This document shows positions 1 through 64,000 of a DNA stretch of 64,000 bases, piece after piece. Source of the DNA: Bdellovibrio svalbardensis (GTDB lineage: Bacteria > Bdellovibrionota > Bdellovibrionia > Bdellovibrionales > Bdellovibrionaceae). The stretch covers positions 62,001 to 126,000 of the forward strand of contig NZ_JANRMI010000004.1 in the NCBI RefSeq assembly GCF_029531655.1, in the 5' to 3' direction. The position numbers and the translations under genes were made by a program. The notes beneath the pieces were generated by a model. The model saw only the letters and a program-made list of their open reading frames with translations. It ran no database searches and had not been told where the DNA came from. Each line of letters opens with the position of its first letter. Position 1 is the first letter of the stretch.

Positions 1-705
1 GATGCCGATAAAATCGTTGCGGTAACTGATTCCTTCAAAGAAAATCTCACTCGCAGAGGAATTACCTCTCAAAAGATCGAAATCATAACCAATGGCGTCG
101 ATTTAAGTCATTTTCAACCTCAACCCAAACCCCAGAATCTTCTGAACAGCCTCGAACTTAACGGTAAATGGATTGTCGGATATATCGGTACTCACGGAAT
201 GGCTCATAATTTAGATTTTATTCTGAATTCCATATCAGAGCTCAAAGATTCCAGTATTCACTTTCTCTTTATCGGCGACGGAGCAATGAAAGCTTCCCTG
301 AAACAACAAGCACAGGATTTAAAGCTTAAAAATGTTACATTTTTGGATGCCGTCCCAAAAGATCAGATCCCGCACTATATCTCTTTGATTGATGTCGCCC
401 TCGTTTCTCTGCGAAAATCAGAAACATTCAAAGGAGTTTTGCCATCTAAGATCTTTGAAAATGCCGCGATGAGAAAACCTATTCTCCTAGGTGTTGATGG
501 AGAAGCTCGAAATCTCATAGAAAAATATCAAAGTGGTTTGTTTTATGAGCCAGAAAACAGGCAACAATTTATTTCAACACTGGCCCAGATCAAGCAGCCA
601 GAAATTTACGAACAACTTGCAAATGGGGCTAGCAAATTGGCTCAGAATTACGATCGAAATCAACTCGCCCTGAGAATGATGAATATATTTAAAGAACTGA
701 GTTAA
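1..705 (+). CDS. Glycosyltransferase family 4, 5' end cut by window
   Basis: The reading frame is open from the first base, so the true start lies upstream and only the C-terminal 234 residues are visible. It reads as the C-terminal half of a WbuB/WcaI-like group 1 glycosyltransferase. Visible are the inter-domain segment ending TNGVDLSHF, the nucleotide-sugar domain opening WIVGYIGTHG, the IGDGAMK strand, and a PSKIFENAAMRKPILLG segment where this family binds the donor sugar. It should transfer a sugar from a UDP-sugar to a lipid-linked glycan at the inner face of the cytoplasmic membrane. An ATG at 199 is internal to the domain and is not a credible start. The neighbours downstream (WecA-like transferase, ligase) fit an O-antigen or capsule cluster. 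Confidence 0.85.
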   Translation, partial: DADKIVAVTDSFKENLTRRGITSQKIEIITNGVDLSHFQPQPKPQNLLNSLELNGKWIVGYIGTHGMAHNLDFILNSISELKDSSIHFLFIGDGAMKASLKQQAQDLKLKNVTFLDAVPKDQIPHYISLIDVALVSLRKSETFKGVLPSKIFENAAMRKPILLGVDGEARNLIEKYQSGLFYEPENRQQFISTLAQIKQPEIYEQLANGASKLAQNYDRNQLALRMMNIFKELS

Positions 706-787
706 AACCTCCTGATGCCCAACGTCAGAACAAACTGAAGAACCCGAAATAAATTGCTAGCTGATGTTAACAAACTTATAAATTATT

Positions 788-1867
788 ATGATTTTCTATA
801 CAGTCTTACCATTTTTAACCTCGCTTGCTATCGCGGTATTTTCAATTCCAATTATCATCCGCGTTGCTGATCTCAAGCATCTTATGGATGAGCCAGATTC
901 CGAGAGAAAAATTCATAGCAAAAAAACACCAACACTTGGTGGAATTGCTATTTTTGCAGGAACCACTTTTGCTTTCTCGTCTTTCTCAGATTTCTTAAGA
1001 ACTGATGAAATTCACTTCATGATTCCGGCCTTGGTTTTGCTGTTTTTTGCTGGCGTTAAAGATGATATCCTTCTTTTAGCCCCTTGGAAGAAGCTCTCCG
1101 TACAAATTGGATGTGCGGCTTTATTAACAGTTTTGGGAAATCTGCGCCTAACAAACCTTTGGGGAATGTTTGAAATTGGGGCGATCTCAGAGCCAACTGG
1201 AATTGTTCTAACCATTATTATCATCGTTTCGCTTATAAATGCATTTAACCTCATTGATGGCGCCAATGGGCTTGCCGGCGGTCTCGGCCTGATATCAAGT
1301 ATCTTTTTTGGAGTTTGGTTCGCGCTTACAAATTCATTTTCGCTTTCAACCCTGGCTTTCTCATTAGCTGGCGCACTACTTGGCTTCCTTTTCTTTAACT
1401 TCAATCACGCGAAGATCTTCATGGGCGATACCGGCTCCATGATCATTGGGTTTATCATATCTATCCTGGCAATTAAATTTATTGAGGGAAATCGCATGCC
1501 CGGAGTTGAAAACTCAGCACTTTATATCAAGGCAGCGCCTGGAGTTGCCATCGCGGCTGTTTTGATTCCACTGCTTGATATGACGCGTGTTTTCATTTAT
1601 CGCCTATTTAAGAAGCGCAATCCTTTCTCTGCCGATAGAAACCACATTCATCATTTACTTATTGACATGGGACTCTCTCATGTCAAAGTCTCAGTGACTC
1701 TCTACGCAGCATCTCTTTTTTTCTTGGGCGTCGCCCTCTATTTAAGAAATTTGCGCTCTATGGACTTAGTCATTATCCTCGTGCTCCTTTCATCTTTTTT
1801 AAAACTCTCTGTCATTGCATCCAGAAGATACTGCTGCTCTTCTCATAAGAACCAGCTTGTTCGATAA
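788..1867 (+). CDS. Undecaprenyl-phosphate glycosyl-1-phosphate transferase (WecA/MraY family)
   Basis: This is a polytopic membrane enzyme of 359 residues that loads a sugar-1-phosphate (commonly GlcNAc-1-P) onto undecaprenyl phosphate, the first step of O-antigen-type glycans. Family motifs appear in order: SKKTPTLGGIAIF near residue 47, the acidic VKDD loop near 91, LINAFNLIDGANGLAGG near 150, the catalytic-loop segment KIFMGDTGSM near 210, and NHIHHLL near 285, the His-rich loop that separates WecA-like from MraY-like enzymes. About ten hydrophobic segments are present. No good Shine-Dalgarno sequence precedes the ATG. It lies between a glycosyltransferase and a ligase-like gene, all on the plus strand. 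The exact sugar cannot be read from sequence. Confidence 0.9.
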   Translation: MIFYTVLPFLTSLAIAVFSIPIIIRVADLKHLMDEPDSERKIHSKKTPTLGGIAIFAGTTFAFSSFSDFLRTDEIHFMIPALVLLFFAGVKDDILLLAPWKKLSVQIGCAALLTVLGNLRLTNLWGMFEIGAISEPTGIVLTIIIIVSLINAFNLIDGANGLAGGLGLISSIFFGVWFALTNSFSLSTLAFSLAGALLGFLFFNFNHAKIFMGDTGSMIIGFIISILAIKFIEGNRMPGVENSALYIKAAPGVAIAAVLIPLLDMTRVFIYRLFKKRNPFSADRNHIHHLLIDMGLSHVKVSVTLYAASLFFLGVALYLRNLRSMDLVIILVLLSSFLKLSVIASRRYCCSSHKNQLVR

Positions 1868-1900
1868 AATCAAGCTGCTGCAGCGAAAGGTCCGCATCTC

Positions 1901-3172
1901 ATGAACTCTCGACCCGCAAATAGTACTTCAGGCATATACAAAGCAAAAATCGGGATGCTAGCTTCCATTTTATTTTTTAGTGGCCTCTATTTAAATTTAA
2001 TCAAATGGAACCTGTCAGATATTATCTTCGTGTTAAGTTTTGTACTTGCGATTTACATCAGATTTCAAAAAACAAAAAAAATAAGCGCGGGCCTTTTCAT
2101 TGAAAAACTAGGGCTGGCTAATGTTTGTATTTTAGTTTGGATCGTCGCAAACCTTATTGGCTACTCACAAAATTCACCAATGCAAAAAGACCAATGGGAT
2201 GATATTTTAAGCTTACGCTGGATCTTGTCCTTTTATTCATTTGTCACACTTGGTAGATACATTTCTTTCAACAACAAAGTAATCGCTAACGGATTCTTCG
2301 CACTAACTGTACTTCTCATCTTATCTATTGTCTGGCAGTACTACCACCCAATGGGAGACAATTTATACGGTGGCATTGAGCGTTTACGTGGTTTCTATCA
2401 TAATCCAAATCACTTCTCACTGGCAATCATCCTACCGTTGGCATTCATCCTAGCCTGGGAGGTCGTCAACATCACTTCTGAAAGAACTTTCAATAAGAAA
2501 AATATTTTTACAATACTCATTTTTTCTTTAGTTACCTATGGAACATTTACTCGCAGTGCTTGGATTGGCGTGGCCGCAACTCTTTTCGCCCTCTTTGTTT
2601 TAATCAAAAATAGTAAATTCAAGCTGAGCCTCTTGACACTTCCCTTTTTATTCTTGATCTTTTTCTTATTTAATATTTTTAGCTTTAAAGAAAGACTGAT
2701 GTACTCATTCCAAATTGAGAAGGGCAACTCCTCCGCTCTTCGCCTACAAATTTGGAATGTAAATTGGAACATTTTTAAAGACCACCCATTTTTCGGGGTT
2801 GGTTTTTATGAGAATGTTCGTCTAGTTCCTGAATACTATACAAAGCTTGGGTTAAGTGGTGAAACCTTCGTTTCACATGCACACAACCAGTTTCTACAAA
2901 TTTTGGCTGGCAGTGGATTAGTTGGCTTCATCGCTTATTGTTCCGCATTTACTCTCGGAATAGCTCTGTTTTTCAAATCATACAAATCATCGAGGGATCT
3001 AACCGATCGAAAGGTCGCACTTGGGGGGCTTTTGGTACTTATCGCCTATCTTGCAAGCGGCCTAACGGAATGTCCGATGATGCTTCATGAATCCAGAGCC
3101 TACTTACTGCTGTTTGTTGGTATGTGCACCGGGTATACTTTGGAAATACAGCACTCTTTTAAGGTAAAATAG
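1901..3172 (+). CDS. O-antigen ligase-like membrane protein (Wzy_C/WaaL family)
   Basis: This is a 423-residue integral membrane protein with roughly ten to twelve hydrophobic helices. Its long periplasmic loop contains RGFYHNPNHFSLAI and, later, a GVGFYENVR...SHAHNQFLQILAGSG region, the pattern of the Wzy_C domain found in O-antigen ligases (WaaL) and some polymerases. Such proteins move a polymer from undecaprenyl diphosphate to lipid A core, or polymerise repeat units. The gene follows the WecA-like gene after 33 bases, consistent with one transcription unit. Base composition is AT-rich compared with the window downstream of 14 kb, as is common for surface-glycan genes. Ligase and polymerase cannot be told apart here. 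Confidence 0.8.
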   Translation: MNSRPANSTSGIYKAKIGMLASILFFSGLYLNLIKWNLSDIIFVLSFVLAIYIRFQKTKKISAGLFIEKLGLANVCILVWIVANLIGYSQNSPMQKDQWDDILSLRWILSFYSFVTLGRYISFNNKVIANGFFALTVLLILSIVWQYYHPMGDNLYGGIERLRGFYHNPNHFSLAIILPLAFILAWEVVNITSERTFNKKNIFTILIFSLVTYGTFTRSAWIGVAATLFALFVLIKNSKFKLSLLTLPFLFLIFFLFNIFSFKERLMYSFQIEKGNSSALRLQIWNVNWNIFKDHPFFGVGFYENVRLVPEYYTKLGLSGETFVSHAHNQFLQILAGSGLVGFIAYCSAFTLGIALFFKSYKSSRDLTDRKVALGGLLVLIAYLASGLTECPMMLHESRAYLLLFVGMCTGYTLEIQHSFKVK

Positions 3173-3324
3173 TTGCTTTGGTAGTGAATACTTCTAAACT
3201 ACCTTCTTTCATCTCCATCGAGAGACTAATAGCGGCTCTCAGTTGCTCACAAAAGAGCCCTTCTGAACTAAACCTGACGTTCGGTTGACCTGGCCCACCA
3301 ATTAGCCTTACGATGATCTTGCAG

Positions 3325-4458
3325 ATGAAAACACAGCATTTAGTTTTTCTAACAGAGCATCTATCATATGGCGGAGCTGAGGTCGTTCTTGTCGAATATC
3401 TTCAGGGCATTGACTTGTCAAAGTACGATGCTACTCTGGTCATTCGCGATGACTTGGGTGACAAGAACTTTCTTTTAAGTTCAATTCCCACTGGCATTCA
3501 AGTTATTCATCTTTTCGGTGCCGAGGAAGTGAGTCAAAAAATTCACGTGACCTCTTCGTTTCGGAAACTTCTGGTCGCTCGGTTGAAAGACATATTAGCA
3601 AAAATCGATGCCCCTAAAATCATTATCGACTTCTCGCCCGTCCTAGACAAGGTTACATCCAAATTTAAAAATGAAAACGTCATTCTTTGGATGCATGGCG
3701 ATAAGTCTCATATGGGGTTCATGGAGCGCACAAAGTATTTGCTGAGAATTCGTCACTACAAAAGGATAGTGGTCCTTTGCGAAGAAATGAGGGAACAAAT
3801 GGAGTCTCTTTTTCCTTCATTGAAAAGGAAACTTTATATCATTCCTAATCCCTTTAATTTCGACAGAATTAGAACTGGTGCCAACGACATAAATATTTCA
3901 GCGACAGATCAAGAACTGATGAAGAATAATTATGTAGTCTCAGTCGCACGACTAGTACCAGGTAAAGATTTTCAAACCGTCATCAGAGCCGCAAAGATAC
4001 TCAAGGATAGAGGAATTAAATATACTCATTACATTATTGGCGATGGTAATTTAAAAAATGAACTGCAATCTTTAATAGACACTTTCAATCTAAATGACAC
4101 TATTCATCTTTTAGGTGCACGAAAAAACCCATATCCATGGATTAAAAATTCGCTATTCTTTGTACACTCCGCCCACCGAGAAGGATTCGGCTTGGTTATT
4201 GTCGAAGCAATGAGCTTGGGAAAGGCAGTAATTGCCAGCCGATGCCCTGTGGGTCCTGCCGAAATTCTTGGAAATGGAGCTTATGGAAAAATATATCCAA
4301 TGCAAGATTCGATTGCATTGGCAGATCTTATTGAAGAATTTCTGGCAAATCCCGCTGAAGTGGTAGCTTTTAAAGAAAAGTCACTTCAAAGAGCGAATGA
4401 CTTCTCAATTCAAAATATTTTGCCAAAGCTTTATAAGCTACTTGAAGAGTTCGAATAG
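3325..4458 (+). CDS. Glycosyltransferase family 4
   Basis: This is a GT-B fold glycosyltransferase of about 377 residues. The N-terminal domain opens HLVFLTEHLSYGGAEVVL, the glycine-rich acceptor-side start typical of group 1 enzymes. The C-terminal domain shows SVARLVPGKDFQTVIRA, the IIGDGNLKNEL strand and the E-x7-E region SAHREGFGLVIVEAMSLGK that contacts the nucleotide sugar. It probably adds a sugar to the lipid-linked unit made by this cluster. An ATG four codons further upstream (3313) is possible. I prefer 3325 because homologous proteins start just before the first strand, but neither start has a strong ribosome site. The 140 bases upstream carry only a weak hairpin near 3183-3206. 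Confidence 0.85.
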   Translation: MKTQHLVFLTEHLSYGGAEVVLVEYLQGIDLSKYDATLVIRDDLGDKNFLLSSIPTGIQVIHLFGAEEVSQKIHVTSSFRKLLVARLKDILAKIDAPKIIIDFSPVLDKVTSKFKNENVILWMHGDKSHMGFMERTKYLLRIRHYKRIVVLCEEMREQMESLFPSLKRKLYIIPNPFNFDRIRTGANDINISATDQELMKNNYVVSVARLVPGKDFQTVIRAAKILKDRGIKYTHYIIGDGNLKNELQSLIDTFNLNDTIHLLGARKNPYPWIKNSLFFVHSAHREGFGLVIVEAMSLGKAVIASRCPVGPAEILGNGAYGKIYPMQDSIALADLIEEFLANPAEVVAFKEKSLQRANDFSIQNILPKLYKLLEEFE

Positions 4459-4460
4459 CT

Positions 4461-5498
4461 ATGGTGGATATAAAATCTGTAAAGTCGCGTCTTCCCGAAC
4501 TAGATATTCTTAGAGTCATAGCGGCAGTCTTCGTTTTGCTATATCATTTCACATTCAGAGAGCCTCTAATCCATCATATCCCTCCGGGAACTTTTCCTAG
4601 TTTGGATATATTCACGCGCTACGGATTCCTTGGTGTTCAACTTTTTTTCATCATTAGCGGCTTTGTCATCCTAATGTCTGCGGAAAAAAGATCGGCTAAG
4701 ACATTCATAGCATCCAGAGCTAAACGTATTTGCCCTGCCTTGTGGATCTCTTGCACATTAACTTTTACTTTAACTTTGCTTTTCGGTGCTCCAATTTACC
4801 ACCCGACCTGGTCTCAATATTTTATAAACATGACCTTACTTTCGGACATTCTTAGGGAATACCCGATTGATGGCGCCTATTGGTCCATTTTTGTTGAGAT
4901 TAAGTTCTACCTTTTTATATTTTTGGTTCTGATTTTTAAAGGAATCAAAAAAATTGAACTGATTTATTTCATTTGGATCTTGGCCGTAACTTTCTTTACT
5001 ATCTTGCCTGGTGACCAAGACAAGAACCTAAACTTCCTATTGGGAAGTTATGCACCTTATTTTGCCATGGGATCGATCTTCTATCTCTGGTGGCAAAATC
5101 GACTTTCAAAAATTTCTTATGCTACTTTTTTGATCGCCTATATTTTGACCATTCTCGAAGGCAATCATCAGATTTCGATCTTAAATGAGAACTTACACCA
5201 AGCCTATTACTCAGCTTGGATCTACAATCTTACGATAGCAGCCTTTCTGGCCATATTCTTCTTGATTTTACGTGGCCCTATTCAGGTCAAGGAAAATCAA
5301 ATTACTCTTAAGTTGGGACTTCTTACATATCCTCTCTATCTTGTTCACCAGTATATTGGCGTAATAATCATGAAAGGCATTGGGTACTCGACTAGCGAGA
5401 CTCTTTCAGTCCTGATTGCCACAACCCTCGTAATAGGAATCGCTTACTTGGTCTTGTCCGTTGAAACATTACTTACTAGGAAGTTCTGGCCTATATAG
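4461..5498 (+). CDS. Acyltransferase 3 family (OafA-like) membrane protein
   Basis: This is a 345-residue membrane protein with about ten helices that matches the acyltransferase-3 (OafA/NodX) family. It has ELDILRVIAAVFVLLYHF at the N-terminus with the family's Arg and His, then GVQLFFIISGFVI, then YWSIFVEIKFYLFIF. These proteins move acyl groups, often acetyl, onto sugars of O-antigen or other envelope glycans. The start lies two bases after the preceding glycosyltransferase stop, so the two are almost certainly co-translated. It is shorter than two-domain OafA proteins and has no C-terminal SGNH domain. It ends 21 bases from a convergent gene with no clear terminator between them. Confidence 0.85.
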   Translation: MVDIKSVKSRLPELDILRVIAAVFVLLYHFTFREPLIHHIPPGTFPSLDIFTRYGFLGVQLFFIISGFVILMSAEKRSAKTFIASRAKRICPALWISCTLTFTLTLLFGAPIYHPTWSQYFINMTLLSDILREYPIDGAYWSIFVEIKFYLFIFLVLIFKGIKKIELIYFIWILAVTFFTILPGDQDKNLNFLLGSYAPYFAMGSIFYLWWQNRLSKISYATFLIAYILTILEGNHQISILNENLHQAYYSAWIYNLTIAAFLAIFFLILRGPIQVKENQITLKLGLLTYPLYLVHQYIGVIIMKGIGYSTSETLSVLIATTLVIGIAYLVLSVETLLTRKFWPI

Positions 5499-5519
5499 CA
5501 ATGCCGTTATTCTAAAATA

Positions 5520-6539
5520 CTAAAATCCATCTTTTAACATCTCAATAACACCAAAACACGTCGGATGAGCACCATCTTCCCAGTATCGTGGACTTCCATC
5601 ATCATTCGGAATCCCACCAACATAGTTCAGCACCTTAACCCGACCGTCAGCAAGAGCCTTTGTACGCTCCACCCACTTGTTTTGATTTTGTTCGGTCATA
5701 GGATTCTCGTTTTTTGCCCTAGCAACAAGTTGAGGATGAAAGGGCGCCAGATTGATAATCACATCAATCCCTTTCGCACTAAGATCACGAATTTCATTTT
5801 CAAAAATGTTCCAATAAATTGGATTTTGCTCATCTGCCCAAAAGTTCCCAAAGATTGCATAAGACTCACTGATTTTCTTCTGCATCATCTCTGGAGGCGT
5901 CGGCCCAACAAATCCTGGCTCTTGGCAGTGACGATAGTCAATACTATCACCCGAACCTTCCTTGTTGAAGGTTTCAGAGTATGATTTGCCAGACATTTCA
6001 ATACCAGCCTCTAGCGTGCGATGATCGATCAAGCCTTGGAGCTGCTCCAGAAGAATCCCGTGCCCGACTCCGCTTCTATCCATTCCAGAATACTTTCGTA
6101 AGATTGGCGTCAAACGAGTTTTGATATCTGTCGTTCTGGTGGTGAGTTCAAAGTAATCTGCCATCCAAATGACTTTTTTAATTTTGGGATTCTGCTCTAA
6201 AGCAATATTCAACAAAGCCACTTTCAGAAAGACGTCAGATCCACCCTGAGAAAGGTTGATAGTCTTTAGGCCCGTGACACTCTCCACCCAATGCGGAGGC
6301 ACGCGCTCGCCTCGGGATGAACCCACTACAATCACTTCCGCATCTGGATTCGCCACCGCTGTTTGTGCGGATCGATAGTAAACGTTCTGCGTTTTTCTAT
6401 TCAAATCCACTTTATCACAGCGGTAGTAACACATCGGATCTACCGTAAAATTAAACAAGGCAACCAGCCCCAAGAAAAAGGTCAGGGATGCAAAGATCAG
6501 AAATATATACTGTGTGGTTTTGTTTTTTACTTTTAGCAT
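5520..6539 (-). CDS. SGNH-hydrolase-like partner of MBOAT O-acyltransferase
   Basis: This 339-residue protein has one N-terminal membrane anchor (about residues 11-32) and a large extracytoplasmic part. EVIVVGSSRGERV near residue 69 looks like the SGNH block I serine, and WEDGAHPTCFG near the C-terminus supplies the D-x-x-H pair of block V. Paired MBOAT and SGNH proteins (AlgI with AlgJ/AlgX, PatA with PatB, DltB with DltD) acetylate alginate, peptidoglycan or teichoic acid in the periplasm, and this gene lies 12 bases after the MBOAT gene. The substrate is unknown. The ORF stops one residue region after GVIEMLKDGF, so the C-terminus is short. I am confident in the fold class but less so in the partner assignment. 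Confidence 0.7.
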   Translation of the reverse strand: MLKVKNKTTQYIFLIFASLTFFLGLVALFNFTVDPMCYYRCDKVDLNRKTQNVYYRSAQTAVANPDAEVIVVGSSRGERVPPHWVESVTGLKTINLSQGGSDVFLKVALLNIALEQNPKIKKVIWMADYFELTTRTTDIKTRLTPILRKYSGMDRSGVGHGILLEQLQGLIDHRTLEAGIEMSGKSYSETFNKEGSGDSIDYRHCQEPGFVGPTPPEMMQKKISESYAIFGNFWADEQNPIYWNIFENEIRDLSAKGIDVIINLAPFHPQLVARAKNENPMTEQNQNKWVERTKALADGRVKVLNYVGGIPNDDGSPRYWEDGAHPTCFGVIEMLKDGF

Positions 6540-6551
6540 TGTCGCAGCCCT

Positions 6552-7964
6552 TTAGAATTGGAAATAAAGAAACGGCGACTCTTCGCCCATATAGGTCAAA
6601 CACAACGCAAGCAAAAAGCCTAAAAGCAGTGCTCGTCGTTTGCTTGGCTTGAATGAAAACTGCCACGTATTTTTCATTAACAGAGCAGCCAGCAACCCTA
6701 CAGCCAAAGCCACAAAGAAACGGTCTTTGTTTCTAGCCATAATAAACGTCAAATCGAAGCTGTGTTGGCTGGTCATGAACAAGGCCTTACGAATCCACAT
6801 CAGAGCGGTGCTGACACTGGGAGCTCTAAAAAACACCCAACCAATATTGATCAATATGAAGGTCATCGCCCAACTCAAAGCTGGCACACGTTTTAAGCTC
6901 ACGCCTAAATTTTTAAAGAAGCGCTCAATCAACAACAGGACACCATGGAAACATCCCCAAACAAGATAAGTCCAATTAGCCCCATGCCACAACCCACCAA
7001 TCGCCATCGTCAAAAACAAATTGCGATAAGTCTTCACCGACCCTTGGCGATTCCCCCCCAAGGAAATGTATAGATAATCACGCAACCAAGAAGACAACGA
7101 AATATGCCAACGCTGCCAGAACTCGGTGATCGAACGAGACTTATACGGCGAATTGAAGTTCTGCGGGAAATCGATGTTCATCATCAATCCAAGCCCCACT
7201 GCCATGTCAGAATATCCGCTAAAATCGAAATACAACTGAACCGTATAACCCAACATTGCAAGCAAGGCTTCGAGGTTTGAGGTCATACTCATACTGTTCA
7301 CCAAAGGGTCGACAACCAAGGCAATACGATCTGCGATCAGCATCTTTTTAGAAAGACCGAAGATAAAGAAATACATCCCACGCCAGAAGTTGTCTGAATG
7401 AAAAACATAAGTCTTAGCGTCTTCCAACTGCGGAACGATGTTGTTATGCCGAACCAACGGGCCCGAAATCTGATGCGGGAACAAAGTCACGTAACCGGCG
7501 AATTCAAGAAGATTCGCATGAGCATCCGAAGCCTTACGATAGACGTCGATCACATAAGACATCGACTGGAAGGTATAAAACGAAATCCCGATCGGCAGAA
7601 TCAGATGAGTATAGGGTAACGGAGCGCCCTGCCCAGCCATGGTGAAAAGACCATTGATGGATTCCGCAAAGAAATTGAAGTACTTAAAAAATCCCAAAAT
7701 GCTGAGATTGCAAATCATCGAAGTCAGCAGAAGTATTTTGCGCGCACGTTGAGTTTGGGCTCGGTAAATACTGCGCGCAATATAGAAGTCGAGGATCACT
7801 GTGAAAAGCAGCAAGAAGACGTAGGTGGTGCTCCAATAGCAATAGAAAAATAAACTCGCTAAAAGCAGGAACCAAAGCTGTAATTGCTTTTTTGAGATCA
7901 GGTAGTAGCCCAACAAGGTGATAGGCAAAAACAGGAAAATAAAGGAGTACGAATTAAATAACAT
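6552..7964 (-). CDS. MBOAT family O-acyltransferase (AlgI/PatA-like)
   Basis: This is a 470-residue polytopic membrane protein of the membrane-bound O-acyltransferase family, which carries acyl groups across the cytoplasmic membrane. Visible motifs are LPIGISFYTFQSMSYVIDVY near residue 115, the DFSGYSDMAVGLGLMM block, FWQRWHISLSSWLRDYLYI, and GGLWHGANWTYLVWG with the invariant active-site His. Length and motif order match AlgI/PatA. The SGNH-like gene follows on the same strand, making a likely two-gene acetylation operon. It is transcribed away from the LTA-synthase-like gene across a gap of about 350 bases. The acceptor glycan could be peptidoglycan, a capsule or the O-antigen encoded to the left. 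Confidence 0.9.
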   Translation of the reverse strand: MLFNSYSFIFLFLPITLLGYYLISKKQLQLWFLLLASLFFYCYWSTTYVFLLLFTVILDFYIARSIYRAQTQRARKILLLTSMICNLSILGFFKYFNFFAESINGLFTMAGQGAPLPYTHLILPIGISFYTFQSMSYVIDVYRKASDAHANLLEFAGYVTLFPHQISGPLVRHNNIVPQLEDAKTYVFHSDNFWRGMYFFIFGLSKKMLIADRIALVVDPLVNSMSMTSNLEALLAMLGYTVQLYFDFSGYSDMAVGLGLMMNIDFPQNFNSPYKSRSITEFWQRWHISLSSWLRDYLYISLGGNRQGSVKTYRNLFLTMAIGGLWHGANWTYLVWGCFHGVLLLIERFFKNLGVSLKRVPALSWAMTFILINIGWVFFRAPSVSTALMWIRKALFMTSQHSFDLTFIMARNKDRFFVALAVGLLAALLMKNTWQFSFKPSKRRALLLGFLLALCLTYMGEESPFLYFQF

Positions 7965-8312
7965 TACAGATACCTAAATGATTCCAGCAAGGCTGTCTAG
8001 TGCTGTGCCTCTCGATAGAATGCAACGCAACGCCAGCGCAAAAAGTAACAACTTATAGTTTACTCTTCCAAAGAGGTGAACTGGACAGAGGCGAACTGGA
8101 TATTTCTTTAGTCTTCAGACTAGCTATCCAAGACCTTGGCCAATCAAATGCTCGTTTTTCAGGCAGCGACCTGATTGGTGGCATATAATACTAATATTAT
8201 GCGTCGAATAAGAGCCATCTTTATTTTTTCTCTCATCCCATTTACAAACAACTCTCGACAATTTTTTTCGACCACTTTTTACGCCTTTTAATTGGATAGG
8301 AAGCTGCTGCTT
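7965..8312. other. Divergent intergenic region, no gene supported
   Basis: These 348 bases separate the minus-strand MBOAT operon from the plus-strand LTA-synthase-like gene and should hold both promoters. A TATAAT-like hexamer lies near 8183-8189 beside an imperfect AT-rich palindrome. A perfect short inverted repeat TAGTCT-TC-AGACTA lies near 8110-8123, and two 15-base tandem repeats lie at 8073-8102. The 62-codon open frame that could be drawn here has no ribosome site and no recognisable product. Confidence 0.5.
8073..8102. repeat. Two 15-base tandem repeats
   Basis: GAGGTGAACTGGACA is followed at once by GAGGCGAACTGGATA, with two differences. It lies in the divergent promoter region, so it could be a regulator binding pair or a simple duplication. 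Confidence 0.6.
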
Positions 8313-10154
8313 ATGACATTCTTAAAATCTTCTTTCTCCTATCTGCTGAAGCTTTCCCTGGTCGGTATGGCTTTGCGCTTCTGTGTGGCACTTTACATCG
8401 GCCTTTGGAGTCTTTCTTCCCCTTCAAGCATTTTCGAGACCCTTCAGCCATTCTGGTACGGCTGGCATTTTGACTTAGCCATGGCGGCCTTCTTGTACTT
8501 TCTGCTTTATGGAAGTTTGGTCCTTTTTAACTACAGCAAAGGCAAATTCAAAACCTTCAATGGTTTGTTGTTCTTTTTGTATGTGCTGTTTGTAGTGGCA
8601 GACGCTTTGTACATGAAGGAGTCAGGGCGCCATATCTCGTATGAAGTGTATAATCTGGTCACCATTGAGTCTTCTTTGGGTGGCTTGCTGATGAAGTACT
8701 GGCTTCCGGTGCTTTTGGTATTTATTGGAACAGCACTTGCGCGCAGTTTCGTGAAGGCGGGCTATGCCCCGGTTAAAAATATCTTCCTGCGAGTTCCTGC
8801 ATTCCTATTTGTTACAGCGATCAGCCTTGTGTTCTGCCGCGGCTTCGATGGGATTCCTCAAGATCCTTCATGGGCATATAAAGCAGGTGGTGGATCAACG
8901 GGAGCTTCTTTGGCTTTGAATGGTTCGTATGGGATTGTCTGGGCGATCTTCTCTGGAAAGAAATCCAGCAAAGAAAACATCACAGTTCCTAGCGAAGTTC
9001 CGACTGCGCAAATTTTTGAGAAATGGAAATCACTTCGTGGAATCAACAACCCGAGCGGAAACTTCGATGGGAACATCGTTATCGTCTTCCTGGAAGGCTG
9101 GTCAGGGATTCTGACGGACATGAGTGAGGATGGCAAACCCTTGCTCCCCTTCTTCAATCAACTTCAGCAGACGTCTTTACGTCCTGAACTGATGCTAGCC
9201 GGGGGACATCGCACCTCTGAAGGCCTATTTGCATCTCTATGTGGACTGCCTAATCCTTTGGGCAAAAGTATTATGTTCAGCGAGATTGAGAACAAAGACT
9301 TCACTTGCTTGCCGCAACTTTTAGGCAAAAAAGGTTATAGCTCAGCGTTCTTCCAAGGATCTGATCAAAACACCAGTGGCGTGGGCTTGCTGACTTTGAA
9401 AACAGGATTTCAAAACTCTTATGGGAAGAAAGAAATTCCAGACTGGGAAAACTTAGACAGAAACACTTGGGGCGTCTTCGACCATGATCTTTATAAGTTT
9501 GCTCAAAGCAAAATGGATCAAATGCAAGAGCCTATGTTGATCGGTATCAATACCAATTCGACTCATGACAATGTTCTTCCGAAGGGTGTGAATACCGAGC
9601 TCAAAAAACTTGCAGAGTTTAAACACTTTCATTACGCGGATTCAGAGTTGGCGGATTTCTATCAGTCACTCACCAAGCGCAAATGGAAGAAGGATTGGGT
9701 GTTGGTGTTGATTGCGGATCACACAACTTATGCCAATAGTTTCTTTGAACACTATTATCTGCCTTTCTTGATGAAGTATCATTCCGTCAGTGGAAACTCC
9801 CCTGCCAAGCCTTTCAAAGAAGAATTGGTTTCAGGTGTGTTCCATCAAAATGACGTCGCGACAACTTTGGCAGACCTCACTGGCACAAAGGCTCCCACTT
9901 TCTTGGGCCGCTCTTTGCTGCACCCTGAAAAGTACAGCGAAGGTGCCAGCATCTTCCACTTGGGGGAATCTGCGTGGTTTGAGGGTCCTTGGTCGGTGGT
10001 TTCTAACATCCGCAAGTACGGCGAAAAGAAATGTTATCGCTGGAAAGAGGACAAAACTTTTGCCCATGCCCTGCCGTGTCCTGATACCGCCGAGCAAATG
10101 TACCTTAACAGCTTGAGCTTCGTTAAAGAATCGCAGGAGTATTTGTTTAAATAG
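8313..10154 (+). CDS. LTA-synthase-family sulfatase/phosphoglycerol transferase
   Basis: The protein has about five N-terminal membrane helices and a periplasmic alkaline-phosphatase-fold domain of the LTA synthase / OpgB / EptA superfamily. Likely catalytic elements are VIVFLEGWSG (metal-binding Glu), GGHRTSEGLFASLCG (the Thr nucleophile of the family) and LIADHTTYAN (metal-binding Asp-His). Such enzymes move phosphoglycerol or phosphoethanolamine from a phospholipid to a glycan or lipid. In a Gram-negative cell the substrate may be a periplasmic glucan, capsule or lipid A relative. I place the start at the ATG at 8313, which has AGGAAG about ten bases upstream. A TTG at 8292 gives seven more residues but has no ribosome site. 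Confidence 0.85.
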   Translation: MTFLKSSFSYLLKLSLVGMALRFCVALYIGLWSLSSPSSIFETLQPFWYGWHFDLAMAAFLYFLLYGSLVLFNYSKGKFKTFNGLLFFLYVLFVVADALYMKESGRHISYEVYNLVTIESSLGGLLMKYWLPVLLVFIGTALARSFVKAGYAPVKNIFLRVPAFLFVTAISLVFCRGFDGIPQDPSWAYKAGGGSTGASLALNGSYGIVWAIFSGKKSSKENITVPSEVPTAQIFEKWKSLRGINNPSGNFDGNIVIVFLEGWSGILTDMSEDGKPLLPFFNQLQQTSLRPELMLAGGHRTSEGLFASLCGLPNPLGKSIMFSEIENKDFTCLPQLLGKKGYSSAFFQGSDQNTSGVGLLTLKTGFQNSYGKKEIPDWENLDRNTWGVFDHDLYKFAQSKMDQMQEPMLIGINTNSTHDNVLPKGVNTELKKLAEFKHFHYADSELADFYQSLTKRKWKKDWVLVLIADHTTYANSFFEHYYLPFLMKYHSVSGNSPAKPFKEELVSGVFHQNDVATTLADLTGTKAPTFLGRSLLHPEKYSEGASIFHLGESAWFEGPWSVVSNIRKYGEKKCYRWKEDKTFAHALPCPDTAEQMYLNSLSFVKESQEYLFK

Positions 10155-10295
10155 ATCCAACAGAGAACTGGAACGCTTTTTTTCGATAGCAAAAAACTGA
10201 CTGATGTTTGTTGGCATGTTTCATAGTCATTAAGCGTTTTTTGATACAATTCCATCCTTAAGTGAAAAACAACTAATACAGGTTTTTCAGCGAGG

Positions 10296-11771
10296 ATGGA
10301 TAAAATTAAGTACAATTTTAGCCTCAACCAAAAAAATCAACAAAACTTTTTCATCTTTGGGACTGCCCTAGCTGTCGTCTTTTTCCTTTTATCCTTATGG
10401 CATCGTTGGATCCACATTGATGACGCGTGGCTTGGCGAGCAAGTGTACTGGCTGATTCATGATGGACATGTTCGATCGGAACTTTTTCATGGATTTATGG
10501 GGCATGAAGAGAAGCTCTTTGTTTGGCATAAACTCTATATCTGGCAAGGCGCTTTAATTAGTAAACTTTTTGGTTTCAATATCTATTATTTAAAGTCACT
10601 CAGCCTGGCCTATCTCGGCCTTATTATATTTACATTTAGAAAGATATTTAACTTCTACAAACTGGAAGGCTATCTTTGGCATCTTGGACTTCTGCTCCTT
10701 TTTACCTCCTGCTGGGTTTTTGAGTTGGGTTTTACCTTTCGTCCCGATTTAGCTGTGACGTCATTTGGATTATTGTCTTTTTACTGTCTCAAAATCGCCA
10801 AAGAAGAGGGCGCCCGTTTTGCACTGCTTGCTGGGATTCTTGCAGGTTTAGCAACGGCAAGCCATCTTAACGGAATTCTTATGATCGGCTCCGGAATTGT
10901 TTTACTGATATGGCGTAAAGATTTCCGTGGCACACTGATATTTGCGGCGAGTGCTGGTTTGCTGTCTCTGTTTTACCTTCATGATATACACTCCTTAGCG
11001 GAGTTACACACTTTCTGGTTACAATTTAAAAATGACCCCAGTATCAACCGTGAATTCAGCGGTCCTCTTCACTATCTATGGAAATTAATAGACGAACAAA
11101 GGCGGTACCTGCACAGTCCAATGGAAATCGCTTACACCTTGCTGCTTACGGTATTGGTATTACCGAATGCAAAATTGCTTTTCAAAAAGGATTCCGAACT
11201 GGTCATATATGTTCTGACTCTCTGCCTGCTTTTAGCTCTGATTTCCCATGGGAAAACCTCAAAATATCTTATTTACGCTCAACCTTTTTTCTTTTTAGCG
11301 ATCTTAATTTCTTGGCCAAAAAGAATTCCGCTTTGGAAAGTTCCATTCATTTTGATTTGCTTAGGGACTGCAACCTATCTCAACATCAAGACCTATATTC
11401 TGCCAAATCGCGACGAAATAGCTTCTTTTGAACAACTAGCTTCGATTCTTCCTGAAAACACAAAAATCGTTGCCCCCTTAGATTTTATCTTTAACCAAAT
11501 TGAACGTTTTGAGCAAATTCAAGGAATTCAGGTCTATGAGTTTTTTGTTTTGGAAGGCCGCATGAAGCAAGATGCCCCTTCATTTTTTTCAATGGCAGCG
11601 AAGTTTAACCGCGACTACATTGTGCTAAATGCAGCCGCCATGACGTTTTTCGAAATTAAGGAGAAAAACTATCCACCGTATGAATTTTTAAAAAGAGAAC
11701 ACCATTTGGGCTACTCTATCTTTATCAACACTTTATCCGCATCTAATAGCTCAGATACAAACAAACCGTGA
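10296..11771 (+). CDS. GT-C fold glycosyltransferase (GT39/ArnT-like), polytopic
   Basis: This is a 491-residue protein with around eleven hydrophobic segments. HIDDAWLGEQVYWLIHDG, near residue 45 just after the first helix, gives the acidic DD pair that GT-C enzymes (protein mannosyltransferases, ArnT) use on the periplasmic side. Such enzymes take a sugar from a polyprenyl-phosphate donor. The acceptor is unknown. It stands alone, 141 bases after the LTA-synthase-like gene, and its stop codon is two bases from the convergent dehydratase stop. Overall similarity is spread over the membrane part, so I assign it by architecture and the DD motif only. Confidence 0.7.
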   Translation: MDKIKYNFSLNQKNQQNFFIFGTALAVVFFLLSLWHRWIHIDDAWLGEQVYWLIHDGHVRSELFHGFMGHEEKLFVWHKLYIWQGALISKLFGFNIYYLKSLSLAYLGLIIFTFRKIFNFYKLEGYLWHLGLLLLFTSCWVFELGFTFRPDLAVTSFGLLSFYCLKIAKEEGARFALLAGILAGLATASHLNGILMIGSGIVLLIWRKDFRGTLIFAASAGLLSLFYLHDIHSLAELHTFWLQFKNDPSINREFSGPLHYLWKLIDEQRRYLHSPMEIAYTLLLTVLVLPNAKLLFKKDSELVIYVLTLCLLLALISHGKTSKYLIYAQPFFFLAILISWPKRIPLWKVPFILICLGTATYLNIKTYILPNRDEIASFEQLASILPENTKIVAPLDFIFNQIERFEQIQGIQVYEFFVLEGRMKQDAPSFFSMAAKFNRDYIVLNAAAMTFFEIKEKNYPPYEFLKREHHLGYSIFINTLSASNSSDTNKP

Positions 11772-11773
11772 GC

Positions 11774-12784
11774 TTACATAGAGTAATATTCTTGGTACCA
11801 ATGTGCCGCCGCCACTGCTGCTTGCTCTGAGGAGTAATGCATTCTCCAACCTATATTGCCTTCAATTTTACTATTATCCAGCCCCCCGTGAACGGATCTC
11901 CCTGGGGATTCTGCAATATTGACCATAGGCTTTCCCTGGAATGCATTTACGAATGCCTGCTTAATAACCTTTACAGTCGCCATGCTTTCAACTCCGGATC
12001 CAACATTCCATGGTCCTACAGCTTTGGGGCCTTTCTCGATTAAAGACTGCCCCAACAACATCAAACCGCTTACTGCATCATCAATATGCATCCAAGATCT
12101 CAATGAATCAGGGTTTCGCAATGGAAGGTCTACCCCAGCTTGGCAAGACTGCGCCAGTTGATAGATCAAGCTATCTGGAGCGAAGTCCCCGCCACCAATC
12201 ACAGCGCCCATGCGAGCTGTCGCTATTGCGATCTTGTGCTTGTTGTATTTTTCTGGAGCAAAGACGCCTTGAAGATAAGATTCAACAATGAGTTCGGTGC
12301 AGGCCTTTGAAGTTGCCGCAGGTTCGTTGCCACCGAGCGGATCTGTTTCTTTGAACGAACTTGCCCCGACTTCTTTTCGATAAACTTTGTCAGAAGATAG
12401 AATTACAACAGCGCGCACAGAGGCCGTTTCCTTCAGCGCTTCAAGGAGGTGGATCGTTCCCATAACTTGCGTGGAGTACACATCAGGAATGCGGCTCCAG
12501 GAGTCTTTAAGACCTCCACCGCCGGCTAAGTGAAAAACGACTTCTGCTTGTGCGAACTCCAAAGCGGACTTTAAGGATTGTGCGTCGCGAATATCTGAAA
12601 ACGTCGAGGTCATGCTTTGACTGACGTTACCTACATCAAAAAAATTGGGACTTGTTGTTGGCGGCAAGGCATAACCAAAAACCTGGGCTCCTGCTTTTTG
12701 CAGAGTCAGCGCGAGCCAACTGCCGCGAAAGCTCGTATGACCCGTGATGAACACTCTTTTGCCGCTCCAGAATTCTTGATTCAT
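11774..12784 (-). CDS. NAD-dependent sugar dehydratase/epimerase (CDP-glucose 4,6-dehydratase-like)
   Basis: This is a short-chain dehydrogenase of the extended sugar class, 336 residues from the chosen start. It begins FWSGKRVFITGHTSFRGSWL, the GxxGxxG-type NAD-binding turn as seen in CDP-glucose 4,6-dehydratase (RfbG). VIFHLAG-like VVFHLAGGGG follows, then VILSSDKVYRKE and SWMHIDDAVSGLMLL. The usual catalytic YxxxK is hard to place: the region after SSDKVY reads EPAATSKACTELIVESY, with a Lys but no Tyr four before it. The ATG at 12784 overlaps the stop of the upstream ribbon-helix-helix gene as ATGA, which fixes the start and implies coupled translation. It probably makes or edits a nucleotide sugar for the surface glycans. 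Confidence 0.75.
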   Translation of the reverse strand: MNQEFWSGKRVFITGHTSFRGSWLALTLQKAGAQVFGYALPPTTSPNFFDVGNVSQSMTSTFSDIRDAQSLKSALEFAQAEVVFHLAGGGGLKDSWSRIPDVYSTQVMGTIHLLEALKETASVRAVVILSSDKVYRKEVGASSFKETDPLGGNEPAATSKACTELIVESYLQGVFAPEKYNKHKIAIATARMGAVIGGGDFAPDSLIYQLAQSCQAGVDLPLRNPDSLRSWMHIDDAVSGLMLLGQSLIEKGPKAVGPWNVGSGVESMATVKVIKQAFVNAFQGKPMVNIAESPGRSVHGGLDNSKIEGNIGWRMHYSSEQAAVAAAHWYQEYYSM

Positions 12785-12996
12785 TTTTTCTTCCAAGCCA
12801 TATCTGGCTTCATTTTTCGCTTCACGCAATCTTTAAGGTACAAGTTAATTAATGTTTGATAGGGAATCTCAGTCTCGTCCGCTAGCATTTGAAAATAGCT
12901 CATAACATCATCATCAAGACGAATAGTCATGCGGGTCTTAAGCTTCTTGGCATAAGGATTCTTTTTGGCGGCAGAAAAATCATACTCTTTTCTCAT
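12781..12996 (-). CDS. BrnA/CopG-like ribbon-helix-helix protein (orphan antitoxin-like)
   Basis: This is a 71-residue basic protein. MRKEYDFSAAKKNPYAKKL is followed by TRMTIRLDDDVMSYFQMLA, then IPYQTLINLYLKDCV, the strand-helix-helix plan and lead-in sequence of BrnA-type antitoxins, which bind operator DNA as dimers. I place the start at 12996 because GAGG lies five bases upstream of that ATG. A longer frame to 13071 lacks one. No BrnT-like toxin gene lies upstream, where type II pairs would have it. Instead the gene is coupled by a four-base overlap to a sugar dehydratase. It may be a stranded antitoxin, or a repressor that regulates its own operon. Confidence 0.75.
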   Translation of the reverse strand: MRKEYDFSAAKKNPYAKKLKTRMTIRLDDDVMSYFQMLADETEIPYQTLINLYLKDCVKRKMKPDMAWKKK

Positions 12997-13133
12997 AGCT
13001 ACCTCACGTAGTACTGATTCCGAGACTATCATGTCCTCCCGTCTTTGTACATACAACATATGCACAAACACAAATAAGGCTTAACTATTCAAAAACTGGG
13101 GGCATTTTATTTACGCATTCAACTTACTTAACG

Positions 13134-13176
13134 AAAAAACCCTTACGAAGTGCGGATTTCCGACGCCGTAAGGGTT
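13134..13176 (-). terminator. Rho-independent terminator after the GNAT-like gene
   Basis: The arms AACCCTTACG (13138-13147) and CGTAAGGGTT (13167-13176) form a perfect ten-base stem with an inner CGGA/TCCG pair. Read on the minus strand it is followed by six T. It lies 28 bases past the stop of the gene at 13204. Confidence 0.85.
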
Positions 13177-13203
13177 AAAATGTTCATGATTTCGAAATTA
13201 TCT

Positions 13204-13518
13204 TTAGTGCTTGTTTAGAAGACTTTCTTCAACACCCTGACCGCGATGCGCAGGGTTCACCCAATGAGCAAGAACTTTTCCCTCATAGAGCCAATAGAAG
13301 CCCACTGGATCCGTACCATGAATCGCTACACGAAGCTGACCACTGCCTTCAGTGGCTTTCATTTTCAATAGCGTTTGCGAGATTGAAGCTTTGTTCAAAG
13401 TTCCTGCACTTGCCGTTGGAATGCAAAATTCCTCGTACATGCGTGCAAGCAATGAAAGCTCGACAAGGTTGTAAAGACTTTCGCGAATAAAATATTTGTC
13501 TGTATCGATTGATGGCAT
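13204..13518 (-). CDS. Small GNAT-like acetyltransferase domain protein
   Basis: This is a 104-residue protein whose middle and end match the core of a GNAT acetyltransferase: FYWLYEGKVLAHWVNPAHRGQGVEESLL contains the strand and the R-G-x-G-x acetyl-CoA pyrophosphate loop (here HRGQGVEE, so one glycine of the usual R/Q-x-x-G-x-G/A is replaced). It then stops, lacking the last helix and strands of a full domain of about 150 residues, so it may be truncated or a minimal relative. Directly before the ATG the message can fold CTCCT with AGGAG (13520-13535), burying the only Shine-Dalgarno sequence. A strong terminator follows. Substrate and role are unknown. Confidence 0.55.
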   Translation of the reverse strand: MPSIDTDKYFIRESLYNLVELSLLARMYEEFCIPTASAGTLNKASISQTLLKMKATEGSGQLRVAIHGTDPVGFYWLYEGKVLAHWVNPAHRGQGVEESLLNKH

Positions 13519-13589
13519 CTCCTGAGTTTAGGAGTGCCATCCCAGTGGGTCAAGCTATCCAGATTTGCTAGACATAGGCCTATCTAAGC

Positions 13590-14306
13590 TTAGAGCGCAT
13601 TGCTCGAAATGCTGCGGGCCTTATTTTGAGCTGGCACCCCTACCATCTCTGCCAGAATATCGGCAAAGATCGATGCGTGCTCGGTGTGAGTCAAGTACTC
13701 TGCCGGGACATCAGCGTAGTAGAAGCGATTCTTTGCACGCACGACATAGGGAATGACTTCGCGGGACTGATCACTGCGAATTTCCGCTAAAATCTCAAAT
13801 TTCAAAGAATTCACTGCCAACAGCTCGACTTGTTTCCGGGCCATCGACCGCTTTTTGTAGCTTTGTCCTTTGTAGATGATCTCACTCCCTAAAGAAGGAT
13901 GCGGCAAAGCAAAGCCTATATAGCGCAGACCGAAGACTCGTTCAAACTGGTCTCCTAATTGCCAAATATTATATCCCAACCAGGCAACGTTCTTGGAGGT
14001 CTTCACATAGTCATCAGTAAACGCACGCGGAACCAGGCTTTCTTCCTTCGAACCGATATAAATCGTTGCCTGACACTTCTCAATATCACCGCGTTCGTAC
14101 TGGTCGATAGATTTCACATATTGAGTGTAGTCTGGAAAACCCTGCAAGTATTTAAGAACGCCCCGGGCTTCTTTTTTGGAGTCATGAAAAATCTGAATGC
14201 ACTTTTCACTTTGCTGCGCAGCGAGCTCTCGAGAAATAACATGAACTGCCCCCCAACTTAAAGAGGTCACACTGCCTGCTATGAAAATTAAGTTTATAAG
14301 TTTCAT
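13590..14306 (-). CDS. Secreted DUF2334/YdaL-like domain protein of the NfrB-like cluster
   Basis: This is a 238-residue protein with a signal peptide-like N-terminus (MKLINLIFIAGSVTSLSWG). It resembles the non-catalytic N-terminal half of DUF2334 polysaccharide-deacetylase-family proteins: CQATIYIGSKEES, VAWLGYNIWQL, IYKGQSYKKR and PYVVRAKNRFYYADVP. No deacetylase half with its metal-binding Asp/His motif follows, so it is either a truncated form or a stand-alone glycan-binding partner. Its ATG overlaps the stop of the upstream NfrB-like synthase gene as ATGA, so the two are translated together. I infer a periplasmic role in handling the glycan made by that synthase. Confidence 0.6.
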   Translation of the reverse strand: MKLINLIFIAGSVTSLSWGAVHVISRELAAQQSEKCIQIFHDSKKEARGVLKYLQGFPDYTQYVKSIDQYERGDIEKCQATIYIGSKEESLVPRAFTDDYVKTSKNVAWLGYNIWQLGDQFERVFGLRYIGFALPHPSLGSEIIYKGQSYKKRSMARKQVELLAVNSLKFEILAEIRSDQSREVIPYVVRAKNRFYYADVPAEYLTHTEHASIFADILAEMVGVPAQNKARSISSNAL

Positions 14307-15727
14307 TGGGATTGCGCCTCCACCGCAGGGATTGCTGTTGCTGGAACTACTTCCAACGCACCAAAATGAGCTGGGATTTGATGATCAGTCTTTACCCAGA
14401 CAGGTCTTGTTCCCGTTCGAATACTCTCTTTGAAAGTCATGTGAGCGCGATAAGAAGCCATCACATTCACCGCGTTTGCGACAAACCAGCGTGGCAACAC
14501 CATGACTGATTGTGCAAGACCGTTCACTCGATAAACCGCACGCATTCTTTGCAGAAGACGGATGAGCATTCCCGCTGTGTTTAGTAAGACTAGAGCTTGC
14601 AAGATAGGATTCTTGAAGGCCGCTGACACGCTGTGAGACGACAAATAGATCCCCAAGAAGCCCACAAAAACTATCGTCGCAAGCAGCACCAAAATACTGC
14701 AAGCAGGACCCTTGCGATCGCGCAGCAAGAAGTAGCGATCCACCCAAGATCCACTCCATTGAATGTTTTGAGATCCTTGATAGGCGATACCTAAAGTCCA
14801 ACGGGATTTCTGACGAACACTGGCCATGAATTTCGATGGGAAATATTCTCGAGTCGCGACAAATTCTTTGGTGCCATCTGCGCTTTCAATTTGAGTACAT
14901 ACAAACTGACTCTTAAAACCCATGGGCTTCGCCATGATTCCTAAGTGATAGTCTTCAGTTAAAGTGTCTTCCTTCAGGAAGCGCCCCTCTTGCTGAAGCA
15001 TCATGCCAACGACCAAATCGCGCGACATGCAAGTTCCAACTCCCGCGGATGGGATCGCAGCCCCCAGATCCTGGCGAACTAAAAGATCTTTGGTGTGAGA
15101 CTCACTGAACTCATCAATATAGACACCACCAACTAAAGACAACTTCGGCACATCAAATGAAAATACAGGAATTTGAATAAAGTGCGCCTCTTGACTGTAA
15201 AAGTTCATCAAGGTCAGCGAATGCGGGTGCAAGACGTCTTCAGAATCCTGCATCAAGAAAAGATCGTAACGTTTCTTGCTAGCTTCCTCAGAGGCCAGCA
15301 CCTGCCTGGCAATTTCATTCAGCATTTGCCCTTTAGAGGTCGGGCCCGGCAAAGAGTTTACGACGACGACCACTTTATTGGGATAGAGCTTTTCAAGTCT
15401 ACTTACTTCCTCCCAGGTGGCCGTGTCGTTTGGATAAACTCCTAAAAAAAATGTATAGCGTTCATAGTCTAGACCTCGGATATTTCCGCGGATCATAGGC
15501 CCCAGAATTTCCGCCTCTTTCCAGTTGGCGATCATAATGGCAATTTGCTTTTGGGAATTGCGCTTCATCCTGCCCAACACTGACAGATTGATGACTCGAG
15601 GTTTTAAGTTTCGCACAAAGGCCACGGCATCAATGAACAGATCATCCAGTGTAAAAATCGAAGTTGCGACCACCACCAGATAAGTAAATCCAACGAATAG
15701 CTCTTCAAATCCCAAACTCATTTCCAT
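14303..15727 (-). CDS. NfrB-like inner-membrane processive glycosyltransferase (GT2)
   Basis: This is a 474-residue family 2 glycosyltransferase resembling E. coli NfrB, the inner-membrane component needed for phage N4 adsorption. It has an N-terminal helix, a GT-A domain with IMIANWKEAEILGPMI, LMQDSEDVLHPHSLTLMN (acidic metal-binding site), EDTLTEDYHLGIMA (catalytic TED) and RQKSRWTLGI (QxxRW of processive synthases), then three or four C-terminal helices. E. coli NfrB is much longer because of a C-terminal MshEN-type c-di-GMP-binding domain, which is absent here. Its ATG shares one base with the stop of the upstream barrel gene (TAATG), and its stop overlaps the next start. Together the three genes look like a glycan synthesis and export operon. 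Confidence 0.8.
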   Translation of the reverse strand: MEMSLGFEELFVGFTYLVVVATSIFTLDDLFIDAVAFVRNLKPRVINLSVLGRMKRNSQKQIAIMIANWKEAEILGPMIRGNIRGLDYERYTFFLGVYPNDTATWEEVSRLEKLYPNKVVVVVNSLPGPTSKGQMLNEIARQVLASEEASKKRYDLFLMQDSEDVLHPHSLTLMNFYSQEAHFIQIPVFSFDVPKLSLVGGVYIDEFSESHTKDLLVRQDLGAAIPSAGVGTCMSRDLVVGMMLQQEGRFLKEDTLTEDYHLGIMAKPMGFKSQFVCTQIESADGTKEFVATREYFPSKFMASVRQKSRWTLGIAYQGSQNIQWSGSWVDRYFLLRDRKGPACSILVLLATIVFVGFLGIYLSSHSVSAAFKNPILQALVLLNTAGMLIRLLQRMRAVYRVNGLAQSVMVLPRWFVANAVNVMASYRAHMTFKESIRTGTRPVWVKTDHQIPAHFGALEVVPATAIPAVEAQSQ

Positions 15728-16515
15728 TAGAAAACTCCCCCGACAACAAGAAGACCTTCAACATCACCTTGTGTGACTTTGCGATTCACAGGGTGATAGA
15801 CAAGAGCGGCCACATTCCAACTTCCGCGAAGCCACTGACTGCGAAGACCGAAGCGGGCCTCCGTCATAGACGGACCCAAATCAGGACTTCGACTTTCGCG
15901 TGAGTAAAATTCGGCGTAAGGATCAAGATTCACGCTGGCTGTGGGCTTAAAGCGATAACCTTGCTTTATCCAGCCCGTCGAAACCGGCGTAGCATCTAAC
16001 CTTGGAACATAGGCTACTTCACCATAGGCTTCGGTGAATACTTGTTGCGTTGGCCAGTGCCAGAAATCACCGGCACTCAAAATGACTCGGGGATCCCACT
16101 GAGTCGTGTTACTTTCACGCTTATCATTGATGACAGTTCTGACGCCGGCCTGCAGTTGTAAGAAAATGCGTTTAAACAAATTGCCTTGAATGCCAACATA
16201 GGGAGTCACGGCATTATCAAAGTACTTCTGTTTTGCTCCAGAAGATTGATATTGAAGATTCGCACCTGCGTAGGCATCAAGTCCCAAAGTCTCGCTTAAG
16301 TGCAAGGGCTGGTAGTAGCGAACTCTCGTGTCGGTGACAAGATTGTACTGTTCGTAGTAGCTGCTTTCAGAATAGAGTTCTTCGTAACTTTTCTTCGAAG
16401 AACTTAAAAAATCTGAACTTGTCGTACCCACTTCACTTGCCGCAAAACAAGAGGAAGCTGCAGACAATATCAGCGCAAGAAATGCGACCTGCTTGAATAA
16501 GTGGTTTTTCTGCAT
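15727..16515 (-). CDS. Outer-membrane beta-barrel protein, NfrA C-terminal-like
   Basis: This is a 262-residue secreted protein. The signal peptide MQKNHLFKQVAFLALILSAA ends near CFAA. The mature part alternates polar and aromatic residues in probable beta strands and ends LVVGGVF, the terminal aromatic typical of outer-membrane barrels. Segments such as VRYYQPLHLSETLGLDAYAG and WNVAALVYHPVN recall the barrel at the C-terminus of E. coli NfrA, but the large TPR region of NfrA is missing. I place the start at 16515, with GGAGGGG three bases upstream. A frame extending to 16605 would read through hairpin sequence and lacks a signal peptide start. Role (inference): export channel or anchor for the glycan made by the NfrB-like synthase. 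Confidence 0.65.
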   Translation of the reverse strand: MQKNHLFKQVAFLALILSAASSCFAASEVGTTSSDFLSSSKKSYEELYSESSYYEQYNLVTDTRVRYYQPLHLSETLGLDAYAGANLQYQSSGAKQKYFDNAVTPYVGIQGNLFKRIFLQLQAGVRTVINDKRESNTTQWDPRVILSAGDFWHWPTQQVFTEAYGEVAYVPRLDATPVSTGWIKQGYRFKPTASVNLDPYAEFYSRESRSPDLGPSMTEARFGLRSQWLRGSWNVAALVYHPVNRKVTQGDVEGLLVVGGVF

Positions 16516-16585
16516 TAGCCCCTCCCCTTTGTTCGGAGAGGAGACGTTAAAGGAGGGGCTGGATGATGAGGAGTTAAACTCCTGT
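16516..16585 (-). promoter_or_regulatory. Tandem 5'-UTR hairpins that bury the ribosome site
   Basis: On the minus strand the leader of the barrel gene first forms AGGAGT-TTA-ACTCCT (16570-16584). It then forms AGCCCCTCC (16561-16553) paired with GGAGGGGCT (16525-16517), a nine-base perfect stem. The downstream arm is the Shine-Dalgarno sequence, three bases from the ATG. The arrangement suggests translational control by a protein, an sRNA or temperature. I see no GEMM or other known riboswitch core. Confidence 0.6.
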
Positions 16586-16633
16586 AAACATATTAAAGTT
16601 GCCAAAGAGTAATCTGCTTAATATCTTAAATTG

Positions 16634-17794
16634 ATGAAAACAATTCTTGTCGTATTTGGGACGCGCCCTGAAGCCATCAAGCTAGCTCCGTTCATTCTTC
16701 GTGCAAAAGAAGATAAACGATTTCATGTTGTTGTAGGTTCAACCGGCCAACATCGTGAAATGCTTAAACCACTTCTAAACTTCTTTGATATCACGCCGGA
16801 CTTCGACTTAGACTTGATGAAACCTGGACAGAGCTTAGTTGATATTTCCATGGGTGTAATGAAGGGATTGAACGACTACTTGTTAAATCACAAAGTAGAT
16901 GGAATCGTTGTACAGGGAGACACTTCAAGTTGTTTTATAGCCAGCCTTGTAGCGTTCTACCATCGTATTCCCGTAATCCATGTGGAAGCGGGCCTTCGTT
17001 CAGGAGATATCTACTCCCCTTATCCCGAAGAATTTAATCGCAAGGCAACGGGCTTGGTTGCAAAGTTTCACTTTGCCCCCACCGAGACTTCGAAACAAAA
17101 TCTTTTGCATGAACACTATAGTCCAGAAAGCATCTTTGTGACCGGCAATACTGGAATTGATGCTCTTTTTGAGGTGAATAAACGACTTACAGCATCGACT
17201 CTGGGAGAGCAATTTACACAGAAGTATTCTTTTTTAAATCCTAAAAAGAAACTCATTCTTGTGACTGTGCATCGCCGGGAATCCTTCGGAAAACCGATGG
17301 AAGAAGTTATGAAAGGCCTTGTTGCTCTTTCTAAACGTGAGGACGTCGAGCTACTCATCCCTCTCCATATGAACCCCCAAGTACGTGCCTCTGCCGAAAA
17401 GATTTTTGGAGATGCTGCTTGCTGGATCGACAAAGGACAATCCGTACAGCCTGGACAAAGCAAAATTTGGCTTTGCGAACCCATCGACTATGTACCGTTC
17501 GTGTATTTAATGAACCAAGCTCATTTGATCATCACAGATTCTGGTGGGATTCAGGAAGAAGCTCCTTCACTAGGAAAGCCAATTCTTGTGGCTCGCGAGA
17601 AAACAGAACGCCCGGAGGCTATTCTCGCGGGAACATCCAAGTTAATTCCTTTGGAGCATTTGGCTTTTTTAAAAACAGCTGAAGAGGTTCTGGATACTCC
17701 TGAAATTTATAACAAGATGTCGCATGCTAAAAACCCATTCGGCGATGGCAAATCTTGTGAACGTATTTTAAATGTCCTCGCAGAACAGCTTTGA
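16634..17794 (+). CDS. wecB: UDP-N-acetylglucosamine 2-epimerase, non-hydrolysing
   Basis: This is a 386-residue cytoplasmic GT-B-fold enzyme that interconverts UDP-GlcNAc and UDP-ManNAc. Family hallmarks run the whole length: VVFGTRPEAIKLAPFI at the N-terminus, VVQGDTSSC near residue 95, HVEAGLRSGDIYSPYPEEFNR near 117, LVTVHRRESFG near 215, and ITDSGGIQEEAPSLGKPILV near 300. The ATG at 16634 directly follows a TTG. I take the ATG. It is divergent from the NfrB-like operon, which matters because E. coli nfrC, one of the N4 adsorption loci, is wecB. It could also supply ManNAc to the O-antigen genes at the left end of the window. Confidence 0.95.
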   Translation: MKTILVVFGTRPEAIKLAPFILRAKEDKRFHVVVGSTGQHREMLKPLLNFFDITPDFDLDLMKPGQSLVDISMGVMKGLNDYLLNHKVDGIVVQGDTSSCFIASLVAFYHRIPVIHVEAGLRSGDIYSPYPEEFNRKATGLVAKFHFAPTETSKQNLLHEHYSPESIFVTGNTGIDALFEVNKRLTASTLGEQFTQKYSFLNPKKKLILVTVHRRESFGKPMEEVMKGLVALSKREDVELLIPLHMNPQVRASAEKIFGDAACWIDKGQSVQPGQSKIWLCEPIDYVPFVYLMNQAHLIITDSGGIQEEAPSLGKPILVAREKTERPEAILAGTSKLIPLEHLAFLKTAEEVLDTPEIYNKMSHAKNPFGDGKSCERILNVLAEQL

Positions 17795-17840
17795 GGCGTT
17801 TTCCTCTCTGTCTATGATATGTTGCATCTCCTTAAGCTCC

Positions 17841-17868
17841 CCTCGGTTTGACATATGTTAACCCGAGG
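17841..17868. promoter_or_regulatory. 28-base near-perfect palindrome before a small membrane protein gene
   Basis: CCTCGGTTTGACAT faces ATGTTAACCCGAGG with one mismatch and one G-T wobble. The right arm runs into the GAGGAGG ribosome site of the gene at 17883. It could be an operator or a hairpin that covers the ribosome site. The absence of a T run argues against a terminator for wecB. Confidence 0.55.
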
Positions 17869-17882
17869 AGGACACTATCCCC

Positions 17883-18254
17883 ATGGACGGCGAAAAGATT
17901 CTTATCCAAGCAAATGTCAGCGATGAACGACGCAGTGATGGCTTCGTTTATATTGAAACTTTCAATCAAACACAAAAAATGCAAGTGGCTCTTCGTAAGT
18001 TGGCTTTGTTCTGGGGTCTTGCGATCTTATCGATTCTAATCCCCGTCTTTCACTTTGTCTTGGTTCCGCTATTTTTTGCTTTAGGATTTTTCTTCGCTCA
18101 CAGAGGATATAAATCTGAAGGTCAGGTTTTAAGTGGCTCAACCACCTGCCCCCATTGTCACACCGAAGTTGTAGTTCGGAAAGCAGAACTCAACTGGCCT
18201 ATCACTGAAATCTGCCAAGGCTGCGCACGAGTGGTGCGCATTGAAAAAGCTTAA
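17883..18254 (+). CDS. Small two-helix membrane protein with C-terminal zinc ribbon
   Basis: I do not recognise a named family. The 123-residue product has an acidic and polar N-terminus, two adjacent hydrophobic helices around residues 42-79 and a short C-terminal domain with TTCPHCHTEVVVRK and ICQGCARVVRI, two CxxC pairs spaced like a zinc ribbon. Helices followed by a cytosolic zinc ribbon suggest a regulatory or chaperone-like membrane protein. The ATG is preceded by GAGGAGG eleven bases away. It stands alone between wecB and the convergent pst operon, and a palindromic repeat at 18278 probably ends it. Confidence 0.7.
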   Translation: MDGEKILIQANVSDERRSDGFVYIETFNQTQKMQVALRKLALFWGLAILSILIPVFHFVLVPLFFALGFFFAHRGYKSEGQVLSGSTTCPHCHTEVVVRKAELNWPITEICQGCARVVRIEKA

Positions 18255-18277
18255 TACCAACTAATGCGACGAGCCTC

Positions 18278-18299
18278 AAAAAGGTACGGCGTACCTTTT
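18278..18299. repeat. Intergenic palindrome GGTACGGCGTACC (bidirectional terminator)
   Basis: AAAAGGTAC-GGC-GTACCTTTT lies between the convergent ends of the small membrane protein gene and pstB. Its last bases lie inside the pstB stop codon. The flanking A and T runs make it a plausible terminator in both directions. A second copy is at 32678, and a related palindrome is at 23629 and 32634. Confidence 0.75.
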
Positions 18300-19065
18300 A
18301 GCCGAAGCGGCCGGTGATGTAGTTTTCGGTTTTGGGGTCGCGAGGGTTGGTGAAGACTTGGTCGCTGGCGCCGAATTCGACAAGGTCGCCTAGGTACATG
18401 AAGGCGGTGTAGTCAGACACGCGGGCTGCTTGATGCAGACTGTGTGTGACAATGGCGATGGTGACGTCTTTGCGAAGTTCCTGGATGAGTTCTTCGATGT
18501 GACGTGTGGAGATCGGATCCAAGGCTGAGGTTGGTTCATCGAGCAAAAGGATCTCAGGCTCAGTTGCTAGAGCGCGAGCAATACACAGACGTTGCTGTTG
18601 ACCACCAGACAGAGCTGTTGCTGGAGAGCTTAAACGATCCTTCACTTCTTCCCAAAGTCCGGCTTGTTGCAAAGATTTTTCGACACGTTCTTCGATGAAA
18701 CTTTTCTTTTTTACGCCGCGAACTTTCAATCCGTAGGCAACGTTTTCATAGATACTTTTTGGGAAGGGGTTTGGTTTTTGGAAAACCATTCCGATACGCA
18801 TGCGCACTTCCATCGGATCAATTTCTTTACCCAGAATATTGATGCCACCTGGATGAAGCAGGATCTCCCCGTCATAATTAGCATTGGCATAAAGATCATG
18901 CATGCGATTAAAACAACGAAGCAAAGTTGTTTTGCCGCAACCTGAAGGGCCAATTAAGGCAGTCACGCGGTTTTCGTGAATAGGCAACGTCACGCCATTC
19001 AATACGCGTTTTTCTCCGTAAGAGAATTTCAAATTTTTCACTTCTGCACGAACTGTCAATTCCAT
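18298..19065 (-). CDS. pstB: Phosphate ABC transporter ATP-binding protein
   Basis: This is a 255-residue cytoplasmic ATPase that powers high-affinity phosphate import with PstC and PstA. Walker A is GPSGCGKTT near residue 39, followed at once by [15 protein letters not shown], the PstB-specific sequence. The Q-loop is [19 protein letters not shown], the signature [16 protein letters not shown] and Walker [14 protein letters not shown]. It is the last gene of pstS-pstC-pstA-pstB, one base after the pstA stop. No phoU gene follows, and the operon ends at the palindrome at 18278. Confidence 0.97.
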
Positions 19066-19066
19066 A

Positions 19067-19984
19067 CTACCACTTCATCTTTTTACGGAAACGAGAGCGC
19101 AAGTAAATCGCTCCGCCATTCATAATCAAAGTCATACACAAAAGCACCACACCCGTCGCTGCCGCGTTCACATGGAACTCAGCCTGAGGACGTGATAGCC
19201 AATTGAACATCTGAATCGGCATTACGGTGAATGGATCCATGAGCCACTGAAAACTAACAAAAGGAACATGCCCCGTAATCGGCGGCGTGGGCAAAAAGGC
19301 AATGAAAGTCAAAGCCCCGATTGTGATCAAAGGAGCGGTCTCTCCGATAGCACGGGACAATGAGATGATCACTCCCGTCAGAATTCCGCCTGTGGAGTAT
19401 GGCAAAATATGATAGCGGATAGTCTGCCATTTGCTCGCACCCATCGCATAGCTGGCTTCTCTGATAATATTTGGAATCGAACGAATGGCTTCGCGCGTGG
19501 TTACGATAATAATCGGCAAGACCAAAAGCCCCAAGGTCAAACCGGCAGTGAGGATACTTTGCCCCAGTTTAAATTGATAAACAAAAAGACCCAATGCCAT
19601 CAAACCGTAAGTGATGGACGGAATCCCTGCGAGATTAATAATATTAAGCTCAATCAGTTGCGACACCCAGTTTTTCTTCGCGTACTCTTCCAGATAAACG
19701 CCAGCAGCAATTCCCAAGGGGATCGCACAGAAAGCTGTCGTCATCATAATACAGAAGGACCCCACCCACGCTGACAAGATCCCCGCTTTTTGAGGGAAGC
19801 GCGACGGGAAATTAGTGAAGAAGGCCCAATCAATGCGAGGCACACCGGTCATCGCCAGATCCACGATCAAAGCCAGCAAGGTCAACAAAGCAAACATCAA
19901 AGACATCAGCCCCATCATCGCAAAGATAAAATCCCATCTTTGGCGTCCTTTGATATTCGCTAGAAGCTCTTCCCGAGTTTCCAT
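19067..19984 (-). CDS. pstA: Phosphate ABC transporter permease PstA
   Basis: This is a 305-residue inner-membrane permease with six core helices that forms the phosphate channel with PstC. Typical PstA segments are [56 protein letters not shown] and the cytoplasmic EAA-like loop [21 protein letters not shown], which contacts PstB. Its start immediately follows the pstC stop, so the pair is translationally coupled. Confidence 0.95.
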
Positions 19985-20935
19985 CTATTCCTTCTCCTGA
20001 AACTTTTTGCGTAGCCACAGGCCGATAATATTAAAACACAAAGTGAGAATCAAAAGGCTTAAGCCCGCGACATAGATTGACCTAAAACCGATCGAACCGT
20101 GAGGCAAGTCACCAAGACTGACCTGCACGATGAACGCGGTGATCGTCGCAGCTGGCTCTGTGGGATTCAAAGTCAAATTCGGCTGCATCCCTGCGGCAAT
20201 GGCCACAACCATCGTTTCACCAAAGGCACGAGAAATCCCCAACACATAAGCGGAAGTAATTCCTGAAAATGCCGCCGGGATCACCACGCGGAAAGCCGTT
20301 TGCATGCGTGAAGCCCCCACTGCGAACGAAGCCTCGCGCAAATGCCCTGGCACAGATCGCATGGCATCTTCGCTTAAACTGCTCACGTAAGGAATGATCA
20401 TCACACCCATCACCAAGCCCGCACTTAAAACGTTAAATCCTCCCAAAGAAGGAATCACCTTTTGCAACAGAGGCGTGACAAAGAGCAAAGCAAAGTAACC
20501 GTAAACAACTGTAGGAACTGCTGCGAGCATTTCCAGAATCGGCTTTAAAACTTCGCGCACTCCGGGACGAACGTATTCGCTCAAGAAAGCTGCCGCAATC
20601 GTCCCCAATGGAATGGCCACGATCAAAGCGATCATTGTCGTCAAGAAAGTTCCGTTGATTAAAGGCAAGATCCCATAATGGGCGTTTTCAAATAGCGGAG
20701 TCCATTCGGTGTCAGTGAGGAACTCTTTCAAGGTCACGGTCTCGAAGAACGGAATACTCTCCATCACCAAGATTCCGACGATTCCAACAGTCACCAAAAC
20801 AGAAGAGGCTGCGGCAAGAAAAAGAATGAATTCGATCACACGTTCTTTCAAACGGCGCATACGACGAACCGGATGGTCCGCCGAAGTGAATTCGGAAAGT
20901 TTACGAAGTTGATTTTTTTTACTCACGACACCCAC
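19985..20935 (-). CDS. pstC: Phosphate ABC transporter permease PstC
   Basis: This is an inner-membrane permease of about 316 residues, the partner of PstA. It has an N-terminal cytoplasmic stretch rich in basic residues, about six helices, the PstC-type IPLGTIAAAFLSEYVRPGVREVLKP segment and the PstB-contact loop LREASFAVGASRMQTAFRVVIP. The start is uncertain. GTG at 20935 gives the full frame and GTG at 20926 (starting VSKKNQ) is equally possible, and neither has a strong ribosome site. It lies 25 bases after pstS. Confidence 0.95.
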   Translation of the reverse strand: MGVVSKKNQLRKLSEFTSADHPVRRMRRLKERVIEFILFLAAASSVLVTVGIVGILVMESIPFFETVTLKEFLTDTEWTPLFENAHYGILPLINGTFLTTMIALIVAIPLGTIAAAFLSEYVRPGVREVLKPILEMLAAVPTVVYGYFALLFVTPLLQKVIPSLGGFNVLSAGLVMGVMIIPYVSSLSEDAMRSVPGHLREASFAVGASRMQTAFRVVIPAAFSGITSAYVLGISRAFGETMVVAIAAGMQPNLTLNPTEPAATITAFIVQVSLGDLPHGSIGFRSIYVAGLSLLILTLCFNIIGLWLRKKFQEKE

Positions 20936-20960
20936 GTGTAAGAATAGTTGAACTGAAACA

Positions 20961-21980
20961 TTATAGCGAACCCTCGCGGTTCAAAAGCTCATCCAACTTC
21001 AGACCAATTTCAGAATGACCGCCAAACACGGTCCCCAGCTTTTTACCCTGCACGCGAGAAAGCCCCATTTCATAGGCTTTTGCTGGCAAGGGAACATACT
21101 TCACTTCAGGAACAATTCGCGGCGCTTCCTTCAAATAATATTTCACGAACTGCGCCACCCACTGTTTATTCAAAGAAGCTTCATTCACGTAAATAAAGAT
21201 CGGTCGTGACAAAGGAAAATACACGCCCGTTTCCACAGTCTCACGGCTTGGCAAAACAGGTTCAGACTTTTTCGGAGATTTTTCTCCGCCAATCAAACCT
21301 AAGACTTTCAGTTTACTTTTGTTTTCTTCGTAATAAGAAAGCGGAATATATGCCAAGGCCCACTTGTCCTGAGTCACACCGGCCACAGTCACATTGTGAT
21401 CTTGGCTGGCGGTATAGTCGCCTCGAGAGGAGTGCGCTTTCCCAACAACGGCTTCAGTAAAATAATCAAAAGTGCCTGAGTCTGATCCGGGGCCATAAAG
21501 ATTCAAACGTTCTTGGGGCCATGCCGGATTGACGTCACTCCATTTTTTGATCTTCCCTTGGGCATCAGGTGACCAGATCTTCTTGAGTTCCGGAATTGAG
21601 ATCTGTTGAATCCAAGTGTTCTTGGTGCTGACGACGATAGCAGCTGCGTCAAAAGCAATGGGGATTTCGATAAATTTAACGCCTTTGGCGCGGCAGGCTT
21701 CCAGCTCTTTTTGCTGAATAGGACGAGAGGCATCCTGAATGTCGGTTTCCCCACGGCAGAATTTCTTAAATCCACCGCCTGTGCCGGAAACTCCAACGGT
21801 CACACGAACTTTTCCGCGCACCATAGTCTGAAAGTCCTCTGCCATGGCTTCAGTGATTGGGAAGACTGTGCTGGAGCCATCAATGCGGATCACAGGCACT
21901 TGAGCCTGTGCTTGCGTCAATAGGACTGACGCCATGATGGTTTTAATCAACAATGTTACTCCAGCTAAACTCAAGCACAC
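20961..21980 (-). CDS. pstS: Phosphate ABC transporter substrate-binding protein PstS
   Basis: This periplasmic phosphate-binding protein of about 339 residues feeds the PstCAB importer. A signal peptide ends at TQAQAQ, followed by VIRIDGSSTVFPITEAMAEDF, the phosphate-contacting N-terminal strand. GVSGTGGGFKKFCRGETDI and LYGPGSDSGTFDYFTEAV supply the other ligand loops. The start codon is non-ATG: GTG at 21980, or TTG at 21974, which has GAGG five bases upstream. It heads the pst operon and is divergent from a PAS histidine kinase across 106 bases. I could not find a convincing Pho box there. Confidence 0.95.
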   Translation of the reverse strand: MCLSLAGVTLLIKTIMASVLLTQAQAQVPVIRIDGSSTVFPITEAMAEDFQTMVRGKVRVTVGVSGTGGGFKKFCRGETDIQDASRPIQQKELEACRAKGVKFIEIPIAFDAAAIVVSTKNTWIQQISIPELKKIWSPDAQGKIKKWSDVNPAWPQERLNLYGPGSDSGTFDYFTEAVVGKAHSSRGDYTASQDHNVTVAGVTQDKWALAYIPLSYYEENKSKLKVLGLIGGEKSPKKSEPVLPSRETVETGVYFPLSRPIFIYVNEASLNKQWVAQFVKYYLKEAPRIVPEVKYVPLPAKAYEMGLSRVQGKKLGTVFGGHSEIGLKLDELLNREGSL

Positions 21981-22086
21981 CTCTACAGACTAAAGACTAG
22001 CATCACCACGCAACGGTGTAATGTTAAGGTTTTATTATGATTTAGCCATTTCGCGTTAGAGCAGATTTCGAGTAAACTAAATCTCG

Positions 22087-23607
22087 ATGACCAACACGAC
22101 CTTTAAAGATCAAACCAATCTGCTTGAAAAAATCAATCGTGCTATTCCCAATAGCATCTACATCTTCGACGTCGTCGAGCAGAGCATGGTGTGGTTCAAC
22201 GAACGCGTGCAGGCAATGTATGGTTATTCGGTCGAAGAAGTTCGCGCCATGGGCCCTGATTACTGGGCGCAAACCATGCACCCGGACGACATCCCCTACT
22301 TGGCAGAGAGTCTTGCCAAAGTTCTAAGCCTCAAAGACGGCGAAGTGATTGAGCTTGAATACAGATTTAAGGATCAAAAAGGCGAATATCATTGGCTCAG
22401 CGACCGCGTCACTGTTTTCACTCGTGATACCGAGGGCAAGGTCCTTTCACTTCTTGGGGTCGCAACTGATATTGATGATCGCAAAGCCTATGAAGAGACC
22501 TTGAAGAAAACCATTGAGAAACTCAATATGTCATTAGGTGCGGCAAACATGGGCACTTGGGAATGGGATGTTCTGCAAGAGTCGGCTCGCTGGGATGCGC
22601 GCATGTACCAAATTCATAGCGGTGAATCCAATATGGAAGCCAATGCCCTCGCAGAGTTTAGAAAGCGAATTCATAAAGAAGATGCCGAGATTGTCCAACA
22701 GCGCTTCGACGAAGCCGTCCGACTCAAGCAAGACGTCTATCTCACCTACCGTGTCACTTGGGACAATGGCGAGATTCATCACGTCCGCTGCTATGGAAGA
22801 TTCTTAAGCCCCGGGCAAGATTCAAGAATCTACGGCGTCTGTTGGGACTCCACAGAAGAGATTCAAACGGAACGACAAATTGAAGAGGCCCGTGCCAAGT
22901 TAATTGCCAATACCAAGATGGCGGCACTGGGGGAAATGTCTGGCGGTATCGCCCATGAGATCAACAATCCTTTAACGGTCATCCAAGCGCGCGCCTTCCA
23001 GCTGACACAGATGGTGGAGAGCGGCCGTCCTGACACTGAAAAGATCAAACAAGCTGCCGAAAGTATCAGTCGCACCGCAGATAAAATTGCAAAGATCGTC
23101 AAGTCGTTGAGATCTTTCTCTCGCGAAGGTTCCAATGACCCTTTTGATATCGTCAGCGTTAAAGAGATCATCTCTGAAACTTTAGAGTTTTGTCGCACTC
23201 GATTTTACAATCATGGCGTCGATATCGTCGTGGAAGAAGTTGACGAAGAACTTGAGATCGAATGCCGTTTGGTGCAAATCGAGCAAGTTCTATTGAATCT
23301 TCTCAATAATTCTTTTGATGCGATTCAAGAGCTGGAAGAAAAATGGATTCAAGTCAAAGTGGAAGCTCAAGATGAATATATCGACATCAAAGTGATCGAC
23401 TCTGGAATTGGAATTTCCGAGGAAGAAGCAGAGAAAATCATGCTACCCTTCTTCACAACCAAGGAAGTTGGCAAGGGTACAGGTTTGGGCCTGAGTATTT
23501 CATCGGGCATCGTGAAGAGTCACAATGGAGAACTCTTTTTGGAGCCGCGAACAAAAAACACCACTTTCGTGATCCGTGTCCCCCGCCTTCAGCAAAATCC
23601 AGAATAA
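22087..23607 (+). CDS. Soluble PAS-PAS sensor histidine kinase
   Basis: This is a 506-residue cytoplasmic kinase with no membrane segment. PAS domains cover roughly residues 12-135 ([19 protein letters not shown], then [14 protein letters not shown]) and 148-260. A HisKA domain follows with [15 protein letters not shown], phospho-acceptor His about 290. An HATPase domain has [11 protein letters not shown] (N box), VIDSGIGI (G1) and [18 protein letters not shown] (F and G2 boxes). No response regulator gene is adjacent. It is divergent from pstS, which might link it to phosphate, but it does not look like PhoR, which is membrane-anchored. The kinase core closely resembles that encoded at 43804-45174. 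Confidence 0.9.
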
Positions 23608-23628
23608 GCAAAAGCTGTCACGTTCTCC

Positions 23629-23653
23629 GCAAAAGGTGCCAGGCACCTTTTGC
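23629..23653. repeat. Palindrome GCAAAAGGTGCC-A-GGCACCTTTTGC, bidirectional terminator
   Basis: Perfect 12-base arms around one base lie between the convergent ends of the PAS kinase and the Fur-family gene. The A and T runs on the flanks allow termination on both strands. The same palindrome, with T at the centre, recurs at 32634-32658. Confidence 0.8.
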
Positions 23654-23671
23654 TTCACTCGGCGCAGTAAT

Positions 23672-24121
23672 TTACTGACATTTAGAACAGAGACCGAAGA
23701 AATCGAGGCGATGGGACACTTGTTTGTAGCCCATTCCTTCGACCATTTTGATGTGCGCAGCAAGGTCGCAAATATGCAAAGGTTCAACACGCTGACATTG
23801 ACGACAGATAACGTGATGATGGTGATGACCTGACTCTAGCGTCAGTTCGAAGCGCGCAACCCCATCCCCGAATTCAAGGCGGGAAACCAATTCTGCTTCT
23901 TCGAATTTTTTAAGAATGCGATAGATCGTAACCAGATCCATACCGTCAGCTTTGGAATCAATTTTTTTGAAAATTTCATCCGCTGAAATAGGCTCCGGAT
24001 GATGAAGAAGGATCTTCAGCATTTGCATGCGCTGCTGGGTGAGTTTCATCCCCGCTTTACGAACTCGCTCATTGAGGGAGTCGATATCAATATTTTTGCG
24101 CTCGTGGTTACATTTGCTCAC
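23672..24121 (-). CDS. fur: Fur-family metal-dependent repressor
   Basis: This is a 149-residue DNA-binding regulator. A winged helix (GMKLTQQRMQMLKILLHHPEPISADEIF, then LVTIYRILKKFEEAELVSRL) is followed by the metal-binding dimerisation domain with SGHHHHHVICRQC and a second CxxC, CSKC, at the very end. The two CxxC pairs would hold the structural zinc and the His cluster the regulatory metal. Whether it senses iron, zinc or peroxide cannot be decided from these motifs, so the symbol names the family. It lies upstream of, and on the same strand as, nothing obvious in metal uptake. The palindrome at 23629 ends it. Confidence 0.85.
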   Translation of the reverse strand: MSKCNHERKNIDIDSLNERVRKAGMKLTQQRMQMLKILLHHPEPISADEIFKKIDSKADGMDLVTIYRILKKFEEAELVSRLEFGDGVARFELTLESGHHHHHVICRQCQRVEPLHICDLAAHIKMVEGMGYKQVSHRLDFFGLCSKCQ

Positions 24122-24176
24122 AAAGAGGTCATACCCTATCTAGAATGGAAAATCCACCCCAGCTATTTGAAAAAGA

Positions 24177-24911
24177 CTAAGATTTACCCTGCACCAAGCC
24201 TCGGCGGCGACTCAGTTCATTTAAACCGTAATAGGTGTAACTGAGAGCAGAAAAGACCGGCACGATAAAGATCGCCAGGGGGATATAAGAGCACAATCCC
24301 AGCAACATGCCCATCCCGTAAAGTCTGTGAGACTCTTCCTTTTCGATCTGACGGCGTTCTTCCTGGCTGGCATAGTCCTGAAGAACATCATAAAGGAACA
24401 CTTTCTTATTCAACCAAGAAGTCAAAATCAACGGCACCAGCAATTGGAAGCCCGGCAAAAACCACAAAGGCAAAGTCACAAAAAAAGCGACCACGAACAC
24501 TCCTGTCGCGAATAGAGTGTTCCAAAGACTTCCAACAATGGAGCCCCCGCGCTTTTTTTCCAGATGTTTGAAGTCGGCCTCCGCGACCCACTTGAGAGCA
24601 ATCGGTAAAACAAAAATCGAGGTGAAAATCACCGCCGTCAGATAGGCCATTGGAATAAACAGCAACACCAAGGCGATCATTGCAACGAAGCCCGCGATCT
24701 CATGAAAACCAATCAGATTCTCCAACCAATTCATCGGACCAAAGGTGTGGAGGAAATTTGTAAGTCCAAGACTCCAGCCTTCCCAGCTTGCGAAGAATAT
24801 GAAAAAAATCACCCCCACCGCAAACATGGGCGGTATAATGACCAACAAGAACATGCGCAGACTGAGGAGTGACTCAAAGGATTGTCGAAGTGCTTCAAGA
24901 ATTTTGCTCAT
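24177..24911 (-). CDS. EI24/CysZ-like membrane protein
   Basis: This is a 244-residue protein with four or five hydrophobic segments that matches the EI24 domain family, which includes CysZ (sulfate uptake or export-linked). Supporting segments are YLTAVIFTSIFVLPIALKWV, SLWNTLFATGVFVVAFFVTLPLWFLPG and LLVPLILTSWLNKKVFLYDVL, followed by a charged helix and two more hydrophobic stretches. I place the start at 24911 (MSKILEALRQ). A longer frame reaching 25079 would run antisense through the divergent phosphatase gene and has no membrane-protein character. Function in this organism is unknown, and no sulfur genes lie nearby. Confidence 0.75.
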   Translation of the reverse strand: MSKILEALRQSFESLLSLRMFLLVIIPPMFAVGVIFFIFFASWEGWSLGLTNFLHTFGPMNWLENLIGFHEIAGFVAMIALVLLFIPMAYLTAVIFTSIFVLPIALKWVAEADFKHLEKKRGGSIVGSLWNTLFATGVFVVAFFVTLPLWFLPGFQLLVPLILTSWLNKKVFLYDVLQDYASQEERRQIEKEESHRLYGMGMLLGLCSYIPLAIFIVPVFSALSYTYYGLNELSRRRGLVQGKS

Positions 24912-24965
24912 TTCTAGATATTTGACCTTCCTCTCTACAGAAGCAAGTGCTTCAATAGGCTCATC

Positions 24966-25550
24966 ATGCCAAAAATCATTCATCTCTTCCGCCACGGACA
25001 AACTGACTGGAACAATATTCAACGTCTTCAGGGGCACACTGACATTCCTCTCAATGACGAGGGACGCAAACAAGCGCAAAGTCTTCAGGATTTTTTTGTT
25101 AAGAATCCAGTGGAGGTGATTTTGACCAGTGATTTAAGCCGCGCCCAAGAAACGGCGCAAATTGCCAACCAAAAACTGGCGGCACCTTATCTGATTTCAC
25201 CTGATTTTCGCGAAGTGAAATTAGGCGAGATCGAGGGACTGACTTACGAGCAAGTTCTAAGTCAGCACGGCGAGGAAAAATGGAAGCGTTGGCAATCTGT
25301 GAATCCGGCCCACTTTGACTTCGCCTTCAAGGACGGAGAAACAGGATTTCAGGCTCTAGCGAGATTTACTTCAGCCTTGGAAAAATTCTGTCGAGAAGAG
25401 TCTTTCACTACAGCAGGGCTTTGTACACACGGCCTGATGATGAGACGTTTCTTGCACAAATTAAGACCCACCCTTACCGAGCCTCTTCCCGTCCCCAACT
25501 GCTCGGTTTTCACCGTGCAGTGGAGTGAAGAAAAAGGCTTTATTTTTTAA
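24966..25550 (+). CDS. Histidine phosphatase family protein (phosphoglycerate-mutase-like)
   Basis: This is a 194-residue cytoplasmic phosphatase. HLFRHGQTDWN at residues 6-16 carries the catalytic RHG. Other family residues are LQGHTDIPLNDEGRKQA, LTSDLSRAQETAQI, DFREVKLGEIEGLTYEQ (proton-donor Glu) and CTHGLMMRRFL (second His). The family covers CobC, GpmB and broad-specificity sugar phosphatases. The substrate is not deducible. Its stop codon overlaps the convergent cti stop by three bases. Confidence 0.85.
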   Translation: MPKIIHLFRHGQTDWNNIQRLQGHTDIPLNDEGRKQAQSLQDFFVKNPVEVILTSDLSRAQETAQIANQKLAAPYLISPDFREVKLGEIEGLTYEQVLSQHGEEKWKRWQSVNPAHFDFAFKDGETGFQALARFTSALEKFCREESFTTAGLCTHGLMMRRFLHKLRPTLTEPLPVPNCSVFTVQWSEEKGFIF

Positions 25551-27880
25551 AGATCATAGCGAGTAAGATCGAGATAACCAAAATTCACCGGGTTGGTGTC
25601 GCGATAGACCTTATTCAGCTCATCGTAGTGCACCCAGAATTTTGGATTTTGTCTGCGCACGCCGTAACCATCAACAAGAGCTTGATATTCTTTGTCGGAC
25701 TTGATTCCCGAAATCTTATCGACAAACTTCTTAAGATCTTTTCCATTCACAGTGAAGATCATATTCGGATAAGAAGCCCAATACCCCTCTCGGAAAGTCA
25801 AAGTGTCCTCCTGGGGAGCCATACGCAAAGATTCTCCAGTGATCCACGAAATATTTTCGTGCTCTTTATTGTGAATCAAAGAATACACTTTCGTTCCGGT
25901 TTTCCCTTTCACCATCACATAGGCGACATCCGGGAAGAACTGCGCAAATGGCTTGCTACTAGCCGGGACCGAAGCAATACGGCGGAATTCAGCATCATAA
26001 CCCGTGGCTTTAAATTCACCCAGTAGACTTTCGGGAAGCTCTAAATTCTTCCAATTCAAAGCATCCAGAGAACCGCGCACCTTCTCATTCATTCGGTAGA
26101 ACAATATCTTTTCCACGAATTGTTTTTTTGTCTTATTGGGATCTGTGTAGCGAATTCCTGTGGGCTCACTGAATCCAACTGTTGGGAAGATATAGTTCAT
26201 TTTCGCAGACGCGAACAACCCTTGATACCAGGCCCTGCGATAAGTAATGCGCTGCTCTGGCGGAAGGAACATCAGGAACAACTCCTCAGCTTCCATACGG
26301 ATCAAGTCCATATAGTCGCGAGTCAGCAACTGATGACTGACATTTCCGAAGACATCGAAGTTTACGACCAAGTTGTAAACCAAACGCTCCAACAACGGAT
26401 AATCCAAAACAAAGGCCGTCTTCGAAAGATCGCCAACGGCGCCCTTCATGACCACTGCATTTTGATCATGACGAAATACTGTCAAAACCGCATTCGGATT
26501 ATTTCCGTCACCATCCCAGATGTCTTTCAAAGAGTAGCCCTCTGGACGGACTTTCTTTAATTCCTCAACGCGAAGCTTGCGATAAGCCTCTCGATAGTCG
26601 ACCAACTTTTTCAAGAACAGAGGCGTATCCAAGAGCTCAATATCACTCCCCCACATTCCAGGAAGGATCAAAAGATTATTGGCCTTCTTTTCGTAATCTG
26701 GAGACAACACCATATTGTCAGCATCAGGACTTAAGAAGAAGGTGTAGAACTGCTCTTGAATAGAGTTTACAGCCTGACTGCCGTTACAAACCGGGCCTTT
26801 GATGAAGGTTGCCACTTCGTACTGGGCATCATCCAAAAGAAACTGATAGCGAGCTTTCACCGGAATATCCTTAAAGGCTATAAACGGATTTTCGGCAACG
26901 CTGTTTTTGTAGTTGGGAAGTGAACTCACTGTCCAATTGCCAGAGAAAAACAGCTCTTGATAGCGCTTCATCTTCTCAGGGTTCCACTCATAAGGAAGAT
27001 GGGTCTTCATAACGATCGTGCCCGGGAACTTCTGCAGGCAGTAGAAGACATTTCGAACTCCCGGGTCATCATTGGGTCTGCGAGTTGCAATTTCTTCGAC
27101 GCCTTTATCGCAGGCGGTGCTAGATCGTACCAATCTAAAGAACTCGCGGGGGCTATTCGGAAAATAGATATGAGCTAAAAAAAGATGTTCGTAAAGATAA
27201 CGACTTACCAACTTTTGGCGTAAATCATCGCGGTTGAAGAACCCTTCCCACTCACGAACCTGCTTCAAGCTTTCTGACGAGATCGCATGAAACTGTTTTT
27301 TAGTTTCGGCAGTGGGGCCCTGCGCCCCATTCTTAACCCAGTTTTCCAAGATGGCCAGATCTTCAGAAGCGATGGGTGGCAATCCATAGGGCATTCCAAG
27401 CTCAGGGGCTGTTAGTTCTAATACTTTGAACTCCAACATATTGGCCGCGCAGACTTGAGATTCCGCAACTCCCTTAGAGATCGAAGCGCGTGGCTTAGAA
27501 GAACGTAAATTGACCATGCTGAAAAAGAGATCCAGATTCGGCTGATTCGATGTGTGGACGTCAAAGAAACCTTTTTTGCGCCAAGCCTCCGTAGACTTCG
27601 CATCGACCCACATGCGCGTAGGCTCCACAGCTTTTAGACGAGATCCATTATAAACATTGAGATTCGAGGCGCCGCGGGCAAAACCATCAAAGTTTTGCAG
27701 GTTCAACTGGCAGGGAGCATTAAAACAGCTATGGCAAGAGAGACAGCGATTGTTAAAAATCGGCTGCACTCTTTGAGTGTAAAAATCGAGATTGGGTTCT
27801 TGCGCCAGAGCGGGAGCATTGAAGACGCCGGCCATCACAACTGAAATAAAACAGACTGTTAAGATCTTAATAAATTGCAT
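25547..27880 (-). CDS. cti: Periplasmic fatty acid cis/trans isomerase
   Basis: This is a 777-residue exported haem protein that converts cis to trans unsaturated fatty acids in membrane phospholipids, a fast response to solvents and heat known from Pseudomonas and Vibrio. The signal peptide MQFIKILTVCFISVVMAGVF ends near ALAQ. The single haem-binding motif CLSCH lies at residues 46-50 with QRVQPIFNNR before it. The rest shows the Cti body, for example GMWGSDIELLDTP and NFGYLDLTRYDL at the end. I chose the ATG at 27880 because GGGAG lies nine bases upstream. The 14-codon extension has no signal sense. No partner genes are adjacent. Confidence 0.9.
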   Translation of the reverse strand: MQFIKILTVCFISVVMAGVFNAPALAQEPNLDFYTQRVQPIFNNRCLSCHSCFNAPCQLNLQNFDGFARGASNLNVYNGSRLKAVEPTRMWVDAKSTEAWRKKGFFDVHTSNQPNLDLFFSMVNLRSSKPRASISKGVAESQVCAANMLEFKVLELTAPELGMPYGLPPIASEDLAILENWVKNGAQGPTAETKKQFHAISSESLKQVREWEGFFNRDDLRQKLVSRYLYEHLFLAHIYFPNSPREFFRLVRSSTACDKGVEEIATRRPNDDPGVRNVFYCLQKFPGTIVMKTHLPYEWNPEKMKRYQELFFSGNWTVSSLPNYKNSVAENPFIAFKDIPVKARYQFLLDDAQYEVATFIKGPVCNGSQAVNSIQEQFYTFFLSPDADNMVLSPDYEKKANNLLILPGMWGSDIELLDTPLFLKKLVDYREAYRKLRVEELKKVRPEGYSLKDIWDGDGNNPNAVLTVFRHDQNAVVMKGAVGDLSKTAFVLDYPLLERLVYNLVVNFDVFGNVSHQLLTRDYMDLIRMEAEELFLMFLPPEQRITYRRAWYQGLFASAKMNYIFPTVGFSEPTGIRYTDPNKTKKQFVEKILFYRMNEKVRGSLDALNWKNLELPESLLGEFKATGYDAEFRRIASVPASSKPFAQFFPDVAYVMVKGKTGTKVYSLIHNKEHENISWITGESLRMAPQEDTLTFREGYWASYPNMIFTVNGKDLKKFVDKISGIKSDKEYQALVDGYGVRRQNPKFWVHYDELNKVYRDTNPVNFGYLDLTRYDL

Positions 27881-27936
27881 CAAACTGGACTCCCTTGTAT
27901 TCTCTGCCAATACTAAACACAAAGTTGAGGAAGATC

Positions 27937-28455
27937 ATGGAAAAAATCCCTTTTCAAATCGTGCAAGACTCTATCGATAAAATTTGCGGGATCGCGGAGG
28001 AAACTGAATTAGAAAAGGCCTCTGAACATCTTTTTGAGGTTCAACCAGATCTTGGCGGATTCTTTATGGAGTTTATTGAAGATATGAGCGAAGGCGCTCA
28101 AGATCTTGGCTTCATGATGGCTTTAATCCTCAACAAGGCTTTTGAGGACAAATACAAAGCCATCCGCCCGATGACTGAAGATGAAGTTGTCACTCGCTTT
28201 GAACAAAGCGAAGCTGAGTTCGAAAAGTATTTGAATATGAGCGACGATATGATCGTCGAGCTTCAAGAAAAAGAAAGCGGCGATGGCCAGCCTGAGATCT
28301 TGAACTACATGTTGGAAGAACTTTTCATGTCTCCGGACTTGGAGCCTGCTTTGGATGCCAATGAACAAATTCATTTGTTCATCATCTGCAAGTTCTTCGT
28401 TGATTGCCTCAACGAACTTGCAAAAGAAGCTTCTCCAGAAGTTATTCGTCACTAA
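27937..28455 (+). CDS. Conserved acidic hypothetical protein
   Basis: I do not recognise the family. The 172-residue product is strongly acidic and predicted helical throughout, without signal peptide, membrane helix or cysteine pattern. Landmarks are FQIVQDSIDKICGIAEETELE, LGGFFMEFIEDMSEGAQDLG and a C-terminal FIICKFFVDCLNELAKEAS. GAGGA five bases before the ATG at 27937 fixes the start, and the upstream extension to 27895 is unlikely. It is divergent from cti and followed by a strong terminator, so it forms a single-gene unit. A soluble helical adaptor or regulator is possible but unsupported. Confidence 0.75.
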   Translation: MEKIPFQIVQDSIDKICGIAEETELEKASEHLFEVQPDLGGFFMEFIEDMSEGAQDLGFMMALILNKAFEDKYKAIRPMTEDEVVTRFEQSEAEFEKYLNMSDDMIVELQEKESGDGQPEILNYMLEELFMSPDLEPALDANEQIHLFIICKFFVDCLNELAKEASPEVIRH

Positions 28456-28470
28456 ATTTTGATACAAAAA

Positions 28471-28508
28471 AAGCCCAGTCTCGGTGAAGAGGCTGGGCTT
28501 TTTTTTTT
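28471..28508. terminator. Strong intrinsic terminator, probably bidirectional
   Basis: AAGCCCAG (28471-28478) pairs with CTGGGCTT (28493-28500), with an inner CTC/GAG pair. Eight T follow on the plus strand, and an A run upstream gives T on the minus strand. It serves the acidic hypothetical gene and the convergent gene at 28542. Confidence 0.9.
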
Positions 28509-28541
28509 ATTTTTAAATCTTTAGTCCTAAAACACGACCGA

Positions 28542-28946
28542 TTACTGTTCGATAACTTCACATTGGAAGTTGCCAACGTGAACTCTTTCGCCAAGACCCC
28601 ACCAGAAAAGTTTCGCAGAGTGGTCTTTCACGCTCACTACGAATTCGTACTCATAAGAAGCTTCAACCCAGAAATCGTAACGAACGAGAGTTGCTGTTGC
28701 AGCACCAGCTTCCATTGCCAAAGCAGGACCTTTTGCATCGCGGGTATTCAAAAGAAGATCCCCAACTTGCAATGACCATTGCTTCAAACCTTGTCTGAAA
28801 ATGATGTTTGGATTTTTGTCGATATTTGTATCTTCAGGACGTTCTGAATTGCGAGACAAAGCCGTCGCCGTACAATCAAAAACTCTTTCATCAGCGAAAG
28901 AAATTGCAGAGAAAAGCATCACTAACGTGAACACAACTGATTTCAT
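28542..28946 (-). CDS. Small secreted hypothetical protein
   Basis: I do not recognise the family. The 134-residue product starts with a clear signal peptide (MKSVVFTLVMLFSAISFA, cleavage before DERVF). The mature domain of about 116 residues has two cysteines, in VFDCTATAL near its start and NFQCEVIEQ at its end, which probably form a disulfide joining the termini, and alternating strands such as VEASYEYEFVVSVKD. AGGA eight bases upstream supports the ATG at 28946. It is a single-gene unit ended by the shared terminator at 28471. Confidence 0.75.
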   Translation of the reverse strand: MKSVVFTLVMLFSAISFADERVFDCTATALSRNSERPEDTNIDKNPNIIFRQGLKQWSLQVGDLLLNTRDAKGPALAMEAGAATATLVRYDFWVEASYEYEFVVSVKDHSAKLFWWGLGERVHVGNFQCEVIEQ

Positions 28947-29131
28947 GGTTTCATCCTTTTGTTTAATGGGCATGACCTAACGTGATTAGGAGGAAATGCC
29001 AAGGGGCTTTGAATTTTTTTTGGAATTTTTTTGCTTTTTCTCACTGTTGGTTAACAAATGTAAATGTGTATCTCCTCCAGAAAGCCTCATACCCGTTGCT
29101 TTAAGCTACATTCAAATTGAATCTGAGAGAC

Positions 29132-30277
29132 ATGGAATCAGCGCCAACGGGTCTTACTAGAACTCTGATCGCAACTTTCTTAATCGCCATCTTGGCTGCG
29201 GGCTGCATCTGGGTATTAAGCCCCTTTATTGCCGCGATTGTTTGGGCCGCGATGATTGTTGTTGCGACCTGGCCCCTATTACTTTCAGTGCAGCGCCATG
29301 TTGGCAACAGCCGCAAACTGGCCGTGACTTGCATGGTTGCCGCGATGGCATTGATTGTACTTCTTCCCTTAACCCTAGCAGTCTACGCGCTTCTTTCCCG
29401 TGCCGATGAAGCGATCACTTGGGCCAGAAATCTTGAAAGCTTTACGCTGCCGCCAGCTCCCGAATGGCTACTTAAAGCACCAGTTTTGGGTTCTAGAATT
29501 TCAGAAAAATGGAATACCATTGCGGCCGAGGGTTCGGGAAGTTTGGCAAAGTATCTTCAACCTTACGCTAGAAGTGCTGCCTCTTGGATTGTAGGCGCAG
29601 CCCAAAGCACAGGCCTGTTATTCGTCCACCTTATACTGACGATTGCCTTGGTGGGGATTTTTTATGCTACCGGAGAAAAAGTTGCCCGTTCTTTGATTCT
29701 TTTCTGCCGTCGTATCGCCGGAGATCGCGGAGAGTCTTCAGTCATTTTAGCCGGACAATCGATCAAAGCCGTCGCACTGGGAATCGTCGTCACAGCGTTG
29801 GTTCAATCCATCTTGGGTGGACTTGGAGTGTGGCTCGCGGGCATTCCCTTTACCGGAGTCCTTGTTGCTTTGATGTTTATATTTTGTATCGCCCAACTCG
29901 GCCCCACCATTCCTATGCTGATTGGGGTCGCTTGGATGTACACCCACGATAAATCTTCTGCAGGCACAGCCTTACTTGTATGGACGCTCGCCGTGGGCCT
30001 ACTTGATAATTTCCTAAGACCTTTGCTGATCAAAAGAGGAGCTGACCTGCCATTGCTACTGATTTTAGCGGGGGTTATTGGAGGTCTTTTAAGTTTTGGT
30101 GTTGTCGGACTTTTCATTGGCCCCGTGTTTCTTGCAGTCACCTATCGCTTGTTGCAAGCTTGGGTGTTAGAAACCGAGACCTTTGAAACGAGCGCTGAAA
30201 TTCCTTCTGACAAAATCTCGCCGAATACATCAACTTTGTCGAGCGCCCCCATGCCGCAGGAATTCTTGGATCACTGA
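29132..30277 (+). CDS. AI-2E family transporter (YdiK-like)
   Basis: This is a 381-residue inner-membrane protein with about eight helices arranged as in the AI-2E exporter (PerM/TqsA/YdiK) family. SPFIAAIVWAAMIVVATWP follows the first helix pair, VKAVALGIVVTALVQSILGG-like sequence lies mid-protein, and DNFLRPLLIKRGADLPLLLILAGVIGG and VVGLFIGPVFLAVTYRLL lie near the end. Family members export autoinducer-2, ions or unknown solutes. No lux genes are nearby, so the cargo is open. I use the ATG at 29132, four bases after GAGAG. A TTG at 29117 is possible. Confidence 0.85.
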   Translation: MESAPTGLTRTLIATFLIAILAAGCIWVLSPFIAAIVWAAMIVVATWPLLLSVQRHVGNSRKLAVTCMVAAMALIVLLPLTLAVYALLSRADEAITWARNLESFTLPPAPEWLLKAPVLGSRISEKWNTIAAEGSGSLAKYLQPYARSAASWIVGAAQSTGLLFVHLILTIALVGIFYATGEKVARSLILFCRRIAGDRGESSVILAGQSIKAVALGIVVTALVQSILGGLGVWLAGIPFTGVLVALMFIFCIAQLGPTIPMLIGVAWMYTHDKSSAGTALLVWTLAVGLLDNFLRPLLIKRGADLPLLLILAGVIGGLLSFGVVGLFIGPVFLAVTYRLLQAWVLETETFETSAEIPSDKISPNTSTLSSAPMPQEFLDH

Positions 30278-30291
30278 GAGTTCTTTTCTAA

Positions 30292-32451
30292 CTACAACAG
30301 CGCATCCAAACTCAAAACGAGACTGCGTGCTTCCCCCGGGTAGAGGTAAATATGTCCGTATTGGGTGGGTGATTCTCTCCAATAACGTTGGTCCGCAAGA
30401 TTTTCCACAGAGAAACGAATGGTGGTTTTCTTTCCAATCAACCCTGCCTGTGAATAGGAAAGTCCCGCATCGAAACGAGTCCAAGCTGGAATCATGATGC
30501 TGTTATCAGAGACCACCGCACGCTCCCCTTCGTGAACCATACGTGAATTGATGTTCAATCCAGAAACACCTGGAACTTGATAATTTACATTCAAACGCAA
30601 AGCATTGGTCGGAACATTCACTGGCATATGTCCATTCACAGCTGAATTTAAACTGCTCCCCTGACGAGTTGCCTGAAGGCCCATCAACGAAGTGCCCACT
30701 TCCCAACGCCCCAGCGCCATCGCACTTTGCACTTCAATACCGCGATGTTCATCTTCACCATCGACTTGATAGTTGGGCTTTTGATCTTCGACGACGGGAC
30801 GTTGAATTCTAAAGGCCGCAACACTCCATGAAATCAGCTCACCACCACGCAGGCCGATTTCGATTTGCTTGCTTCTGACATCATCAAGATATTGTCCGCG
30901 GTTGGTGTAACCGCTCTTGTTTGGTGTCACGAAAGATTCCAAGCCCTCTCCTGCGCTGATATAAGCCATGCACTTTTCAAAATCATAAGACAATGCCGCC
31001 CACGGAATTGGGAAGGTTTGCGTATAACTCGTCGGACGTGATCCATCTGTGCGCACACTGCTGCGATCAATATAAGTGTAGCGCACACCCAACCATGCTC
31101 TCCAGCGCTCAAATTGCATAGAATCAGTGATAAAAAGTTCCGCACTTCCCGCATCACGATTGGTTGCCTCATCATTTTGCGCAGGATTCGCCGTTCCCAC
31201 TCCTGTGCCTTGAACATTACCAACACCGGCATAGTTGTATGCCTGCCTCTGATATCTTTCCTTCATGGCACTTCCTAGAACGCCGATATTTAAGTCATGG
31301 CGAACGGCTGCGGTATTCACTTGGCCTTGCAGATTCAATTTCACGGCCTGAGTCACACGACTTTCATTTTCACTGCGATAATCGTACATATCGAAGGTTC
31401 CGTCAGAGCAGAAACGATCGTAGGCATTATCCTTGGTACAACCGTAAGCATAGGCCAATCGATCATCCGTGCTCAAAGACTGAACTCCAGCGATGATGGA
31501 CCAACTCCACGGTGCACTGATAACTTGCGTAAAGCGCAGTGTGCTCGTCAAGCCAGAGAACACCACCGGTTGAGACCAGGCTTGATTGTTTAAATTTAAA
31601 TTGGGATCAACGGGGTCCGGCAACTTTGTTCCCAAAAGACTGAACCCCGATTGACTCGGTTGCGAGCGACGCGACCATTCGACCTCTGCTTCAACCAAGG
31701 ATTCTTTTGGCAAGCGCCAGTCACCGGCTAAACTCACCAGCGAGCGTGAGCCCTCCGCATTCTTAAGATGAGGATCTAACTTTTCTTGCGCCAGATTCAA
31801 ACGATAACCGAACTGATCTGCATCTTTCATTTGCGCAGCAACATCAGCAGCAACCAAAGCATCACCACTGTCGGTGAATTCGGTATGAATATCTTGGATA
31901 TTTTTCCCAGTAGGTCTTTTGACCACGTAATTCACAAGCCCACCGGGAGCGCTGGCACCCGCCTGCACTCCACTCAGCCCTTTCAAGATTTCAATATTCG
32001 ACTTGTTGTCCAAAGGAATGTAGGACTCTGCACTTATCGGCAGACCTTCTCGGCGATAGTTGTTGCGATTGTCCAATGTGTATCCGCGAATATTGAGCAT
32101 GTCCCAGTACCCGGTGGCATTATAGCTATCCGTCGTCGAGGCTTCCAACTTGGTGACATCAGCTAAACGTTGAATGTTGTTCTCTTGAATTTTCTTTTCA
32201 GAAACCTTCGTCGTCGAGATCGGAAGCTTCTTTGCCGGAAGCTCTGCAAAGCCAGTCAGGTCACTCGCGGCCTCCTGAGACTGTTCTTGAATCTCGACCT
32301 TATTCATCTGAATCGTTTGCACATTCAAATCAGATGGAGTTTCCGTCTGCGCGTATAAAGGCAGACTGAACAATGCAATCGTTAGTGTAAGATTTGAAAC
32401 TACTGATTTAGCTGATTTGATTGACTTAACGGTGACTGTTTTTCTTTCCAT
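30292..32451 (-). CDS. TonB-dependent outer-membrane receptor, probably for thiamin
   Basis: This is a 719-residue TonB-dependent receptor. A signal peptide ends near LPLYAQ, a plug domain follows (MLNIRGYTLDNRNNYRREGL, NIEILKGLSGVQAGASAPGG, LVNYVVKRPTG), and then a 22-strand-type barrel with GIEVQSAMALGRWEVG and FSVENLADQRYW. By sequence alone it would be called a siderophore receptor of the FhuA/FpvA type. However, its leader carries a TPP riboswitch (32518-32602) and no iron-uptake genes are close. Riboswitch control makes thiamin, its phosphates or a precursor the likely cargo. AGGA lies five bases before the ATG, inside a possible sequestering hairpin. Its stop is 14 bases from that of the convergent AI-2E gene. 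Confidence 0.85.
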   Translation of the reverse strand: MERKTVTVKSIKSAKSVVSNLTLTIALFSLPLYAQTETPSDLNVQTIQMNKVEIQEQSQEAASDLTGFAELPAKKLPISTTKVSEKKIQENNIQRLADVTKLEASTTDSYNATGYWDMLNIRGYTLDNRNNYRREGLPISAESYIPLDNKSNIEILKGLSGVQAGASAPGGLVNYVVKRPTGKNIQDIHTEFTDSGDALVAADVAAQMKDADQFGYRLNLAQEKLDPHLKNAEGSRSLVSLAGDWRLPKESLVEAEVEWSRRSQPSQSGFSLLGTKLPDPVDPNLNLNNQAWSQPVVFSGLTSTLRFTQVISAPWSWSIIAGVQSLSTDDRLAYAYGCTKDNAYDRFCSDGTFDMYDYRSENESRVTQAVKLNLQGQVNTAAVRHDLNIGVLGSAMKERYQRQAYNYAGVGNVQGTGVGTANPAQNDEATNRDAGSAELFITDSMQFERWRAWLGVRYTYIDRSSVRTDGSRPTSYTQTFPIPWAALSYDFEKCMAYISAGEGLESFVTPNKSGYTNRGQYLDDVRSKQIEIGLRGGELISWSVAAFRIQRPVVEDQKPNYQVDGEDEHRGIEVQSAMALGRWEVGTSLMGLQATRQGSSLNSAVNGHMPVNVPTNALRLNVNYQVPGVSGLNINSRMVHEGERAVVSDNSIMIPAWTRFDAGLSYSQAGLIGKKTTIRFSVENLADQRYWRESPTQYGHIYLYPGEARSLVLSLDALL

Positions 32452-32452
32452 G

Positions 32453-32472
32453 GCTTTCCTTTTTAGGGAAGC
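32453..32472 (-). promoter_or_regulatory. Ribosome-site sequestering hairpin of the TPP riboswitch
   Basis: On the minus strand GCTTCC (32472-32467) can pair with GGAAAGC (32459-32453, one bulged A), which covers the AGGA ribosome site of the receptor. The same GCTTCCC is also perfectly complementary to GGGAAGC at the 3' side of the aptamer (32526-32520). This gives two exclusive structures, a switch acting on translation. Confidence 0.6.
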
Positions 32473-32517
32473 ATGAAAAGTTTCGCGCGCCAGTCTTTCT
32501 GGGCCTTGATTCTTTAC

Positions 32518-32602
32518 TTGCTTCCCTGCGCGAGAATTATCTCTTTCAGGTTCAAAGGGTTTTTCTCAGCCGCCCGATGGCAGCACCCCTAGCTCGGCTG
32601 GC
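32518..32602 (-). promoter_or_regulatory. TPP riboswitch (THI element)
   Basis: Reading the minus strand, the conserved TPP aptamer core appears in order: GGGGTGC, GGCTGAGA, AAACCCTTTGAACCTGA, then GATAATTCTCGCGCAGGGAAG. These match the pyrimidine-sensing and pyrophosphate-sensing helices of the thi box. It precedes the TonB-dependent receptor by about 70 bases. In Gram-negatives TPP binding usually hides the ribosome site, so the receptor should be off when thiamin pyrophosphate is plentiful. Confidence 0.95.
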
Positions 32603-32631
32603 TTTATCGTCGAATCAAAGTTCCCTGTCAA

Positions 32632-32660
32632 AAGCAAAAGGTGCCTGGCACCTTTTGCTT
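32632..32660. repeat. Palindrome AAGCAAAAGGTGCC-T-GGCACCTTTTGCTT
   Basis: This is the second copy of the palindrome at 23629, here with 14-base arms. It lies upstream of the TPP riboswitch, next to a copy of the other palindrome (32678) and a terminator (32704), in a 300-base gap between the receptor and the MerR-like gene. Confidence 0.75.
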
Positions 32661-32677
32661 CACCCTGTGCGTCGCAA

Positions 32678-32696
32678 AAAGGTACGGCGTACCTTT
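32678..32696. repeat. Palindrome AAAGGTAC-GGC-GTACCTTT
   Basis: This is the second copy of the palindrome at 18278, 18 bases from a GGTGCC-type copy. Two different palindromes and one ordinary terminator therefore stand in a row. Confidence 0.75.
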
Positions 32697-32703
32697 CAGA
32701 ATA

Positions 32704-32735
32704 AAAAAAGGCTGCCTTTTGAGCAGCCTTTTTTT
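32704..32735 (-). terminator. Intrinsic terminator after pheST-ihfA-merR
   Basis: AAAGGCTGC (32707-32715) pairs with GCAGCCTTT (32723-32731). Runs of A and T on either side allow use on both strands. On the minus strand it follows the MerR-like stop by 24 bases. Confidence 0.85.
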
Positions 32736-32758
32736 ATTTAAAGTGGAACTTTAGGAAA

Positions 32759-33349
32759 TTAGATGAAGAGGTTGCGAACTCTTCGGATGTCGAGAATGAG
32801 GTCTTCAACAGCATCGTTGAGGTTGTTTATTTTTGAGTAAACTTGAGTCATGTCCTTTTCTTTGCGGACATGAGCTTTTAGTTCTTTCATGGCGTTTCTT
32901 GCGCCTTCGATTGAGAAACGATCGCGATGCAAAAGCTTTCTGATCAACAAGGCATTTTCGACATCTTTACGAGTGTACATGCGTTGGTTGTTAGAGGCTT
33001 TTTTCGGACGAAGAACGTCGAACTCTGTTTCCCAGTAGCGCAAAACGTATTGCTTGATACCTAGGATTTCAGCGACGTCGCCGATTTTGAATCCCATTTT
33101 GTTGGGAATCGCTTGGATCTCTTCCAATAGTTTTTCATCACACAGCATGGCTGGGATGGAAACAGAAGAGACTGCAACAACAGTAGCTTCTTCGGCTGTC
33201 TCCTCAATAAACTCAAGATGTTGATCACCCAAGCTGAGTTCTGAATTATCAAAACTCATTTGCTCTTCGACCACTTCTTGGGAAGCGTTGAGATCTGCCG
33301 TTTGTACTTCACCCAATGAATCCATCGCTGAATCCATTGAATTATTCAT
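32759..33349 (-). CDS. MerR-family transcriptional regulator
   Basis: This is a regulator of about 196 residues. After an acidic N-terminal stretch of roughly 80 residues comes a MerR helix-turn-helix: MGFKIGDVAEILGIKQYVLRYWETEF followed by LRPKKASNNQRMYTRKDVENALLI and a C-terminal helix region. MerR genes of this type sit downstream of ihfA in many proteobacteria, as here, but their targets are poorly known. The long acidic N-terminus is unusual for the family. I use the ATG at 33349, which overlaps the ihfA stop by eight bases. An ATG at 33337 is also possible, and the frame further upstream is only a shadow of the acidic ihfA tail. Confidence 0.8.
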   Translation of the reverse strand: MNNSMDSAMDSLGEVQTADLNASQEVVEEQMSFDNSELSLGDQHLEFIEETAEEATVVAVSSVSIPAMLCDEKLLEEIQAIPNKMGFKIGDVAEILGIKQYVLRYWETEFDVLRPKKASNNQRMYTRKDVENALLIRKLLHRDRFSIEGARNAMKELKAHVRKEKDMTQVYSKINNLNDAVEDLILDIRRVRNLFI

Positions 33350-33710
33350 CATCACCGTAGTCATCGTCGTCGTCATCGTCATCATCCTTGAGATGGGCGT
33401 ACTCTTCACCATTCAACATCGCCTTCAATACTTGAGACGGTCTGAAAGTGAGAACACGACGTGCAGAGATCTTAATTTGTTCACCAGTTTGTGGGTTACG
33501 TCCGATACGTTCGTTTTTTCCGCGAACGACGAAGTTACCAAAACCAGAAATCTTAACCTTTTCACCGTTTTGCAAAACAGTCTTCAAGGTATCGAAACAA
33601 AGTTCAACCAGCTCTGAAGCTTCTTTCTTCGAGAATCCGATTTTTTGATATACGTTCTCGACGATATCGGCCTTCGTCACAGTTGATTTACCTAAGTTTT
33701 GGCCAGCCAT
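33342..33710 (-). CDS. ihfA: Integration host factor alpha subunit with acidic tail
   Basis: This nucleoid protein bends DNA as a heterodimer with IhfB. The first 107 residues are a normal HU/IHF fold: TKADIVENVYQKIGFSKKEA, KISGFGNFVVRGKNERIGRN, PQTGEQIKISARRVLTFRPS (DNA-binding arm with the intercalating Pro). Then comes a tail of nine Asp in a row followed by YGDDE, coded by repeated GAT/GAC triplets (33345-33388), giving 122 residues against about 100 usually. The gene lies between pheT and a MerR gene, the common proteobacterial order. The tail could weaken DNA binding or mimic DNA, and triplet slippage could vary its length. Confidence 0.9.
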   Translation of the reverse strand: MAGQNLGKSTVTKADIVENVYQKIGFSKKEASELVELCFDTLKTVLQNGEKVKISGFGNFVVRGKNERIGRNPQTGEQIKISARRVLTFRPSQVLKAMLNGEEYAHLKDDDDDDDDDYGDDE

Positions 33711-33836
33711 TGTGATCCTTCACCTTTTCTTTTTGCAATAAGCAGCTGATATTCAGTCTAAAACAGCGTCTTAAAACCCAACATTTGCGTGCTTACTTAC
33801 CTTAAGCCTAGCAAGCATTTGAAAACAATCAAGAAT

Positions 33837-36272
33837 TTATCTCACAGAAAGATCAAAATTCTTCTTCAAGCTTTCAAGTACCTTCGTAGAAACCTCATTA
33901 ATTTGATTTTCTTGCAGTGTGGCATTCTTATCTTGAAGCCACAAACGGATCGCAACGGATTTCTTACCCGCTTCCATTTTGTCGCCTTCATAAAGATCGA
34001 AAACTTCCACATTCACAAGCAAACCAGCGGCGGCTTTTCGAATATCTTTCAAAACATCGCCGACTTTCAAAGATTTATCCATTTGGAAGGCGAAATCGCG
34101 CTCAACCACCGGGAACTTCGAAATGCTTGAGATACGATATGGACGAGGTTGACCCTTATACAACTGATCAAGATCGAATTCGCCGATCGCTGCTGGAACT
34201 CTGATTTTATTTTCATCCAAAAGAACTGGATGAAGAGTTCCAATGAAGCCCACTTTCTTCCCTTCAACCATCAGTTGAGCATATTGCCCTTGATGCATAA
34301 ATGCAGGGACTTCTGTTTTGGGAGGAGTCACCCACGTATAAGAAGAAATATTCAAGGATTTCATCAAAGCTTCAACTGTAGCTTTAAGTTCAAACACGAT
34401 TGGATAGTCCAAAGACTTATTCCAAAGGTTGTCTGACTTGCCCCAAAGAGCAAAGCCCATATGACTGCTTTCACCATAACTGCCGTCTTCTTTTACGAAG
34501 AAGGTGCTGCCGATTTCAAACAAGCGGCCTTGCATATTACCGTAGTGGAAATTGGTGTTTAAGTTTCTGAAAAGGCCGAAACTCAAAGAAGATCTCATCA
34601 CGTCCATCTCTTCATTGAGTGGATTCATAATGCGAATCTCTTTCTCGCTGATCGCGAAACCTGCAGATTTCAAAGCTGCGGAGGCCCCCAAGAAAGCTTT
34701 TTCGGCTTTAGAACCAACAAAGGCGAAGTTCACCGCTTGTTGGTAACCTTCCGCACGCACCAGTTCACTTGTGGATCTGTTCAACATGAAACCTTTGTCG
34801 TGATTTGACGGAGGCTTAATGAAAACCGGCAAAGTTTCAGGGATATGCTCGTAACCGTTAAGACGCGCATACTCTTCGACCAAGTCCATATCTTGTTCCA
34901 AGTCGAAACGGAATGTTGGAGGAAGAACGCTGTATGAACTTCCAGATTTTGCAATCTCACAACCCAAACGTTTCATGAAGTCTACAAACTTGTCTTCCAA
35001 GGCCTCATAGCCCAAACGATCTGAAACAGTTTGCACCGAGATCGTCACCGGAGATTTCTTAACAGGATTTGGATAGAAATCATGATGATCGCCATATGCT
35101 TCACCACCAGCCACTTCCAAGATCAAAGCCGTCGCACGGTTCAAACCACGCAAAGCCCCATCTGGATCCACACCGCGAGAAAATCTGTAAGCAGAATCCG
35201 TCGTGATACCATGAGCGCGTGAAGTTTTACGCGCACTTGCCGGAACGAAGTAAGCACTTTCCAAGAATAAATCGACAGTCGCATCACTGACGCCAGAGTT
35301 TTTACCACCAACAACACCCGCCAAACAGACCGGATGATTGGCATCACGGATTGTAAGCTCTTCGCCAGTAAGTTTGATTTCTGTGCCATCCAAAGTGATG
35401 AAGGCTTCACCCGCTGTCGCTCGATCGACCACAATCTTCTTGCCAGCAATGAAGCTAGCATCAAAAGCATGCAGAGGCTGGCCCAACTCCATCATCACGT
35501 AGTTTGTGACGTCGACGATGTTATTGATCGAATTCAAGCCAACACTTTCAATGCGATTCTTCAACCAGGCTGGACTTGGTCCGACTTTAACACCCTTAAT
35601 AAATCGACCCGTGTAACGAGGGCAAAGGTCAAAAGCTTTTACATCAAGAGCAATTGCTGATTTTGAAGACTGAGAAGAAACTTTCGGCTCCGCTGCAGGA
35701 GCTTTCAAATCTTTACCAAGCAAACAAGCCACTTCGCGAGCCAAACCAAAATGACTTAAGCAATCCGCTCGGTTCGGAGTCACTTTCAATTCGAAAGTGA
35801 TATCGTCATACCCACCGTACTCAGCGTAAGGTTTTCCAATGGGCGCATCCGCAGGCAAGATCTCAATACCATCAGATTCTTTCGCCAAGCCCAGCTCTTT
35901 CAAAGAGCAAAGCATGCCGGCTGAGTCCACGCCGCGAACGGCTGATTTTTTAATTGCAAAATTGCCTGGCAAAACTGCACCTGGCAAAGCCACGATCACA
36001 CGGTCGCCCGCTTTGTGATTTTGTGCTCCGCAAACGATTTGATGAACAACATCGCCCGTAGAAACACGACACAAAGAAAGTTTGTCGGCATTTGGGTGTT
36101 TGTCTTTTTCTAGAATATGACCGATCACCACATGATTGAAATCTTTTGCAAGATTGGTGATCTCTTCCACTTCCAATCCCGCACGAGTCAAAGCCTCGCC
36201 CAGAACTTCCGGTTTAGAGAAGAACTCATTCACATCCACATAATCTTGGAGCCATTTTAAACTGATCTTCAT
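33837..36272 (-). CDS. pheT: Phenylalanyl-tRNA synthetase beta subunit
   Basis: This is the 811-residue beta chain of the alpha2-beta2 enzyme that charges tRNA-Phe and edits Tyr mistakes. It begins [17 protein letters not shown] and has the tRNA-binding EMAP-like domain ([16 protein letters not shown]), the B3/B4 editing region ([15 protein letters not shown]), the B5 domain and a C-terminal anticodon-binding fold ([15 protein letters not shown]). Its ATG overlaps the pheS stop as ATGA. It is followed by ihfA after about 125 bases. Confidence 0.97.
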
Positions 36273-37306
36273 TTTACAAACTGCCTTAAGAAACGAACGT
36301 CATTTTCAGGGAACAAACGAATGTCTTCGATACCGTATTTGATGATAGCCATACGCTCGACACCAAAACCGAAAGCAAAACCTTGATATTTTTGAGTGTC
36401 AATTTTGGCTGACTGGAACACTTTCGGATTCACCAGACCGCAACCGCCGATTTCAATCCAACCCGAGTGTTTGCACAGACTGCAGCCTTTGCCTTTACAA
36501 ATTGGGCAAGAGCAATCCACTTCTGCAGAAGGCTCTGTGAAAGGGAAGAAACTTGGACGGAAACGAGTTTTCAAGCCCGGTCCGAAGTATTCGCGTACAA
36601 AGAAACTAATCGTCCCTTTTAGATCCGCCATCGAAACTTTTTCATCGACACACAAAGCTTCAATTTGGTGGAAATTCGGCAAATGCGAAATATCCGAGTC
36701 ACAACGGAATACCGGGCCTGTTCCTATCACACGCAAAGGAAGCTCTTCAGTTTCCAATGAGTGAATTTGGATTGGCGAAGTATGCGTTCTAAGCACGTGA
36801 GTCTTGTCGACGAAGAATGTATCCTGCATATCGCGCGCAGGATGATCTGCAGGGATATTCAAGGCTTCAAAGTTATAATAATCTTTCTCTATGAGTGGAC
36901 CCGTTCGCACGCTGTAACCAAGACGTGACATCACTCCGAAAATTTCCTCCACAACCATATTCACAGGATGCTGTGAACCTTTGTTGCGAGTGAATCCCGG
37001 CAAAGTCATATCCAACTCTTCCGCCGACATCTTGGCAGAGATTTCGGATTTTTTCAGAGCCTCTTCGATTTCAGCGTAAGCTGTCTCTAGAAGCTGCTTC
37101 ACTTCATTCACTTTTTTACCAAAAAGAGGCTTTTCCTCTTTTGGCAAAGAAGCCATTTCCTTCATGATCTCGGTCAGAGAACCGTTTTTACCAAGGTACT
37201 GGACCTTGAGGTCGTAAAGGTCCTTGGTGCTTTTATTAGAGCTTAGAGCTTCTTTGAAAGCGGCTAAGGCAGCGTCTTTGATGGATTCTAGTTTTTGCGT
37301 CGACAT
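36269..37306 (-). CDS. pheS: Phenylalanyl-tRNA synthetase alpha subunit
   Basis: This is the 345-residue catalytic chain of the phenylalanine enzyme. An N-terminal coiled coil (about residues 1-90) binds tRNA. The class II catalytic core shows [13 protein letters not shown] (motif 2 lead), [51 protein letters not shown] and [18 protein letters not shown] (motif 3). [21 protein letters not shown] segment carries four closely spaced cysteines in two CxxC pairs. It heads pheS-pheT-ihfA-merR. A possible attenuator precedes it. Confidence 0.97.
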
Positions 37307-37344
37307 AGGGGACCATATTGGCTTGAAAATACTGCCTTTTCAAG

Positions 37345-37397
37345 GACTTGAGCTTTTTCACACAGTGCAAAAAAGGCTTGAGCTTTGGGGCCTTTAA
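37345..37397 (-). promoter_or_regulatory. Possible pheS leader attenuator
   Basis: On the minus strand AAAGGC and GCCTTTTTT (37397-37370) form a short stem followed by T, about 65 bases before the pheS start. The ten-base direct repeat AAAGCTCAAG (37386-37377 and 37356-37347) allows an alternative fold. I see no Phe-rich leader peptide, so this is tentative. Confidence 0.3.
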
Positions 37398-37415
37398 CCC
37401 TATCTTCCCCCGTCC

Positions 37416-38309
37416 ATGGCTCATAAGAATCAAAACAACTACAGTCCCTATAAAGCCCGCCAAGAAGAACGTAAAAAATCTTTGGAAAAAAGCGGCAAAA
37501 AAGACGGAAAAGCAGCTCCTACAGCTGTCAGTTCCAATCAGGGGCGCCATAAGAAGCCTGAAACGATCTACGAGGTCCATGAAGCCAACGATCGCCTTTA
37601 CGATATCTTCCGCAATCACAGCTTTGATATGGTCAGCCATGAACAACGCTTAAAACTTGCGCATTTCTATCGCCTCTTGATGCTCAATCAAGAGAAGGAA
37701 AACTTCACACGCCTCTTGAAGCTCAAAGATATCGCGATCAAGCATTTCATCGATAGCATCATCATTTTGAAGTACACCAAGCTGCAATTCCCGCTGATTG
37801 ACGTCGGTACGGGACCTGGCTTCCCTGGCATCCCTTTGAAAATCATGTTCCCAGAGGAAAAAATTCTTTTGGGAGAGGGCGTCCAACGCCGAGTCGAGTT
37901 CCTAAAACATGTGCGTTCAGAGATGAACCTCAAAAATCTGGACATCGTGGGTCGCAACATCAATAAAAACTTCGTCTATCCAGTGAATGGCGTGATTACT
38001 CGCGCTGTCGAAGATATCGGTAACACTCTGGGCAATGTTATCAGCTGCTTACAACTTGGCGGCCGCGTTTATTTTATGAAGGGCCCTGGTGTAGATCCTG
38101 AGATCGAAATGGCCAAGAAAAACTGGTCTGAGTACTACAAACTCGTCGAAAATATTGCCTATTCTTTACCTGAAACTCCCCATGACCGCCGTTTGGTGAT
38201 CTATGAAAAGATCAAACACATGGAATTGCCGACTGAGGACGAAGGCGAGGATCTGTTGCTGGAAGAGCTTTCCGGCGAGGAAAAGCGCCGCTGGGCTCAC
38301 TACAAGTAG
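37416..38309 (+). CDS. rsmG: 16S rRNA (guanine527-N7)-methyltransferase
   Basis: This is a SAM-dependent methyltransferase acting on G527 of 16S rRNA. The RsmG core starts near residue 72 (LAHFYRLLMLNQEKENFTRL), and DVGTGPGFPGIPLKIMFP near residue 126 is the SAM-binding motif I. VITRAVEDI and YFMKGPG are also typical. The 297-residue protein has about 60 extra basic N-terminal residues (NNYSPYKARQEERKKSLEKS), which may help rRNA binding or mean the start is later. No ribosome site is obvious at the ATG at 37416. It is divergent from pheS. Confidence 0.9.
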   Translation: MAHKNQNNYSPYKARQEERKKSLEKSGKKDGKAAPTAVSSNQGRHKKPETIYEVHEANDRLYDIFRNHSFDMVSHEQRLKLAHFYRLLMLNQEKENFTRLLKLKDIAIKHFIDSIIILKYTKLQFPLIDVGTGPGFPGIPLKIMFPEEKILLGEGVQRRVEFLKHVRSEMNLKNLDIVGRNINKNFVYPVNGVITRAVEDIGNTLGNVISCLQLGGRVYFMKGPGVDPEIEMAKKNWSEYYKLVENIAYSLPETPHDRRLVIYEKIKHMELPTEDEGEDLLLEELSGEEKRRWAHYK

Positions 38310-38393
38310 TGCGAGATTTTTTTGGTATAAAATTTAGTAAGAGATTTTAAGATATTGACTCAACTCTGGGGCGGGGCTATCACTGCCCCCTCG

Positions 38394-39515
38394 ATGAAGC
38401 AGACGACAAACCACCTCATTAAAATAGCCCAGCTTGAGTACCAAAAAGGGCACTTTATGGAGGCGTCTGTTTCTGCCAAAACAGCAGCTCAGGACAGTCT
38501 TTCACAAAAAAACTTCTCCGATTGGCTTGAGGCCGCCCGCATCCTTTTGCTGGCAAATAACGAACTCGACAGCTTGCTCGAGTTCGAAGCTCTTTTGACT
38601 CCCCTCCAGCAATTTGAAAAAGACAGCGAAGGCCCCACTAAAGCCTCTGCTCAATACTTGCTGGCTCACTATCTGTTAATCAAGAATTCTCCAGAGGCCG
38701 AAACGGCCATCGCGAACTCCATCTCGACGGGCGCCAGCACGCAAAATCTCGAGTGCCTTGCCCGATCATTAGCCTTGGCTTCCTTCTTCTATGCCCGCGA
38801 AGCAAATAAGAACCTAGCCAAGTCTGTCGAGTATCTCGACAAACTTGATATCATGATTCAAGAGCTTTCTCTTTACGATCTAAGCATCACTTCTTTGATC
38901 TATCGCTCTTTCATCAATGGGGAACGCAATCAGTTTGAACGCGCGCAAGAATTGATCTGGCAAGCCTACGAGAAAGCCCAGCACCATGGCCACCAATTGG
39001 CCCTGCCGACGATCTTGGCCCAGATTGCCCGACTGCAAAAACAGCAAAACCGCAACGACCTGTTCCAGATGTATTCTGAATTGGCTTTACGTGGAGTGAG
39101 CGCCCAAAGACACCCTCGTCTTTACCGCCAGATTTCTGAATTCTGCAGCTACTATTCTGGCAAACCAGTCAGCGCCTTCGACTTCGTTCTCGATGAGTCA
39201 CAAAGCCTGCTCAGAGAGCGCGACAAAGGCTATATCGATTTCCGCAATCAACATATCTTGCTCGAGCTCGCGATCCTGTTCCTAAAAAATCCAGGCATGC
39301 GCTATAGCAAAGAAGATTTGATCGAGATCATTTGGAAGCAAGCTTATGATCCCGATATCCACGACAATTTGATTTACGTTTCTATCAAGCGTCTTCGCCT
39401 TTTGATGGAACCAAATTCAGAAAGTCCAAAATACATTTTGCGCGACCGTAAGGGTTACTACCTGAACGCGCAAACCCAGATTCAAGTTAAAACCCGTGAG
39501 GAACACAAAGTATGA
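38394..39515 (+). CDS. TPR-like protein with C-terminal OmpR-type winged helix
   Basis: This is a probable transcription factor of about 373 residues. The first 270 residues are helical repeats of TPR type (LIKIAQLEYQKGHFMEASVS, YLLAHYLLIKNSPEAETAI, LPTILAQIARLQKQQNRNDL). The last 90 form an OmpR/PhoB-type winged helix: ILLELAILFLKNPGMRYSKEDLIEI-type helices, NLIYVSIKRLRLLMEPNS as recognition helix and ILRDRKGYYL as wing. The order is the reverse of SARP and BTAD regulators, where the winged helix comes first. The start is uncertain: I use the ATG at 38394, with a TTG at 38355 as alternative. The stop overlaps the next gene's ATG as ATGA, coupling it to a secreted protein. Confidence 0.7.
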   Translation: MKQTTNHLIKIAQLEYQKGHFMEASVSAKTAAQDSLSQKNFSDWLEAARILLLANNELDSLLEFEALLTPLQQFEKDSEGPTKASAQYLLAHYLLIKNSPEAETAIANSISTGASTQNLECLARSLALASFFYAREANKNLAKSVEYLDKLDIMIQELSLYDLSITSLIYRSFINGERNQFERAQELIWQAYEKAQHHGHQLALPTILAQIARLQKQQNRNDLFQMYSELALRGVSAQRHPRLYRQISEFCSYYSGKPVSAFDFVLDESQSLLRERDKGYIDFRNQHILLELAILFLKNPGMRYSKEDLIEIIWKQAYDPDIHDNLIYVSIKRLRLLMEPNSESPKYILRDRKGYYLNAQTQIQVKTREEHKV

Positions 39516-39964
39516 AGCAACGTCCCTACTCCGGCAAAGCCGGAGTGCAAGCAGCCCTGACTGTCGTATTAGGCCTCTTCATTGCAACATCCGCTTGGGC
39601 ACGTGGCCCCGTTGATCCTATTTCACCGCCATGGCCGGTAAGCATTTCAACAATGCCTCTGGAAATGGAAGACCTTCCGGGTGAATGGGTTGCTTACAGC
39701 CACAACACTATCTGGTTCATTCAAATTGAAATGAATGCGAACGGACGCGGCCTCGCGGCGATTCATATTCAATCCAACGCGGTTCGCACTCACAAAGTTG
39801 ACGGTTGGCTGGCTTTCCATAAAAACTCTCTTGCCGGAGAAATTCTGTTTGATGGCCATGCCAGCAAGCAGATTATGATCTTCAGAGATTCTGAAGGAAC
39901 CAAGCTTCGTATTTCTGCCCCAGGTGACAGATACTACGATCTTAAACTCTACAAAAGACACTAG
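39512..39964 (+). CDS. Secreted hypothetical protein with repeat-encoded N-terminus
   Basis: I do not recognise the family. The 150-residue product has a signal peptide (about residues 1-31, VVLGLFIATSAWA before the cleavage site) and a mature domain of about 119 residues, predicted mostly beta (LPGEWVAYSHNTIWFIQIEM, DGWLAFHKNSLAGEILFDG, YYDLKLYKRH). This is reminiscent of small lipocalin-like barrels, though that is a guess. It has no cysteine. Residues 5-14 (PYSGKAGVQA) are encoded by the palindromic repeat at 39525-39550, so the repeat was accepted into the signal peptide. Its ATG overlaps the stop of the winged-helix gene, and the methyltransferase gene follows 12 bases later. Confidence 0.7.
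   Translation: MKQRPYSGKAGVQAALTVVLGLFIATSAWARGPVDPISPPWPVSISTMPLEMEDLPGEWVAYSHNTIWFIQIEMNANGRGLAAIHIQSNAVRTHKVDGWLAFHKNSLAGEILFDGHASKQIMIFRDSEGTKLRISAPGDRYYDLKLYKRH
39525..39550. repeat. CCTACTCCGGC-AAA-GCCGGAGT palindromic repeat inside a CDS
   Basis: The 26-base element CCTACTCCGGCAAAGCCGGA + GTGCAA is shared with 41442-41467, one base differing. The hairpin ACTCCGGC/GCCGGAGT has eight base pairs. Here it lies in frame within the signal peptide of the secreted protein. Confidence 0.8.
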
Positions 39965-39976
39965 AGGAACGCGGCC

Positions 39977-40735
39977 GTGATCGAGATCACTTCAAAAAGT
40001 AATGAGCATTTTAAACGCTGGAGTGATCTTTCATCTTCTCGTGGCATCAAGAAACACAATGAGTTTATTCTTATGGGAGAAAAACTCATTGAAGAATTCT
40101 TAGCCAATCCCAATTTTAAAGTAAAAGCTGAGATCGTTCACGAGGACCTGCGCTCGGTCACGCCGGTCTCTGCTGCCGCGAAATTTGGGCGCATCCCTGT
40201 CTACAAACTTCCTAAAGCCATGTTCAACGAGTTGGATGTTATTGGCACGCACTACAATCTTTTGGTTCTAGAACCCAAAGCCATTGAAACGCTTCCACAG
40301 ACTCACACCATCCAAGGACTCGAGTTGGTTTGTCCGCTGGGGGACCCCAGCAATCTTGGCGCCTTGGCGCGTTCGGCCCTGGCATTTGGAGTTAGCAAAC
40401 TTCTTCTTACCGAGGAAAGCTGTTCTCCTTATCATCCGAAGGCGATTAAGGCCTCCGCGGGAGCTCTTCTAAAGCTGCCACTTTATAAAGTCGGAAAAAT
40501 TTCTGAATATATCGCTGGCAACGAAAACATCTGGGCCCTGGATATGAAGGGCGAAAATGTCGGCCGCTTCAAATGGCCGAAGAATCTACAACTGGTGATT
40601 GGCGAAGAAGGACCTGGCTTCAGTGGAATTAAAGGTCTACAAAGACTCTCTGTTCCCACTCAAGGGGTCGAGTCTTTGAATGCCACCGTCGCCGCTTCGA
40701 TTGCTCTGTTTACTTATTCGAACTCTCAAGCATAA
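39977..40735 (+). CDS. TrmH/SpoU-family RNA 2'-O-methyltransferase
   Basis: This is a 252-residue knotted (SPOUT) methyltransferase that methylates a ribose in rRNA or tRNA. An N-terminal substrate-binding domain begins ITSKSNEHFKRWSDLSSSRG. The SpoU domain shows LGDPSNLGALARSALAFGVS (motif 1), KASAGALLKLPLYK, LVIGEEGPGF (motif 2) and VESLNATVAASIALF (motif 3). The asparagine of motif 1 (DPSNLGA) is present. The target nucleotide cannot be named. It follows the secreted protein by 12 bases and precedes the broken AlkD-like gene by 3. Confidence 0.9.
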   Translation: MIEITSKSNEHFKRWSDLSSSRGIKKHNEFILMGEKLIEEFLANPNFKVKAEIVHEDLRSVTPVSAAAKFGRIPVYKLPKAMFNELDVIGTHYNLLVLEPKAIETLPQTHTIQGLELVCPLGDPSNLGALARSALAFGVSKLLLTEESCSPYHPKAIKASAGALLKLPLYKVGKISEYIAGNENIWALDMKGENVGRFKWPKNLQLVIGEEGPGFSGIKGLQRLSVPTQGVESLNATVAASIALFTYSNSQA

Positions 40736-40738
40736 TCT

Positions 40739-41438
40739 GTGGAACTGCGGGACGAAATTTTAAAATTAAAAAGCCCCGAACGCGCACTTGTCATGCAGCG
40801 TTTTTTTTAAGACCGGAAAAGACCAGTATGGCGAGGGCGATGTTTTTTACGGACTTTCAGTTCCACAATCCAGAAAACTCGCAAAAAAATACGCTTACCT
40901 GGCCTTTAAAGAGATCGCCCTGTACCTGAAGTCCGACATTCACGAAGAACGGCTGATTGGTCTGTTTATTTTGACCGAGCAGTTCAAATCTGCAGACGAC
41001 AAGAGCAAGGCAAAGATCTTCAACTTTCTTTTAAAGAACATTAAAAGAATCAATAACTGGGACCTCGTAGATCAAGTAGCACCATCCATTTTCGGACCCT
41101 ATCTTTACGACAAAGATCGTTCTCTTTTATATGATCTGGTACATTCCAAGAATCTCTGGGAACGCAGGATAGCAATCATGTCGACCTTTTACTTCCTTCG
41201 CCAACAGGACTTCAAGGATACGCTCAAAATTGCCAAATTACTCCTCCATGACGAACATGACCTCATTCATAAGGCTGTGGGTTGGATGCTCAGAGAGATC
41301 GGCAATCGAGACGTTAAAGTGGAAATGAAATTCCTAGATCAGCATGCGTCAAAAATGCCTCGAACCATGCTTCGCTACGCCATTGAAAAGTTCCCCGCAA
41401 AGCAACGCGAACACTATCTGAAACTCAAGATTCGTTAA
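40739..41438 (+). pseudogene. AlkD-like DNA alkylation repair protein, frame broken at a T8 tract
   Basis: Two frames together make a normal AlkD-type HEAT-repeat glycosylase-like protein. From GTG 40739 the first frame reads ELRDEILKLKSPERALVMQRFF and then hits TAA directly after eight T (40801-40808). The next frame continues KTGKDQYGEGDVFYGLSVPQ and runs to 41438 with family features such as NNWDLVDQVAP and WERRIAIMSTFYFL. With seven T the join would be seamless (QRFFKTGKD). The cause may be a real one-base insertion, phase variation, slippage at the tract, a +1 frameshift at TTT-TAA, or a sequencing error. The long frame alone, from a TTG at 40788, would lack the first helix. Confidence 0.8.
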
Positions 41439-41441
41439 TTC

Positions 41442-41467
41442 CTACTCCGGCGAAGCCGGAGTGCAAA
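41442..41467. repeat. CCTACTCCGGC-GAA-GCCGGAGT palindromic repeat, intergenic copy
   Basis: This is the second copy of the 26-base element at 39525, three bases after the AlkD-like stop. Its eight-base-pair hairpin lacks a T run, so it is more likely a REP-type element than a terminator. Confidence 0.8.
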
Positions 41468-41518
41468 CTAGCCAAAATCAGGTTTGCCATTTGAAAATGG
41501 CAGGCATAGCATTTCAGT

Positions 41519-42124
41519 ATGGAACTTTGCCTCAAAGCGATTCGAACACCCTATTTTCAGGTCTCAGAATTTAAGCTTTCCCCTGGACAGCGGGTACTTC
41601 TCAAAGGCCCCAGTGGTACTGGAAAGACAACCTTTCTGCATTTGCTTGCGGGGCTTTACCGTCCTCAAGAAGGCGAAGTTCAGTGGGATGACCAACCTCT
41701 CTCCAAACTCTCTGAAAGCCATATCAGTCATTTGCGCCGTCATAAAATGGGCCTGGTTTTTCAAAATTTAAACCTTTTAAGCTACCTTACTGCCGAAGAA
41801 AACATTGAGCTCTCAGGTGCCAGCAAAGAATCCGCTAAAGGGCTCTTAAGGCAAGTTGGCCTGCAGGAAAAGTTCAACCGTCGCACCCAACAACTAAGCC
41901 TGGGTGAACAACAGCGAGTTGCGGTGGCGCGAGTTCTGGCACAAAATCCAGAAGTGATCCTGGCGGATGAACCAACCTCCAGTCTGGACGACACCAATGC
42001 CGAGCAAGTTATGAATCTGCTGCTAGGAAAATCTGGAACACAAAGCTTAATCATGGTCAGTCATGATCATCGGATTGAAAAGTTCTTCGATAAAATTCTT
42101 TCTGTTCAGGAAATTTTGCGATGA
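41519..42124 (+). CDS. ABC transporter ATP-binding protein (LolD/MacB type)
   Basis: This is a 201-residue ATPase of the MacB/LolD/FtsE group. Walker A is [18 protein letters not shown], the Q-loop [18 protein letters not shown], the signature [16 protein letters not shown] and Walker [14 protein letters not shown], with the switch His in [10 protein letters not shown]. It pairs with the FtsX-like permease whose ATG overlaps its stop (ATGA at 42121). Such pairs export lipoproteins, peptides or drugs, or act as mechanotransmitters. No membrane-fusion protein gene is adjacent. No strong ribosome site is seen. Confidence 0.9.
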
Positions 42125-43362
42125 ATCCTTTTCGACTCTCCTACCTCTATTTGCGTAGACATCTTTTCACCACCACGGTCACCATCCTGGCTTTGGCCCT
42201 CGCCATTGCTTCAGTCACTCTTCTGCTGAAGCTGGAAATCCTGTCGCATTCAAGATTTGATACTCTCGCAGATCAGGGTGATGCTTTGGTAGGTGCAAAA
42301 TCCGGCGGCATCGAAATTCTTTTAGGTGCACTCAATTTTGAGGGGGAAGTTCCGGCCTACCTTCCACAAAATCTTTATGAAACTCTCAAAGCAAAAAAAG
42401 ACATTCAATTCGAAGATAAGGCAAACTATAAGGAAGCTTTCACGATCTCGCATATCACCCCGCTCCTTGTCTTCGGAACCTATAAGTCTTTTAAAATGAT
42501 GGGCACGGATGAAAGCCTTCTGTCTTTCAAGGAAAGCCCGACAGCACCAAAAATCAGCGAAGGAACTTTTCCCACCGCCCTGAACGAAATTCTGCTTGGT
42601 GCGGACGTCGCCAAGTCAGAGTCTTTGAAAATCGGCGATAGTATTTATGTTCACGCAAAGATTCATAGTTCTAGTTACGAAAGTTCCGCCTTCCCTTTAA
42701 AAGTCGTGGGCCTGCTTCAAGCCACTGGTAAAACCTGGGATCGTGGAATCTTCTCGAACCTAATGACTGCGCAAAATGCAGTACTCAAGACTCCCGGTTA
42801 TCAGACTATTTGGGGATCACATATTCTGAGTTACTTTATATTGAATATTCAACCCGGCGGGGAAGAGGCTCTTGCTACACTTATCAATCAAAGAACTGTC
42901 TCCCAGTTGGTATTTGTGGATAAAGAAAAACAACATCTTCAAGAACTCACCGGTCAAAGTCAGACCTTGCAACTTCTGATTGTCGGCACTCTTCTTTTGC
43001 TTTCAACACTGACGGTCCTTGCGGTCTTTTTTACGCGCATGGAAGCACGCTCCTTGGAACTGGCTGTACTGCGCGCTTTAGGATACGCCCGGGCAGAATT
43101 AACTCAGCTGCTTTTGATTGAAGGTCTTTGGATGGGACTGGTTTCAATTCTGGTGGCTGCCATTTTTGAGGCGGCCATCAGTCCTCTTATTCTTGCGACT
43201 GCTGGCGCACAACTTCCCCAAAGCACAGCAACAAATTGGCCTTGGTGGATCATTCTTGTCACAGGTCTTCTGGCCTTGGTGGCAATCGCCATTGCCAGCC
43301 TTCCGCCTTTATGGAGACTCTACCGCCAAGATGTGCATACAGCATTGAGAAACATTTCCTAA
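42121..43362 (+). CDS. FtsX/MacB-like ABC transporter permease
   Basis: This is a 413-residue permease with the type VII ABC plan: one N-terminal helix (TVTILALALAIASVTLLLKL), a large periplasmic domain of about 220 residues (30-275), then three C-terminal helices (LLIVGTLLLLSTLTVLAVFF, a second around LLLIEGLWMGLVSILVAAIF, a third near WWIILVTGLLALVAIAIASL). RSLELAVLRALGYARAELTQLLLIEG is the FtsX-family coupling-helix segment. It is coupled to the ATPase gene. Substrate unknown. The short ATPase without LolCE features argues against a true Lol system. Confidence 0.88.
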   Translation: MNPFRLSYLYLRRHLFTTTVTILALALAIASVTLLLKLEILSHSRFDTLADQGDALVGAKSGGIEILLGALNFEGEVPAYLPQNLYETLKAKKDIQFEDKANYKEAFTISHITPLLVFGTYKSFKMMGTDESLLSFKESPTAPKISEGTFPTALNEILLGADVAKSESLKIGDSIYVHAKIHSSSYESSAFPLKVVGLLQATGKTWDRGIFSNLMTAQNAVLKTPGYQTIWGSHILSYFILNIQPGGEEALATLINQRTVSQLVFVDKEKQHLQELTGQSQTLQLLIVGTLLLLSTLTVLAVFFTRMEARSLELAVLRALGYARAELTQLLLIEGLWMGLVSILVAAIFEAAISPLILATAGAQLPQSTATNWPWWIILVTGLLALVAIAIASLPPLWRLYRQDVHTALRNIS

Positions 43363-43425
43363 CAGAGATGTAAACTGACTCCACGTGACAGTGTTTGCAA
43401 AACTGTAAATAGATGGAGAGCACTC

Positions 43426-43830
43426 ATGTCCTTTAAAATCCTGGTCGTGGATGACGAGAAAGACTTACGAGATCTGATTTGCTATTTCTTGAAGCGTGAA
43501 AACTTCACTGTTGAAACTGCTGAAAATGGCAAAGACGCTTTCAATAAGATCAAAGAAGGCCGGCCTGATCTTGTTATCAGTGACATTCGCATGCCCGACT
43601 GGGACGGCTTTGAACTATTGAGCAATGTCTCTCGCCTGGAAAATCAATTCGTTCCCGTTTTATTTATCTCAGGGTACGTCGGTGGAGATGAGGCCGAACT
43701 CAAGAAAAATCCTCATTGCATGGGGTTTATCTCAAAACCAATTAGCAAAACAAAGCTCATCGAAATCGTAAAGGAAGCTCAAGCAAAGCAAACGATCTCC
43801 CCGCTAAACTGGCAGCCTGATCACGAATGA
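43426..43830 (+). CDS. CheY-like single-domain response regulator
   Basis: This is a 134-residue receiver domain without an output domain. The acidic pocket is D9 and D10 (LVVDDEKD), the phospho-acceptor is D53 (LVISDIRMPDWDG), and FISGY and FISKP (K104) complete the active site. Its 3' end overlaps the 3' end of the convergent histidine kinase gene by 27 bases, so the pair may be cognate though on opposite strands. It could relay a signal by protein contact. Confidence 0.9.
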   Translation: MSFKILVVDDEKDLRDLICYFLKRENFTVETAENGKDAFNKIKEGRPDLVISDIRMPDWDGFELLSNVSRLENQFVPVLFISGYVGGDEAELKKNPHCMGFISKPISKTKLIEIVKEAQAKQTISPLNWQPDHE

Positions 43831-45174
43831 TGTGTGCGGATGATGGGGGTCGATATACATCTGTCCCTTATGCGCCTCGATAAGACCACGCGAGATACTT
43901 AAACCTAATCCCGTGCCTTTTCCCACTTCCTTGGTGGTAAAAAAAGGTCGAAAAATTTCGGCCTGAATTTCATCAGGAATCCCAGGACCACTGTCGGTGA
44001 TACGGATTTCCACTTCCCCACTGATCATTCTGACCTCCATAGAGACCCACCGTTCGGGAAGCTCGCGAATGGCCTCAAAAGAATTATTCAGAAGATTCAG
44101 CAACACCTGCGAAATCTGCACGGGACGACAATGCAAAGAGATCTCTGGGAAGGGATTCGGCAACCGCAAATCGACGTTATTGAGTTTAAATTTCTCAATA
44201 CAAAGTGCCAAAGTGTTTTCCACAATGGTTTGGACTTTTGTTTCCTCTATAGGATCTTTGGCACCGTCACGAGCAAAAGATCGCAAGCCTCTGACGATGG
44301 TCGCGATTCGATTGGTCGTCTCCTGAACTTTTTTAACCGACGCCTGCAGCTCTTTAACATCCAAAGATGTGTCATTTAGAATATCCAATTGCTGTTCCGT
44401 CGACAATAAAATCACATTGAGCGGCGTATTGATCTCATGAGCGATCCCCCCTGCCATTTCTCCCAAAGAGGCCAACTTCGCGGCGTACTCGGCCCGCGAC
44501 TTTTGATTGAGGAGCTCTTCTTGTGTGCTCTCGAGTTTTTTAACCGCCATGGTTAAATTTGCCTTTTCAACGTTCAAGGCCTCTTCCGTTTCATAGCGGT
44601 AAGCCATATTAAGATAAAACTGTTTTGAATTTCCATAGATATACACGACGAAGATAAATATCAACAAAGTCCATATTCTATAGGGAAGCTCCCCAATGTG
44701 CTCTGAAAAAGCTAAAACAGTTCCGGGGACAATCCCAACCATGATTAAAAAATAGCTTTGAATACGCGGATTCAAAGCTATTGATGTCGTGGACGCAGAC
44801 ATGATCGCGCTGATCAGGAATGATGTGAAAAATATCTTTGCATCTGAATTTTGAGAGTCATAAAAACCTAAACTGAACAGCACCCCCAAAAATGTCGTGC
44901 TCACTATAATTGACAGCATATGGAGTCGCCCCCACTTCTCCAAACCAGATCGCCCCAATTTCACAATCTTGCGAGCAAAAACAAAGCGGGCACTGACTGC
45001 AATCAATGCAATCACCACTGAAAGCTGATGAACCCCGATCAGTTGTGGACTGGTGACTATCGGCCAAAAAATCAAAACTATATAGGCCAGGGCGAAGGCC
45101 ACTGACGCTTGAACGCTTCGCCGACACAGATCCAGGTTAAGACTGTCTAAAACTGTTTGAGTTCGTTTCCTCAT
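43804..45174 (-). CDS. Membrane sensor histidine kinase
   Basis: This is a 456-residue kinase with six hydrophobic helices in the first 190 residues and no obvious periplasmic sensor loop. A coiled coil (VEKANLTMAVKKLESTQEEL) follows, then HisKA with [17 protein letters not shown] (His about 246) and HATPase with NLLNNSFEAIRELPERW, ITDSGPGIP and [18 protein letters not shown]. The kinase core is close to that at 22087. It follows the FtsH-type gene directly with no gap (45175/45174). The overlapping response regulator on the other strand is a likely partner. Confidence 0.9.
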   Translation of the reverse strand: MRKRTQTVLDSLNLDLCRRSVQASVAFALAYIVLIFWPIVTSPQLIGVHQLSVVIALIAVSARFVFARKIVKLGRSGLEKWGRLHMLSIIVSTTFLGVLFSLGFYDSQNSDAKIFFTSFLISAIMSASTTSIALNPRIQSYFLIMVGIVPGTVLAFSEHIGELPYRIWTLLIFIFVVYIYGNSKQFYLNMAYRYETEEALNVEKANLTMAVKKLESTQEELLNQKSRAEYAAKLASLGEMAGGIAHEINTPLNVILLSTEQQLDILNDTSLDVKELQASVKKVQETTNRIATIVRGLRSFARDGAKDPIEETKVQTIVENTLALCIEKFKLNNVDLRLPNPFPEISLHCRPVQISQVLLNLLNNSFEAIRELPERWVSMEVRMISGEVEIRITDSGPGIPDEIQAEIFRPFFTTKEVGKGTGLGLSISRGLIEAHKGQMYIDPHHPHTSFVIRLPV

Positions 45175-47043
45175 TTATAAAACTCGATTCTCATCAGTCC
45201 GACTAATTCGCTCTGACGCTCCTTCTTCTACAACCAGATCTTTAATCAGTGTTTTAATATCTGCCTCTAACAAGGTCTCCTTCTCCAACAAAAGTTGCGC
45301 CCCTTTTTCTAAAATCCCCCGATTCGCCTCCAAAATTTTCCGGGTCTTTGTAGTTGCTTCCTCAATCACTCGTTTAATTTCAGAGTCAATCAACTTAGCA
45401 CTCTCCTCACTGCGATCCCGATGAGTCACATTTGGGAATGAACCTTCCAGAAAAGTCGCTCCTTGTTGTTCAAAGATGACATTACCGACACTTCGGCTCA
45501 TCCCGTATTTTGTAACCAAAGCTTCTGCGATATTTGTCACTTTCACCAAGTCATCAGCCGCTCCGGTCGAGATCTCATCAAAAATCAAACTTTCGGCGAC
45601 TCGTCCTCCCATCAACACGGCCATCTTGTTTTGCAACTCTTTTTGGGTCATCAAATAGCGATCTTCCAAAGGTCGTTGGATGGTATAACCCAAGGACCCA
45701 ATCCCTCGGGGAATGATGGAAACTTTTTGAACTTTATCCATATCCGGCAAGGCACAGGCAACCAAGGTGTGTCCCATTTCATGAAAGGCGACAATTCTGC
45801 GCTCCTTAGGGTTAAGAAGTTTATTTTTCTTTTCCAGACCGGCGACGATTCTTTCCATCGCCATCACAAAATCTTCTTCTTCAACCGCATTCGATTTTCT
45901 TCGGGTTGCTATCAAAGCCGCTTCATTGACGAGGTTCGCAAGATCCGCACCGGTAAAACCCGGCGTGAGACTTGCGATATGTTCCAAATTGACTGACTCG
46001 TGAATTTTAATTTTCTTTAAGTGCACTTTTAGAATGGCTTCACGTCCCGCTTTATCGGGTCGATCCACTAATACTTGACGATCAAAACGTCCCGATCGCA
46101 GCAAGGCCGGATCCAGGACTTCAGGGCGATTTGTCGCTCCTAACAGGACCACTCCAGACTTTGTATCAAACCCATCCAACTCGGCCAGCAGTTGATTCAA
46201 AGTTTGTTCTTTCTCATCATGGCCGCCAGACAGCATTCCTGGGGCACGCACTTTTCCCAGCGCATCCAACTCATCAATAAAGATGATACAAGGTGCTTGC
46301 TTACGGGCTTGTTCGAAAAGATCCCGAACGCGAGCCGCACCGACCCCGACAAACAATTCGACAAATTCCGATCCGCTAATCGAGAAAAACGGCACCTTCG
46401 CTTCCCCCGCCACGGCTTTTGCCAACATGGTTTTACCCGTTCCCGGAGGTCCAATCAGAAGAATCCCCTTGGGCATGCGCGCACCCAAACGTTCATAATC
46501 GAAGGGATTCTTTAGAAACTCCACAACCTCCCGCAGCTCTGCTTTCGCCTCATCGACACCTGCTACATCATCAAAGGTGGTTTTCACTTCTGTTTCGACA
46601 TAAAGTTTTGCCCGGCTTTTACCAACACTCATCAAACCACCAACGCCTCCTCCGCGCTCCATGATTCGCCGACTGACAAAGATCCAAAGCCCAATGAATA
46701 TCAACGCCGGCAATGTCCAGGAAAGGATATCCCGGAAGAATGAACTTTCTATTTCACGCGAATAAGTGACACCGCTGCCCTCCAATGATTTTGCCAACTC
46801 GGGCTCCACTCGGACCGTGATAAACTGATTCTTCTTACTGGGCCGCGCTGACTTAAAATCACCGCGAATATACTTTTCAGTCAGAACAAGATTATCGACC
46901 TCATGGGACTTCACGAGGGTTTCAAACTCACTGTAGGGAATGGACTCGACCCGGGATGCTTGCATCCAAATGTTCTGCAAAAGGAACACTAGAAGGAACG
47001 CGAAAAACATCAATAGAACATTATATCTTCCGTCCTTAAACAC
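45175..47043 (-). CDS. ftsH: FtsH-type ATP-dependent zinc metalloprotease
   Basis: This is a membrane-anchored AAA+ protease. Two N-terminal helices flank a periplasmic domain (residues about 10-115). The AAA domain has [20 protein letters not shown] (Walker A), the pore loop [31 protein letters not shown] (Walker B) and the SRH region, followed by the M41 protease with [10 protein letters not shown] prefer the GTG at 47043 (622 residues), which has AGGAGG eight bases upstream. A TTG at 47085 overlaps the upstream gene and adds only 14 residues. It is placed after a stress-type fusion gene rather than with rrmJ or folP, so it may be a second FtsH copy with a narrower role. Confidence 0.9.
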
Positions 47044-47066
47044 AGTGCTGCCTCCTGAACTCAGGA

Positions 47067-49649
47067 TCAAATTCCTGCTGGCCAAGTTTCTGGGAAATCT
47101 CCCCAGTTTTTCAAAGTTGGAATTGCCCGCAATGCTGATGTTTTATCGATAAATACAAAGGAGTCATAACGTTGGGCGATCACTGTCGGAACATAGTTTC
47201 TGCCATGAGCTTCAAAGCGAGGATCATAAACGACGCCCACCGCTCTGTGCCCATACCGGCGTGTCCCCAGAACAGACTTACGCGCCTCTGAATCAAAATT
47301 CATGTAGAATCTGGGAGCTCGCAAGTCCTGTGAAACCTTGTGACAATAGTTTTCAAAAGAGCCCTCTTTGGCCGCCGGTAACTTCGTGACTGTTTCCGGA
47401 CCATCCCAAGCCGGGCTTGCCAGAACCTCCCCTTGATAAGTTCCAAATCCCACCAAGGACACTTGATCCAATCCAAACTTTTCCCGCGCCAAGCCGCCTA
47501 GGTTGACATAGCCTTCTTCCAGCATATCAGTGGCGTGATAGTCACCGATATGGCTGTTGTGCGCCCATACAATGCACTTACTGTCTTTTTTTCGATTCAG
47601 TAATATCTCGAGAGTTTCCATCATGTGACGATCCCGAACGTTCCAGGACTCAGCCCCCCCAAACAACATCGCTCGATAGTAGTCTTCAGCATTCTTCACA
47701 ATCCGGGCATTCTGTTGCGCATTAAACAGATCTCTATGGGCCGTATTGATTTTTTCCACTCGGAGCCGAAGCATTTTTTGCAGTGACTCCATCACCTCAC
47801 CCTTACAGCCCTCTTCAAACTCCATAAGAAACTTCGCGTAGGCTTTTTCATTCTTACGGAAGGGCTCAAAGCAAGAATAGTTGGATTTAATTTCTTTCGC
47901 CAAACCAGTGTCGACTTGTTTAGTGTAAGCCATCACATAATCCATGGATTCAAACAGTGAATAGACATCCAAGCCGTAAAAGCCCGCTTGATAGCTTTGC
48001 ATCCACTCAATCATCGTCGCAGCTTCATCGTTCGCCCACATCCAGGTGGGCCAACGCTCAAAGCGTCGCATGATGTCTTTAGCACTCTTTCCCTCGCCCG
48101 TTCGAATATAATCATGCAACTTTTGACAGTCAGGCCAATCTCCCTCCACGGCGATAAAATCAAAGCCGTGATCGCGGATCAGTCTTTCTGAGATCATGCG
48201 GCGAACTGTGTAGAATTCGGCACTGCCATGGGAGGCCTCGCCGAGCATCACGATTCGGGACTTCGCAATTTTTCTAATTAAATCTTCCCAGTCCCCATCC
48301 GCCTTGATGGGATGAGCCAAGTCTTCCATCACATGAACAACATTTTCCTGAGGTGCTTTACCGACAACTTGATGCGGATACAGCTCCAAGAACCAATCTG
48401 CCGCATACTCGACAACTTCTTCCAAGGCACCGGGCTCTTCAAACAAATGCGTGGCTCCGGGAACAATGACTGTTTTTACTGCCAGAAGTTCTCGGGCAGC
48501 TTTTTCATTGAGAGCAATCACCTGGTGATCTTCTCCACCCACAATCAAGAGTGTTGGCACTTTGACTTGCCTAAAATAACTAGCCGCTAAATCTGGACGC
48601 CCCCCGCGACTGACGACTGCAAAAACTTTGCGATGGGTTTTGGCGGCGGCCCCCAAGGCCGCGGCGGCCCCGGTACTGGCGCCAAAGAATCCCAGCGGCA
48701 AATCCATGTTTCCGATTTTGTGCAGTCCTGCTTCGGTGGCTTTAAGAGTTCTGGAAACCAAAAGATCCACGTCAAAAACATTTTTTCTATCCTTGTCCTC
48801 TTCTTGGGTCAGCAGATCAGCCAACAAAGTCCCAAATCCGATTTTGTTCAATTCCTTCGCAACAAAGCGATTGCGCGGACTAAGGCGACTACTGCCACTG
48901 CCGTGAGAGAAGACAATCAAACATTTCATATCTTTGACCGTGGCCAGGTCTGCTTTTAAGACCTTTTCCCCATCATGAAATTGAATTTCCAATTGCTCTG
49001 CTTCAAATGGTTTTGCCTGTTGCGGGTGCAGATAGGCCAAAACATCTTCATCCTCGACCTGAGTGAAGTCGTGATAAAAATTGCCAACGGCATGGAACGG
49101 CTCCGGAGTTTCCAAGCATATCACTTCGTCGGCGACGCGCAGAATTTCCTCCACAGAGGACTTTGGCGCCACGGGAGCCGCTACAATAATTTTCTTAGGT
49201 TTTCTGGTTTTTAAAAGTTCCACAGCCGCCTGCAGAGTCGCCCCCGTGGCAATGCCGTCATCCACCACAATCAGAGTGCGGCCCTTGACTTCCTTTATAG
49301 GTGAATCCCCTCTAAATTTCTTCATCTGATTGCGCACTTCAGAGGTCTTTTCAGCTAAAGTCGCTTCAATTTTTTTGGTATTCACATTAAGTCGGCGAAT
49401 TAACTTTTTATTCAGCCAAGGCTCACCACTTTCACTGACCGCTCCAATTGCAAGTTCGGGATTATTGGGAGCACCGATCTTCTTCACCATCAAAAGATCC
49501 ATGTCAGCACCAAGAATTTTTGCCACTGCCGCTGCGATAGGGACTCCACCTCGAGGTATTGCTAATATCAGTGGATTTTCTTCTTTATAAGAAAGTAATT
49601 TTCTTCCGAGTGCTTCCCCGGCTTCGTGGCGATCTTGAAATATAGCCAT
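47067..49649 (-). CDS. Three-domain fusion: phosphoribosyltransferase, hydrolase, erythromycin-esterase-like
   Basis: This is an 860-residue cytoplasmic fusion. Residues 1-215 form a type I phosphoribosyltransferase: ILAIPRGGVPIAAAVAKIL and the PRPP loop VVDDGIATGATLQAAVELL. Residues about 225-430 form a dienelactone-hydrolase-like alpha/beta hydrolase: CLIVFSHGSGSSRLSPRNRF, GFFGASTGAAAALGAAA (nucleophile elbow GASTG) and VPGATHLFEEPGAL (His). Residues about 445-855 form an erythromycin-esterase-family domain: VMLGEASHGSAEFY, FIAVEGDWPDC and VWAHNSHIGDYH. GAGG five bases before the ATG supports the start. Pairs of these domains are known in other bacteria. The joint substrate is unknown, and resistance to macrolides should not be assumed. 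Confidence 0.85.
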   Translation of the reverse strand: MAIFQDRHEAGEALGRKLLSYKEENPLILAIPRGGVPIAAAVAKILGADMDLLMVKKIGAPNNPELAIGAVSESGEPWLNKKLIRRLNVNTKKIEATLAEKTSEVRNQMKKFRGDSPIKEVKGRTLIVVDDGIATGATLQAAVELLKTRKPKKIIVAAPVAPKSSVEEILRVADEVICLETPEPFHAVGNFYHDFTQVEDEDVLAYLHPQQAKPFEAEQLEIQFHDGEKVLKADLATVKDMKCLIVFSHGSGSSRLSPRNRFVAKELNKIGFGTLLADLLTQEEDKDRKNVFDVDLLVSRTLKATEAGLHKIGNMDLPLGFFGASTGAAAALGAAAKTHRKVFAVVSRGGRPDLAASYFRQVKVPTLLIVGGEDHQVIALNEKAARELLAVKTVIVPGATHLFEEPGALEEVVEYAADWFLELYPHQVVGKAPQENVVHVMEDLAHPIKADGDWEDLIRKIAKSRIVMLGEASHGSAEFYTVRRMISERLIRDHGFDFIAVEGDWPDCQKLHDYIRTGEGKSAKDIMRRFERWPTWMWANDEAATMIEWMQSYQAGFYGLDVYSLFESMDYVMAYTKQVDTGLAKEIKSNYSCFEPFRKNEKAYAKFLMEFEEGCKGEVMESLQKMLRLRVEKINTAHRDLFNAQQNARIVKNAEDYYRAMLFGGAESWNVRDRHMMETLEILLNRKKDSKCIVWAHNSHIGDYHATDMLEEGYVNLGGLAREKFGLDQVSLVGFGTYQGEVLASPAWDGPETVTKLPAAKEGSFENYCHKVSQDLRAPRFYMNFDSEARKSVLGTRRYGHRAVGVVYDPRFEAHGRNYVPTVIAQRYDSFVFIDKTSALRAIPTLKNWGDFPETWPAGI

Positions 49650-49789
49650 ACAATCCTCGCATATTTCATCACCTTACGCTTTTTTTTCGAGAATGGAGGA
49701 GCCTGTGCTTTAAATCAAAAAACACCCTCTGCAACATTGAGAAGCTGCAGATTTATCTTAAAAATATGCTGTTTTTTTTTAAATGACCA

Positions 49790-50689
49790 TTAACAAGGAA
49801 TGAGTTCTTGCAGAACTTCCGCACTAGGCTCTTTTTCCCAAAGAGACAACACATAGCCACCACCGCCAGAGCCGGTAGGCTTCACGGCCACTGCGCCATT
49901 CTCGCGCAACCATTGGATATGTTTTGCAGGAGCCCCTTCATTCAAGTTCCACTGCTCAAAACATTGACCTGCCAAATTGATAGCTTCTTTAAGCAGTGAA
50001 AGACCTTCAGTCGCATTCGCGAAAAGAGCTTCTTGTGCTATATCGACCGCCTTATGCATTTGCTGATCGATGGCGGCACCCCGAGAAGGATCCGCAGCGA
50101 TCAAGGCCTTCACTTTATTGACGGCATCCACGGTCACACCTCTTTTACCCGTATATGAAATATACCAGCAAGGCTGCCACGTGGTTTGCAATGAAGTGCG
50201 GGCGCCATCTCTGACGAAACGCAAACCTTCCCCTGACAAAGCCACCGCAATATCAACACCGCTGCTTTCACCATGGAAAAGGTTTTCTAAAGAACGGGCA
50301 AATTCATAAAATTCAATCTCTTGAACATGGCCTAAATAACCCAGCCACCGAGTCAGCGCCACACAAAGAGCCGCCGAAGCTCCCATACCAGCCCCCACCG
50401 GTATCGAAGATTCAATGGAGATATACCCCTTCAAGTCCTGTCGCGAGATCTTTTTCATCTCGCAGGCCTTTTCTAGAACTCCCCACACCAGTAACTGCAA
50501 ATCGGGCCCATGATCGCCTTCAAGATGCAATTCAAGAGCCTGGGTCCCTTTAGTATAGTGCAATTCCAAAGCGCGAGAGCGAATGGGAAAAACCAGCGCC
50601 GGAACACCACGCAAGACCGCGTGTTCCCCCGCCAGAATCCATTTGCCATAGGCCCTACAAAAAAAATCACAAGAAAAATCAGTGGACAT
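49790..50689 (-). CDS. mvk: Mevalonate kinase (GHMP family)
   Basis: This is a 299-residue GHMP kinase, the last gene of the mevalonate run. AYGKWILAGEHAVLRGVPAL is motif 1, IPVGAGMGASAALCVALTRWL the ATP-binding motif 2, GESSGVDIAVALSGEGL carries the catalytic Asp, and KPTGSGGGGYVLSL is motif 3. It phosphorylates mevalonate to 5-phosphomevalonate. Its start overlaps the mvaD stop by 11 bases. Assignment as mevalonate kinase rather than another GHMP kinase rests on HGESSGVD and on its neighbours. Confidence 0.88.
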   Translation of the reverse strand: MSTDFSCDFFCRAYGKWILAGEHAVLRGVPALVFPIRSRALELHYTKGTQALELHLEGDHGPDLQLLVWGVLEKACEMKKISRQDLKGYISIESSIPVGAGMGASAALCVALTRWLGYLGHVQEIEFYEFARSLENLFHGESSGVDIAVALSGEGLRFVRDGARTSLQTTWQPCWYISYTGKRGVTVDAVNKVKALIAADPSRGAAIDQQMHKAVDIAQEALFANATEGLSLLKEAINLAGQCFEQWNLNEGAPAKHIQWLRENGAVAVKPTGSGGGGYVLSLWEKEPSAEVLQELIPC

Positions 50690-51659
50690 CGCTTTTCACA
50701 CCTTCAAAAGCCAATACCTTGAAAGACTTTGCGAAATGTTCGCGGTACTCAGCGAAAGATTTCTTCTGATCGTTTCTAAAGAGCATATGCACATTTGCAC
50801 CCGCATCCATGGTCACCAAGGGACCATCCTGCCAACGATTCCAGAACTTTTGGCAATCTTCCAAGACGGCCTTCGATCCATCGGTCATATAAGAAAATGC
50901 CGGCGTGCTGGTTTCAAACAAACGATGCATATCAATGAACTCGTCCCAAACAATTTGACGAGCCATATGCCAGTCATTGAAGCGCAAAGCATGCACCAGA
51001 TCCTTCAAGCGGATCTCTGCACGTTCTGGACGACCAACAAATTTTGGACTGGTGGTCACAAGCTTATGGGCTTCTGAACTGGAAACTTCTTTTTTAGAAT
51101 CTTCCACGACGACCACAATGTGATGCATATCTTTCATCTCAAGACCCATGGGTTCCGCGTATTCGTGCTGCCACAATACCCAGGGACTAAACAAAGACCG
51201 GCAAGAAGAGCCTGATCCTTGACGAGAAAGTTCTGAAAGAGTTTTTTTGTCGGTTCCCCAAGGTTGAGGATTCATGGCCTGAAACATTTCCGCTGCAGCC
51301 AAAGTCAATGCCGCGAAACTCGAAGCGGAACTCGCCAGACCGCAGTCTGATGGAAAATTGTTGGCTGATTCCACGAGGAAAGATTTCTGAATACCCCATT
51401 TGTCTTTAAGGGTCTGCAAGTGCTTCAAGAATCTTTGCTGACCTTTTTCAGACAGATTCAATGGCTCCAGGTCCTCACGCACCAAGGCCTTCCACTGATC
51501 CTGAGCCCCTTCGATGGCCGTCAAACGCACGAATGTTTTCAGGTTTTCCAAAGTATAAGACAAAGAACCATTGGTGGGTTTGTTCCCCGAACCTTCGATC
51601 TTCCCCATATATTTGATCAACGCAATATTCGAGGGTGCCGAAACTAAAACTGAATTCAT
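50679..51659 (-). CDS. mvaD: Diphosphomevalonate decarboxylase
   Basis: This is a 326-residue cytoplasmic enzyme that turns mevalonate diphosphate into isopentenyl diphosphate with ATP. The N-terminus SAPSNIALIKYMGKIEG and SLSYTLENLKT are typical of MvaD, FPSDCGLASSASSFAALTLA is the phosphate-binding loop, and RQGSGSSCRSLFSPWVLW is specific to the family. DAGANVHMLF lies near the end with the catalytic Asp region. ATGA overlap at 51656-51659 couples it to the phosphomevalonate-kinase-like gene. Confidence 0.93.
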   Translation of the reverse strand: MNSVLVSAPSNIALIKYMGKIEGSGNKPTNGSLSYTLENLKTFVRLTAIEGAQDQWKALVREDLEPLNLSEKGQQRFLKHLQTLKDKWGIQKSFLVESANNFPSDCGLASSASSFAALTLAAAEMFQAMNPQPWGTDKKTLSELSRQGSGSSCRSLFSPWVLWQHEYAEPMGLEMKDMHHIVVVVEDSKKEVSSSEAHKLVTTSPKFVGRPERAEIRLKDLVHALRFNDWHMARQIVWDEFIDMHRLFETSTPAFSYMTDGSKAVLEDCQKFWNRWQDGPLVTMDAGANVHMLFRNDQKKSFAEYREHFAKSFKVLAFEGVKSDVH

Positions 51660-52561
51660 AGGTTCTCCTTCACACTCACTTGTTCACCTGAAGAGATCTG
51701 GTGGTGAGAGGCCACAATAGAAAGGCCATTTTTCTGACAGTAATTTTTTAACTCTTGGGATTGCTCTTTGGCCACAACAGCAAACAAAACATCCACTCCT
51801 AAAGCCCCGCAGCCTTTGATCGCCTTGATCCCAGAATGTTTGCGGATATCCGCCAAAAGCTTCAACGTCGGCTCACAAGTAAAGCCCAGGGCTTGAAGAT
51901 TCATGGCATAAAGATTCACAGCTTCGACAAACATTTCACTTTGATGTGTTTCAAAAGAGCTTTTCGCGATTGCAAAGCTTTTCTCCAAACCTGAAGAATC
52001 AAAATCCCCCAGGGCACGCAAATGCTCATGAGTTGCCAGCTTGTTGCCTGTATGGATCAAATAGAACTCAAGATCTGCAAAAGGCCAGCTCGCGACAGAA
52101 ACCAAACCTTTCTTTTTCTCAAAGAAAGTCAAAGAGCCCTTCACTTGCCCAACCAGATCTGCCCCACTGGGAGGAAACCCCTGCCCATTCCATGCAACTT
52201 TATTGTAGGCCTCGAGCAAATGCCTGAGGTCCACAAGCTTATGCATGTCCTGGTGGTGAGCTTCTTTATAAAGCCACAAAGAATAAACACCCAGAAACTG
52301 AGCTGTGGAGGCACCAAAGCCACCCTTACCTTGATAAGGGTCTTTAAATTCCAAGTCAAATTGGCGGAAATAGTCTGGATAAGTAGAAATGAATTTTCCA
52401 GCAGGAGAGTCCGAATGAATCGTCCCCAATGAGCCTGATCCTTTGTGCGCAATCAATTCAAAATTCGGCTGCGTCAACGCAACGAGCGTTGGCCCTCCGT
52501 GAAGAGCCAAATACTCACCTAACAAAAAAGTCTTGCCGGGAATTGAAAAGACTAACGCCAA
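51656..52561 (-). CDS. GHMP kinase, probable phosphomevalonate kinase
   Basis: This is a 301-residue GHMP-type kinase: SIPGKTFLLGEYLALHGGPT is motif 1, QGKGGFGASTAQFLGVYSLW the phosphate loop (lacking the usual second Ser-Ser), SGADLVGQVKG the likely catalytic Asp, and IKGCGALGVDVLFAVV motif 3. The loop is unusual, so the substrate is inferred from position between HMG-CoA reductase and mvaD, the one step otherwise missing. It starts 11 bases after the reductase stop. Phosphomevalonate kinase is by far the likeliest role. Confidence 0.78.
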   Translation of the reverse strand: MALVFSIPGKTFLLGEYLALHGGPTLVALTQPNFELIAHKGSGSLGTIHSDSPAGKFISTYPDYFRQFDLEFKDPYQGKGGFGASTAQFLGVYSLWLYKEAHHQDMHKLVDLRHLLEAYNKVAWNGQGFPPSGADLVGQVKGSLTFFEKKKGLVSVASWPFADLEFYLIHTGNKLATHEHLRALGDFDSSGLEKSFAIAKSSFETHQSEMFVEAVNLYAMNLQALGFTCEPTLKLLADIRKHSGIKAIKGCGALGVDVLFAVVAKEQSQELKNYCQKNGLSIVASHHQISSGEQVSVKENL

Positions 52562-52572
52562 GGATGGACTCC

Positions 52573-53907
52573 TTAGGAGTGCTGATGCGTCGATGAAGAC
52601 GTCGCAGTCGAACTGGTCACAGACATTTGACCCGCACGAAGTTCTTTAAGAACGTCAATCGCATTGCTCAGTGATATGCGCTTACGAATGGCAAGAATCT
52701 CTTCAAGTTTCTTTTGCACCATAGGAATTTCGCGTTCTTCTGCGCCGGCACCTAGAGCAAGATTTTTAGTATGAAGCTTCATATGGCCTTCGATAATTCC
52801 TACGGTCGTAAGAGCTTTCAAAGCGCCCAGATTCTGCACCAATCCAACTGCTGCGATAACACGAGATAATTCGTTCGCCGAAGATGTCCCGAGCATTTTC
52901 ATGCACAACATTGCTGTGGGATGAAGAGCTGTCACGCCACCTACAGTACCGACCACCAGAGGAGCCTCAAACACACCCGTCAAGCCGCCGTTATCACGGT
53001 ACCAGCGTGTGATAGAGCGATACTGACCATCTCGGCAAGCATAAGCGTGAATACCCGCTTCCACGGCACGCCAGTCATTGCCCGTCGCCACCAACACGGG
53101 ATCGATACCATTCAAGACGCCTTTGTTATTGGTCGCTGCACGATAAGGATCTTGTTGGGCAAATAAAGAAGCTTCTTCGATTTTTTCAGCCAACACGGGA
53201 TCAATGTCTTTGATGTGAACAACGGCTCTGGTGACTTTGGTGTCGACCAGATTGGAAAGGATACACATTGTCACTTTTTCGCCGGTGAATTGCTCGATCG
53301 GTTCTTTCAAGTATTCACATACTTGGTTCATGATATTCGCACCCATCGCATCGCAAGGATCCATCAAAACGTGAACCACCGCCATGTCGGTGCCATCGCC
53401 GCGAGGCACTCTGCGAACCTGGATATCGCGAACTCCACCGCCACGGCGAACCAGCCCAAAAGCCACTTCGCGATTGGCGATCTCGATCATATAATTTTTT
53501 TGAGAAAGAATTTGTTTTTCAAAATCAGCAAAGCTTTTCACTTTCGCAATTTGAATTTGGCCAATGATATCAGAGCCCACAACTTCCGTGGTAATAGAGC
53601 CCGATTCACGGATCCACTTAGCGCTTTTGCAAACTGCCGCGACAATAGAGGTTTCCTCAACAGCCATCGGAATCACGAAGTCTTTGCCATCAATACGGAA
53701 ATTGGTCGCTACACCCAAAGGCATCTGGAAATAGCCGATCACGTTTTCGATGAACTTTTCGCCCAAAGACGTATCACGAAGACCACCTTTAGAAAGATAG
53801 TCGATATCTGAATCTTGCAAAGCGCCTACTTCGCGCAATGCCTTCAATCTTTCTTCGCGGGAAAGTTTGGAGAATCCTTTAAAAACATCTTGAAGTTGTT
53901 TTTTCAT
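52573..53907 (-). CDS. mvaA: Hydroxymethylglutaryl-CoA reductase, class II type
   Basis: This is a 444-residue enzyme that makes mevalonate from HMG-CoA, or the reverse. The short N-terminus beginning GFSKLSREERLKAL and the motifs ENVIGYFQMPLGVATNF, MAVEETSIVAAVCKSAKW (catalytic Glu), DAMGANIMNQVCEYL, NNKGVLNGIDPVLVATGNDW (catalytic Lys and Asp) and VGTVGGVTALHPTA place it in the soluble bacterial class II. A Ser/Thr-rich tail ends STHQHS. It lies in the mevalonate run, so biosynthesis is the likely direction. The catalytic His should fall in the KLHTKNLALGAGA segment. Confidence 0.95.
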   Translation of the reverse strand: MKKQLQDVFKGFSKLSREERLKALREVGALQDSDIDYLSKGGLRDTSLGEKFIENVIGYFQMPLGVATNFRIDGKDFVIPMAVEETSIVAAVCKSAKWIRESGSITTEVVGSDIIGQIQIAKVKSFADFEKQILSQKNYMIEIANREVAFGLVRRGGGVRDIQVRRVPRGDGTDMAVVHVLMDPCDAMGANIMNQVCEYLKEPIEQFTGEKVTMCILSNLVDTKVTRAVVHIKDIDPVLAEKIEEASLFAQQDPYRAATNNKGVLNGIDPVLVATGNDWRAVEAGIHAYACRDGQYRSITRWYRDNGGLTGVFEAPLVVGTVGGVTALHPTAMLCMKMLGTSSANELSRVIAAVGLVQNLGALKALTTVGIIEGHMKLHTKNLALGAGAEEREIPMVQKKLEEILAIRKRISLSNAIDVLKELRAGQMSVTSSTATSSSTHQHS

Positions 53908-53945
53908 TGAATCACCTTTTTAATTCCGTCCGTTTGACGGGCTTA

Positions 53946-55109
53946 TTACGCCTGTATGACGGGCTTCGTTTGCAAATCCTGAAGTGTACGGCAACCCGTA
54001 CAGAACATTGTGATCTTCAGTTCGGTCTCAAGCCTGTTGAGCAAGTCTTCCAAATTTTGATCGGCTTGTTCGGGCCGAATATTTTGTTCAGCCTTATCGG
54101 GCTGAAGAAGCTGATCTGAATTTTGCCCCAGTAAAGCCGCTTCAAGGAAAGGTTTTGCAATCCCCACCTTCTGCGCTCCCAATGCCACAAGCTTACCAAC
54201 TTCTAAACCATTTCTCACGCCGCCGGATGCCCAAACTTCATAAGATCTTGGATTACCTTTAGCAGCTTCCTTAGCATTTAGCATCGACTGAACGGTACTA
54301 ATGCCCCAGTTTTGAAAAGTCTGCGCAACTTTATAGAGCATCTGCTCTGGTTGCGAACGATACCCCTCAACTCGCCCCCAGTGAGTGCCCCCTTTGCCAG
54401 AGACATCCACGGCAAAGATTCCCGTATTGTGAAGACGCTTTAAAGTCTCTGCCGAGAACCCGCAGCCCACTTCCTTCACAATGACCGGAATACCGGCAAT
54501 TTTGACAAGATTTTCAATAGCCTGAAGGCCGTCTTTAAACGACGGAGTTCCTTCCGGCTGCAACACCTCTTGCAGAGGATTGAGATGCACAAACAAAGCA
54601 ACTGCTTCGGTGGCCTCAATGAGTTTTTGAATCTTATCAATGGGAGTTTTAATCAACTGAGTGATTCCAATATTTCCAAGGAGACGTGCGCGAGGTGCTT
54701 GCTTGCGAACCTGCGCCCACTCTTCGGCGGCATTGGAATCATTCAGTTCGCGACGTTGCGAACCTACGCCCATCAAAATCTGACGACGATCACTCAAACG
54801 AGCCAGAGCTTCGTTGATTTGTCGGCCGTGTTCATGGCCCGCAGTCATGGAGGAAATGAAAATAGGAGACGAGAGCTTCAAAGAAATGGCATCTGTTTTG
54901 GAATGCGTTTTTTGAGATGCGTTTCCAGAAAAAAAGAAAGAGGTCGAAATATCGACCTCTTTATAATCTAACTCAGGCAGAGCCTCATGAATTAGTTCGA
55001 TCGAGTCCAATCCGTTTTGTCCTTCAGTTTGAGACCTTGAATCCAACGCGATCTTAATATGATCGCGTTTTCTGGTCTCGAACTGGGAACTTGATTCGGA
55101 CTCTTTCAT
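53946..55109 (-). CDS. fni: Isopentenyl-diphosphate delta-isomerase, type 2 (FMN)
   Basis: This FMN enzyme of about 387 residues interconverts isopentenyl and dimethylallyl diphosphate. It opens ETRKRDHIKIALDSRS and has FISSMTAGHEHGRQINEALA, LMGVGSQRREL, LLGNIGITQLIK, HLNPLQEVLQPEGTPSF, VKEVGCGFS, DVSGKGGTHW and VWASGGVRNGLEVGKLVALG, in the order of the family. A Gln/Asp-rich insert (about residues 330-355, DQLLQPDKAEQNIRPEQADQ) precedes a C-terminal CTGCRTLQDL. I use the ATG at 55109, 12 bases after rplT. The longer frame to 55142 would overlap rplT. Confidence 0.93.
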   Translation of the reverse strand: MKESESSSQFETRKRDHIKIALDSRSQTEGQNGLDSIELIHEALPELDYKEVDISTSFFFSGNASQKTHSKTDAISLKLSSPIFISSMTAGHEHGRQINEALARLSDRRQILMGVGSQRRELNDSNAAEEWAQVRKQAPRARLLGNIGITQLIKTPIDKIQKLIEATEAVALFVHLNPLQEVLQPEGTPSFKDGLQAIENLVKIAGIPVIVKEVGCGFSAETLKRLHNTGIFAVDVSGKGGTHWGRVEGYRSQPEQMLYKVAQTFQNWGISTVQSMLNAKEAAKGNPRSYEVWASGGVRNGLEVGKLVALGAQKVGIAKPFLEAALLGQNSDQLLQPDKAEQNIRPEQADQNLEDLLNRLETELKITMFCTGCRTLQDLQTKPVIQA

Positions 55110-55120
55110 AGCGCAAAGGC

Positions 55121-55468
55121 TTACGCCAAAGCGTGTTTGCAAAGAGCTGCAAATCCAGCTGGATCAGTTACTGCTAGGTCAGCCATAACTTTTCTGTCAA
55201 CTGCGATACCAGCTTTGATCAAACCACCGATCAAACGAGAATATGTAGTTCCGTTCAAACGAGCAGCAGCATTGATACGTTGATTCCACAAAGTGCGGAA
55301 GTTACGTTTTTTAGCTTTACGATCGCGGTAAGCGAAAGCCATACCACGGTCATTTTTTTCTACCGCATGGATGTATGAGCGAGAACCCGCTGCATAGTAA
55401 CCTTTTGCTCTTTTAAGAACTTTTTTGTGACGAGCACGATTTGTTTTACCACTTTTTACACGAGCCAT
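55121..55468 (-). CDS. rplT: 50S ribosomal protein L20
   Basis: This is a 115-residue basic ribosomal protein needed early in 50S assembly. The N-terminal tail [20 protein letters not shown] leads into [41 protein letters not shown] and [13 protein letters not shown], the L20 pattern at normal length. In many bacteria L20 binds its own mRNA leader. It follows rpmI by 79 bases and is followed after 11 bases by fni, so mevalonate genes probably share its transcript. Confidence 0.97.
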
Positions 55469-55547
55469 TTTTTACTCCGACTAGATGTTCCTACTGCTAC
55501 TTTGAGTCTGAGAAACATTATCTATAAATTTAAGGAAATTAATAAAT

Positions 55548-55739
55548 TTAGAATACCAAGCAACGACGAACTTGAAGCATGTTTGCATCTTCAACGTATG
55601 ATGTCTTACCTAGTTGTCTTTTAGTCTTAGAGCTCATGTGTGAGTTCAAGTGACGCATGCGAGTGCTTTTTTTCTTAACTTTTCCGCTTGAAAGAACTTT
55701 CAAACGTTTTTTAGCGCCTGAGTGTGTGCGCATTTTCAT
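55548..55739 (-). CDS. rpmI: 50S ribosomal protein L35
   Basis: This is a 63-residue very basic protein: MKMRTHSGAKKRLKVLSSGK, then RMRHLNSHMSSKTKRQL, typical of L35. It has AAGG seven bases before the ATG. The usual infC upstream is missing. The 178 bases before it to the DUF3443 stop hold no gene and show only an AT-rich stretch near 55803-55816 that could be a -10 region. It is therefore the first gene of rpmI-rplT and the mevalonate run. Confidence 0.96.
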   Translation of the reverse strand: MKMRTHSGAKKRLKVLSSGKVKKKSTRMRHLNSHMSSKTKRQLGKTSYVEDANMLQVRRCLVF

Positions 55740-55917
55740 AATAGTACCTTCTACCGATAAGGCGTCTTTCCCGTTGGGGCCAGCTCTTAGTTATGCCTTA
55801 GACAGTTATAATTATGGACTCATTGTTTTAGGTCGAAGTGAGGGGGAAATCAAGCTTTTTAAGGGTTTAGCTGGGAAGAGCCCTCGTTAATGACCAAAAT
55901 GCCCTAATTACAGGCAC

Positions 55918-57165
55918 TTAGTAGGCGTAAAAGGGCGCAGAAACCCCGTTAACAGACGCGCCTTTTCCATTGATGGACGTATAAACTGACCGTCCATAGA
56001 AGAAACCCAGGCCCCAATCGAAATATCCGGTAAATACCGCGCTTAAATTAGAAAGAGCATAATTGTTACTGCTAAAGATGGAACCTGCATTAGCCACCTC
56101 AAAAGTAACAGCGTAGGACGTGCCTCCGCCAAAAGGTTTATGCGTGGCCTGCAAAGTCAGGGTTGAAGATGGACAATACCAGTCCCCATAGCACAAAGGC
56201 GTTGAAGATGTTTTTGGAAAGAACAGCCCATTCGAACCGCTATCAATAAATGAAGTCAGATTCTGGCCGTTAAAGTTCGTCACAAACAACCCCTGGCTGT
56301 CGGTGGCGATCACCTTGGTGCCGCCAGCGGGAGTATTATTTGCGCGCGTGTTGATTCCAAAAATCAAATATCCACTGGCCGTGACAGCACCCGTTGAAGG
56401 AACACTGGGTAAGATCAACACCGTCCCGTTGTTATCTGCAATTCCATCAGAATTAGAAGCCGCTGTTATCGCCGCCACCGGATTTCGCACTTGCATAGCT
56501 AATGTTGCCAAGGAATCAGTGCAGGCACTTCCATTTGAGGATCCTGCGCAGGAATAATATTTTCCATTCACAGTAGTGGCTACACAGTTTGCACCACAAT
56601 CCTGATCTCTAATTCCCACCCCCAAAATACCGTTATAGCCTGCCGAACCATTGTCAACTTCGGGGGTTCCACAAGGAGTCGCATCCGCGTATTGATCATT
56701 CAAAACCTGAATATTGACACTGGAAACGATCTCCCCACCCAAGACGACATCCGCCGTCTTGACCGGCCCCCAGTGGGCCGTGCCGTCCGCATACTTCGTG
56801 CAGTTCGCTAGTTGATTCCCACCGACATTGGTGACTTGAGTTAAATTCAATCCTGTCAATTTGCTATTGAAGACTCGAAGGCCACTGCTGCCCGTGTCCA
56901 ATAAGATATTATTCACGGTGACACAACTTCCAGTCCCATTGGTTCCCGGATTGCAGATCACAACAGACACCACTGGTTCATTCAAATAGCCCGCAGTGGT
57001 TACTTGCAGTGGAAGAACGTTATTGCCCGACATCACTGGCGAATAAGCCGCCGCACCATCTGGAAACGGATCACCCGCGCCAGCGGCATCCGCCCCTCCT
57101 CCGCCGCCGCCACTGCAACCAGCGAGGATATGAAAACCAACCATCAACAACAGTAGCTTATTCAT
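55918..57165 (-). CDS. DUF3443 lipoprotein, aspartic-protease-like
   Basis: This is a 415-residue probable lipoprotein. The signal peptide MNKLLLLMVGFHILAGC ends in a lipobox (LAGC) followed by a run of glycines. The body matches DUF3443: NNILLDTGSSGLRVFNSKL in the first half and SFIDSGSNGLFFPKT in the second, the two D-T/S-G motifs of a bilobed pepsin-like fold. YNGILGVGIRDQDCGANC adds paired cysteines. Whether it is proteolytic is untested. Its start overlaps the DUF2844 stop as ATGA, and this pair co-occurs in other proteobacteria. It ends near a weak hairpin at 55896-55916. Confidence 0.85.
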   Translation of the reverse strand: MNKLLLLMVGFHILAGCSGGGGGGADAAGAGDPFPDGAAAYSPVMSGNNVLPLQVTTAGYLNEPVVSVVICNPGTNGTGSCVTVNNILLDTGSSGLRVFNSKLTGLNLTQVTNVGGNQLANCTKYADGTAHWGPVKTADVVLGGEIVSSVNIQVLNDQYADATPCGTPEVDNGSAGYNGILGVGIRDQDCGANCVATTVNGKYYSCAGSSNGSACTDSLATLAMQVRNPVAAITAASNSDGIADNNGTVLILPSVPSTGAVTASGYLIFGINTRANNTPAGGTKVIATDSQGLFVTNFNGQNLTSFIDSGSNGLFFPKTSSTPLCYGDWYCPSSTLTLQATHKPFGGGTSYAVTFEVANAGSIFSSNNYALSNLSAVFTGYFDWGLGFFYGRSVYTSINGKGASVNGVSAPFYAY

Positions 57166-57638
57166 TTCAAGTCCTCGGCGATCAGACCCGCTGGAAGCAA
57201 TTTTGGAACATAGGCAATTCCCGTCATGGTGTCGCCAAGACTGACGCTGTTCACGACAATATTTGAAGTCTGCAATGCCATCACCCTTCGACTTCGCGTC
57301 GTGCGTGAATCTCTGACTGTTTTAAACTCAGAATAATAGACTCCAAAAATTTCAGAAAAGTTGGGAGCACTCACACCCGTCCAAGAAATTGCGAAAGTAG
57401 TCCCGTCAGCGGTCATATATTCTTTAAGCGTGCGGATTTCACTGACAGTTTCGCGAACCGTATAGGCCGCTCCCAAAGATGCTGTTTTCGCTGCGGTTGA
57501 GACTTTAAGATTGGACGAGGTCCCCGCCTTGGCCTGAACTGAAATATCACTGGCCCTTTCACCAAGAGCAGCCGCTTCGACGACATGACATGTAAATATT
57601 AATACTGCCAAGCAAAGCCAGGCGGACAGACGATTCAT
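57162..57638 (-). CDS. DUF2844 secreted protein
   Basis: This is a 158-residue exported protein. The signal peptide runs to about residue 23 (LAVLIFTCHVVEAAA). The mature domain, with TVRETVSEIRTLKEYMTADG, FAISWTGVSAPNFSEIFGVYY and MALQTSNIVVNSVSLGDTMTGIAYVPKLLP, fits DUF2844, whose role is unknown. It is translated with the DUF3443 lipoprotein (four-base overlap), so the two probably act together at the cell surface or in the periplasm. The 600 bases upstream hold no other gene. Confidence 0.8.
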   Translation of the reverse strand: MNRLSAWLCLAVLIFTCHVVEAAALGERASDISVQAKAGTSSNLKVSTAAKTASLGAAYTVRETVSEIRTLKEYMTADGTTFAISWTGVSAPNFSEIFGVYYSEFKTVRDSRTTRSRRVMALQTSNIVVNSVSLGDTMTGIAYVPKLLPAGLIAEDLK

Positions 57639-58271
57639 CTAGGACCTCGATATGATATTTTTCGGCATTTTTTCGCTCTAAGAACAGATCTGTCGGCAGC
57701 AAAATATTTAATATCAGAGTGACCATTTCATTACGAGACTTCGGATGAATTACGAAAAGAGATTCTGAACTTTTCCCTTACAACCGCTTCATTTAGATTC
57801 ACAACCTCGTGAAACTCAAAACATAAGCCCATGATGAGAGGAAATCTTAGTCCAACAAATTAAAGCTTTAAATATTTTCAATTATTTTCTTACATCAGAT
57901 TTCTTGAATGTCTCAATATGGAACACCTACCAAAACGCAAAATACAAATGAAGAAACAATGCAGCACCGGCGCCGAAAGTAAAGCCGCCCTTTACCCCGT
58001 CCCTAGGTCCACCAAGCTAAGATGAGAGCTCGTTGTTTGTATAACTAAAATATTAGCCTTACCCCATTTTTAGATCCATCTATGTTAGGAGATGATTGAG
58101 CTTTTGAATTAATAAAATATCTAATATATTTTTTCTACAAATGACCTTAACCAAATTTAAGCATCACTTTTTTATCGGGGCGATCTCTGAATCCCCAAAA
58201 TCAGCCAAAGCTCTTTCAACTATTTCCCTATCCAGTTGAATTGGCCCCAGAGCAATGCCATAGTTAACGGC
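57639..58271. other. Long divergent intergenic region without a supported gene
   Basis: About 630 AT-rich bases lie between the DUF2844 gene and the esterase gene. I see no tRNA, no coding frame with a ribosome site and no recognised riboswitch. A 25-codon frame at 57948-58025 has no ribosome site. It must contain the two divergent promoters and could hold a small RNA. Confidence 0.5.
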
Positions 58272-59297
58272 ATGATATCCTCTGAAACACTTCAAAATTT
58301 ACGCGGCTTTGAGATTACCAACTTCAACATTGAGACTCTCAAAATTGACAGCGCTCATCTAAAGCACAATCCCCTTAAAGATTCAGCTCTTCGCTACAAT
58401 CCCCTGCTGGTTCCCAAATCCGAAGGGCCTTGGCCGGTGGTGTTTATTTTGGGTGGATTCAGTGGTAATGCTCCTTTTTACTTCAATCCGAAATTCAACG
58501 AACAGAATGCGGTTCAGGTGATTGATCAAGCTTTTGCGCGCGGTGAAGCGCCCGAGGCCTTGTATGTGTTTGTTGATGCTTTGAGTACTTGGGGTGGCTC
58601 GCAGTTTTTGAATTCTGCGGCAGTTGGAAATTACGAAGACTATATCATGCAGGAGATTGTACCCTCTATAAAGAAACACTTTAATGTTTCACACAAGGCT
58701 TCTGAGTGGTGCGTGATGGGTGGCTCCAGTGGTGGCTATGGTGCCCTTCATCTTTCCTCAAAGTATCCGGAATTTTTTGGCGTGATGGCTGCTATTGCGC
58801 CGGATTCATTTTTTGAAGCCAGTCTTTTAAACGATCTCTATCAAGCCCTGCCTCTATGGGAAAAATATCAATCCGGCATTCGCGCTTTGGAAGAACTTCG
58901 CAGTGGGAAATTGACCAAGCATCGCAACTGGCACTCTTTATTGAATGCCTTCGGTATGGCGGCTTGTTACTCTCCCAATGGTGAACATGGTGACTTTAAT
59001 TATCCGCTTTCTAAGAATGGCGAAAAAATTGAGGCCGTCTGGAAAGAGTGGCTGGAAAAGGACCCTCTACACTTTCTTCCAAAACGCATTTCCGGCCTCA
59101 AGAAACTGAATGCGATCTATCTCGATGTCGGGACCAAAGATAACTATAACTTACAATACGGTTCCAGACAGATTTCGCAGATTTTGAAAACCCATCAGAT
59201 TGAGCACGACTATATCGAATTCGACGGCAATCACTTCGATATTGGCGAGCGCCGCCCTGAAGTTTGGAAATGGCTTACGCTTTGCTTCCGTAGATAG
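58272..59297 (+). CDS. Alpha/beta hydrolase, esterase D family
   Basis: This is a putative esterase of about 341 residues in the esterase D / enterochelin-esterase-like family. VVFILGGFSGNAPFY is the oxyanion strand region, WCVMGGSSGGYGALHLSSKYPE carries the G-x-S-x-G nucleophile elbow, LDVGTKDNYN supplies the likely catalytic Asp and YIEFDGNHFDIGE the His. No signal peptide is visible, so it is probably cytoplasmic. The start is uncertain: the ATG at 58272 or the TTG at 58236, neither with a good ribosome site. Substrate unknown. An interrupted repeat GAGGC-CTACC-GCCTC lies after the stop. Confidence 0.8.
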   Translation: MISSETLQNLRGFEITNFNIETLKIDSAHLKHNPLKDSALRYNPLLVPKSEGPWPVVFILGGFSGNAPFYFNPKFNEQNAVQVIDQAFARGEAPEALYVFVDALSTWGGSQFLNSAAVGNYEDYIMQEIVPSIKKHFNVSHKASEWCVMGGSSGGYGALHLSSKYPEFFGVMAAIAPDSFFEASLLNDLYQALPLWEKYQSGIRALEELRSGKLTKHRNWHSLLNAFGMAACYSPNGEHGDFNYPLSKNGEKIEAVWKEWLEKDPLHFLPKRISGLKKLNAIYLDVGTKDNYNLQYGSRQISQILKTHQIEHDYIEFDGNHFDIGERRPEVWKWLTLCFRR

Positions 59298-59341
59298 GTG
59301 TTCGAGGCCTACCGCCTCAGCTCTATTTTATGGGAGTTCCC

Positions 59342-59764
59342 GTGCGTAAGCTCAACGGCACAGTCACAATTATTGTCACGATGTTAAGCCTCTTGCTAGG
59401 TAGCCCCAACGTTCAAGCCAGTGCTCAAGCCTCGAAGTGCCATTGCACTGTGGACCCATATACGAAGACTTATGACGCCAAAGAAGGCGTGGTAAAAACA
59501 TGGTACGGTGGCAAAAGATCATGGGCCTGCACTTACACCTGCACCACACCTCAAGGTGAAGCCAAGATCATTGGCCGCCATAAAAAAACTTATGTGGGAA
59601 GCGATAATGGTCTTTGGGGAATTTGTGACGGCCTCGAGTACAAAGAAGAGTACAATATGTACAGTGGCGACTTCGTTTATATGCTCGACAGAATGGTCGG
59701 CCTCGATCCTAAAGACTCAACCTCCCCAGATCTAGTCAAATTCTCCAATGACTTCTGCCGATAG
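59342..59764 (+). CDS. Small cysteine-rich secreted protein
   Basis: I do not recognise the family. The product of about 140 residues has a signal peptide (TIIVTMLSLLLGSPNVQAS) and a mature part with six cysteines: KCHCTVDP, WACTYTCTTPQG, LWGICDG and NDFCR. Three disulfides are likely, which suits a periplasmic or extracellular protein. The GTG at 59342 has GGGAG five bases upstream and is my choice. An ATG at 59330 is closer to normal usage but lacks a ribosome site. It follows the esterase by 44 bases and precedes the pilin operon by 262 bases that contain no gene. Confidence 0.65.
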   Translation: MRKLNGTVTIIVTMLSLLLGSPNVQASAQASKCHCTVDPYTKTYDAKEGVVKTWYGGKRSWACTYTCTTPQGEAKIIGRHKKTYVGSDNGLWGICDGLEYKEEYNMYSGDFVYMLDRMVGLDPKDSTSPDLVKFSNDFCR

Positions 59765-60026
59765 AGAAAACCATTAGAAACATTTAACAATGAGGCTCAC
59801 GTCTGCGACACAATAATTTTCTGACTAAAAAAATATCCAAAAAATGAACCGCATAGCAATAATTCCATCACCTTAACTACCATTCTTCCTTTGTTTGGAA
59901 GCCTCGCAAGGCGTCCACCACCTCACTCCGAGCTCCAACCATCCCGGCCTGAAACAAAGATCAACTCAATCTTCTCTGTTTTCTTCCGAAACTAAACATG
60001 AGGAGAATACGCAAAAGGATGGCTGA

Positions 60027-60956
60027 ATGAGCACTATACGCACAGAGCAGGGCTCCGCTCTTATTTTAGTTTTAACTCTCTTAGCAGTCGCCTCTATATT
60101 CTGCGTGAGCTTCAGCAATAGCATCGTCAATATGCAAAAAAACATAGCTTACTCGAATCACAAATACGCTCGTGAATTCGAAATTTCTCAAATCATGACC
60201 CTAATTAAAGTTCAAAATGGACTGACCGAATCAAGTCAACTCACTCAAAATAGCATCTTGGCCTCTTGCTTATTCGGAACGCCGACCGCCACCTGTGCTG
60301 AAAACTGCTGCCCCCACAACTCCGCACAGGGTTTTTATTTTATCGACCCTTCAGATAACACGATCGATATAAATTCTAAAAATCGCCTAGTCGGACCGCC
60401 AGAGTCTCCGGCCTGGTATAATGCCAATAGCAGCTTATGTCAGAATTCAAATAAGGATGACTGTAGCTATGGACTGAGTGCGACCTTCGAAGCCGCCTGC
60501 CCTGGCGCCCAGCCAACTTGCCATCACGCCGAACACCTCCTCATCACCCTGCACTTACTCTCAAATCAAAATGCAAAAGGCAACTCTCAGAATATCAAAG
60601 CAAGAGATATTCCGATTATATATTTTAATAACATCAACTACCCACCCGTCGTAATGCCTGTCAGCGACCTAACTTTATCTTTGGCGGCGGGAACTGAAAA
60701 GACTGTCGACATCACGGGCTCATCAGGACACCCCTCCGAGACTCAAAACTTTATTTTCACCAAGTGCTTCAGCACGGATACGGGCATCGTGCAGATCACA
60801 AGTCCTCCGGACACACCATTTTCTAGCGGCATGGCAACAATTAAACTAAAACCTATGGCCGCGGGCACGGCACAAGTTACCTTGCAAATTAACGATGGCG
60901 GCTTAGAAAACAATACTTCAAAAGATTATACTTTCAACGTCACGGTAACTCCGTAA
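60027..60956 (+). CDS. Minor pilin-like protein (PilX/GspK-type N-terminus) with Ig-like end
   Basis: This is a 309-residue protein with one N-terminal hydrophobic helix. EQGSALILVLTLLAVASI resembles PilX/GspK-type pilins: Gly before a hydrophobic helix but no Glu at mature position 5. A region rich in cysteine follows (residues 81-165). It includes CP-x5-C at 158-165, in FEAACPGAQPTCHHAEHLLI. Residues about 205-309 form a bacterial Ig-like or cadherin-like domain ending LQINDGGLENN. Both regions are also found in the protein encoded at 63044. AAGGA lies seven bases before the ATG. It heads a three-gene pilin operon. Confidence 0.75.
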   Translation: MSTIRTEQGSALILVLTLLAVASIFCVSFSNSIVNMQKNIAYSNHKYAREFEISQIMTLIKVQNGLTESSQLTQNSILASCLFGTPTATCAENCCPHNSAQGFYFIDPSDNTIDINSKNRLVGPPESPAWYNANSSLCQNSNKDDCSYGLSATFEAACPGAQPTCHHAEHLLITLHLLSNQNAKGNSQNIKARDIPIIYFNNINYPPVVMPVSDLTLSLAAGTEKTVDITGSSGHPSETQNFIFTKCFSTDTGIVQITSPPDTPFSSGMATIKLKPMAAGTAQVTLQINDGGLENNTSKDYTFNVTVTP

Positions 60957-60966
60957 TGGAAACACT

Positions 60967-63042
60967 ATGAAAAGATTAAAACATTTAAGATCAAATAGTG
61001 GATTTACGCTGGTTGAAATACTCATCGCCCTAAGCCTATTCGGCATGTTGACGAGCGGGATCATGACTATGAATACTTGGCTCAACAACTCTGTAGCTAC
61101 GGAAGCCTCAAAAGTGGATCGTGACATTGAAAACACTGAAATGCTGAAGCTGGTCACTCAACCCCTGTATTTCGGGTCTCTTCAAGACTTTCCAGAAAAC
61201 GAACAACTTGCACAATGCATGAAAATCGACACGCGAGAGTGCAATACCGACACCGATTACAAATTAATACCATTCAATTTAACAACTAAAACAAAAATGT
61301 TTTTGGCCAGCACAACAAACGAATCTGGAAATATTAAAAATGAACTGACCTTTCGAGTTCATTGTCCAGAAAACAAAACATTCTGTGATCGCGCCTCCTA
61401 CTATACTGTCACGGTCAAAACATTTATTAACTATTTAAGCTTCAAGTCCGCATTGGTTGAAAAGAAAGGAGTGGTGACTCCAGATTTCACCAATGTCGTC
61501 ACTTACGTACCAGACAACACCGTCGCTTCCGGTCGACCAATCAACGTCGTTTTGTTTGTTGATAACTCTAACAGCATGGTCTTTGCCAAGGACCAAATCA
61601 AATCCGCGTTGGAAGCCTTATTAAACAAACTCTCCACCATGAATGTCACAGTCGGTCTGTATCCCTTAGTTACGCCATACACCTCCACGGCAAACCGATA
61701 CTATTTAGATACAAATGGAAACCAAATCACGACCATGCCCCCCTATCCGTATCCCGGCAATTTTACATACTATGAACTCTATTCAGTAGCGGGTAGTTGG
61801 CGAAACTACAAATCGTCATTCAATCCCACCTCCTACATAACGAATTATCCTGAAGGGGCAAATGCTGTATTTCCGTTTTTGACTTCGGATGATACCAGTT
61901 TAAGAACTAGCAAACTAGACTCTATGAAAAATCTCGTTGAGTCGTATTTTAATTACCCTACAACTTCATCATTGGACACTCCTCTTTGCTCCTTGATAAG
62001 ATACCTTGAGACACCACAAAGCCCTTCTCCATTTTCAATGGATCAATTTACACCTACCGCATTTTTTATAATTTCAAATGAGGACGATGAAACTGACTTC
62101 AACCTCGCCTGGTTTCAAAATGGCTCTTGCCTAAAAGGTTATTTAATGAAGTGGACCGTTTCACCAACGACCTATAATTATTGGGGCAGAAACCAACAGA
62201 AGGTATTTAACTTCTCTGCAAACGTTCTTTTGGATGGAGCTCCTGCGACCCTAAATGCTCTTTTTTCTACCAGCACATCGTATGATAGCAAATACATCAA
62301 TGGTGATTCTTGCGATGCCGATATCGCAACCATGAACTCCGCAGCAGCGGAAAAAATGATTTCTCAGACAGTAGCTACAAGCTATCCTAACTATAAATAT
62401 ATTCCAGGCAGCGGTTTTACATTAACTAAATGCCTTGTCCAAACCCCTTACTTCATAATTAAGCTGGGACTTCCCAGCCCCGATGCAACCATTTGCCCAG
62501 CCTTTGAATCTTCAAACCCACCATCTTCAAGCTACATCCCGGGATCATGCTACGAACGTTACGATAACATAGGCACGCAGGGCGGGAGCGTTCAAAGCTA
62601 TCCTCTGATGCCGGGAATTTCGAATCCCGTTGATGCCGCATACAAATCCATTCAAGATCATTTAAACTTAGCAAATGTTCTTTACATACCCATAGTACAC
62701 ACTGACGCCACGACCTGCACTCTTACTCCGGGCTCCCAAGTGGGAACCCGCTATATGGCCCTCGGCAACAAACCGGGAATCAACTCCAAACCAATACCAA
62801 TTTGCAGCCCAGACTATTCAGCACACTTAAGTAAACTTGACCAGTGGATTGCGGATTTTGCAGCCAATGATCTGCAATTGTCACCTTCCGTTGCGGCGAA
62901 CTTCAGCTCAGTCGAATTATCTCGAAATGGAGCCACGATCACTCTGACCTCGAATGTGGATTTTTCACTCGTGGGCACGACTCTTTCTTTCAAGCCAGGA
63001 ATACTCCAGCCCAACGATGTCATACGGGTTTACTTAAAGTAA
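60967..63042 (+). CDS. Prepilin fused to a von Willebrand A domain (minor-pilin adhesin)
   Basis: This is a 691-residue protein. Residues 1-40 are a type IV prepilin leader and helix: NSGFTLVEILIALSLFG, with cleavage after Gly12 and Glu at mature position 5. Residues 133-140 repeat the CP-x5-C module of its neighbours (FRVHCPENKTFCDRASYY). From about 192, PINVVLFVDNSNSM gives a MIDAS motif D-x-S-x-S at 199-203, so a metal-dependent von Willebrand A domain follows, with long Tyr/Ser-rich inserts to about 630. A small beta domain ends it (SRNGATITLTSNVDFSLVG). By comparison with pilus-tip VWA proteins such as PilY1, I infer a tip adhesin. It follows the PilX-like gene by 10 bases. Confidence 0.8.
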   Translation: MKRLKHLRSNSGFTLVEILIALSLFGMLTSGIMTMNTWLNNSVATEASKVDRDIENTEMLKLVTQPLYFGSLQDFPENEQLAQCMKIDTRECNTDTDYKLIPFNLTTKTKMFLASTTNESGNIKNELTFRVHCPENKTFCDRASYYTVTVKTFINYLSFKSALVEKKGVVTPDFTNVVTYVPDNTVASGRPINVVLFVDNSNSMVFAKDQIKSALEALLNKLSTMNVTVGLYPLVTPYTSTANRYYLDTNGNQITTMPPYPYPGNFTYYELYSVAGSWRNYKSSFNPTSYITNYPEGANAVFPFLTSDDTSLRTSKLDSMKNLVESYFNYPTTSSLDTPLCSLIRYLETPQSPSPFSMDQFTPTAFFIISNEDDETDFNLAWFQNGSCLKGYLMKWTVSPTTYNYWGRNQQKVFNFSANVLLDGAPATLNALFSTSTSYDSKYINGDSCDADIATMNSAAAEKMISQTVATSYPNYKYIPGSGFTLTKCLVQTPYFIIKLGLPSPDATICPAFESSNPPSSSYIPGSCYERYDNIGTQGGSVQSYPLMPGISNPVDAAYKSIQDHLNLANVLYIPIVHTDATTCTLTPGSQVGTRYMALGNKPGINSKPIPICSPDYSAHLSKLDQWIADFAANDLQLSPSVAANFSSVELSRNGATITLTSNVDFSLVGTTLSFKPGILQPNDVIRVYLK

Positions 63043-63043
63043 C

Positions 63044-63949
63044 ATGAACAACAAAGGCTTCACCCTTTTAGAAATTATAATATGCATAGCTCTTATGGGA
63101 GTTGTCGCATTGATCATAATGGTTCCGCAGTTGGAAATTCAAAAGCATTATAAAACAAATGAAAATAAAATATCTCGAGTTCTGGAAAACCAAAATTTAC
63201 AGCTCAAGATCACGTCTACTGATTTTTTATTAGAAAAAAGCGCGAAAGTCAGTCCTATTAACGACAGCTTATGTCCCTGCGTGATAGGCGGAAAAATGCA
63301 ATCGGGGGGAGTCAATATTTGCGTTAAGAACATATGCACCGCAAATATTGCCACAGACTTTACATTCTATGATAGCTCCGCAAATCCCCTTACAGCTTTG
63401 GCCGGGCCTACGACAGCACCTGTATACTATGACCTAATAGGCGCTCCCTGCAGTCCTGACCCAAACAAGAACATCACTTGTGCCTATCAGTCCTCCGTTA
63501 AATTCACCGCTCATTGCCCTGGAAACTTGCCATCCTGTGACCATGCAGACTACCTCGCCATAGAACTCTCACTAACGCCCGTAGGAACACAATTTTTCTC
63601 TGAAAGCAAAAAGGTATTTATCTATCCCGTCAACCTGAACTATCAACCCTTTATTGCACCAATCCCCAATCAAACTTTGCCGCTTCCCTTTGACAAAAAA
63701 ATTCCCATCAACGCAAACTCCGGCGATGCCTCTGAAAGTCAAAACTTCATTTTTGAAACTTGTAGCAGCTCTGATACGAGTATTGTTGAAATCCATTGCT
63801 ATAAATTCATTAACTCCATAGGGCAAATCATACTCACACCTAAATCCGCAGGCGTGGCCAAAATCTCCCTACAAATCAATGATGGCGGACTTGAGAACAA
63901 TCTTTCTCAAGTCTTCACTTTTGACGCCACCGCGGAATCTTCCCCGTAA
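63044..63949 (+). CDS. Prepilin-like minor pilin with CP-x5-C module and Ig-like end
   Basis: This is a 301-residue type IV prepilin: NNKGFTLLEIIICIALMGVV, cleavage after Gly5 and Glu at mature position 5. The mid region has CPCVIGG, NICVKNIC and FTAHCPGNLPSCDHADYLAI with the CP-x5-C module at 158-165, the same positions as in the PilX-like protein. The end (about 199-301, SESQNFIFETCSSSDTSIVE, then LQINDGGLENN) is an Ig-like domain paralogous to that of the first gene. It starts one base after the VWA gene's stop. With the two upstream genes it forms a set of minor pilins. The core pilus machine is not in the window. Confidence 0.78.
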   Translation: MNNKGFTLLEIIICIALMGVVALIIMVPQLEIQKHYKTNENKISRVLENQNLQLKITSTDFLLEKSAKVSPINDSLCPCVIGGKMQSGGVNICVKNICTANIATDFTFYDSSANPLTALAGPTTAPVYYDLIGAPCSPDPNKNITCAYQSSVKFTAHCPGNLPSCDHADYLAIELSLTPVGTQFFSESKKVFIYPVNLNYQPFIAPIPNQTLPLPFDKKIPINANSGDASESQNFIFETCSSSDTSIVEIHCYKFINSIGQIILTPKSAGVAKISLQINDGGLENNLSQVFTFDATAESSP

Positions 63950-64000
63950 ATTTGCGCTAGCTTTCGACGAATTTCAGACCAAGAATTCCGCCGACGATCA

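Follow-up and report, generated by a model that had tools for sequence, protein, structure and literature searches.

The window analysed is a stretch of 64,000 nucleotides from the 3.9 Mb genome of Bdellovibrio svalbardensis, and the initial annotation had placed in it a minor-pilin set at positions 60027-63949. The three open reading frames have been confirmed at these positions, all on the plus strand, with intergenic gaps of only 10 bases (A-B) and 1 base (B-C). The genes, named A, B and C, and their main features are the following (slashes mark the leader cleavage sites):

60027..60956, plus strand: gene A, open reading frame of 309 amino acids, proposed tip-first (GspK/PilX-like) subunit
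Gene A, leader: class III-like, without Glu5, EQG/SALIL, assigned by eye and from weak model matches
Gene A, residues 158-165: Cys module CPGAQPTC of the pilin head
Gene A, residues about 190-309: C-terminal Ig-like domain, with a weak Big_1 match at 226-303 (E 0.0027)
60967..63042, plus strand: gene B, modular prepilin of 691 amino acids
Gene B, residues 1-160: leader GF/TLVE and pilin head, over the N_methyl cut-off
Gene B, residues about 186-691: integrin-like VWA module, inserted domain and beta-rich tail, from fold matches and lipoprotein homology
61561..61575, plus strand: MIDAS loop 1 of B, D-N-S-N-S at residues 199-203, with D/S/S invariant in six grafted copies
62077..62085, plus strand: MIDAS loop 3 of B, N371-E372-D373, with Asn where the free homologues have Asp
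62191..62442, plus strand: inserted domain of B, residues 409-492, pLDDT 69-88, with 23-33% identity between copies
63044..63949, plus strand: gene C, prepilin of 301 amino acids, leader KGF/TLLE, Glu5 present, over the N_methyl cut-off
Gene C, residues 158-165: Cys module CPGNLPSC
Gene C, residues 198-301: Ig-fold domain, with Ig-fold matches at Z about 10 over 198-300

The Pfam N_methyl cut-off for prepilin leaders was passed by both B and C, so that the true prepilin leader (FTLVE) first read in B holds. Gene A gave no Pfam N_methyl match and was matched weakly by the PpdB/GspK leader models; of the three minor pilins proposed, B and C are therefore prepilins and A is a non-canonical one. 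Glutamate at mature position 5 was absent in every A protein identified in this work (Leu, Leu, Tyr, Tyr and Asn instead) and present in every B and C protein belonging to a triad. In the copy of A at a second locus of this genome (C1), the leader is KRG/STLPL, with the cleavage glycine assigned by eye. Absence of Glu5 is a published signature of the subunit that starts a filament at its tip (PMC5207764; PMC9934059).

Proteins A and C were 33% identical from end to end (E 2e-42), which makes them paralogues over their whole length. The 11-mer LQINDGGLENN, noted earlier with their Ig-like tails, was found exactly in both, whereas the longest match in 500 shuffles was 7 residues. The cysteine module starts at residue 158 in A and C, as had been pointed out, and at residue 133 in B, where the version CPENKTFC noted earlier is indeed present. 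In the two paralogous triads described below the module starts at residues 162/181 and 172/157, so that the equal numbering at 158-165 is a coincidence and was dropped as evidence. The pilin head of B was distantly related to those of A and C (E about 1e-6 against C over residues 10-150, in a small database), and the CP-x5-C motif is thus part of a true pilin-head homology. Weaker relatives of this Cys-rich head were present in 52 of the 144 genomes of the class surveyed, often in pairs and carrying other grafted C-terminal domains; the module is common to all three proteins of the set, but it belongs to this wider homology and occurs beyond the locus.

Protein B was modelled with AlphaFold2 from 3 sequences (pLDDT 55.6), and a second model was obtained from 2 sequences (pLDDT 50.5), the low confidence of both being due to these small numbers of sequences. 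In the first 180 residues of the B model a long helix (15-63) is followed by strands (97-180), with pLDDT mostly under 70, an arrangement that may correspond to a pilin fold. Given how low the confidence of both models is, the case for pilin-fold heads is built mainly on the leader, the long helix and the strand pattern. A sequence search of solved structures gave weak matches to pilin N-terminal helices and nothing more.

When the B model was compared with known structures by Foldseek, the SpaC pilus adhesin was the top match and integrin beta was also among the first ones. The VWA domain of CMG2 was aligned over 175 residues with Z 13.7 and rmsd 3.4, and integrin beta headpieces were matched at Z about 12.8 with alignment ranges spanning residues 175-691, which is what one would see with the two flanks folded into a hybrid-like domain surrounding the VWA domain. 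With such consistent top matches in spite of the low-confidence model, B is predicted to carry a VWA fold, and neither this result nor the helix and strands of the head refutes the initial annotation. Free lipobox (FQNC) proteins from the same bacterial family are homologues of the VWA module along its entire extent; the free lipoprotein L037 was matched with an i-Evalue of 1e-26, the alignment covering positions 7-505 of the 508 in the profile (small database), and weaker relatives were detected in each of the 24 genomes sampled from the genus. B itself has no lipobox signal peptide and carries a prepilin leader in its place. It is, in short, a pilin head fused to an integrin-like VWA module of about 500 residues.

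The metal site had been described as intact, and this is true of loop 1, the D-x-S-x-S motif being invariant in six complete grafted copies. The MIDAS threonine of loop 2 was retained in four of these six copies, and the loop-3 position, which reads S/T-D-E in the free long lipoproteins, reads S/T/A-N-E in all grafted copies. The VWA fold stands, therefore, but the canonical MIDAS does not. In PilB of Streptococcus sanguinis, Asp319 of the MIDAS is required for metal binding (PMC8179133), and from its placement after the third core strand this residue would be equivalent to Asn371 of B. Judged from sequence, the asparagine may weaken metal binding or retune the site.

The genome contains three full triads: the window set (locus C4), a second one at C1:880511-884524 in the order B-A-C, and a third one at C5:223137-226977 on the minus strand, in the order A-B-C when read by the Glu5 rule. 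In the phylogenetic trees the A proteins grouped together with support values of 99/98 (four rows), or 86/89 when the divergent C5 copy was included, and the C proteins grouped together with 100/98 (four rows), the C5 copy being long-branched. A-type and C-type proteins are consequently separate groups across loci and species, and the C4 and C1 copies came out as sisters for each of the three proteins; the triad was probably already a unit before the duplications.

The C4 copy of B and its C1 counterpart have diverged unevenly along their length. The first VWA strands show 73% identity, the beta tail 75% and the pilin part 57-62%, but identity is down to 34% over residues 235-310, 27% across the inserted domain (409-492) and 25% over residues 493-555. 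Divergence is thus concentrated at 235-310 and 381-555, with a like pattern against the congener G025. The inserted domain is the stretch of the B model that is predicted best, but few parts of the protein are less conserved from one copy to another. The scaffold and filament parts have been kept, and what is likely the outer face has diverged. This pattern would fit interchangeable tips with different partners, but it would look much the same if the loops had been under relaxed constraint.

The distribution of the set has been surveyed at the level of the class (144 genomes), the phylum (369) and the genus (24 sampled). A first profile scan of genome contigs, with a 3-row alignment, detected no relative, and a second one, with a 6-row alignment, detected one Pseudobdellovibrionaceae MAG only. 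Full-length relatives of B were found in 3 of the 144 class genomes, namely the source genome, G025 (one triad, order A-B-C) and the Pseudobdellovibrionaceae MAG (G085, where an A-C pair is present and the three B genes lie on contigs other than that of the pair; one of them, B1, has unrelated neighbours). Strong relatives of A and C (E below 1e-80) were confined to the same three genomes. In the phylum, two more B carriers from another class (G349 and G350) have one C-like Ig pilin each, directly downstream of B in G350, where B itself lacks Glu5 (Gly instead). B is therefore accompanied by an Ig pilin in all five genomes found to carry it. The reading as one operon agrees with the tight gaps in the window, but linkage is not universal, as G085 illustrates. 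Full B was present in only one of the 23 other sampled congeners, so that the set is not needed for predation in general.

The triad stands apart from the type IV pilus machinery genes. PilT was found above the cut-off in the genome, together with further ATPases of that superfamily, a PilA-like pilin (L015) and three further minor-pilin sets. A complete type II secretion system is located on the same contig about 25-35 kb away, and its cluster includes dedicated minor pseudopilins of the types H, I, J and K. The C-terminal beta-propeller of PilY1 (PF05567) had no match in B or in the genome, and B is hence not PilY1; there was none among the 144 class genomes either, in a search in which no control matched. 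Upstream of the C1 set a good match to a sigma-28-like promoter was found (TAAA-N16-GTCGATAA, 1 mismatch, 0 of 300 shuffles), the site for the window set was borderline only and overlaps the preceding gene, and none was found upstream of the C5 and G025 sets; these sites were given no weight in the interpretation.

The closest known organisation is that of PilA/PilB/PilC of S. sanguinis (PMC8179133, PMC9934059), three co-encoded minor pilins with a proposed tip complex, in which one subunit also lacks Glu5, one carries a VWA (MIDAS) domain grafted after the pilin head and one carries another graft. That organism is a monoderm with one set per genome, its PilC bears a lectin rather than an Ig domain and its PilA has no grafted domain, whereas here A and C are Ig-bearing paralogues and three sets are found in a genome of the Bdellovibrionota. 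B has a larger VWA module than PilB, with an inserted domain, a beta tail and the loop-3 asparagine, and the two are likened by organisation, not by sequence. Modular pilins are widespread (PMC8179133), and a pilin fusion is thus not new in kind.

The closest described counterparts of the VWA module are the MIDAS lipoprotein adhesins Bd0875 and Bd1483 of B. bacteriovorus (PMC11003981), in which a D-x-S-x-S VWA domain is likewise set in a small beta domain built from both flanks. Unlike B, they are lipid-anchored, have no pilin head and are about 380 amino acids long. Loss of the MIDAS lipoprotein Bd0875 and mutation of its metal site disturb prey invasion, and it acts at the predator-prey junction (PMC11003981). 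B is tied to Bd0875 by the described architecture; a search of the genus matches for Bd0875, guided by the residue numbers published for it, did not identify the protein.

In a predator, the closest logic is that of Myxococcus xanthus, which has several Kil Tip complexes (KilL/M/N 1-4), each a paralogous tip set of three pilins; their end domains vary, and they have been linked to prey-dependent killing (PMC12075869), but these are Tad (T4c) pilus pilins and their end domains, as described, are unrelated and not VWA. PilY1 with PilV/W/X of the T4a pilus (PMC13190605) resembles the triads in that minor pilins present a VWA domain at the pilus tip and several clusters occur per genome; PilY1 is a separate non-pilin protein, whereas in B the VWA domain is fused to the pilin. 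The GspI/GspJ/GspK pseudopilin tip of type II secretion (PMC5207764) is also a trio with one Glu5-less, tip-most member, but it has no VWA or Ig modules, and the source genome has its own such set elsewhere. No paper on this three-gene set was found in the literature searched. A lipoprotein-type MIDAS module on a pilin in this lineage, paralogous Ig-pilin partners, triplication and the conserved asparagine appear to be new.

Taken with the three triads, the confinement of A and C relatives to B-bearing genomes in the class, the Glu5-less subunit and the parallel with PilA/B/C, the self-contained tip complex first suggested is supported, and A, B and C are probably minor pilins that together make up the adhesive tip (the priming complex) of a type IV filament, the three triads being alternative tips. 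According to this model, the prepilin peptidase would cleave the three proteins at their leaders. A, in which Glu5 is missing, would be the first, uppermost subunit, and B and C would be stacked under it, joining the complex to the shaft. The heads of A and C would bear Ig-like domains, and the integrin-beta-like headpiece of B (VWA plus hybrid-like beta domain) would be the ligand-binding effector. This module belongs to the same family as the free lipoprotein adhesins of the lineage, and a retractile fibre would replace the lipid anchor. The loops beside the metal face and the inserted domain, diverged among triads, would contact different partners, most plausibly ligands on the prey surface. 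The filament that we infer to be capped by the triads is more likely a T4a pilus. The host is presumed a predator by its kinship, and prey recognition is a plausible, putative role of the set.

The triads could instead be tips that serve twitching, DNA uptake or adhesion to surfaces in general, with no special role in prey recognition and with loops diverged under relaxed constraint. S. sanguinis, which is not a predator, has in PilB an adhesin of general use (PMC8179133), most sampled congeners lack full B and loops usually diverge faster than the core; but the related Bd0875 works at the junction with the prey, and low conservation extends to the inserted domain, which the model shows as a folded unit, so that this explanation is considered unlikely. 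It is quite improbable that the set caps a type II secretion pseudopilus and acts in secretion, where its VWA module would bring in substrates or sense the channel instead of being an extracellular adhesin. A is GspK-like in missing Glu5 and the secretion system is close by on the contig, but that system already possesses minor pseudopilins of its own, three copies with divergent outer loops better fit surface ligands, and the module is kin to lipobox proteins with a described relative that works on the cell surface (PMC11003981). That the genes are unrelated neighbours, with B a VWA pilin in its own right and A/C an Ig-pilin pair under no need to cooperate with it, could be suggested by the separate contigs and the unrelated B1 neighbours in G085 and by the variable gene order (A-B-C twice, B-A-C once), but is very hard to reconcile with the tight gaps, the joint occurrence of B and an Ig pilin in five of five genomes and three loci that hold all genes together after duplication, with C4 and C1 sisters for each.

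The adhesive tip complex can be extended to a broader scenario, possible but decidedly tentative, in which a Gram-negative predator transferred its MIDAS adhesin of the lipoprotein type to retractile pili, where it forms part of a self-contained tip of three pilins, kept in three interchangeable versions, with the altered (Asn) metal site and the diversified outer loops setting which prey is gripped, in replacement of PilY1. The Asn-for-Asp change provides a specific point on which metal dependence can be addressed. With this set the PilABC-type trio, described in a monoderm, reaches a diderm lineage as well, and one homologous module links two adhesion strategies that have been described separately, MIDAS lipoproteins and modular tip pilins. 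The three copies of the triad could provide pili with three different grips and, as prey recognition of the Bdellovibrio type is poorly understood, they constitute concrete candidates for it, with an outer face diverging on a conserved scaffold.

Three additional minor-pilin sets were found in the B. svalbardensis genome:

L012:3635-9415, additional minor-pilin set
L013:2874-8365, additional minor-pilin set
L016:4845-8999, additional minor-pilin set

The genome therefore holds about six alternative minor-pilin sets, the T2SS not counted. Each of the three is headed by or includes a giant pilin-like protein (861-990 aa) with a leader lacking Glu5, and this protein is accompanied by smaller prepilins.

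A promoter-like site is located directly upstream of the triad on C1:

L011:8528-8580, sigma-28-type promoter-like site, TAAA-N16-GTCGATAA

This site has one mismatch to the sigma-28-type promoter and is not conserved upstream of the other triads.

Other genes noted in the window are the following:

55918-57638, minus strand, lipoprotein-like gene (415 aa) and DUF2844 gene
59330-59764, just upstream of the triad, small cysteine-rich secreted-looking protein (144 aa)

The first two overlap by 4 bases and look like a two-gene pair with surface or secreted products, and the 144 aa protein had no match in Pfam or NCBIfam.

Two large prepilins from different families resemble each other in the head, and both have a long C-terminal part and end in ECFCE/QCYCE:

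L087:2867-5626, large prepilin (919 aa)
L082:1174-3672, large prepilin (832 aa)

They possibly carry another module grafted on the same kind of head.

Loci encoding the VWA pilin and a C-like Ig pilin are also present in another class of the phylum:

L159:6284-8407
L160:1138-3354
L161:9168-10633

Since in that class the VWA pilin itself carries Gly in place of Glu5 and is accompanied by only one C-like Ig pilin, the tip-first role seems to have shifted between subunits.
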